DNA of 34,861 bases from NCBI GenBank assembly GCA_027307405.1, contig DAHUXA010000021.1:1-34861 (forward strand), in the 5' to 3' direction. Positions within the stretch are counted from its first letter, which is position 1. Each line of letters begins with the position of its first letter. The translations under genes were made by a program, and so were the position numbers. The stretch comes from Hyphomicrobiales bacterium (GTDB lineage: Bacteria > Pseudomonadota > Alphaproteobacteria > Rhizobiales > Xanthobacteraceae). The notes under the pieces were generated by a model. That model saw nothing but the letters and a program-made list of their open reading frames with translations, did no database searches and was not told the DNA's origin. Of this stretch, positions 1 through 34,861 are shown piece after piece.

Positions 1-759
1 GCCGAGACCTGCACCGATCACTGCGCCACACAACACCGCCAGTTCACCGGTGCCCGGCACATAGTGAATCTGCAGATATTCGGAAAAAACAGCGTTACCC
101 GCGAGATACGAAATGAAACCGAAGCTCGCCGCCGCGATCATCACGGGCACGATCGCCAAGCCGTCTAGGCCATCAGTTAGGTTTACAGCGTTTCCCGCAG
201 CGACGATGACGAAGGCGCCGAGCAACACAAAAGCCCAGCCAATATTGAATACCAGCTCCTTGAAGAATGGGAAAACTAGCGATGTTGCAATTGGCCCGCG
301 GCCAAGCTGCATAAGGGCGGTGCAGGCCGCGACCGCGACCACCGCCTCGATGATCAAGCGCGTTTGCCCAGCAATGCCGGCGTGTGTCTGTTTGGTTATC
401 TTCAGATAATCGTCGTAGAAGCCGATCAGTCCGAAAGAGAGCGTCACCCCAAGTACCACCCACACGTACGGGCTCTTCGGGTTCGCCCAAAGAAGCGTCG
501 ATACCAGCAATCCAGACAAGATCATCAGGCCGCCCATCGTCGGCGTGCCCTTCTTTGTCACCAGATGCGAGCGCGGGCCGTCGTCGCGAATGGGTTGGCC
601 TTTGCCCTGCTTGATGCGCAGCTTATCTATGATTGGCCCGCCGAACAGGAAGACGAATACAAGGGCCGTGACGATAGCGCCGCCGGTCCGAAAGGTGATG
701 TAGCGAAAGACATTGAAAAAAGAGACTTTGTCAGAAAGCTCGGTCAGCCAGTAAAACAT
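1..759 (-). CDS. mraY: MraY, phospho-N-acetylmuramoyl-pentapeptide transferase (partial, C-terminus outside window)
   Basis: MraY transfers phospho-MurNAc-pentapeptide from UDP to undecaprenyl phosphate in the inner membrane, forming lipid I. The 253 codons present run from an ATG at 757-759 off the window edge; the family is about 360 residues, so roughly the last 100 are missing. The N-terminus reads [12 protein letters not shown], as in alphaproteobacterial MraY. The Asp-Asp motif (FYDDYLK) and the signature [10 protein letters not shown] are both visible, and several hydrophobic membrane segments alternate with short loops. It lies 19 bases downstream of murF and is the last dcw gene visible. 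Identification is secure from motif and context. Confidence 0.97.
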
Positions 760-778
760 TGGGTCGAACCCTGAATAT

Positions 779-2215
779 TCACCCCTGCGCAGGCAACTGG
801 TCGAGCGCTGCCTGCTTGGGGAATTGCCGTTCTAGCGCCCTGACGATCGGGCCCATTTTCGAACCGAGCGAACCCTTCACCATCACCGCGTCGTCCGCTC
901 GAATGGCGCTCACAACCATTGGCTCGAGCCCCGCCGCAGTCTCGGAATAGCCGCCCCGGGCGCGCGAGGGAAGGGCCTCCCACAGGGCACGCATCAGCGG
1001 TCCGGAACAAAACACGAGGTCGACGTTGGCTGCCTCAATTGCTTTGGCGAGCGCACGGTGCAATTCGGCGGCCGTTGGTCCTAACTCAAGCATGTCGCCA
1101 AGCACCGCAATGCGACGGCCGCGCTGGCCGACCGGCACTTGGCCAAGAAGGGCAATTGCGGCCTGCATGGAAGCGGGATTGGCATTGTAACTTTCGTCAA
1201 TCAGCAGCGCGTTACCGCCAGGAACTGTCAATACTGTCCGCGTGCCGCGGCCGCTGGCGGGTCTAAGGTTGTTGAGCGCAAGTGCTGCCAAGGCGAGATC
1301 CGCCCCGACGAGCGAGACCGCAGTCAGAACCGCGAGCGAGTTGAGAACGAGATGTCGGCCGGGCGCGCCGAGCTTATAGGTGACGGTCTGCCCCAAAATG
1401 CGCGCCTCGACGGTCGAGCAATCGGCCTGCAATGAAAGGCGAAGTAACAGTGCGTCAGCGTCTTTGTGTTCTCCGAAGGAGACCACGCGTTCGATGCGTG
1501 CGGCCTTGGCGGCGGCAGCGAGCCTCGAAAACTGCGCGTTGTCCCGATTAAGAACAGCGGCGCCGCCTGGCCCGACCCCGGCAAAAATTTCTGCCTTGGC
1601 ATCAGCGATCTTCTCGAGCGAGCCAAAGTATTCAAGGTGCACTGGCTCAATTCCGGTAATAATGGCCACATGCGGACGTGCCAGCTTTGTGAGAGGAGTG
1701 ATTTCTCCGGCATGGTTCATGCCGATTTCGAGAACAGCGTATTTCGTACTTGCCGGACAACGCGCGAGCGACAGCGGAACGCCCCAATGATTATTGTAAG
1801 ACGCAACGGAAGCATGCGTTTCGCCGTCGGTGGAGAGCGCCAGCCGCAACGCTTCTTTCGTTCCAGTCTTTCCAACCGATCCGGTGACGGCGATGACGCC
1901 CGCCTCCGTACGCGCACGAGCTGCCCGCGCCAGATCCCGTAGAGCCTCGAGCACATCGGGCACAACCAGTAGCGGCGCACCGGCGAAACGATCACGCTGA
2001 TCGCGCGCGACGACGGCGAGGCCGGCGCCTCCCTTCAGCGCACTGTCGACAAAGTCGTGGCCGTCGCGATTTTCGCCCTTGATGGCGAAGAACGCATCGC
2101 CTTTTCCCGACGTGCGACTATCGATGGAAATTCCATTCACGTCCGCCGGCAGAGCGCCGGCACGCTCGGCGCGCATGGCTGCAGCCATCGCATCGATGGT
2201 CCAGAGGGCGGTCAT
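779..2215 (-). CDS. murF: MurF, UDP-MurNAc-tripeptide--D-Ala-D-Ala ligase
   Basis: MurF adds the D-Ala-D-Ala dipeptide to UDP-MurNAc-tripeptide in the cytoplasm, the last soluble step of the peptidoglycan precursor. The protein is 478 residues, normal for the family. The N-terminal Mur domain is followed by the ATP-binding P-loop [10 protein letters not shown] at about residues 111-120, then the central motif [10 protein letters not shown] and the C-terminal ligase domain with DESYNANP. Its ATG overlaps the TGA of murE in an ATGA (2212-2215), which fixes the start and implies translational coupling. Confidence 0.97.
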
Positions 2216-3660
2216 GCGACTTTGCCCTGCAAAGCCGCGGATACTGCTTCGTGGTCCGAGAACGGAATGATGCGCTCCCCGATAATTTGACCGGTCTCAT
2301 GGCCCTTGCCGGCAATCAGCAGCACATCCCCAGCTGCCAGCTCCGCGATCGTTTTTCTAATCGCCTCCGCGCGGTCGCCAATTTCGGCGGCTCCCGGCGC
2401 ATTGGCTAGAATAGCGGCCCGAATCGCGGCCGGGCTCTCGCTGCGCGGATTGTCGTCTGTGACGATGACGCGGTCCGCATTTTCCGCCGCGATCCGGCCC
2501 ATGATCGGACGCTTGCCGGAATCCCGGTCGCCGCCCGCGCCAAACACCACAAAGAGTTTGCCGCTAGCGTAAGGCCGCAGGCTTTCGAGCGCCTTTTTGA
2601 GCGCGTCCGGCTTGTGGGCATAGTCGATGAATATCGGCGCATTGTTGTGCGTTCCGGCAAGTTCGAGCCTGCCTTTGGCGCCGGTGAGTTTTTCCAGTGC
2701 GGCGAAGACTAGTGCCGGCTCGGCCCCGGTTGCTATCGCAAGTCCCGCCGCAATGCCGGCATTCTGCACCTGGAAAGCGCCAACTAGCGGCAGCTTGACT
2801 TTGTATGTGCGCCCACCGTGGGCGATTGTGACAATTTGTGCAAAGCCATCGATGGATCCACCAATGAGCTTGATATCATCGCCCCGTTCGCCGACCGAAA
2901 TGATCCTTAAGCCGTGCTCTTTCGCTACTTCAATCACCTGACCTGCATAGCAATCATCAACGCCAACCACCGCTGTACCGCCCGGTGCGATCAAATTCTC
3001 GAATAGGCGGAGCTTCGCAGCCAGATAGGCTTCGATGGTTGGATGATAGTCGAGGTGATCGCGAGAGAGATTGGTGAAGGCACCGGCTGCAACGCGCACA
3101 CCATCGAGCCGGTACTGGTCGAGCCCATGGGATGACGCCTCGAGCGCGAGATGAGTGACCCCTTCGTCCGCTAATTGATCCAACGTCCGATGTAGCTCGA
3201 CCGGATCAGGCGTCGTCAATGAACCGTATCGCTCGTCTTTGGGCGACACCACGCCGACCGTACCAATGCTTGCCGCCTGATATCCGAGCACACTCCATAT
3301 CTGCCGGGTGAATGCCGCGACTGATGTTTTTCCGCTCGTGCCAGTGACGGCGACGATTGTTTCCGGCTGGCGTGAAAAAAATTTCGCCGCCACAAGAGCG
3401 AGAGCGCGCCGTGAATTCTTCACGCGAATAAATGCGACGGCGTCAGACAATTCCGCGGGCCGCTGTTCGGCCACGACGGCGGCGGCGCCGGCATTTACAG
3501 CTTGCTTGGCGAAATGCGCGCCATCAGCTTTGGCGCCTGCAATGGCAACGAACAGGAAGCCAGGCTTCACCTTGCGGCTATCGGCGGTAACGCCGGTGGC
3601 GTCGATTGCGCCCAGGCGCGAGTCGATCGCCGCTTCTGGCAGAAGATCGCGCAGTTTCAC
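2212..3660 (-). CDS. murE: MurE, UDP-MurNAc-L-Ala-D-Glu--meso-diaminopimelate ligase
   Basis: MurE attaches the third stem amino acid to UDP-MurNAc-L-Ala-D-Glu using ATP. The 482-residue protein has the P-loop GTSGKTS at 107-113, a candidate carbamylated lysine (K216, in AAKLRLF), and the motif DNPR at 403-406. In this family DNPR goes with meso-diaminopimelate rather than lysine, so the cell should have Gram-negative A1gamma peptidoglycan. The start is a GTG at 3658-3660 that overlaps the ftsI stop as GTGA; no other start fits the coupling as well. Confidence 0.97.
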   Translation of the reverse strand: MKLRDLLPEAAIDSRLGAIDATGVTADSRKVKPGFLFVAIAGAKADGAHFAKQAVNAGAAAVVAEQRPAELSDAVAFIRVKNSRRALALVAAKFFSRQPETIVAVTGTSGKTSVAAFTRQIWSVLGYQAASIGTVGVVSPKDERYGSLTTPDPVELHRTLDQLADEGVTHLALEASSHGLDQYRLDGVRVAAGAFTNLSRDHLDYHPTIEAYLAAKLRLFENLIAPGGTAVVGVDDCYAGQVIEVAKEHGLRIISVGERGDDIKLIGGSIDGFAQIVTIAHGGRTYKVKLPLVGAFQVQNAGIAAGLAIATGAEPALVFAALEKLTGAKGRLELAGTHNNAPIFIDYAHKPDALKKALESLRPYASGKLFVVFGAGGDRDSGKRPIMGRIAAENADRVIVTDDNPRSESPAAIRAAILANAPGAAEIGDRAEAIRKTIAELAAGDVLLIAGKGHETGQIIGERIIPFSDHEAVSAALQGKVA

Positions 3661-5402
3661 CGCGGTTCCTTCGCGCTCACCAGCAGCAACTGGTCGGCCT
3701 TCGGTAGATCGAAGCGCGGTGGAATGTCGAGTAATGGGGCAACTCGCTCGATCACTTGAGCGCCAACGGGCACCGCGTTCCAGCCAGAAGTAGCGAAGCC
3801 ATTGGTCTCGGGTAGCCCCTGCGGTTCGTCTAGCATGATCAACAACTGATAGCGCGGCTTGTCGGCGGGCAATATGGCTGTGAAACTGGTCAAGACTTTG
3901 GTCTTGGAATAGCGTCCGCCGACGACTTTTTCCGACGTGCCGGTCTTGCCGCCAACATAGTAGCCTGGGACATTGGCGCGCGTCGCGGTGCCTTTTTCGA
4001 CGTTCAAACGCATCAAATAGCGCATTTTTTCTGCCGTTTCAGGTTTGATAACCCGTTGCGCCAGACGGTCGGCCTCGCCCCGGTCGCGCTTGAGGAAAGT
4101 CGGCGGGATCATTTTCCCGCCATTGACCAGCGCGGAAATGCCCATCACCGCTTGCAGGGGAGCCACCGAAAGCCCGTGTCCAAAGGCAATGGTGACCGTG
4201 TTGAGTTCGCCCCAATGCTTGGGGACCAATGGGTCCGCGCTTTCCGGCAACTCCGTGCGCAATCGATCCAATTGGCCGAGCTTCTTCAGAAACGCCTTGT
4301 GGTACTCAACGCCTAGCGCAAGCGCCATCCGCGCCGTGCCGATATTCGAGGAATATGTAAAGATTTCCGGAACCGACAATACGCGCTTCTGCGCGTGGAA
4401 ATCGTGAATCTCGAACTTGCCGTATCGCAGCGGCAGGCGCGCGTCGAAAGAAGATGAAAGTGAGACTCGACCACTATCGAGCGCCATCCCTAGTGTAAGC
4501 GCTTTGAAGGTTGAACCCATTTCGTAGACGCCGGTGGTCAGGCGGTTAAGTCTGTTTGGGTCATTGGCCTCACGCGGATTATTCGGATCAAAGTCCGGCT
4601 CCGAAACCATAGCGATGATCTCGCCGGTATTGACGTCGGCAATTACACCGGCCGAAGCCTTGGCCTTATATTTTTCGCGCGCGGCGATAAGCTCTTCGCG
4701 CAACGCGTATTGCACGCGCAAGTCGACTGCAAGGTTGACCGGCCGCTGGAGCTGATCCGTGGCAAGTCCTGCCATATGCAAAGCGGCGAGACCCTGACCG
4801 TCGAGCCACTTTTCAATACCGGCGATACCCTGGTTGTCGATATTCACGTGGCCAATCTCGTGTGAGACAACCGCGCCGTTTGGATAGATGCGTTTGTTTT
4901 CGGTCAGGAATCCTACGCCGGGAATTCCAAGCCGATGAATCTCCTGTTGCTGGGCTGGCGTGATCTCACGCTTGAGCCAAACGAAACCGCGCTTTGACGA
5001 CAGGCGTTCGCGAACCTCGTTTGCGTCCAGATCGGGGAGCACTGCAGTGAGCAACTCAACTGCTTCGTCTACATCGATGATCTTGCGCGGCTCGGCGAAT
5101 AGCGACGGCGTCTTGATGTCAGTGGCCAGGATTTCGCCATTGCGGTCGAGAATATCCGGGCGCGCAGTCGCGACTGCGTCTTGCGCAACGCTGCGGCGTC
5201 CGCCGTGGCCTTCACTAACCGTTGCGAACATCACCAGGCGGAGTGCAATGACCGAAAAGATTCCGGCGAACGCAACAATGGCAAGGCCAAGCCGCGCCTT
5301 GGCCTTCACATTGCGGTCAACGTCGTGCCCGTAGAGCAGCAAGCGCAGAACGCGCTGCCATCGGCTTTCCAGTTTCTTTTTCGTCACGTGCTCTATGGTC
5401 AT
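3657..5402 (-). CDS. ftsI: FtsI / penicillin-binding protein 3, septal transpeptidase
   Basis: FtsI is the class B PBP that crosslinks septal peptidoglycan within the divisome, working with FtsW. It is 581 residues: a short basic cytoplasmic tail, one membrane segment around residues 38-60, a PBP dimerisation domain (about 75-220), and a C-terminal transpeptidase domain. The three penicilloyl-transferase motifs are complete: SxxK at S297-K300 (STFK), SxN at 351-353 (SSN), and KTG at 486-488 (KTGTSEK). The ATG at 5400-5402 overlaps the ftsL stop (ATGA). Expression should be locked to ftsL and murE through coupling. Confidence 0.97.
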   Translation of the reverse strand: MTIEHVTKKKLESRWQRVLRLLLYGHDVDRNVKAKARLGLAIVAFAGIFSVIALRLVMFATVSEGHGGRRSVAQDAVATARPDILDRNGEILATDIKTPSLFAEPRKIIDVDEAVELLTAVLPDLDANEVRERLSSKRGFVWLKREITPAQQQEIHRLGIPGVGFLTENKRIYPNGAVVSHEIGHVNIDNQGIAGIEKWLDGQGLAALHMAGLATDQLQRPVNLAVDLRVQYALREELIAAREKYKAKASAGVIADVNTGEIIAMVSEPDFDPNNPREANDPNRLNRLTTGVYEMGSTFKALTLGMALDSGRVSLSSSFDARLPLRYGKFEIHDFHAQKRVLSVPEIFTYSSNIGTARMALALGVEYHKAFLKKLGQLDRLRTELPESADPLVPKHWGELNTVTIAFGHGLSVAPLQAVMGISALVNGGKMIPPTFLKRDRGEADRLAQRVIKPETAEKMRYLMRLNVEKGTATRANVPGYYVGGKTGTSEKVVGGRYSKTKVLTSFTAILPADKPRYQLLIMLDEPQGLPETNGFATSGWNAVPVGAQVIERVAPLLDIPPRFDLPKADQLLLVSAKEPR

Positions 5403-5770
5403 CGCGGCACGGACGGCGGCACACTGCCGGTGGTATCGGGTACGGGTGCGAGCATGGCGCCGATCGGATCGTTGCCGGGTGATGGAACGACGGGCCGTGG
5501 GCGCTCCGGTAATCGCTCGAAGTTATCGAATTGGCTCGATTTGACAGGCTGTAGAGCCAGATGACGGTCGGCCAGCCCTTGTACGCGGCCGGGCGTATCG
5601 AGCTTGGCCCATTCGGCCCGCAGGCTGGCGATAGCGTTGCGCTCGCGGCGCAATTCGCCCCGCAACTTGGCCACGCGTTCGGCCTGAAGGGTGGAATCGA
5701 ACTTGATCTTGTACACAAAAGACGCCGCCAGGATCAGCGCGCCGATCACCAGGATATTGAGCAGGCGCAT
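5399..5770 (-). CDS. ftsL: FtsL-like cell division protein
   Basis: This is a 123-residue bitopic membrane protein: residues 1-20 (MRLLNILVIGALILAASFVY) form one membrane helix. A charged stretch follows, rich in heptad-like Leu/Ala/Arg (about 30-60), as expected for the FtsL periplasmic coiled coil. The tail is rich in Pro and low in complexity. FtsL links FtsB/FtsQ to FtsWI in the divisome. Sequence conservation in the family is poor, so the call rests on topology and on the position between rsmH and ftsI, the standard dcw slot. It starts 3 bases after rsmH stops, and its own stop overlaps ftsI. Confidence 0.9.
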   Translation of the reverse strand: MRLLNILVIGALILAASFVYKIKFDSTLQAERVAKLRGELRRERNAIASLRAEWAKLDTPGRVQGLADRHLALQPVKSSQFDNFERLPERPRPVVPSPGNDPIGAMLAPVPDTTGSVPPSVPR

Positions 5771-5773
5771 GGT

Positions 5774-6805
5774 TCACCGGCCCTTCAATACATCGGCGAG
5801 CGAGGGCAGCCGGGGCAGCAAGCCTGGCGGCAGGCCAGCGCGGGCCGGGGCCTCGGTGCGCTCGGCAGCACGCAATTTGGCCGAACGGGAGCGCGGGTTG
5901 CGAGCAGTCTCATCATCATCGGCGGTCACAGGACGCTTCGTGACCGCCCGGAAAGTTGGCACTGCACGTTTGATTTCCGGCGCGTGGCGCGAGCCGCGGC
6001 GACTCTCGCCGCGGTCGGCAAGGAATGCCTTGACGATACGGTCCTCGAGCGAGTGGAACGACACCACCACGAGTCGTCCGCCGGCCTTAAGGACGCGCTC
6101 GGCGGCTTGAAGCGCGCCGGCCAACTCACCCAGTTCATCGTTCAAGAAGATACGGAGTGCCTGGAACGTGCGCGTCGCTGGATGGATGTCGCCGGGACGA
6201 GACCGCACGACCAAAGCAACAGTCTCTGCGAGCTTGCGGGTGGTTTCAATCGGCGCGCCGGCACGCGTCTTGAGAATGGCACGCGCGACGGCACGCGAAT
6301 GCCGCTCCTCGCCAAGGGTAAAGATGATATCGGCGAGATCCCGCTCGCTGGCTGTGTTGACTACGTCGGCAGCGCTGGCGCCCTCGCCGCTCATGCGCAT
6401 GTCGAGCGGTCCATCCAGACGAAACGAAAAACCGCGCCCGGCGGTATCGAGTTGCATCGAAGAGACGCCGAGATCAAGCACAACGCCATCAACGACGTTG
6501 TATCCCGCCTCGCGCGCGATCGCGTCGAGATTGGAAAAGCGATCTTCAGCAAGGACCAAGCGACCTTTCGCCTGCTCAACCAGGTCGGCTCCGCGCGCGA
6601 TCGCGCTTTGGTCACGGTCGATGGCAATGACTTTGCAATTGGCGGCCGCGAGGATGGCTCGCGTATAGCCGCCGGCACCAAAGGTGCCATCGATGTAGAC
6701 GCCGCCGTCGCGCACATTGAGAAATTCGATCGCGGGGCGGCCGAGCACGGGAATGTGGAGGGCCGGTCCGCCAGCGACAGCCGAGCCGCCGCCGCCCGCC
6801 GTCAT
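5774..6805 (-). CDS. rsmH: RsmH (MraW), 16S rRNA m4C1402 methyltransferase
   Basis: RsmH N4-methylates C1402 of 16S rRNA using S-adenosylmethionine. The chosen start gives 343 residues, slightly longer than the usual 310-330 because of a Gly/Ala-rich leader ([13 protein letters not shown]) and a basic Ala/Arg-rich tail. The SAM-binding motif [10 protein letters not shown] is at about residues 39-48 and [16 protein letters not shown] follows the usual pattern. The open frame continues upstream to 7420, but that would overlap all of mraZ. The ATG at 6803-6805 overlapping the mraZ stop (ATGA) is the credible start. Confidence 0.96.
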
Positions 6806-7281
6806 TCCCGTGCTCCTGGCGCTTTGGGCGCCGCCACCTGGGAACTCAGCTCTCCTTTGAGCGCGCGCACCTTTCTGGTGGCCTCCGCGAGCTCGCCGTG
6901 GAAGCGGCCGGGTTCCCAGATCTGAAACTTGTGACCAAGACCGACAAACGTGACCGTTTCTGAAATCTCTGCATGACGCTTGAGGTTTTCGCCCAACACC
7001 ACCCGCCCCTCGCCGTCGATCTTCAGTGTTTCGCTGGTCCCAAACAGCGCCAGCGCCAACTGTTCGCGCTGGTCCGAAAACGGGGCATAGCGCCCCATCA
7101 AGGCCTCGATCTCCACCATCAGCGCATTTCCGCCGGCGTCGATCGCGGGGCGATCCATGGCCGGATAGCAATAAAGGCCCTCGAAACCGTCGCGGCGCAG
7201 CGCCGAACGAAACGGGCCAGGGATCGAGACCCGCCCCTTGGAGTCGAGCCGCAGCGTGAAATTCCCCACGAAGCGGTTCAT
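6802..7281 (-). CDS. mraZ: MraZ, transcriptional regulator of the dcw cluster
   Basis: MraZ is a ring-forming DNA-binding protein that binds TGGG repeats ahead of its own gene and represses the division cluster in other bacteria. The protein from the ATG at 7279-7281 is 159 residues and starts [13 protein letters not shown], matching the family. Two SpoVT-AbrB-type half-domains are visible: [14 protein letters not shown] near the N-terminus and [14 protein letters not shown] in the middle. An upstream in-frame ATG at 7311 would add ten residues, but a G-rich Shine-Dalgarno stretch lies just before 7281. The C-terminal Ala/Pro tail is not conserved. Its box array lies at 7400-7433. Confidence 0.96.
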
Positions 7282-7399
7282 ACCCCCCACTCCATACCGA
7301 CTGGACGCCACCAGGGACGCTCTGGAAGCACCCCCTAAAAATGCGCGGGAAGCCTGGCTTTCGACTCCGGCTCGCGCTTGACAGGGTGATGTCCCGTAT

Positions 7400-7433
7400 T
7401 GGGAAACTGTGGGATATCATGGGATTAGATGGG
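7400..7433. promoter_or_regulatory. MraZ-box array: four TGGG repeats with 10-base period
   Basis: Read on the plus strand, TGGG begins at 7400, 7410, 7420 and 7430, so one box falls on each helical turn with 6-base spacers. Three of the four continue as TGGGA. Direct TGGGN repeats with short fixed spacers are the known recognition pattern for MraZ. The array sits about 120 bases ahead of the mraZ start and overlaps the candidate promoter. Binding is inferred, not shown. Confidence 0.85.
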
Positions 7434-7439
7434 CGTCAA
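7411..7439 (-). promoter_or_regulatory. Candidate mraZ/dcw promoter overlapping the MraZ boxes
   Basis: On the minus strand TTGACG (7434-7439) is followed after 17 bases by TATCCC (7411-7416). The -35 element is good and the -10 element is poor. The MraZ boxes cover the -10, the spacer and the edge of the -35, which would fit repression by occlusion. The transcript would carry a leader of roughly 120 bases before mraZ. Weak support overall. Confidence 0.35.
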
Positions 7440-7553
7440 GAAATCGGCCCCAGATCCTCCCGGAGTCGGGTTGCGGTGGGTCAATGCCATTAACGGCGGT
7501 TAAACTTAAAGAAACGTTGCCGAATCCCGGGCGGGCCGGGCGCGGGGAAAGCC

Positions 7554-8294
7554 ATGTGGATTGGGCTGTTCAGCGACATTCACGCCAATCGCGAAGCTCT
7601 CGAGGCAAGCCTTGATCATGCGCGCCGCGCCGGCATCAGCCGCTTCATTTTCCTCGGCGACTATGTCGGTTACGGCGCCGATCCCGCTTTTGCGGTGGAC
7701 ACGGTGATGCGCGAAGTCGAGGCCGGCGCAGTGGCGCTGCTCGGTAATCACGACGCCGCCATATTTAGTGGCACGGGCGGCATGAATTCGGTCGCAGCAG
7801 AAGCGATCGACTGGACGCGGCCCAAGCTCGACGTCACGCAGCGCGAATTCCTCACACAGCTGCCGTTGACCTTCGAGGACAGCAACAGATTATTCGTCCA
7901 CGCCAGCGCGCACGCGCCAGAGCGCTGGGAATACATCACCAGTGTTCAGAGCGCCTCCCGCAGCTTCATGGCTACACGCGCGCAGGCAACGTTCTGCGGC
8001 CACGTGCACGTGCCCGAACTCTTCCATCTATCGCCAACCGGCAAACTCGCAGGGTTCCAGCCGGTGCAGGCGGTGGAAATCCCTCTGCGCGCGCCCCGGC
8101 GATGGCTTGCGGTGATTGGCTCAGTCGGCCAGCCGCGCGATTACAATCCAACCGCCTGCTATGGCGCGCTCGATAACGAACGTAACGCGCTGACCTACGT
8201 GCGCGTGCCTTATGACAACGAAACGGCCGCACGCAAGGTGCGCGAAGCCGGGCTGCCGGAAATCTTGAGCCATCGCTTGATCGAGGGGGCTTGA
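7554..8294 (+). CDS. Calcineurin-like metallophosphoesterase (YfcE-type fold)
   Basis: A 246-residue soluble protein with the full dinuclear-metal phosphoesterase set: DxH at D8/H10 (SDIHAN), GDYVGYG with D36, GNHD at 64-67, a later His in FVHAS, and GHVH at 149-152. Such enzymes hydrolyse phosphomonoesters or diesters, and some dephosphorylate proteins; the substrate cannot be read from sequence. A GGGGAAA ribosome site lies just before the ATG. It ends 3 bases before the GTG of a Ser/Thr kinase gene, so the two are almost certainly co-transcribed. That suggests, but does not prove, that it reverses the kinase's phosphorylation. It is divergent from mraZ. Confidence 0.9.
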   Translation: MWIGLFSDIHANREALEASLDHARRAGISRFIFLGDYVGYGADPAFAVDTVMREVEAGAVALLGNHDAAIFSGTGGMNSVAAEAIDWTRPKLDVTQREFLTQLPLTFEDSNRLFVHASAHAPERWEYITSVQSASRSFMATRAQATFCGHVHVPELFHLSPTGKLAGFQPVQAVEIPLRAPRRWLAVIGSVGQPRDYNPTACYGALDNERNALTYVRVPYDNETAARKVREAGLPEILSHRLIEGA

Positions 8295-8297
8295 GCC

Positions 8298-9701
8298 GTG
8301 GATCCACGCAAGCTCGAAGCTGGACAACTCGTTGACGGCTTTTGTCTCGTAGAGCCGCTACAAGCGGGCGGCATGGCGAATTTCTGGCGTGTAACGCGCA
8401 GCGGCAACGATCTGCCCATGCTGATGAAGATTCCGCTGTTGCGGGCCGGTGAAGACCCGCTCACGATAATTGGCTACGAGGTCGAGCAGATGATCCTGCC
8501 GCGCCTTTCGGGCCCACACGTGCCACGTTTTGTGGCGGCCGGCGATTTCGAGCGGCCTTATATCGTGATGGAATTGATCGTTGGTCCCACAGTGAAATCG
8601 CTGTTGGAGAAAGCGCCGCTACCACCGGATGAGGTTGCAGCGATTGGCGCGAAGGTCGCTTTCGCCCTGCACGATATCCACCGCCAGCACGTCATCCATC
8701 TCGATCTCAAGCCGAGTAACGTGATCTTGCGCGGGAACGATGCCGTGCTGATCGATTTTGGGCTGTCGCGACACGATCAATTACCCGATTTGGTGCGAGA
8801 AGAAGCAGAAGGCCCGGTCGGAACTGGCGCATATGTCGCGCCCGAGCAGGTGCTGGGCGAACGAAGTGACCCGCGCAGTGACCTTTTTGCCCTCGGCGTG
8901 ATCCTGTATTTTTTGGCGACCGGCGAGCGTCCGTTTGGCGAACCGCAACGTGCCGAGAATTGGCGGCTGCGGCTGTGGCGGGACCCGACGCCGCCGCGCG
9001 GTCTCAATGCCGCTGTCCCGCCCTGGCTGCAGGAGGTCATCCTGCGCTGCCTGGAGGTTAATCCGGAGGAGCGCTATGCCACGGCGGCCCAGCTGGCCTT
9101 TGATCTCCAACATTCCGACCACGTCAATCTCACACAGCGTGCCGCGCGGACGCGGCGGGATGGCATTTTCAGCGTAGCCTGGCGGTGGTTGCGGCAGGCT
9201 CGCAGACCGCCACTACAGCAACGCCCTGCACTGACCAGTCATCTCGCGGCTGCACCGATTGTGCTGGTCGCAATCGATCTCGAGCCCGGGCATGAACCGC
9301 TAAGCCAGGCGCTCGCGCTTGCAGTGCGTCGTGTGCTCGCGACAGAGCCAAACGCGCGGCTTGCCTGTATCAACGTGCTGAAAATCGCTCGTCTTACACT
9401 CGATGAGCTCGAGGACACGCAGGGGCGGAATCCTCATCTCGGTCGCCTTATCGAGCTCAAACACTGGGCGCGATCCATTCCAGTGACGCCAGAGCGCGCT
9501 ACTTATCACGTACTCGAGTCAACCGACCCAGCCGGCCAACTCATCGACTATGCCCAACATAACCGCGTCGACCATATTGTGATCGGTGCACGCGGAAGCT
9601 CCAAGCTGCGCCGCTATCTTGGCAGCGTATCCGCGCGTGTTGTCGCTGAAGCGCCTTGCACTGTGACCGTTGTGCGTCCGCCAGGTCATCCGCCCCCATG
9701 A
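8298..9701 (+). CDS. Ser/Thr protein kinase fused to a C-terminal universal stress protein domain
   Basis: Residues about 14-275 form a Hanks-type kinase: a Gly-containing loop (LQAGGMANF), ATP lysine K44 (MLMKIP), αC Glu near 61-63, catalytic loop HLDLKPSN at 134-141 (HLD instead of HRD), DFG at 153-155 and APE at 181-183. All catalytic residues are kept, so it should be active. After a basic linker (about 276-318), residues about 320-460 form a universal stress domain. It ends IGARGSSKLRRYLGSVS then CTVTVVRPP, an ATP-binding signature one residue shorter in its middle spacer than the classic form. No membrane segment, so a cytosolic sensor/kinase. The start is GTG at 8298, 3 bases after the phosphoesterase. 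Confidence 0.9.
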   Translation: MDPRKLEAGQLVDGFCLVEPLQAGGMANFWRVTRSGNDLPMLMKIPLLRAGEDPLTIIGYEVEQMILPRLSGPHVPRFVAAGDFERPYIVMELIVGPTVKSLLEKAPLPPDEVAAIGAKVAFALHDIHRQHVIHLDLKPSNVILRGNDAVLIDFGLSRHDQLPDLVREEAEGPVGTGAYVAPEQVLGERSDPRSDLFALGVILYFLATGERPFGEPQRAENWRLRLWRDPTPPRGLNAAVPPWLQEVILRCLEVNPEERYATAAQLAFDLQHSDHVNLTQRAARTRRDGIFSVAWRWLRQARRPPLQQRPALTSHLAAAPIVLVAIDLEPGHEPLSQALALAVRRVLATEPNARLACINVLKIARLTLDELEDTQGRNPHLGRLIELKHWARSIPVTPERATYHVLESTDPAGQLIDYAQHNRVDHIVIGARGSSKLRRYLGSVSARVVAEAPCTVTVVRPPGHPPP

Positions 9702-9774
9702 ACGGTGTCGACGGGGAGCCGCTTAGTCGAATTCTAAGTCGACGTCAGCGCTCGGCCCACATGGAACCGGCGAG

Positions 9775-9810
9775 GAATGCGGCCGGAGCGGCGACGCTCG
9801 CGCCGCATTC
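9775..9810 (+). terminator. Hairpin downstream of the kinase gene, possible terminator
   Basis: A 9-base arm, GAATGCGGC (9775-9783), pairs perfectly with GCCGCATTC (9802-9810). Inside it a second perfect stem, GAGCG/CGCTC with a GCGA loop, is separated by a 2x2 mismatch. A run of six T lies at 9831-9836, about 20 bases past the stem, too far for a classic intrinsic terminator. It may terminate the kinase transcript in a Rho-assisted way or protect its 3' end. Confidence 0.4.
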
Positions 9811-9889
9811 GTATGTTTGACAAGCCTTGCTTTTTTAATCGCACGCGGTGAATTATGCCGCCCCCTCCCACCACCGGTTTGGTCCGGCC

Positions 9890-10663
9890 ATGTCAATATT
9901 TTCGCCGGATTCCTTCATTGTCGCCGACGTTGCACCCTCGCCCAATTTTGACGAGCGCAAGGGCGTACGTTCGCCAGATATGATCTTGCTGCACTATACC
10001 GGCATGCAGACCGGCGAGGCCGCATTAGAGCGACTGACGGCTCCGGCGAGCAAAGTTTCGTGCCACTACGTGGTATTCGAGGATGGCCGCATCACACAGT
10101 GCGTGCCGGAGGAGAGACGCGCTTGGCACGCCGGTGAATCGTCATGGGCTGGCGAGACCGACATCAATTCGCGCTCGATTGGGATCGAAATCGTCAATCC
10201 TGGGCACGAGTTCGGCTATAGAGATTTTCCACTGCGGCAGGTTGCGGCTGTCATCTCGCTGTGCAAATCGATCGTTACCCGTCGCGGACCGATCAGCGCT
10301 GACCGGATTCTCGCACATTCCGATGTCGCACCCGCTCGAAAGCAGGATCCGGGCGAGAAATTCCCGTGGGGTCTGCTGAGCGAATCGGGTATCGGCCACT
10401 GGGTCCGTGCCGCACCGCTCGATCTCGAAGGAATGGGGTTCAAGCCTGGCGACCGCGGTGATGCGGTTATCCGTCTTCAGCGCGCCCTGCGCTCATATGG
10501 CTACGGTCTCAAGGAAAGCGGGATTTATGATGAGCCAACGCGCGAGGTCATCGCGGCCTTTCAGCGTCATTTTCGGCAGACGCGCGTCGACGGTATCGCG
10601 GACCCGTCCACCCTCCTGACATTGCGCGCGCTCATTGAGACGCGGCCAGCACCACGTGCCTGA
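9890..10663 (+). CDS. AmpD-like N-acetylmuramoyl-L-alanine amidase with peptidoglycan-binding domain
   Basis: Residues about 15-165 form an Amidase_2 (AmpD/PGRP) zinc domain: H35 (ILLHYTGM), H143 (ILAHSDVAP) and D153 (KQDPGEKF) match the metal ligands, and E100 sits in the conserved IGIEIVNPG strand. The C-terminal part (about 180-245) is a PG_binding_1 repeat (GDRGDAVIRLQRALRSYGY). It should cleave the MurNAc-L-Ala bond, probably on anhydromuropeptides for recycling. No signal peptide is evident, favouring the cytoplasm. The ATG at 9890 gives 257 residues and the family-like MSIFSPDSF; a GTG at 9848 would add 14 residues. Neither has a strong ribosome site. Confidence 0.9.
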   Translation: MSIFSPDSFIVADVAPSPNFDERKGVRSPDMILLHYTGMQTGEAALERLTAPASKVSCHYVVFEDGRITQCVPEERRAWHAGESSWAGETDINSRSIGIEIVNPGHEFGYRDFPLRQVAAVISLCKSIVTRRGPISADRILAHSDVAPARKQDPGEKFPWGLLSESGIGHWVRAAPLDLEGMGFKPGDRGDAVIRLQRALRSYGYGLKESGIYDEPTREVIAAFQRHFRQTRVDGIADPSTLLTLRALIETRPAPRA

Positions 10664-10702
10664 TGACCCAAGCGATTTTTTAAGGCTGTCCGGCAACAAA
10701 CC

Positions 10703-10732
10703 TTGACGCGGGGGCGTGCGATCCCCATTGCT
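10703..10732 (+). promoter_or_regulatory. Candidate rnpB promoter
   Basis: TTGACG at 10703-10708 is followed after 18 bases by ATTGCT at 10727-10732, about 7 bases before the predicted 5' end of RNase P RNA. The -35 element is good and the -10 element is poor. Position relative to the RNA is the main support. Confidence 0.35.
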
Positions 10733-10738
10733 ATCTCG

Positions 10739-11142
10739 TCAGTCGGCCGGACGGCCGCTCCGCGCCAATGCCGAAAGGTGGCCGGGGAGGAAAGTCCGGG
10801 CTCCATGGACGAACGGTGCCGGATAACGTCCGGCGGGGATTAAACCCCAGGGATAGTGCCACAGAGAACAGACCGCCTCGGCGCGTTGCGTTTAGCCGCG
10901 GCAAGGGTGAAACGGTGCGGTAAGAGCGCACCGCGTTTTCGGCGACGAAAACGGCACGGCAAACCCCACCGGGAGCAAGACCGAATAGGAATGACGTTGG
11001 GGCGAAAGCCTCAGGTCTGTCCGGACCTGTCATTCGGGTAGGTTGCTTGATGCGCCGGGCAACCGGCGTACAAGAGGAATGGTCGTCACGTCTGCGGTTC
11101 GCGCCGCAGGCCATACAGAACCCGGCTTACAGGCCGGCTGAT
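10739..11142 (+). ncRNA. rnpB: RNase P RNA (bacterial class A)
   Basis: RNase P RNA is the catalytic subunit that trims tRNA 5' leaders. The conserved 5' core GAGGAAAGTCCGGGCTCC begins near 10778, and the conserved 3' core ACAGAACCCGGCTTA lies near 11115. The ends close as helix P1: TCAGTCGGCC at 10739-10748 pairs with GGCCGGCTGA at 11132-11141 with one G-U pair. The internal GGGTAGGTTGC block is the alphaproteobacterial form of the tRNA-CCA-binding P15 region. Ends are set by P1 and are good to a few bases. A terminator follows directly. Reading frames on either strand here are shadows. Confidence 0.96.
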
Positions 11143-11151
11143 GCGTTCTAA

Positions 11152-11192
11152 GGGGGCTCGGCGGTAAAACCACCGGGCCCCCACCAATTTTT
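11152..11192 (+). terminator. Intrinsic terminator of rnpB
   Basis: A G/C-rich stem, GGGGGCTCGGCGG paired with CCACCGGGCCCCC, closes over a short A-rich loop, with one G-U pair and one mismatch. It is followed within a few bases by TTTTT at 11188-11192. It lies about 10 bases past the end of RNase P RNA. Confidence 0.8.
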
Positions 11193-11200
11193 GAACCCTG

Positions 11201-12175
11201 CTACTGAGATAGCACGCCGGCCTTCTTGATGATGGGCACCCATTTGTCGATCTCGGAAATGAGATGGGCGCGGAGCACTTCTGGGCGCGCCCGTTCCGGC
11301 GCGACAGTCTCGGCGCCCGACTGCGCCAGTCGCTCCTTCACCTCGGGATCCTGCAAAGCTTTTTGGAGTGCGCCCGAAAGTCTGTCGATAACAGGTTTCG
11401 GCGTGCCCTTTGGCGCATACATTGCATACCAGACCACCATCTGGAATCCCGGCAATCCGGATTCCGACACGGTCGGCAGATCGGCGGCCACCTTGAGCCG
11501 CTGCGGCGTCGTGGCGGCGTACGCCTTGATCAAACCAGCCTTCGCGGGCTGCAAAACGTTGAGCGTCTGATCACACATGAAATCGAGATGGCCGCCCATC
11601 AGATCGTTGAGAGCGGGAGCAGTGCCTTTGTAGGGCGCGCCGCTGACCGTGGCGTCAATCGCGTGTAAGAAAAGCAGACTACACAGATGCGAGGCCGAGC
11701 CAACGCCGGCAAATCCGTGCGTCATCTTTTCCGTGTTGGCTTTCACATAGGCGACAAATTCCTTGAAATTGTTCGCGGGAAAATCCTTGCGAGCGACGAA
11801 GGCCATCGGCGATTCTGCGACCAAACCGGTTGGCTCGAAATCTTTCACCGGGTCGTAGCGTAAATGCGGATAGAACGCGACATTGGCGGCATGGCTGACG
11901 TGCATCAGCAACAGCGAGTGGCCATCGGGCAACGAGGCCGCGACCTTGGCGGTGCCGATGGTGCCGCCGGCGCCGCTCGTATTCTCGACAACGAATTGCT
12001 GATCAAGAGCTTTACTCATGCCGTGCGCAAGAATGCGCGCGATGACGTCGGCGGGACCACCGGCGGCGAATGGCACCGTGACCATCACGGGTTTTGATGA
12101 AAATTCCTGCGCGGCAGCGTCTCCAACAAACGTGCACGCAAGCCAAAAACACAACACACTCAATATTCGATGCAT
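11201..12175 (-). CDS. Bug/TctC-family tripartite tricarboxylate transporter substrate-binding protein
   Basis: A 324-residue periplasmic binding protein. The signal peptide is MHRILSVLCFWLACTFVGDAAAQ, cleaved after AAA or AAAQ. The mature part has family hallmarks: VPFAAGGPADVIAR near the N-terminus, VENTSGAGGTIGT, and the late motif LPTVSESGLPGFQ...WYAMYAPKGTP. Bug proteins bind carboxylates and usually serve TctAB membrane partners, none of which is in this window. The ATG at 12175 is chosen over one at 12223 because GGGAG lies at a proper distance and the signal peptide starts there. It is the last minus-strand gene after the TRAP genes, 233 bases after the nearest, so it may have its own promoter. 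Substrate unknown. Confidence 0.92.
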   Translation of the reverse strand: MHRILSVLCFWLACTFVGDAAAQEFSSKPVMVTVPFAAGGPADVIARILAHGMSKALDQQFVVENTSGAGGTIGTAKVAASLPDGHSLLLMHVSHAANVAFYPHLRYDPVKDFEPTGLVAESPMAFVARKDFPANNFKEFVAYVKANTEKMTHGFAGVGSASHLCSLLFLHAIDATVSGAPYKGTAPALNDLMGGHLDFMCDQTLNVLQPAKAGLIKAYAATTPQRLKVAADLPTVSESGLPGFQMVVWYAMYAPKGTPKPVIDRLSGALQKALQDPEVKERLAQSGAETVAPERARPEVLRAHLISEIDKWVPIIKKAGVLSQ

Positions 12176-12281
12176 CGAACGTGACTCCCACTTCGCAATG
12201 TCTGGTGATTTAGCGCCGAGCATCTAGACGTCAGCCAAAGCAGCCGTCCAGAAAAAGCAGCAGGCAATACGCGTCAAATTT

Positions 12282-12297
12282 AGCCGAAGCTTTGGCT
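12282..12297. other. Imperfect palindrome in the gap between the two binding-protein genes
   Basis: AGCCGAAGCTTTGGCT is a dyad matching its own reverse complement at 14 of 16 positions. It lies 107 bases upstream of the Bug gene start, within the 233-base gap 12176-12408. It could be a regulator site; nothing else stands out in this gap. Confidence 0.25.
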
Positions 12298-12408
12298 TTA
12301 AACGTCACGACGGCAGGCAACGCACTAGTACCCTGACGACATTTATCCTGCACAAAGCGTCAAAGATGTCGTCGTCGACGCCAACAATAGCCCGGGACTG
12401 CACCCCAC

Positions 12409-13376
12409 TTATTTCGTGTAGGCGTCGAGCATCGCCACACCATCGGCGCCGGCAGACGCGGCCCACTCTTTGGCGATGACGGCGCCGATTCTTGCCAGGC
12501 CAGATTCAAGTTGCGGACTTGGCGCAAGTACGACGATGCCGGCATTCTTTAGCTCATTGGTCTTCACCGTCATTTCCTCGACCGACATTTTCCAGCCGCG
12601 ATCTTCGGCGGATTTCGCCGCTTCCGTCACCGCATTCTTTTCCATGTCTGAAAGGCGATTGAACGCAGCCTTGTTGGCGAAGACCATGTTGCGCGGCAGC
12701 CAAGCCTGCGTGTCGACGTAATGCGTCAGGTACTGTTCCGATTTCGATTGCACCCCGCTCGATGCCGACGTCATCATCACATCGACGCGGCCGGACGCAA
12801 ACGCAGCGGGAAGATCGGGTACTTCAATCTGCGTCGGCTGCGCGCCCGCGAGTTCGGCGATTCGTTTTGTCATCACGTTATAGGTCCGGAATTTCAGCCC
12901 CTTGAGATCGTCAATCGATTTGATTTCCCGTTTGGCGTAAACGCCCTGCGGTGGCCACGGAACCGAAAACAAAAGGATCAATCCTTCCTTCGCGAGTTGC
13001 CTTTCGAGGTAGGGTTTCTGCGCATCATAGAGCTTGCGCGCGCCGTCATAGCCGGTTGCGAGAAAGGGAACCGAGTCGAGGCCGTAAACCGGTGCCTCGT
13101 CGGCAGCAAGCGAAATCAGGACTTCGCCAGCCGCCACCTTGCCATCGCCAACCGCCCGCTTGATTTCGGCGTGTTTGACCATCGTTCCGCCCGGATGGAC
13201 GATGATCTTCAACGACCCGCCGGTGGCCCTATCCACATCAGTCGCAAATTGCACGACGTTTTTGGTGTGAAAGGCTCCTGCCGCATAATTCGTCGGCAAA
13301 TCCCATTGAGTCTGTGCCGAAGAGCCGGCCCCACAAACGCGCAGGCGCATGCAAGGACCACACTAGTCCTTTTCAT
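12409..13376 (-). CDS. TRAP transporter DctP-family binding protein, apparent frameshift in the signal peptide
   Basis: The main frame (from 13350 down) encodes a complete mature DctP domain, with the Arg-bearing LKGLKFRTYN motif and the usual VPDLPAAFASGRVDVMMTS stretch, but its own start MRLRVCGAG gives no signal peptide. An ATG at 13374-13376, behind a GGGGGG ribosome site, opens another frame reading MKRTSVVLACACAFVG. One extra base in the G-run (plus-strand CCCC at 13329-13332) joins this to AGSSAQTQWDLP, giving a normal signal peptide ending SSA and a 322-residue protein. The tandem neighbour has FAQTKWNLP at the same place. A sequencing error or a recent single-base deletion are both possible. 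Confidence 0.9.
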
Positions 13377-13403
13377 CGTAGCCCCCCGTCGTAGGTGGTC
13401 GGC

Positions 13404-14381
13404 CTATTTCTTGTAGGCCGCAATCACCGCTTCCCCGTCGGCGCCGGCTTTCTTGAGCCAGTCGGCCGTGAGCTGATCGCCTACCTTTTTCAAATCTGAA
13501 TTTAGCTTATCGCTTGGCGGCATCACCTTCATGCCGTGCGACTTGAGTTGATCCAGATACCAACCGGCCTTGTCCTGCCACATCTTCCAGCCGCGCGTTT
13601 CAGCCGCGGCCGCCGCCTTAAGCAACGCCTCCTGTGTCGGCTTGTCGAGGGCATCAAATGTCGCTTTGTTGATGAAAGTTATGTTTTTCGGAATCCAGGC
13701 TTGCGTATCGTAGAAGTGTGTCATGGACTCCCAGGCTTTGCTGTCATAGCCAGTCGCCGCGGACGTCATGAACGAATTGATGACACCAGTCGCCAGCGCC
13801 TGGGGCAGCTCCGCAGCCTGCACCGTCAATACTTGCGCGCCGACCAGCTCGCCGATGCGCGCGGTGCCGACATTGTACGCGCGCCATTTAAGTCCCTTCA
13901 TGTCATCGACCGAATTGAGGTCCTTCTTGGCGTAAATGCCCTGCGGCGCCCAAGGCACTGCAAACAACAACATCAACCCTTGTGACGCGAGCTTTTTCTC
14001 GATCGTGGGCTTCGAGGCCTGCCAGAGCTTCATGGATTCCGGATAGCTCGTCGCTAGAAATGGGATCACGTCGACGCCGTAAATGGGGTCTTCGTTCTCG
14101 TGCAGCGAAATTAGCACTTCGCCAATCTGCGCCTGCCCAGTCTGCACAGCGCGCTTGATTTCGGGCGCCTTGAACAAAGAGGCACCGGCATGAACGGTGA
14201 TCTGCAATTTGTTGCCGGTTGCTGTCGCCACATCTTTGGCAAACAGCACAAGATTTTCGCTGTGCGGATTATCCGGCGGATAGGCAGCGGGCAAATTCCA
14301 CTTTGTCTGCGCGAAACCAGGCTGCACCGACATCGCAGCCATTACCGTAGCGACGAGGACCAAACTCCGAAACGAGCTCAT
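13404..14381 (-). CDS. TRAP transporter DctP-family substrate-binding protein
   Basis: An intact 325-residue periplasmic binding protein for a TRAP transporter. The signal peptide MSSFRSLVLVATVMAAM continues to a cleavage site at GFA-QTKW. The family's substrate-carboxylate Arg is in MKGLKWRAYNVGT. The ribosome site AGAGGGG lies before the ATG. It starts 21 bases after dctM and ends 27 bases before a second, clearly paralogous dctP, so the two arose by tandem duplication and share many blocks (EIKRAV, GEVLISL, VPFLAT). TRAP receptors of this type mostly bind organic acids; the ligand cannot be told here. Confidence 0.95.
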   Translation of the reverse strand: MSSFRSLVLVATVMAAMSVQPGFAQTKWNLPAAYPPDNPHSENLVLFAKDVATATGNKLQITVHAGASLFKAPEIKRAVQTGQAQIGEVLISLHENEDPIYGVDVIPFLATSYPESMKLWQASKPTIEKKLASQGLMLLFAVPWAPQGIYAKKDLNSVDDMKGLKWRAYNVGTARIGELVGAQVLTVQAAELPQALATGVINSFMTSAATGYDSKAWESMTHFYDTQAWIPKNITFINKATFDALDKPTQEALLKAAAAAETRGWKMWQDKAGWYLDQLKSHGMKVMPPSDKLNSDLKKVGDQLTADWLKKAGADGEAVIAAYKK

Positions 14382-14402
14382 GAAACGCCCCTCTGCAACT
14401 GA

Positions 14403-15713
14403 TTACCCAGGGAAAACCCAACGCGGTAGCACCATGACGATATCAGGAAATACCGTAATGATCGCCACTGCAACGACAAGAAGGAAGAAAAACGGCAACG
14501 ATGCGCGCGCAACGGTGTTGGAATCCTTTCCGCTCATTGTTTGCAGCACGAACAGATTGAACCCGACTGGTGGCGATACCTCCGCCATTTCTACGACAAG
14601 TACGACGAAAATTCCAAACCAGACGAGGTCAAAACCTGCCTGTTTGATCATGGGGACCACGATCGACGTCGTGAGCACAATCATCGAAATGCCATCGAGC
14701 GCAGTGCCAAGCACGATGTACATCACTGTCAGTGCTGCTATCAGCGCGTAAGGGCTAAGATGGAAACTGTCGACCCAGGTCGCCAATGTCGCTGGAATGC
14801 CGGTATAGGCCATCGAGGTCGACATATATGAAGCGCCCGCCAAGATCAGCATGATCATACAGTTGACGCGGACCGTTCCCATCACGCTGGCCCAAAACGA
14901 ATCCCAGGTGAGCGCATCGTGCCACCATGCAATTGCGAGCGACCCCATCACGCCCCAAGCCGCGCATTCAGTTGCAGTCGCCCAGCCCACCATCAATGAA
15001 AGGAAGACCAGTAGGATCAGCAACGTCAGCGGGATCAGTTGCCTGGATTCACGAAGTTTTTCTCGAAACGTCATCACGGGTTCGGCTGGCGGCGTTTTTT
15101 CCGGATGTGCCAGCGACCAGCCGGCGATGTAGCCGGAGTAAAGTACCATCACCAGAAAGCCTGGCAGGAATCCGGCAAGAAAAATCTGAATGATCGAAAC
15201 GTTGGCCGCTACCGCGTAGACGACCATGGTAATTGACGGTGGGATTAGAATGCCAAGCGTACCTGCTCCGGCAAGCGAACCAAGCGACACCATTTCATCG
15301 TATCCGCGCTTTTTTAGCTCCGGCAGCGCGATCTTGGCGACCGTTGCGCACGTCGCCGCTGAGGAGCCCGACACCGAACCGAATATTCCGCAAGCGAGCA
15401 CGTTCACGTGCATCAACCGGCCGGGGATTTTATTGAGCCATGGTGCAAGCCCGCGGAACATTTCATCCGATAGTTTGGTGCGGAACAGGATTTCACCCAT
15501 CCATATGAACAGAGGCAATGCGGCGAGAGTCCACGAATTGCTGTTGCCCCAAATGGTGGTTGCAAGCACGGGGCCGGAGGGAATACCGCCGCCTATGAAC
15601 TGCATGCCGACGTAACCGGTCGCCATCAGCGCCATTGCAATCCACACTCCGCCTGCAAGCAGGATCGTCAAAAAAACCAGCAGCAGGGCCGAGATGCCAA
15701 CCAGCTCGGTCAT
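14403..15713 (-). CDS. TRAP transporter large permease subunit (DctM)
   Basis: A 436-residue, very hydrophobic protein with the DctM-family pattern of about 11-12 membrane segments. Signature stretches include CGIFGSVSGSSAATCATVAKIALPEL and the ILIPPSITMVVYAV block. It forms the sodium-coupled translocation channel in the inner membrane with DctQ. The ATG at 15711-15713 (MTELVGISALLLVF) lies one base after the dctQ stop; an upstream ATG at 15743 would overlap dctQ and add ten residues. Transcribed between dctQ and the two dctP genes. Confidence 0.96.
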   Translation of the reverse strand: MTELVGISALLLVFLTILLAGGVWIAMALMATGYVGMQFIGGGIPSGPVLATTIWGNSNSWTLAALPLFIWMGEILFRTKLSDEMFRGLAPWLNKIPGRLMHVNVLACGIFGSVSGSSAATCATVAKIALPELKKRGYDEMVSLGSLAGAGTLGILIPPSITMVVYAVAANVSIIQIFLAGFLPGFLVMVLYSGYIAGWSLAHPEKTPPAEPVMTFREKLRESRQLIPLTLLILLVFLSLMVGWATATECAAWGVMGSLAIAWWHDALTWDSFWASVMGTVRVNCMIMLILAGASYMSTSMAYTGIPATLATWVDSFHLSPYALIAALTVMYIVLGTALDGISMIVLTTSIVVPMIKQAGFDLVWFGIFVVLVVEMAEVSPPVGFNLFVLQTMSGKDSNTVARASLPFFFLLVVAVAIITVFPDIVMVLPRWVFPG

Positions 15714-15714
15714 G

Positions 15715-16260
15715 TCAAACACCGCTTTGAATGGCTTGCTCAACGACCTCTTCGGCCGTTTGCGGTTTCGGCTTCTCGTAACGTGGCGGATTGCCGCGCA
15801 CGACGTGAATGAACTCGTCGATAAATGCGATCAGCAGAATGAGCAGGCCGCCGCTGTATCCGAGCTGCGGGATCCACAGGGGCACCGCCAATACACCTTG
15901 GGCCATGTCATGGAACCGCCAGGAATCGAATGTCAGCAGTACGGCGTAGTAGGTGAAAAAGGCCACAAAGAATCCACCGACCAGCAATGATGCGATTTCA
16001 ATGACGTGGCGTGTGCGACCCTCCAACTGGTCGATCAAGAGTCCGACGCGGATCATTTCACCGTGACGAAAGGTGTATGCAAGCCCCAGAAACGACGTCG
16101 CCACCATGCACCACGAGACAAGATCGTCTCCGGCCGGGATATTCAGACCGAGAGGACGGCCGGCGGAAAGCAGCATCATCAACACGAAGATGGCCAGCAA
16201 AAAGCCACCGGCAGCGTACCCCGCGAAGAGATAAAGTTTGTCGAGCAAATTGCGTGTCAT
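15715..16260 (-). CDS. TRAP transporter small permease subunit (DctQ)
   Basis: A 181-residue membrane protein with four hydrophobic helices, at about 10-35 (YLFAGYAAGGFLLAIFVLMM), 50-70, 85-110 and 120-145. Between helices lies the typical TFRHGEMIRVGLLIDQL segment of DctQ. It pairs with DctM. The ATG at 16258-16260 is preceded by a GGGGG ribosome site; an ATG at 16275 lacks one. It is the first intact gene of the TRAP run, 81 bases after the broken ModA-like gene. Confidence 0.94.
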   Translation of the reverse strand: MTRNLLDKLYLFAGYAAGGFLLAIFVLMMLLSAGRPLGLNIPAGDDLVSWCMVATSFLGLAYTFRHGEMIRVGLLIDQLEGRTRHVIEIASLLVGGFFVAFFTYYAVLLTFDSWRFHDMAQGVLAVPLWIPQLGYSGGLLILLIAFIDEFIHVVRGNPPRYEKPKPQTAEEVVEQAIQSGV

Positions 16261-16341
16261 GCGGCCCCCGCGCATGATGGCGTTGGCAATGACCGCCAGG
16301 CAAGACTTTAGAGCGAGATCAAGCCGGATTTGTCAGGGGCG

Positions 16342-17059
16342 TCAGATCGGATCAACTCCCTTGGCCCTGAGTGTTGCTGCCGCCGCGGGCGCGGTCAGGA
16401 AGCGGATGAGTGCCTTCGCCACCTCCGGTTCCTTCGCGGACGCTCCCAGACCGGCGGCAAAGCCGATTTTCGTTTGCAACTCTTCCGGGATCGGGCCGAC
16501 CATATCGACGCCGGGAACGTCGGAAATGCGGGTTGCCACGACAACGACCATGTCCGCTTCGCCACGCGCCACCACCTCGACCGTATCCTCTGCCTCCATC
16601 GGCTTGAGCTTGCCCTGCATCTCCGCCTTGATGCCCATGCGGTCGAGAAGACTTACGAAATAGATGCCGCTGGCGCCCCTGCCCGGATAGGCGACCGCCT
16701 TCGCCGCAAGCAACGTCCGTTTGAAGGCATCTACGGTTGCGATGTCCGGTTTCGCGGCGCCCGCGCGCACCGCCACACCAAGGCCGGAGCGGCCGATATC
16801 GGCGCGCGGACCGACGACCGTTCCGTCCTGGATGAGCGCATACGACATCGAAGCGCTCACCGGATTTGATCTTTTCCTTGACGTCAACCTTCACCCCGAA
16901 GCGCAGCTCGATCGTGTTGCCAGTCGACTTTTCAAACTGTGTGCACAGTTCGCGCACCGCGGCTTTGGCGCCATTGCCGCTCAGGACCTTGATTTCAACC
17001 GCTTCCGCGGCCGAAACCGTGACCAAGAGCGCGGCAGCGAAGGCGACCAATATTTTCAT
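16342..17059 (-). pseudogene. Broken ModA-like periplasmic substrate-binding protein
   Basis: The first frame starts MKILVAFAAALLVTVSA with a signal peptide (AEA-VEIKVLSG) and runs well to GERFDVV near 16846. It then loses homology, while the next frame takes over at ALIQDGTVVGPRADIGRSG near 16838 and continues to VDPI and a stop at 16342. Typical members have about ten residues between FDV and the LI of the next helix; here about one remains. So roughly 8 codons plus a base out of frame seem lost: a small deletion rather than a one-base error. The family binds molybdate-like oxyanions or organic solutes; no ABC partners are near. The upstream promoter may still drive the TRAP genes. Confidence 0.8.
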
Positions 17060-17117
17060 GGTGTCACTACTTTTTTCCCCGAGTTGATCTTAGCAGGCTT
17101 GTTTTGTCCCCGACAGG

Positions 17118-17132
17118 CCGCACATAGTGCGG
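17118..17132. promoter_or_regulatory. Inverted repeat in the divergent hydantoinase/transporter intergenic region
   Basis: CCGCAC-ATA-GTGCGG is a perfect 6-base inverted repeat around a 3-base centre. It lies in the 95-base gap between the divergent starts at 17059 (minus) and 17155 (plus), 22 bases ahead of the hydantoinase ATG. The position suits an operator controlling both directions. No regulator gene is in the window, so the partner is unknown. Confidence 0.5.
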
Positions 17133-17154
17133 TTCTCTTTTCACGTTCAACGCC

Positions 17155-20100
17155 ATGTCGAGAAAAAAGCCACCACAACTCTGGGATTTCTGGATCGACC
17201 GCGGGGGTACTTTCACCGATGTGGTTGGTCGACGCCCTGACAACACGTTGGTGGCGCATAAGCTGCTGTCCGAAAACCCCGAGGCCTATGCCGACGCCGC
17301 CGTACAGGGCATTCGTGATTTGCTCGGACTGAAGGCCGGCGAAACAATCCCGCCTGGCCGCGTTGGCGCCGTGAAGATGGGCACCACCATCGCAACGAAC
17401 GCCCTCCTCGAACGCAAGGGCGAGCGTACACTTTTACTGATCACCAAGGGTTTCCGTGACGCGCTCAAGATCGGCTATCAGGCACGCCCAAAAATTTTCG
17501 CCCGCCACATCATCAAGCCTGACATGCTTTACGAACGCGTCGCCGAAGTTGACGAGCGGGTGCGTGCCGACGGCACCGTGGAACGGGAGCCCAACCTGGC
17601 GGCGGTGCGTGTCGATCTGGAGGCTGCCAAGGCCGACGGTATTGAAGCGGTCGCAATCGTATTCATCCACGCCTACCGCTTTCCAAAACACGAGAAAAGC
17701 GTAGCCGCACTCGCGCGAGAAATGGGTTTCGCGCAGGTTTCGGTAAGTCATGAAGTGTCGCCGCTGATCAAGCTCGTCGGTCGCGGCGATACCACGGTGG
17801 TGGATGCCTATTTGTCACCGATCTTGCGCCGTTACGTTGCGGAAGTTGACAAGGATCTCGATGCAAGACGATCTGCTGCGCGACTGATGTTCATGATGTC
17901 GTCCGGCGGGCTGACGGCCGCCGAACTATTCCAGGGAAAGGACGCTATCCTGTCCGGCCCCGCGGGCGGGGTTGTCGGCATGGCAGAAACGGGACGGCAG
18001 GCGGGTCTCAGTCACCTGATTGGCTTCGACATGGGCGGCACATCGACCGACGTTTCCCATTTCGATGGCGAATACGAACGCGCCTTCGAAACAGAGGTCG
18101 CTGGTGTGCGCATGCGCGCTCCCATGATGCTCATTCATACGGTCGCTGCGGGAGGCGGCTCCATTCTGCACTTCGATGGCGCACGTTTCCGCGTCGGCCC
18201 CGACTCCGCCGGTGCCAATCCCGGGCCCAAGTGCTACCGCCGCGGCGGCCCGCTCGCGGTAACCGATGCGAACGTCATGGTCGGCAAGCTCATTCCCGAT
18301 TTCTTTCCGAAGATTTTTGGTCCTTCGCAGAATCTTCCTCTCGACGCACATGCCGTGCGCAACGCCTTCACCGACATGGCGCAACAGGTCGGAGGTATCA
18401 AAGCCGAAGAGGTCGCTGACGGTTTTATCAAGATCGCGGTGGAGAACATGGCCAATGCGATCAAGAAGATTTCGGTGCAACGCGGATATGACATCACCCG
18501 CTACGCGCTCAACTGCTTCGGCGGCGCGGGCGGACAGCACGCTTGTCTGGTTGCCGACGCCCTGGGGATGACCCGCGTGCTCATGCATCCATTCTCTTCA
18601 TTGCTATCTGCCTACGGTATGGGTCTGGCCGACATACGCGCAACACGCGAACAGGCTATCGAGCTGCCGTTCGGCGATAAAGCGCTGAAGGCCATCGCAC
18701 GTATCGGCGCCGCCCTCGGCAAAGAGACGAAAGCCGAGGTTGCGGGCCAGGGTGTAATGACGGGCAAGATTAAAATATACGTACGGGCGCATATTCGTTA
18801 TGCGGGCACCGACACCGCCCTGGTAGTAGCGGCCGGTAGTCCCGCGGCGATGAAACGCGCGTTCGAGAAAGCGCACAGGTCCCGTTTCGGTTTTATCGAT
18901 CGTACAAAACAGATGGTGGTCGAAGCTGTATCGGTCGAGGCCGTCGGTGGCGGCGCTCGATTCAGCGAGAAGTCGGCAAGACGATCGCGCACCGCGTTGC
19001 CAAAACCAGCGCTGCGAACGAAATTTCTTTCCAGCGGAACGTGGCATAAGACAAATGTCTACACCCGCGAGCAGCTCAAACCCGGAGCGCGCGTCAGAGG
19101 TGCCGCAATCATTATCGAGCCGCACCAAACCATTGTGGTCGAACCCGGCTGGCAAGCGGAATTGACCGCCAAGAACCACTTGCTGCTCACGCGCGCCAAG
19201 AAGCTCAAGCGGACGCACGCCATCGGCACCCACGCCGATCCGGTTATGTTGGAAGTATTTAACAACCTCTTCATGTCAATCGCAGAACAGATGGGCGTGT
19301 CCCTGCAAAACACGGCTTATTCCGTCAACATAAAGGAGCGGCTTGATTTCTCATGCGCGGTGTTCGCGCATGACGGCACGCTAGTGGCTAATGCACCGCA
19401 CATGCCGGTGCACCTCGGCTCAATGGATCGTGCCGTTGAAACCATTATCCGCGAAAACATCGGCCGCATCCGCCCTGGCGATGTCTACGCCATCAACGCA
19501 CCTTACAACGGCGGCACTCACCTGCCGGATATCACCGTCTGCACTCCGGTGTTTGATGACCGAAGGAGATCGATTTTATTTTGGGTGGCCTCGCGCGGAC
19601 ATCACGCGGATGTGGGTGGCATCTCGCCCGGCTCAATGTCGCCGAACGCCACCACAATCGAGCAGGAAGGCGTTCTGTTTGATAATTTCAAGCTCGTCGA
19701 CCGCGGCCGCTTCCGCGAGAAGGAGCTGATGGCGGCGCTCACAGGCGCCAAATTTCCGGCGCGCAATCCGGTGCAGAATATCAACGACATCAAGGCGCAG
19801 ATCGCCGCCAATGAAAAGGGCGTGGCGGAGCTGCGCAAGATGGTCACGCATTTCACGCTGCCTGTCGCGAAAGCCTATATGCAACACGTTCAGGACAACG
19901 CAGCCGAAAGCGTGCGGCGCGTCATCGACCGGCTGCACGACTCGGAATTCAGCTACGAGATGGATCAAGGCACCGTAATCAAGGTGAAGATCACGGTGGA
20001 CAAGGCAAAACGCGAGGCAACGGTAGACTTCACTGGCACAAGCGAACAGCAGCCGACCAATTTCAATGCGCCGGAGCCGGTGGCGCGCGCGGCGGTGCTC

Positions 20101-20763
20101 TACGTATTCCGCGTCATGGTCGACGATGACATCCCGATGAACGCCGGGTGTCTGAAACCAATCAATATTGTGATCCCAAAGCGATCGATGCTGTCGCCGG
20201 AGTTTCCCGCCGCCGTGGTCGCCGGCAACGTAGAGACATCACAGGCTGTGACCAATTGTCTTTTCGGCGCGCTCGGCGCACTTGCTGCCGCACAGGGTAC
20301 GATGAACAATCTCAACTTCGGCAATGCGCGCTATCAATACTACGAAACCATTTGCTCCGGCTCGCCCGCCGGGCCCGGTTTCAATGGCACGGATGCGGTT
20401 CACACCCACATGACGAATACGCGCCTCACCGATCCGGAGGTGTTGGAATTTCGCTATCCTGTATTGCTCGAGGACTTCCATATCCGCGCCGGCTCCGGCG
20501 GCCGTGGCAAATGGCACGCCGGCGACGGCATTCGTCGCACCATCCGTTTCCTTGAAAAGATGGAATGCACGGTCTTGTCCGGCCACCGTCGGGTGCACCC
20601 CTTCGGCCTCGCGGGCGGCGAAGCCGGTCAAGTCGGCGAAAACTGGGTGCGGCGCAAGAATGGCCGGATGGAACGCTTGCAGGGATGCGACGCTACCGTC
20701 ATCGACGAAACCGAGGCGATCATCATTCAAACGCCAACCGCCGGCGGATATGGCGCAGAGTAA
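17155..20763 (+). CDS. Fused hydantoinase A/B (5-oxoprolinase-type) protein
   Basis: A 1202-residue protein joining both halves of the ATP-dependent hydantoinase/oxoprolinase family. HyuA-like residues 1 to about 680 have GGTFTDVV at 17-24 (phosphate binding), [22 protein letters not shown] near 290, and [18 protein letters not shown]. The HyuB-like part, from about 700, opens [21 protein letters not shown] and has DITVCTPVF and [10 protein letters not shown]. Fused proteins of this size include 5-oxoprolinase and N-methylhydantoinase-like enzymes; sequence alone does not choose. The reaction is ATP-driven opening of a cyclic amide. Being divergent from a TRAP system suggests a linked uptake and degradation function. 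The protein looks cytosolic and intact. Confidence 0.92.
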
Positions 20764-20853
20764 TCGTTAATTGCGCTAAGTTGGGACTTGGACCCGTTAA
20801 GCATCTATAGCCGTAGCGCTTGATTTTAACGCCGCCGGTGCGAGTCTTCGACC

Positions 20854-21222
20854 ATGCGCATGATCATTGTTTCCGCGTTGTTGCTAAGCGCCCTCGCCGC
20901 GCCGGCGCAGGCGCAAGTCTACCCGGTCGTGGGTAAATGGGGCCAAAGCTCGGGTGCCGAAAAGGGCGCGATCGACTGCGTCGGAAAGCGTGTGATCGAG
21001 TTCAATGGCGACCAGCGCACCGACAGCAACGGCGGAGTGCCGGCTTATCGGAATCAGTCGGTAACGCCAGATGGACCGTCGAGCTACCGCATTGTCGATG
21101 AGTTTTCGACCGGACAGATCAGTGCCGGTCACACCTCTTATGCGCTACGAAAAGTCGATGCCGACCACATCGAATTGATTATGCAGGACGGCGGCTCGTT
21201 AAAGCTGCAACGGTGCAAGTAA
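20854..21222 (+). CDS. Small predicted periplasmic protein of unknown function
   Basis: A 122-residue protein with a clear signal peptide, MRMIIVSALLLSALAAPAQA, cleaved before QVYPVVGKW. The mature part is about 100 residues, mostly predicted strand, with two Cys (in AIDCVGKR and LQRCK) that may form a disulfide near the two ends. No family recognised with certainty; similar small exported proteins occur in Bradyrhizobium relatives. It sits 90 bases after the hydantoinase gene and probably has its own promoter. A second in-frame ATG lies two codons on. Confidence 0.75.
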   Translation: MRMIIVSALLLSALAAPAQAQVYPVVGKWGQSSGAEKGAIDCVGKRVIEFNGDQRTDSNGGVPAYRNQSVTPDGPSSYRIVDEFSTGQISAGHTSYALRKVDADHIELIMQDGGSLKLQRCK

Positions 21223-21237
21223 CAAAATCCAGTAGAA

Positions 21238-21807
21238 CTAGTTTCTGGCGATAATCTCGCGCTCGCCGCGATGGATCCGCGTCGTCTCGCTAATCTTGCC
21301 GTACCCGCGCCTGAGAAGAATTGAGGGGCGTCGGAGTTTCAGTGCGCTCCGACGGCGTCGGCGGGGTCGAGGACGTTCGATGTGGAGTTCGCCCAACTGC
21401 GCATTCGCCGCTTGCGAAACTTTGTTCTGTTCGGCCAGCAAAAGAGGCATGCCGAGCAGCTGACCCCAGGCGCGCCATTCGGCCAGCGCCTCTTCCGGTT
21501 GCAATGTCACAAACAACGGCAACGTCAGTGCTGGGTCACTGTGCTTGAGCACGACAGCCAGCACGTCTTCCGTTCCGCCTTCGCCCGGCACCAGCCGCAA
21601 TGATATGCCGTCATAGGCAGTAACCGGCATATTGAGCGCCATGCGCATGCCGGATAGCGAACGCCGTAGCACGACGCGTTCGCGATGGAGTTCGACGTCG
21701 CGCACTCGCCCGTCGGCGGCGACGTCGCTTGCGGAAAATCGCACAGGCAAGCCAAAGGGGTCGAGCCGCAGGGCGCGGCCCGACCCGGCGCATCCGCCAC
21801 TTCGCAT
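21238..21807 (-). CDS. DUF6101 family protein
   Basis: A 189-residue protein matching DUF6101 by its opening block (SGRALRLDPFGLPVRFSASD), the VRDVELHRERVVLRRSLSGMRM segment, and the Arg-rich tail ending KLRRPSILLRRGYG. No membrane segment or signal is seen. The function is unknown; the basic tail could bind nucleic acid or membranes. It converges with the small exported gene (15 bases between stops) and diverges from pmbA. GGGAGAG before the ATG supports the start. Confidence 0.85.
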   Translation of the reverse strand: MRSGGCAGSGRALRLDPFGLPVRFSASDVAADGRVRDVELHRERVVLRRSLSGMRMALNMPVTAYDGISLRLVPGEGGTEDVLAVVLKHSDPALTLPLFVTLQPEEALAEWRAWGQLLGMPLLLAEQNKVSQAANAQLGELHIERPRPRRRRRSALKLRRPSILLRRGYGKISETTRIHRGEREIIARN

Positions 21808-21933
21808 TTGACGCCTCGAAACTCTCCCGCGCCCGACTTTTTGCCGGGTCGCGTGTCAATCATGGCAGGAACGCGTCCGAATCCGCTTAATGTTCTGGGT
21901 TAACCGGTCGTAGCGGCGAGTGCTTTGCGACGA

Positions 21934-21968
21934 ATGATTGACGACCCGTTGCAAACCATGATTGACGA
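21934..21968 (+). repeat. Direct repeat ATGATTGACGA in the gap ahead of pmbA
   Basis: ATGATTGACGA occurs at 21934-21944 and 21958-21968, 24 bases apart (just over two helical turns), in the 239-base divergent gap 21808-22046. Each copy contains TTGACG, which could be a -35 element, but no good -10 follows either. It may be a regulator site or chance. Nothing else in the gap stood out. Confidence 0.35.
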
Positions 21969-22046
21969 GGTGTTGCTGCGGCTGTCCAAATTGTCTGGTT
22001 CGACGGTTGAACCGCACCGCAATCGCGCCCATGTGAAAGCCAACCA

Positions 22047-23411
22047 ATGCTTGCTCCCACTTCTTCCTTGCTCGACCTTTCCCCACTGACAGACCGCGCG
22101 GAGCGGCTGGTCAAAGCGGCGCGTGCTGCCGGGGCAGACGCTGCCGACGCAGTGGCAATACGTACAATGTCATTGGGCGTTGAAGTCCGCGACGGACGAG
22201 TTGAAGAGTCCGAACGTGCGGAGGGCGACGATTTGGGCCTGCGTGTCCTGGTCGGCCGCCGGCAGGCTATGGTGTCCACCAACGACCTAGCCGATCACGA
22301 CGCAGCCGCCTTGGCCGAACGAGCCATCGCCATGGCGCGGGTAACGCCTGAGGACAAGTTCGCTGGTCTCGCTGACACAAACCTTCTGGCGCGGGATTTT
22401 CCTGACCTCGATCTGATCGATCCCAAGCTGCCGACGGTTGGCGAACTCGAAACACAAGCGCGGGCCGCTGAACAGGCAGCCCTTGCTGTCAAGGGCGTCA
22501 GTAAGTCGGGCGGTGCTTCGGCTTCGGCCGGAATCGGCGGGATGGTACTGGTGACCAGTCATGGCTTCCGTGGCACCTATCTTGGATCGAACTATGGAGT
22601 CTCGATGACAGCAATCGCCGGTGGCGGTACCGGCATGGAACGCGACTACGATTATTCCTCGGTACGGCACACTGCGGATCTGGAGCGTCCCGAAACAATT
22701 GGGCGCAGCGCCGGCGAACGTGCAGTCGCACGGCCCAATCCGCGTAAGGTTTCGACTCGCAAGGTGCCGGTGGTGTTCGATCAACGTACCGCCAGTTCGC
22801 TGGTGTCGCATCTCGCCAGCGCGGCCAATGGCGCCTCGGTAGCGCGCAAGACCAGTTTTTTGCGAGACAAGATGGGCGCAAAGCTGTTCGCCGATGGCAT
22901 CCACATTATCGACGATCCATTGCGCAAGCGTGGTCTGCGTTCTCATCCGTTCGATGGCGAAGGTGTCGCCTGCAGGAAGCTCGCGCTGGTCGAGGATGGT
23001 GTCCTTCGCTCGTGGCTGTTGGATAGCGCGACCGCACGCGAACTCGGTCTTGTCACGACCGGCAATGCCCAGCGTGCCGGCTCGTCTGTGACTTCACCCG
23101 GCCCCAGCAATTTGCATTTAGAGCCCGGCCGACTGAAACCCGAAGGGCTCATCGCGGATATTGCCGATGGGTTCTACGTCACCGACATGATCGGTATGGG
23201 CGCTAACATGGTAACGGGTGACTATAGCCGCGGCGCCTCGGGCTTCTGGATTGAGAATGGCAAGCGTACCTATCCCGTGAGCGAGGTCACGATCGCGGGG
23301 CATTTGCTCGATATATTTCGCACGCTCACGCCAGCTAATGATCTCGAGTTCCGTTACGGCACCAATGCTCCGACGCTGCGCGTAGAGGGCTTGACCGTTG
23401 CGGGCCAGTGA
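22047..23411 (+). CDS. pmbA: PmbA/TldE-type subunit of the TldD/TldE peptidase
   Basis: A 454-residue PmbA (TldE) homologue. With TldD, it forms a heteromeric metalloprotease that degrades unfolded peptides and matures some ribosomal peptides; the PmbA subunit itself lacks the zinc motif, and none is seen here. N-terminal half: VEVRDGRVEESERAEGDDLGLRV. C-terminal half: FDGEGVACRKLALVEDGVLRSWLLDSATARELG and the glycine-rich DMIGMGANMVTGDYSRGASGFWIENG block. It opens the run leading to the lipid A genes; no tldD is present in the window. Its stop overlaps the start of cysQ by 14 bases. Confidence 0.93.
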   Translation: MLAPTSSLLDLSPLTDRAERLVKAARAAGADAADAVAIRTMSLGVEVRDGRVEESERAEGDDLGLRVLVGRRQAMVSTNDLADHDAAALAERAIAMARVTPEDKFAGLADTNLLARDFPDLDLIDPKLPTVGELETQARAAEQAALAVKGVSKSGGASASAGIGGMVLVTSHGFRGTYLGSNYGVSMTAIAGGGTGMERDYDYSSVRHTADLERPETIGRSAGERAVARPNPRKVSTRKVPVVFDQRTASSLVSHLASAANGASVARKTSFLRDKMGAKLFADGIHIIDDPLRKRGLRSHPFDGEGVACRKLALVEDGVLRSWLLDSATARELGLVTTGNAQRAGSSVTSPGPSNLHLEPGRLKPEGLIADIADGFYVTDMIGMGANMVTGDYSRGASGFWIENGKRTYPVSEVTIAGHLLDIFRTLTPANDLEFRYGTNAPTLRVEGLTVAGQ

Positions 23412-24204
23412 CGCCATCGCACTGCGCGGGGAGCTCGAAGCCGCAATGCGCGAAGCCGGTGAACTCGCGCGTATGACTGCGCGCGGGCCGTTCAAACACT
23501 GGACCAAAGGCGCTGACCGCTCGCCGGTGACTGAGGGCGATATCGCAGTCAACGAGCTGCTGCGCGAGCGGCTCCCTTCGCTCGCGCCTGGCGCCGCCTG
23601 GATCTCGGAAGAAACTGAGGATCGCACATCCGACCGTGCCCTGCCCCTCGCCTGGATCGTCGACCCGATCGACGGCACGCGCGCCTTCATTTCCGGCCGT
23701 GATGACTGGACCATTTCAGTCGCGCTCGCCGAAACTGGCCGCCCGCTGGTCGCAGCGCTTTACGCACCGGTAACCGATGAGATGTTCCTCGTTTCGCGTG
23801 GCGGGGGTGCCACCCTCAATGGCACACCGATCAAAGTGACCTCTGGCGATACGCTCAGCGGCGCCAGGCTCGCCGGCCCCAAGCGCTATCTTGATCGTCT
23901 CTCTGGGCTAACGCCGGAAATATCGGCTCAACCGAAAGTGCATTCGCTCGCGTTGCGAATCGCACGTGTTGCGCACGGAACACTTGATGCCGCGCTCGCG
24001 TCTGGCGGAAGTCACGACTGGGACCTTGCAGCGGCCGATCTTTTGGTGCACGAAGCCGGCGGGGCGCTTACGGATTTCACGGGTCGGCCGCTTAAGTACA
24101 ACGAGCCACAATCCGCGCACGGCGCGCTGATAGCCGCCGGCTATGCGCGCCACAATGCGTTGATCGAGCTCGTGCGCGACCGAGAAGCCGAATTCGCGTA
24201 TTAA
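23398..24204 (+). CDS. Inositol monophosphatase family, CysQ-like 3'(2'),5'-bisphosphate nucleotidase
   Basis: A 268-residue Li-sensitive phosphatase family protein. Metal-binding motifs: SEETED with E71/E72, DPIDGTRAF at 89-97, and HDWDLAAADLLVHEAGG near 202-218. In CysQ these coordinate Mg ions to hydrolyse phosphoadenosine phosphate; inositol-1-phosphatase is the alternative. The likely start is TTG at 23398, inside pmbA; an ATG at 23446 would cut the first helix. The overlap suggests coupling with pmbA. Alphaproteobacteria often place this gene ahead of waaA, but its link to lipid A synthesis is unclear. Confidence 0.88.
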   Translation: MRASDAIALRGELEAAMREAGELARMTARGPFKHWTKGADRSPVTEGDIAVNELLRERLPSLAPGAAWISEETEDRTSDRALPLAWIVDPIDGTRAFISGRDDWTISVALAETGRPLVAALYAPVTDEMFLVSRGGGATLNGTPIKVTSGDTLSGARLAGPKRYLDRLSGLTPEISAQPKVHSLALRIARVAHGTLDAALASGGSHDWDLAAADLLVHEAGGALTDFTGRPLKYNEPQSAHGALIAAGYARHNALIELVRDREAEFAY

Positions 24205-24248
24205 CCTCTCAGAACCCGCGCTGCCGCTCATCGACCAGGGACCGACTC

Positions 24249-24506
24249 ATGTCCACAGAAACGCCAACCGCAAAAAAACAATTGCTTCACCTCGTCCTCG
24301 GCGGCGAACTCACCGAGCTCGGCAGCAGCCAATTCAAGGATCTCGACAAGATCGACATCGTTGGCGTCTTTCCGAACTATGCCAGCGCCTATGTCGCCTG
24401 GAAGGCCAGGGCACAACAGACTGTCGACAATGCCCACATACGTTACTTTATCGTCCACCTGCATCGCCTGCTCGATCCTGAGGCCGCGCGCCGGCCAGCG
24501 CGCTAG
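24249..24506 (+). CDS. DUF4170 family protein
   Basis: An 85-residue soluble protein matching DUF4170: LLHLVLGGELTELGSSQFKDLDKIDIVGVFPNYASAYVAWKAKAQQ-like core with a C-terminal HLHRLLDPE. Its role is unknown. It starts 44 bases after the cysQ-like gene and its TAG directly abuts the next ATG, so it belongs to the lipid A run. The constant position in this operon in related bacteria suggests a small accessory factor, which is inference. Confidence 0.9.
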   Translation: MSTETPTAKKQLLHLVLGGELTELGSSQFKDLDKIDIVGVFPNYASAYVAWKARAQQTVDNAHIRYFIVHLHRLLDPEAARRPAR

Positions 24507-25220
24507 ATGACAATGCTATCGTTGAAGCGTATCACCACTTCGTCCGCCTTCCAGGAAGCCGTCGGTGTGGTGGCGGCCTCGTATCTGCGACTTGTCTGGC
24601 GTACCAGCCGGACCACGCTGGAGCCACTGGGCATCTATGAATCGGTGGAGATGCCAGCAATCGTAGCAATGTGGCATGGCCAGCATTTCATGGCGCCTTT
24701 CATCAAGCGCGACGACCCGCGTCATCGCACCAAGGTGCTGATCTCTCGCCATCGGGATGGCGAGATCAATGCGCGCGCTGCGCAACGGCTGGGTATCGGA
24801 ACTATCCGCGGCTCCGGCGCGCATAACGGCGAATTTCACCGCAAAGGCGGCGCCGCCGCCTTCACCGAGATGCTTCAGGCCCTGAATGAAGGCTACAATA
24901 TCGCAATGACCGCCGATGTTCCAAAAGTCGCACGCGTTGCCGGCCTTGGCATCGTCAAGCTCGCGCAGCATTCCGGTCGTCCGATATATGCCGTGGCGAT
25001 GGCCTCGAGCCGACGTATCGAGCTCGACAATTGGGATCGTTCCGCCATCAACTTGCCATTCGGCCGGATGGCAATCGTGGCGAGCAATGCGATAAAAGTG
25101 CCGCAGAACTCCGACGATGCGGCGCTGGAGGTGGCGAGACAGCTGGTCGAAAGCGAACTCAACCGGGTCACGGCACGCGCATACGAGATCGCCGACAGGA
25201 CCGGGAGTGGCAAACCTTGA
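24507..25220 (+). CDS. Lysophospholipid acyltransferase family protein (DUF374)
   Basis: A 237-residue protein of the DUF374/LPLAT-related group. The conserved MWHGQHFMAPF is at about 55-65, SRHRDGEI near 80-87, the GSGAHNGEF region near 103-110, and the TADVPKVARVAGLGIVKLAQHSGRPI stretch in the middle. Genes of this type next to waaA and lpxK are thought to add or handle acyl chains on lipid A precursors, but I cannot assign a substrate. The start abuts the DUF4170 stop (TAGATG); an ATG two codons later is possible. Its TGA overlaps the TTG of waaA by 4 bases. Confidence 0.88.
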   Translation: MTMLSLKRITTSSAFQEAVGVVAASYLRLVWRTSRTTLEPLGIYESVEMPAIVAMWHGQHFMAPFIKRDDPRHRTKVLISRHRDGEINARAAQRLGIGTIRGSGAHNGEFHRKGGAAAFTEMLQALNEGYNIAMTADVPKVARVAGLGIVKLAQHSGRPIYAVAMASSRRIELDNWDRSAINLPFGRMAIVASNAIKVPQNSDDAALEVARQLVESELNRVTARAYEIADRTGSGKP

Positions 25221-26521
25221 GCGGCAAGCTACCCACCGGTTTGCGGATGTATCGGCTCTTGTCCGCAGCGGTGGGGCCATTCACTCCTATCCTGCTGGCG
25301 CGTCGTGTTAAGCGCGGCAAGGAACATCGTCAGCGTCTGCCGGAGCGGCGAGGCGAAAACCGCATCAAGCGGCCTGAGGGGCCTCTTGTCTGGCTGCACG
25401 GCGCCAGTGTCGGGGAACTGGCCAGTGTTCTCCCTTTGATAGATCGCATTCGCGCCCGCGGCATCAGCATGTTAGTGACCACCGGCACAGTCACATCGGG
25501 TGGGTTGGCCGAGCAGCGCCTTCCACGCGAGGTGATCCATCAATTCATTCCGCTCGATATTCCGCGTTTCGTCCGTCGCTTTCTGGACCATTGGCGGCCA
25601 GATCTCGCGTTGTTCGTGGAATCCGAGCTTTGGCCAAACATGATGATCGAATCATCGGCGCGCGGCATACCGATGGTTCTCGTCAATGCCCGCCTGTCGG
25701 AGAATTCATTCGATCGCTGGCGTCGCCTGCCGAACTCGATCGCCGCCTTGCTTCAACGTCTCGATCTTTGCCTGGCGGGGACTTCGTCAGATGCCGCGCG
25801 CCTGAGCGAGCTAGGTGCCGCGAATGTCGTTACCACGGGCAACCTCAAGCTTGATGCACCGCCACCGCCGGCGGATCCGGCAGCGCTTGCAATGCTGCAA
25901 GATGCGATCGCCGGCCGCCCTTTGATTGCAGCCGCTTCCACCCACGCCGGCGAAGAGGGTGTGGTCATAGAGGCGCACGCTCGTCTGGAGAACAATTTTC
26001 CGGGCCTGCTGACGATGATTGCACCGCGCCATCCGGAACGCGGCCCGGGCATCGCGGAGATCGCCGCTGCTGCTGGTTTAACGGCAGCGCTGCGCTCGCG
26101 CGGGGAACTGCCCAAACGCACAACCCAGATTTATGTCGCGGACACCGTTGGCGAACTGGGCCTGATTTATCGACTGGCATCCGCAGTGTTTATCGGCGGC
26201 TCATTGGTCAGACACGGCGGACAAAATCCGGTCGAGGCGGCCAAGCTGCGCACCGCAATCCTGCATGGTCCGCACGTCTGGAATTTCGCGGAGATCTATG
26301 CGGCGCTCGACAAGGCTCATGGCGCCGAACCGATTGACGGCGTCAACAGGCTAACCGCCCACCTTGCCGCCTGGCTCAGCGACCCCGATGCCTGTGCCCG
26401 TGTCGGGCAGGCAGGCCACGCTGTGATGGAGAAGTTGGGGGGCGCTCTCGATCGCACACTGGCGTCGCTCGACCCTTATTTGATGCAGCTCCAACTGCAC
26501 CAACGGACCCGACATGCGTGA
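25217..26521 (+). CDS. waaA: WaaA (KdtA), 3-deoxy-D-manno-octulosonic acid transferase
   Basis: WaaA adds Kdo from CMP-Kdo to lipid IVA at the inner face of the inner membrane (GT30 family). The protein has 434 residues from a TTG at 25217-25219 that overlaps the upstream TGA (TTGA). This start gives the typical N-terminus LPTGLRMYRLLSAAVGP with its membrane-associating helix; an ATG at 25247 would trim ten residues. Motifs: LVWLHGASVGELASV, LFVESELWPNMM, VLVNARLSE, and FIGGSLVRHGGQNPVEAA near the C-terminus. It overlaps lpxK by 8 bases. The open frame extends upstream to 25031, but that lies inside the DUF374 gene. Confidence 0.95.
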   Translation: MSGKLPTGLRMYRLLSAAVGPFTPILLARRVKRGKEHRQRLPERRGENRIKRPEGPLVWLHGASVGELASVLPLIDRIRARGISMLVTTGTVTSGGLAEQRLPREVIHQFIPLDIPRFVRRFLDHWRPDLALFVESELWPNMMIESSARGIPMVLVNARLSENSFDRWRRLPNSIAALLQRLDLCLAGTSSDAARLSELGAANVVTTGNLKLDAPPPPADPAALAMLQDAIAGRPLIAAASTHAGEEGVVIEAHARLENNFPGLLTMIAPRHPERGPGIAEIAAAAGLTAALRSRGELPKRTTQIYVADTVGELGLIYRLASAVFIGGSLVRHGGQNPVEAAKLRTAILHGPHVWNFAEIYAALDKAHGAEPIDGVNRLTAHLAAWLSDPDACARVGQAGHAVMEKLGGALDRTLASLDPYLMQLQLHQRTRHA

Positions 26522-27512
26522 GCCGGCCTTCTGGTGGCGCAGCGCCGGTCTCACTGCAGGCCTGCTTGCCCCATTGGGATTCGGCTACGGCGCGATCGTG
26601 GCAAAACGTATGGCGATCAAAGGTGCGCCCGCCGGAGTGCCCGTTTTATGCGTTGGCAATTTCACGCTCGGAGGAGCAGGCAAGACTCCGACGGTGATGA
26701 TGCTCGCACGAATGTTCGCCGATGCCGGCGAACGCCCCTTTTGTCTCACCCGCGGTTATGGTGGCGTCATCGCAGGCCCGACTCTTGTGGATGCGCATAA
26801 AGATGTTGCTGCTCAAGTTGGCGACGAAGCACTGCTGCTTGCGCATGTCGCACCGACCGTCGTCGCACGTGATCGCGTCGCCGGAGCAGCGTTTGCGCGC
26901 ACGCACGGTGCCAGCTTTATCATCCTGGACGATGGCTTACAGAATTCGTCGTTGATAAAGGATTTCACGTTGGCCGTGGTCGATGCGCGGCGCGGCGTCG
27001 GCAATAAGTGCGTATTCCCTGCCGGACCTTTGCGCGCGCCGTTGGCCGTGCAGTTCGCACAAACCGATGCGGTGTTGGTGGTGGGTGAAGGCACCGGCGC
27101 CGATGACGTGGTCGCGCAGGCGCGCACGCGTGGTCTTCCCGTGTTCCGTGGCCGTCTCACGCCCGATCCGGGGGGGCTTGCGGCTCTGAAAGGACGCAGC
27201 GTTTTGGCTTTCGCAGGCATCGGCGATCCGGAGAAATTTTTTGCAAGTGCCGTAGAGGCCGGATTTGCCGTGGCTGAACGGCGGGCATTTGCCGATCATC
27301 ACCGCTATACGGCGGAGGAAGCTGCGGAACTCATCATGCAGGCCGAACACAGCGGCCTCGCGCTCCTGACTACGGAGAAGGACCACTCCCGCATGGCAGG
27401 CGAGCAGTTGTTGGGTGCACTCGCCGCACGAGCGCATACGCTACGGGTAACAATGATGGTCGAAGAAGCTGGTGAATTGCGCCAGCTGTTGACTTCGAAG
27501 CTCAGGCGCTGA
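26514..27512 (+). CDS. lpxK: LpxK, tetraacyldisaccharide 4'-kinase
   Basis: LpxK phosphorylates the 4' position of the lipid A disaccharide to give lipid IVA. It has 332 residues with an N-terminal membrane-associating helix (SAGLTAGLLAPLGFGYGAIVA), the P-loop NFTLGGAGKTPT at about 49-60, TRGYGG, ILDDGLQNSS near 140-148, and the late LLTTEKDHSRM. The order waaA-lpxK is common in alphaproteobacteria. The start ATG is 8 bases inside waaA. LpxK makes the acceptor for WaaA, so the two genes act in sequence. Confidence 0.95.
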   Translation: MREPAFWWRSAGLTAGLLAPLGFGYGAIVAKRMAIKGAPAGVPVLCVGNFTLGGAGKTPTVMMLARMFADAGERPFCLTRGYGGVIAGPTLVDAHKDVAAQVGDEALLLAHVAPTVVARDRVAGAAFARTHGASFIILDDGLQNSSLIKDFTLAVVDARRGVGNKCVFPAGPLRAPLAVQFAQTDAVLVVGEGTGADDVVAQARTRGLPVFRGRLTPDPGGLAALKGRSVLAFAGIGDPEKFFASAVEAGFAVAERRAFADHHRYTAEEAAELIMQAEHSGLALLTTEKDHSRMAGEQLLGALAARAHTLRVTMMVEEAGELRQLLTSKLRR

Positions 27513-27516
27513 CGGC

Positions 27517-27747
27517 TTATTTTTTTGATGGGTGAGCGTCGCGATATCGCTGCAAAACTGCCTCTGGCGTCGCATAAGCCTCTTGCAAATCGACATTCCA
27601 GTACTTCAGTTCCTCAAGCGGGATCGGCACACCGCTCACCGCGCAGCGCACAAACGCACCCGGCCGCACGACGCGGAAATCGCCATCGAGGTATTTCACC
27701 TCCGCCTCGCCATTCATTGGCGGGGAGCGATCATAGCGGTTGAGCAA
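27517..27747 (-). CDS. DUF2093 family protein
   Basis: A 76-residue protein matching DUF2093: GEAEVKYLDGDFRVVRPGAFVRCAVSG then IPLEELKYWNVDLQEAYATPEAVLQRY. The function is unknown; it lacks a signal or membrane segment. It converges with lpxK with only 4 bases between stop codons. It lies 72 bases downstream of xseA on the same strand and may be co-transcribed with it. Confidence 0.9.
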   Translation of the reverse strand: MLNRYDRSPPMNGEAEVKYLDGDFRVVRPGAFVRCAVSGVPIPLEELKYWNVDLQEAYATPEAVLQRYRDAHPSKK

Positions 27748-27819
27748 TAGCGGCCTCCATTCCCGGATTCGATGACCAACATAATGGTTCGTTCGGGTCA
27801 GCGAAACCCTTGTGTAGGG

Positions 27820-29262
27820 TTATAAGCCGAACAGGCTGCCCTGCCCGCCAGAGCCCCCACCGCTGTCGCCGCCGCGCGATTTAGGCTTGCCAGGCGGCTG
27901 TGAGACGCGATTACCATCAGCGGTCGCGCCTACACGACCATCGGCAAACTCAATATCGAGCCGCATACCGCCGCCGACGGCAGTGGCCGAGCGTAGAGGG
28001 CGCCCCTCACCGTCCCGGACGAGAGCGAATCCCCGCGCGAGCACACCGCGGTAGGAGTAAGCCGTCAACAATTGGCCTGCGCTACGCAACCTTTGAATGC
28101 GGCGATCCCGGAAAGTTCGAAACGCGCGCTGCGCGCGGCTACCGAATCCCGCCGTCTGTTCCTTACAGCGCTCAATTCGATGCGACAGCAGCCGAGGCGA
28201 CAGGCGCGACGCGACGCGGGTCAACTGTGTGTGGTGAATTTGCGCGTTGGCGCGAAGTGCGCGCGGCAATCGGCCGGCGCAAGCATCGAGCCGCTGGCGC
28301 GGGACCGCTAGCAGGTCATCGAGGGCCGGCAGCGCGCGCGTGAGCAAATAGAGCTCTTTGCGATGCCGATCAATGTTGCGTTGCCAACAGGCGAACTTGC
28401 GAGAGCCAAGATCAGCGAGCGTACTCATCAGCTCCACGCGTACCGGCACTGCCATTTCCGCAGCGGCAGTCGGCGTAGGTGCGCGCCGATCGGCTGCAAA
28501 ATCAATCAACGTGACGTCAGTCTCGTGGCCAACTGCGGAGATGAGCGGGATCATGCTCTCAGCCGCCGCCCGCACCACGACTTCCTCGTTGAATGACCAA
28601 AGATCTTCGAGTGAGCCGCCGCCGCGTGCGACGATGATCAACCCGGGTCGCGGCACCGGACCGTGCTCAGGCAGCGCGTTAAAGCCATGGATAGCATTGG
28701 CGACCTCCGCCGCCGACGTCTCACCCTGCACCCGCACCGGCCACACCAGCACGCGGCGAGGAAAGCGGTCCTCCAGCCGATGCAGGATGTCGCGGATGAC
28801 TGCACCCGTCGGCGAGGTGATCACGCCGATCACATCGGGCAGGAATGGCAAGAGCTGTTTGCGCGCCTCGTCGAACAGACCTTCGGCGGCGAGCTTTTTC
28901 TTGCGCTCCTCCAGGAGCTTCATCAATGCGCCGATGCCGGCGGGCTCCAGATTGTCGATGATAATTTGATAATTCGAGCGACCGGGATATGTCGTCAGCC
29001 TGCCCGTGACGACCACTTCGAGTCCCTCCTCGGGCTTAACGCGCATTCGACCGTAGGTGCCCTTCCAGATCACCGCTTCGAGGCGGGCACTTTCGTCCTT
29101 AAGGGCGAAATAGACATGGCCTGACGAATGCGCGCCCTTGAAGCCGGAGATCTCGCCACGCACGCGGACGTAACCATAGGCGTCCTCGACCGTGCGTCTG
29201 AGCGCCGCTGAGAGCTCGGAGACGGTCCATTCCACAGCGTTGTTGAGGGCGGGATCTGCCAT
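27820..29262 (-). CDS. xseA: XseA, exodeoxyribonuclease VII large subunit
   Basis: XseA is the catalytic subunit of exonuclease VII, which digests single-stranded DNA from both ends with XseB. From the ATG at 29260-29262 it has 480 residues: an OB-fold ([29 protein letters not shown]), the catalytic core with [19 protein letters not shown], the [19 protein letters not shown] motif and [27 protein letters not shown], an Arg-rich coiled region, then a Gly-rich tail ([15 protein letters not shown]). The frame stays open to 29415 but there is no family homology before MADPALNN. No xseB is in the window. Divergent from purD. Confidence 0.96.
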
Positions 29263-29341
29263 AAGGTTCGAATCTCTTGCGAGGACAAGACACCATGCTA
29301 CACCAACCGGCGACCACTCCCTAAAGGCCGCCGCGCGCCCT

Positions 29342-30616
29342 ATGAACATCCTTATCCTCGGTTCCGGCGGACGCGAGCACGCGCTGGCCTGGAAGATGGC
29401 GGCCAGCCCGCTCACCGACAGGCTCTATTGCGCGCCGGGCAATGCCGGAATTGCGCAGGAAGCCGAATGCGCGGCGCTCGAACTGGACGACCACAAGGCC
29501 GTGATCGCCTTCGCCAAGGACAAAAAAATTGATCTTGTTGTTGTCGGGCCTGAGGTGCCGCTCTGCAAGGGCATTGTCGATGATCTGGAAGATGCCGGTA
29601 TCAAGGCGTTCGGTCCCACCAAATGGGCGGCGCGACTGGAGGGCTCCAAGGGTTTCACAAAGGACTTGTGCAAGGCCAACAAAATCCCGACAGCTGCCTA
29701 CGAGCGCTTCAAGGGTGTGTCCGCGGCGAAAGACTATGTGCGCAAGAAAGGCGCGCCCATCGTCGTGAAAGCTGACGGGCTTGCGGCCGGCAAGGGCGTA
29801 GTGGTTGCTGAAACGGTTCAAGAAGCCGAAGCCGCCATCGACATGATGTTCAGCGGCGGGCTCGGTACGCCAGCCTGGGAAATTGTGATTGAGGATTGTC
29901 TAATTGGCGAAGAGGCCTCGTTCTTCGCGCTCTGCGACGGCGAGACCGCAATCGCACTTGCATCAGCGCAGGATCACAAGCGCGTCGGAGATGGCGACAA
30001 GGGGCCGAATACTGGCGGAATGGGCGCCTATTCTCCGGCACCGATCATGACTGCGGACATGAACCAGCGCGTCATGAACGAGATCATTCATCCCACTGTG
30101 CGTGCGCTCAAGCGCTCCGGCGCGCCATACAAGGGTGTGCTGTTCGCCGGACTGATGATCACCAAGGAGGGTCCGCAGCTGATCGAATACAATGTTCGCT
30201 TCGGGGACCCGGAGTGTCAGGTATTGATGCTGCGCATGATGTCAGATCTGGTGCCCGCGCTGCTGGCGGCGCGCGACGGCCAACTCAAGAATTTTGATCT
30301 GCGGTGGTACCCGGACGCAGCGCTCACAGTCGTGATGGCGGCGAAAGGCTATCCCGGAACCTACAATAAGGGTTCCGTCATCGAAGGCCTCGACGCGGCA
30401 GCGCAGGTCGAAGGTGTGAAGATATTTCACGCCGGCACCAGAGCCGATGGCGCAAGGATTCTCGCCAATGGCGGGCGGGTCCTCAATGTCTGCGCACGGG
30501 GAAAGACTGTGCGCGAGGCACAAAACCGCGCTTACGCGGCAGTGGACCTAATTCGTTGGCCTGATGGCTTTTGCCGCCGCGATATCGGCTGGCGCGCGAT
30601 AGAGCGGGAGCGGTAG
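29342..30616 (+). CDS. purD: PurD, phosphoribosylamine--glycine ligase
   Basis: PurD joins glycine to phosphoribosylamine with ATP, the second step of purine synthesis. It has 424 residues from the ATG at 29342 ([19 protein letters not shown]). The N domain is followed by the ATP-grasp fold with [20 protein letters not shown], the [24 protein letters not shown] signature, and [13 protein letters not shown] for metal binding. Length and motifs are normal and the C-terminal domain is complete. An upstream open stretch from 29192 overlaps xseA and is not part of it. Confidence 0.97.
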
Positions 30617-30655
30617 TCTGACATTGTGAGCGTCTGTTGCTGCACCGAGTAGTCC

Positions 30656-31561
30656 ATGCCCGATCTCGTCGACCTTTTTCCCGGATTTTCCTCACACTGG
30701 ATCGACACCTCGGTCGGAAGAATTTTCGCACGTGCCGGCGGCAGTGGCCCGCCGCTGTTGCTGCTGCACGGCTACACACAGACCAACGTGATGTGGCATC
30801 GCACTGCGCCAATGCTTGCGAAACACTTCTCGCTCGTTATTCCGGATTTGCCTGGCTACGGCTGGTCTGACATCCCGCAAGCCAATCAAGAACACGCACC
30901 TTACGACAAGCGCTCAATGGCGAAGGTAATGGTCGAGGCCATGGAAAAGCTGGGTCATGTGCGGTTCAAACTTGCCGGACACGACCGCGGCGGCCGCGTC
31001 GCCTACCGCCTCGCGCTTGATCACGCGGGGCGGGTTGAGCGGATGGCGACGCTCGACATAGTCCCCACTTATGACATGTGGCATGGAATGGATCGCAACA
31101 TGGCCATGAAAGTATGGCACTGGCCATTTCTGGCCCAGCCTGAGCCGCTTCCGGAAATGTTGATCACGAAAGCGCCGGTCGAGTACCTGGAATGGAAAAT
31201 GGCAAGCTGGACCAAGGCCAAGACCTTGTCTGCCTTCGATGCGCGCGCTCTGGATCACTACCGAGCGGCGTTTTCCGATCCCTTGCGCATTCATGCCCAT
31301 TGCGAAGATTATCGCGCCGGCCGCTACGCCGATCTCGCCAATGACGAATCAGATCGCGCCCAGGGCAAAACCATCAACTGCCCACTGCTGGCCCTGTGGG
31401 GCGGCGTCGGTATCGCAAACGAGAGCGGAGCGCCGCTCGAGATCTGGAAGCAATGGGCGCCGGCGGCCATTGGCGGGCCAATTGACTCCGGCCATTTCCT
31501 TACAGAGGAAAATTCAGAAGCCACTGCGGTGGCATTACTGGATTTCTTTACTGCTGCTTGA
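30656..31561 (+). CDS. Fluoroacetate/haloacetate dehalogenase-type alpha/beta hydrolase
   Basis: A 301-residue alpha/beta hydrolase whose catalytic residues fall at the same numbers I know from the Rhodopseudomonas fluoroacetate dehalogenase RPA1163. Nucleophile D110 (GHDRGG), R111 and R114 for the substrate carboxylate, D134 as acid, H280 as base (DSGHFL), and the fluoride pocket H155, W156 and Y219; W185 and I253 are also present. The family hydrolyses haloacetates to glycolate and halide (EC 3.8.1.3). No signal peptide, so cytosolic. It opens a close three-gene unit with a cupin-like gene 15 bases on. Start ATG at 30656; substrate range unproven. Confidence 0.9.
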   Translation: MPDLVDLFPGFSSHWIDTSVGRIFARAGGSGPPLLLLHGYTQTNVMWHRTAPMLAKHFSLVIPDLPGYGWSDIPQANQEHAPYDKRSMAKVMVEAMEKLGHVRFKLAGHDRGGRVAYRLALDHAGRVERMATLDIVPTYDMWHGMDRNMAMKVWHWPFLAQPEPLPEMLITKAPVEYLEWKMASWTKAKTLSAFDARALDHYRAAFSDPLRIHAHCEDYRAGRYADLANDESDRAQGKTINCPLLALWGGVGIANESGAPLEIWKQWAPAAIGGPIDSGHFLTEENSEATAVALLDFFTAA

Positions 31562-31576
31562 GTTCGGGAGTTGTGC

Positions 31577-32239
31577 ATGCATCCGGTTTTGCGGCTTTAC
31601 GAGGACGTCCTCTCCAGTGACGAAAATGTAGCGTTCCAATTGCCGCCGCTGCCACGTTTCATCTTTGTCGTGCACGGCTCGGCTGCATTCGGTGACGAAA
31701 CGCTGGACGAGGGCGAGGCCTGGCAGGGTGAGTCCGCAATCACAATAAAGCCCGGTGCAGCGGGGGTGACGTGCTGGCGGTGGGAACTTGCACGGGGCGA
31801 TCATGGCAGCACCACCGCAAATGCGCCAGGCATGATTACACACGAAAAGCTGACCGCCTTTCTTGAAACGCTGCCGAAAGGCGAGCTGCTGATGCGCGGT
31901 GACAGCGTGGCCTTTCCGCCTGATAGCTGTGCCTATCTGCACTGTCACCAAGGGCCCGGCATCCGCTGCCTTATCGAAGGTGGCATCCGCATCGATACGC
32001 ACGGCCGTTCGACCTCATTTGGCCCGGGTGGCGCGTGGTATGAGTCCGGGCCTGACGCCGTGTTCGCGCAGGCGGCCTCCGACAAGCCCAGCCGCTTCAT
32101 TCGCGTAATGATCCTGCCACGCGAGCTCGCCGGCAAAAGCTCGATCCAATATGTCAATGAAGAGGACAAGGCGAAGCCGAAATCACAGCAATACAAGATC
32201 TACGCCGACGCACCTATTTCATTCGAGACGCGCAAGTGA
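31577..32239 (+). CDS. Cupin-like protein of unknown function
   Basis: A 220-residue soluble protein. The N-terminal half shows a strand-rich cupin-type pattern (LPRFIFVVHGSAAF then LDEGEAWQGESAITIKPG). The C-terminal half has a candidate metal site HCH at 122-124 (YLHCHQGPGIRCLIEGGIRI) and a PGGAWYESGPDAVF block where the second cupin motif normally carries His. I do not recognise a named family. The ATG at 31577 follows GGGAG by 6 bases; a TTG six bases earlier is less likely. Packed between the dehalogenase-type hydrolase and a phosphotransferase, it may protect or modify the same substrate, which is inference. Confidence 0.75.
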   Translation: MHPVLRLYEDVLSSDENVAFQLPPLPRFIFVVHGSAAFGDETLDEGEAWQGESAITIKPGAAGVTCWRWELARGDHGSTTANAPGMITHEKLTAFLETLPKGELLMRGDSVAFPPDSCAYLHCHQGPGIRCLIEGGIRIDTHGRSTSFGPGGAWYESGPDAVFAQAASDKPSRFIRVMILPRELAGKSSIQYVNEEDKAKPKSQQYKIYADAPISFETRK

Positions 32240-32252
32240 GTTGGTTGAGGCG

Positions 32253-33329
32253 ATGATATCCATCGATCGCCAGCAGATATTTTCTGGCACCAAGGATGCG
32301 GCGCCGGCGCTAAGCCTCGATGTAGCCCAGCTCGAACGCTACCTCACCGCGGAGATCGCAGGCTTTGCCGGCCCTCTCGTCATCAAGCAGTTCAAGGGCG
32401 GTCAGTCGAACCCGACCTATCTGCTGGAAACGCCCGCCCGGCGCTATGTGCTGCGTCGCAAGCCGCCCGGCAAGTTGCTGCCGTCGGCACACGCAGTTGA
32501 TCGCGAATATCGCGTGATCAGCGCGTTGCACAGGCAAGGCTTTCCTGTCGCCGAGGCCCTTGTCTATTGCGCAGATGAATCCGTTGTCGGCACGCCTTTT
32601 TATGTCATGGGCTTCGTGGATGGCCGTGTGTTCTGGGAGCCGCAGATGCCGCAATCCACGGCGACTGAACGCGCGGCAGTGTATGCGTCGATGAACGAGA
32701 CAATCGCGCGGCTGCATTCCTTTGATCCCGCCAAGATCGGATTGGCCGACTTCGGCAAGGGCGAAAATTACGTCGCGCGCCAGGTCGAGCGCTGGTCGAA
32801 GCAATACAGGGCATCCGAAACTGAAAAGATCGAAGCCATGGAGCGGTTGATCGAGTGGCTGCCGAAGCACATTCCGGCGGCAGCGGCGGTGCGGCTGGTG
32901 CACGGCGATTATCGACTCGACAACCTTATCGTCGCACAAAATCGGCCTGAGATTGTCGCAGTGCTCGACTGGGAATTGTCTACGCTCGGCGACCCTCTCG
33001 CCGATTTCAGTTATCACCTCATGGCGTGGCATATGCCGCATTCAGAGAGCGCGGCCGGCACCGCTTCCCTGGTCGGACATGATCTTCACGCCCTCGGCAT
33101 TCCATCGATGAGCGATTATGTTGACGCTTACGTTGCGCGCACCGGCCTCGACCCGCGCCCGGCGCTGCCAGTTTATCTCGCCTATAATTTCTTTCGCATC
33201 GCCGCCATTTTGCAGGGGATCATTGGCCGTGTTCGCGATGGAACCGCAACATCGGACTTTGCGCCCGCCAAAGCCGAAATGATCCGGCCATTGGCCGATA
33301 AAGCGTGGGACTTCGCGCGCCAGGCCTGA
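32253..33329 (+). CDS. Aminoglycoside-phosphotransferase-fold small-molecule kinase (ACAD10/11 N-domain type)
   Basis: A 358-residue APH-family kinase. Nucleotide-side motifs: a glycine-bearing loop (FKGGQSNPTYLLE), RYVLRRKP with the ATP lysine, HGDYRLDN at 217-224 (catalytic Asp and Mg Asn), and VLDWELSTLGDPLADF (DWE at 239-241). It best resembles bacterial relatives of the ACAD10/11 kinase domain, which phosphorylate hydroxyacyl-CoAs for beta-oxidation, rather than antibiotic-resistance enzymes. The chosen ATG at 32253 follows GAGG; the open frame upstream to 32151 overlaps the cupin gene. It ends the dehalogenase unit, 14 bases after the cupin stop. Confidence 0.9.
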   Translation: MISIDRQQIFSGTKDAAPALSLDVAQLERYLTAEIAGFAGPLVIKQFKGGQSNPTYLLETPARRYVLRRKPPGKLLPSAHAVDREYRVISALHRQGFPVAEALVYCADESVVGTPFYVMGFVDGRVFWEPQMPQSTATERAAVYASMNETIARLHSFDPAKIGLADFGKGENYVARQVERWSKQYRASETEKIEAMERLIEWLPKHIPAAAAVRLVHGDYRLDNLIVAQNRPEIVAVLDWELSTLGDPLADFSYHLMAWHMPHSESAAGTASLVGHDLHALGIPSMSDYVDAYVARTGLDPRPALPVYLAYNFFRIAAILQGIIGRVRDGTATSDFAPAKAEMIRPLADKAWDFARQA

Positions 33330-33445
33330 TGCGCCCCAAGACGGTCAACGAATCCTTTAACGACAGGGCCGGATTTCGTCCGTTGCCGACGGACAAAATT
33401 GAGACCTGCACTCATACGTTGCTGCCGCAATTGGAAGTAGCGTTT

Positions 33446-33613
33446 ATGGCCGTCAGCGATATTGGCATTCAGGTCATCATGCCGAAGACCGGAACATCAC
33501 CGAAGTCGACGCCGCAACAGCAGGCCAACGAGCGCGATGACGCGACTGCACAGGTCGCGAGGCAGTGCCCGCCACCGCCCGGTATGGGCAAACTGGTGGA
33601 CAAGACGGCGTAG
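33446..33613 (+). CDS. Small hypothetical protein, 55 residues
   Basis: The 55-residue frame starts at an ATG behind GGAAG and reads MAVSDIGIQVIMPKTGT, then a Gln/Asp-rich hydrophilic centre, ending CPPPPGMGKLVDKTA. Proline-rich short proteins with a G-G-K-x-VDKTA-like end are, as I recall, common in Bradyrhizobium relatives, and that end is the main evidence. No signal peptide or domain. The frame is open upstream to 33305 but the upstream part has no family look. It converges with tadA with 9 bases between stops. Confidence 0.6.
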   Translation: MAVSDIGIQVIMPKTGTSPKSTPQQQANERDDATAQVARQCPPPPGMGKLVDKTA

Positions 33614-33622
33614 TGCGCCGCG

Positions 33623-34064
33623 TCAGCGCCGCGCCTGGAAAAACTCTTTCAGCAGCGCCGCGCATTCGCTCTCGTTGATGCCACCGTAAACTTCGGGTCG
33701 ATGGTGGCAGGTGGACGCCGCAAAGAAGCGTACCCCATTTTCGACAGCGCCGCCTTTCGGATCCGCCGCCCCGAAATAAAGCCGCCGGATGCGCGCAAAA
33801 GACATCGCCGCGGCACACATGGCGCAAGGCTCCAGCGTCACATAAAGATCGCAGTCGGCGAGCCGTTCACTGCCAAGCGTCGTCGACGCCGCACGAATCG
33901 CAATGAGCTCCGCGTGCGCGGTCGGATCGTGGTCAGCAATGGTGCGATTGCCGGCTCGAGCCACCACGGCACCATTTTCGCACAATCGCACAGCCCACGG
34001 GTACTTCACCGCGCGCTCCGGCGGCCCGGGCTTCTTCAAGGGCGATCTGCATAAATGACGGCAC
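33623..34064 (-). CDS. tadA: TadA, tRNA adenosine(34) deaminase, with an apparent one-base frameshift
   Basis: TadA converts A34 of tRNA-Arg to inosine with a zinc site. The catalytic pieces are clear: HAELIAI (zinc His and proton-shuttle Glu) and EPCAMC (two zinc Cys). From GTG at 34062-34064, behind AAGGTGAG, the frame reads VPSFMQIALEEARAAG then GEVPVGCAIVR and fails. Removing one A from the AAAA run (plus-strand TTTT at 33975-33978) gives PVGCAIVRNGAVVARAGNRT, matching the family length exactly, about 146 residues overall. Because tadA is usually essential, a sequencing error is more likely than a dead gene. The C-terminus is normal. Confidence 0.88.
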
Positions 34065-34121
34065 GCTCGTGTCTCACCTTGTTCTCTGCTATCAGGCCGC
34101 ATCCTTATTGCGGCTTAGCGC

Positions 34122-34861
34122 ATGACCGACAAGAGCCCTCCCAAAACCACTGGCGAACGCATCGCCAAGGTAATTGCGCGCGCCGGGCTTGCCTCGCGGC
34201 GCGAAGCCGAGGCCTGGATTGCGGCGGGGCGCGTGGCGGTCAACGGAACGCTCATTTCTTCGCCCGCACTTAACGTCACGCCAGCCGATCGCATTGCGGT
34301 CGATGGCGCGCCGTTGCGGGCACGCGAACGTACCCGCCTTTTTCTGTATCACAAGCCGCGCGGGCTGGTGACAACCCACTCCGATCCGGAAGGGCGCGAT
34401 ACGATTTTCCGTGCGCTGCCAAAAAGTCTGCCGCGGCTGATCAGCGTCGGCAGGCTCGACATCAATACCGAAGGGCTGTTGCTGCTCACCAACGATGGCG
34501 GGCTTGCGCGGGTATTGGAATTGCCGGCAACCGGCTGGCTCCGCCGGTACCGGGTGCGTGCGCTCGGCCGTGTGCGGCAAGAAGCGCTCGATCGTCTGCA
34601 TGCCGGGATCACGATCGACGGCGTTCGCTATGGACCCATCGAGGCCACGCTCGATCGCGAACAAGGCGCCAATGTCTGGCTCACGTTTGGCATTCGCGAG
34701 GGCAAAAATCGCGAGGTACGCAAGGTTCTTGAAACGCTTGGGCTAAGAGTGAATCGACTGATCCGCGTCGCTTTTGGTCCGTTCGAGCTGGGCGATCTTG
34801 ATGACGGCGCGGTAAAGGAAATTGACACGGCGGATTTGCGAGCCCGCCTCGGCGAGCGGAT
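34122..34861 (+). CDS. RsuA/RluB-family pseudouridine synthase (partial, 3' end outside window)
   Basis: Residues about 10-65 form an S4 RNA-binding domain (GERIAKVIARAGLASRREAE, RVAVNG). The synthase domain follows, with HKPRGLVTT and the catalytic-Asp motif ISVGRLDINTEGLLLLTNDG (D113), and later FGIREGKNREVRKVLE. The length and the basic C-terminal extension expected of RluB fall outside the window; 246 codons are present. It probably modifies 23S rRNA at U2605 if it is RluB. Divergent from tadA by 57 bases, a common neighbour pair in alphaproteobacteria. Confidence 0.92.
   Translation, partial: MTDKSPPKTTGERIAKVIARAGLASRREAEAWIAAGRVAVNGTLISSPALNVTPADRIAVDGAPLRARERTRLFLYHKPRGLVTTHSDPEGRDTIFRALPKSLPRLISVGRLDINTEGLLLLTNDGGLARVLELPATGWLRRYRVRALGRVRQEALDRLHAGITIDGVRYGPIEATLDREQGANVWLTFGIREGKNREVRKVLETLGLRVNRLIRVAFGPFELGDLDDGAVKEIDTADLRARLGER

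Follow-up and report, generated by a model that had tools for sequence, protein, structure and literature searches.

A gene for a calcineurin-like metallophosphoesterase (MPE) and a gene for a soluble Hanks-type Ser/Thr kinase with a C-terminal universal stress protein (Usp) domain form, as judged by comparison across relatives, a real, conserved and operon-like unit made of known parts and shared widely among alphaproteobacteria. We read this pair, with somewhat better than even confidence, as a FixK-controlled, co-transcribed low-oxygen signalling operon that came to adjoin the dcw cluster of division genes. The window, i.e. the whole stretch of DNA analysed (34,861 nucleotides from a Hyphomicrobiales bacterium), carries the pair exactly as a sequence-only reading had described it, with an intact MPE gene ending 3 bases before an intact kinase-Usp gene, between mraZ and an AmpD-like amidase gene (Table 1). 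Pfam agrees with these assignments: the MPE is matched by Metallophos_2 (4.3e-15) and Metallophos (5.9e-11), the kinase domain belongs to the Hanks-type Ser/Thr kinases (Pkinase, PF00069, 5.8e-29, 101.7 bits against a cut-off of 31.7) and the C-terminal domain to the Usp family (PF00582, 3.2e-17, against a cut-off of 24 bits). The genome of the window, a draft in 459 contigs, contains a single full-length copy.

Table 1. Positions of the gene pair and of the features around it in the window
Feature	Position	Strand	Description
mraZ	6802..7275	-	PF02381; opens the divergent dcw cluster; context, outside the unit
TGGG-type direct repeats	7400..7434	.	10-base period, between mraZ and MPE; two exact TGGGA-N5-TGGGA against 0.03 expected
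FixK2-consensus site (candidate)	7471..7484	.	TTGCGGTGGGTCAA; at -83 from the MPE start; weak, one half-site being TTGC
MPE gene	7554..8294	+	ORF, 246 aa, ATG start, intact; calcineurin-like, YfcE/Ap4A-hydrolase side of the superfamily
Kinase-Usp gene	8298..9701	+	ORF, 467 aa, GTG start, intact; Hanks-type Ser/Thr kinase with C-terminal Usp domain, soluble; Pfam
Kinase domain			About residues 11-271 of the kinase-Usp protein; Pfam and PDB alignment to PknB
Usp domain	9261..9677	+	Residues 322-460 of the kinase-Usp protein; PF00582, 63.8 bits; departs from the ATP motif
AmpD-like amidase gene	9848..10663	+	Start 9848 or 9890; PF01510 (Amidase_2) 1.3e-35, with PG_binding_1; context

A search for the same two-gene adjacency in other genomes, the check proposed in the sequence-only reading, confirmed that the pairing is conserved; the refuting outcome named there, a pair not kept as neighbours in relatives, did not arise. 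The kinase-Usp protein was found in 170 of the 391 sampled genomes of the window's family, distributed over 16 of 47 genera (E 1e-60), and the MPE in 184 of them (E 1e-40). All 170 kinase-carrying genomes also encode the MPE, a coincidence beyond chance, and 14 of the 184 MPE genomes have no kinase match at E 1e-60; we inspected 11 of these 14 (all except G344, G502 and G520), and some MPE-only cases proved to be contig cuts or to retain kinase remnants (L190, L056, L193). Beyond the family, the kinase-Usp protein was present in 17 of 299 sampled genomes of the phylum and in 6 of 240 of the class, the window's own among the 6; its distribution is wide but patchy.

For the comparison of neighbourhoods, 110 loci were assembled: the window, L006, 20 plus 5 stretches from searches for relatives, 4 plasmid records and 79 loci hand-picked to span genera. 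A scan of named genomes for close relatives gave 6 loci. The two genes are adjacent, in the order MPE then kinase, in 105 of the 110 loci (the broken kinase of L054 counted in), although such counts are not independent events, the loci being a non-random set of related, partly hand-picked and sometimes short contigs that cover a subset of the 170 kinase genomes. Spacing is mostly tight, and in the 94 pairs with no mraZ in the examined stretch the intergenic gap ranges from -10 to 49 bases with a median of 3. Five loci depart from this arrangement: L055 and L057 have the MPE alone, L056 has the MPE with only a Usp remnant, L065 is a plasmid record cut at its start with an annotated MPE just over the origin, and L169 has the kinase with no MPE match within its stretch. 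Two genomes, G053 and G318, each gave two kinase matches, and those of G053 lie one at dcw (L039) and the other elsewhere (L053).

Away from dcw, the 110 loci include copies beside bchE and hemN (13), phosphoketolase (12), ccoN (2), nosZ (1) and acs (1); some adjoin ccoNOP, encoding a cbb3 oxidase, and in L052 a 2-oxoacid:ferredoxin oxidoreductase is a neighbour. Among the 78 neighbour proteins, 79 Pfam families are represented, the commonest being B12-binding/radical SAM (4), phosphoketolase (3) and BON (3), and the majority of neighbour genes are not low-oxygen genes. The lone MPE gene of L057 (positions 1040-1774) is preceded, at -81, by a perfect FNR-type box and lies near genes for cytochrome b/bc1 and coproporphyrinogen oxidase.

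Because some of these neighbours are respiratory or low-oxygen genes, we searched the upstream regions of the pair for FNR/FixK boxes. Of the 93 non-dcw loci, 43 have a strict TTGA-N6-TCAA box between -80 and -35 relative to the start of the MPE gene; none of the 11 dcw loci does (L131, lacking upstream sequence, was left out of the box counts). Among the controls, 19 of 1914 upstream regions of other ORFs (1%) carry one, a rate that may be too low as these ORFs were called mechanically (at least 150 codons, first ATG) and many are not true genes, as do 75 of 36010 random windows of the same loci. Where a strict box is present (51 loci), the nearest one starts at -47 to -66 of the MPE in 43. 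Both the consensus and the distance to the start are as in the Bradyrhizobium FixLJ-FixK2 regulon, for which the accessible portion of the source gives TTG(A/C)-N6-(T/G)CAA and the usual spacing (PMC9104804). Searched with this FixK2 consensus, the interval from -130 to -35 contains a box in 49 of 93 non-dcw loci, 2 of 11 dcw loci and 50 of 2146 controls (2.3%); extending the interval to -300 raises the figure to 60 of 93, against 94 of 1813 controls, and leaves 33 of 93 loci without a box. Boxes in the longer interval are found in 13 of 25 genus groups, but outside the window's family in just 2 of 17 loci and in none of 3 plasmid records; those of the bchE-linked group, at -135 to -233, possibly belong to the divergent gene.

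The window itself contains no strict TTGA-N6-TCAA box over its entire length. A site similar to the FixK2-consensus site listed in Table 1 is present at -82 in L038 and at the matching place in G554, the nearest relative, and no such site was found within 300 bases of mraZ in any of the 14 same-genus genomes that lack the pair there. Because about 2% of ORF upstream regions carry a FixK2-consensus site by chance, we regard the window's site as suggestive only. The genome encodes one Crp/FNR-type regulator scoring over the cut-off, whose best PDB match is FixK2 (1.2e-61) and whose gene adjoins that of a PAS protein with FixL as its best solved relatives (2e-51). Both a FixK and a FixL are encoded in the genome, and its ccoN gene has a perfect box upstream. 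Across the family, ccoN occurs in 150 of the 170 kinase genomes versus 132 of the 221 without the kinase, figures inflated by shared ancestry, and 20 of the 170 have no ccoN match at E 1e-150.

In the kinase alignment (106 rows; L054 and L056, where the kinase is broken, were excluded), K44, E61, D136, K138 and D153 are identical in every row, as are P182 and E183 of the APE motif, and because these catalytic residues are invariant the kinase should be active. RD-type, loop-activated PknB-like kinases are recognised by the HRD arginine, a Thr or Ser in the activation loop and a three-glycine loop, and the kinases studied here do not fit this type. The arginine at residue 135 is replaced by Leu (59 of 106) or His (47), making them non-RD; the first and third Gly of the glycine loop are also replaced, mostly by His (91) and Ala (102); and in 98 of the 106 the activation loop, from DFG to the GT that precedes APE, holds no more than one Ser/Thr, the one in the window's kinase standing directly after DFG-L. 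With the HRD arginine replaced and the loops nearly free of Ser/Thr, switching through activation-loop phosphorylation appears unlikely. The NCBIfam PASTA-kinase model reached 152.6 of the 450 bits needed, over residues 18-281 only, and no membrane segment was apparent in the kinase-Usp protein (highest 19-residue mean hydropathy 1.59). As to the Usp domain, which had been described as commonly ATP-binding, we take the motif of the ATP-binding class to be G-2X-G-9X-G(S/T); it is found in 0 of 106 domains (the L006 row being cut before it), and 10 of 106, the window's included, have an 8-residue spacing instead, so the data speak against the description for this family. The predicted structure of the kinase was unusable (mean pLDDT 44.6).

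The MPE has the hallmarks of the calcineurin-like enzymes, both in its Pfam score and in the D-x-H, GD, GNH[DE], H and GHxH motifs. Its metal ligands are conserved, with D8, H10, D36, N65, H66, H116, H150 and H152 identical in all rows that cover the position (107 or 108 of the 108 aligned). The two signatures that we assume for the PPP family, [LIVMN][KR]GNHE and GDxVDRG, were both absent from all 108 MPEs, of which that of L131 is partial, and 104 of the 108 have GDxVGYG. A profile of 15 MPEs detects 3rqz (3.2e-53, no function given), 3qfm (SapH, an Ap4A hydrolase), a diadenosine tetraphosphatase, YfcE and ApaH, 2qjc and 1su1 being among the Ap4A hydrolase/YfcE-type entries; 3rqz aligns over MPE residues 3-245, the GQPRD motif included. 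No PPP phosphatase was among the PDB matches at E 0.01; of the closest structures, those that carry a named activity are nucleotide hydrolases. In the part of a review available to us, bacterial Ser/Thr phosphatase activity is assigned to the PPP and PPM families (PMC6213207). The proposal that the MPE is the cognate protein phosphatase of the kinase is disfavoured by the absent signatures and by the structures that it resembles. In all four matching NCBIfam equivalog or subfamily models the MPE falls far below the cut-off, and its predicted structure is of moderate quality (mean pLDDT 69.8).

The presence of the pair beside dcw is a feature of some lineages only. We found mraZ within the examined stretch in 11 of the 105 pair loci and no mraZ match in the other 94; an amidase match lies on the other side of the pair in 9 of the 11 mraZ-linked loci and in only 1 of the 94. 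In the window's genus, mraZ was found in 16 of 42 genomes (the other 26, near-complete genomes among them, gave no match at E 1e-20), and in 14 of these 16, all but the window and G554, mraZ and the amidase gene stand divergently side by side, and neither the MPE nor the kinase gave a match between them. Ten of 13 dcw-linked copies are not visibly broken and 3 are damaged or lost: in L054 the kinase is shortened and lies in two frames, in L192 it was not found, and in L188 the MPE lies in two frames with no kinase match. The last locus is that of G554, which shares 78-93% identity with the window in its dcw genes; at positions 6803-7690 the place of the kinase is held by a small gene that, on visual inspection, resembles one for a secreted PRC-barrel protein. 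A tree of 55 kinases sets the 10 unbroken dcw rows apart by one change, on a branch with a support of only 46, and nine of the ten share a branch with a support of 98; the non-dcw row L110 is close to them.

Around the pair in the window, Pfam identifies MraZ, RsmH (MraW) and a PBP transpeptidase upstream on the other strand, and the labels ftsL (no Pfam match) and murE (outside the Pfam scan) were given from position. The amidase scored 100.1 bits against the NCBIfam AmpD model, below the cut-off of 143, and AmpD-like therefore denotes likeness only. The repeats at 7400..7434, of which a fourth (TGGGC) and the likeness in relatives were judged by eye, resemble the MraZ box. A block at 7488-7520, close to GGTTAAACTTAAGGAAACGTTGC, is kept upstream of mraZ in relatives. 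We considered it as an MPE-specific regulatory motif of the dcw group and rejected this, since in L041, L054 and L192 the MPE is at least 2 kb away and the block is still next to mraZ; it is probably a dcw regulatory element. Further downstream, at 11201-15743 and 17155-20763, the window contains genes for TctC/DctP-type solute-binding proteins and TRAP permeases, followed by a gene resembling a fusion of caprolactamase alpha and beta subunits.

Co-transcription, low-oxygen induction and each step after transcription are what we infer from these observations. When oxygen falls, FixLJ/FixK (or FNR) would turn on the MPE-kinase operon. For a non-RD kinase with nearly no phosphorylatable residue in its loop, synthesis itself would probably be the activation, and the Usp domain, lacking the usual ATP motif, would probably be a dimerisation or docking part. 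The active kinase would then phosphorylate proteins of the microoxic state. The MPE, whose sequence places it closer to Ap4A hydrolases and phosphodiesterases than to the PPP phosphatases, would most likely hydrolyse a nucleotide or phosphodiester of the same response; dephosphorylating the targets of the kinase would be its second option. In the lineage of the window, the pair would have ended up between mraZ and the amidase gene, outside division control. Taken further, the output of FixLJ-FixK might be a Ser/Thr phosphorylation circuit, with a constitutively active non-RD kinase-Usp and a nucleotidase-type MPE as its antagonist or the control of its ligand, a scheme that we put forward as tentative.

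The two genes could also share a low-oxygen promoter and have separate roles, with the MPE as a house-cleaning nucleotidase or phosphodiesterase and the kinase as a separate stress kinase. The profile of the MPE, nearest to nucleotide hydrolases, is what this would predict, and so are the 14 MPE genomes without a kinase match and the lone MPE that keeps its perfect box; yet no kinase genome is without the MPE, the adjacency and gene order are near-constant among the loci, and some of the MPE-only cases are cuts or remnants, which makes separate roles rather unlikely. A constitutive pair with boxes that serve only divergent neighbours is less probable still: some copies are indeed divergent to ccoNOP or near bchE, but the strict box mostly keeps its position relative to the MPE across genera and differing neighbours. 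PADLOC models of PD-T4-6 match the kinase (best 1.3e-52), which might suggest an anti-phage or other defence kinase. The best match, however, spans residues 11-276, the kinase domain common to Hanks kinases, the MPE matches no defence model at E 1e-5, and neither the FixK boxes nor the respiratory neighbours point to defence; we consider this reading the least credible of all.

PrkC/PrpC-like couples act on the cell wall in other bacteria, and the sequence-only reading had proposed that the pair, as a kinase/phosphatase couple next to the dcw genes, may steer wall synthesis or division. The pair does adjoin mraZ in the window and in 10 further loci, mostly with the amidase opposite, and most dcw-linked copies show no visible breakage. 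Nevertheless, the great majority of pairs lie away from mraZ and nearly always from any amidase match, mraZ and the amidase gene also occur together where the pair is missing, and the dcw-linked copies include decayed ones. On these three grounds (neighbourhoods, pair-free sites and decay at dcw) division control was rejected as a core function, and we judge steering from beside dcw very improbable. The location beside division genes is probably incidental, because the pair looks low-oxygen-induced rather than tied to division.

In having a kinase gene beside a phosphoesterase gene, the pair resembles the PrkC/PrpC and PknB/PstP couples. Unlike in these, the kinase has no PASTA match or membrane segment, and its partner is a calcineurin-like MPE with no PPP signature rather than a PPM phosphatase. 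The system had been considered undescribed, which is too strong for its parts. Ser/Thr kinases with a UspA domain, i.e. the same two domains as here, were listed in a 2005 survey from Mesorhizobium loti, Bradyrhizobium japonicum and Nitrosomonas europaea, with no mention of an MPE partner or of oxygen control in the portion of the survey at hand (PMC1262709), and three plasmid matches (48-52% identity) bear the RefSeq name 'bifunctional serine/threonine-protein kinase/universal stress protein'. A 2010 regulon reconstruction assigns, in its accessible part, a phosphoketolase and a 'putative kinase' (RSP0470) to FixK, whereas its UspA proteins are assigned to FNR and DNR (PMC2908626). The portions of the FixK2 regulon target tables that we covered do not list the pair. 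No paper on an MPE-kinase operon was found among the literature matches listed, although the genes may already be listed in some table of a regulon or transcriptome study; the combination of the two genes and its probable control by oxygen are new to us.

Our impression of the literature is that FixK2-type regulation in nitrogen-fixing symbionts has been studied mostly as transcription. If the proposed reading is true, a conserved kinase in a FixK2-type regulon would add a layer of protein phosphorylation to microoxic adaptation. Since the pair is common in the family, tractable strains should carry it, which would make direct testing possible.
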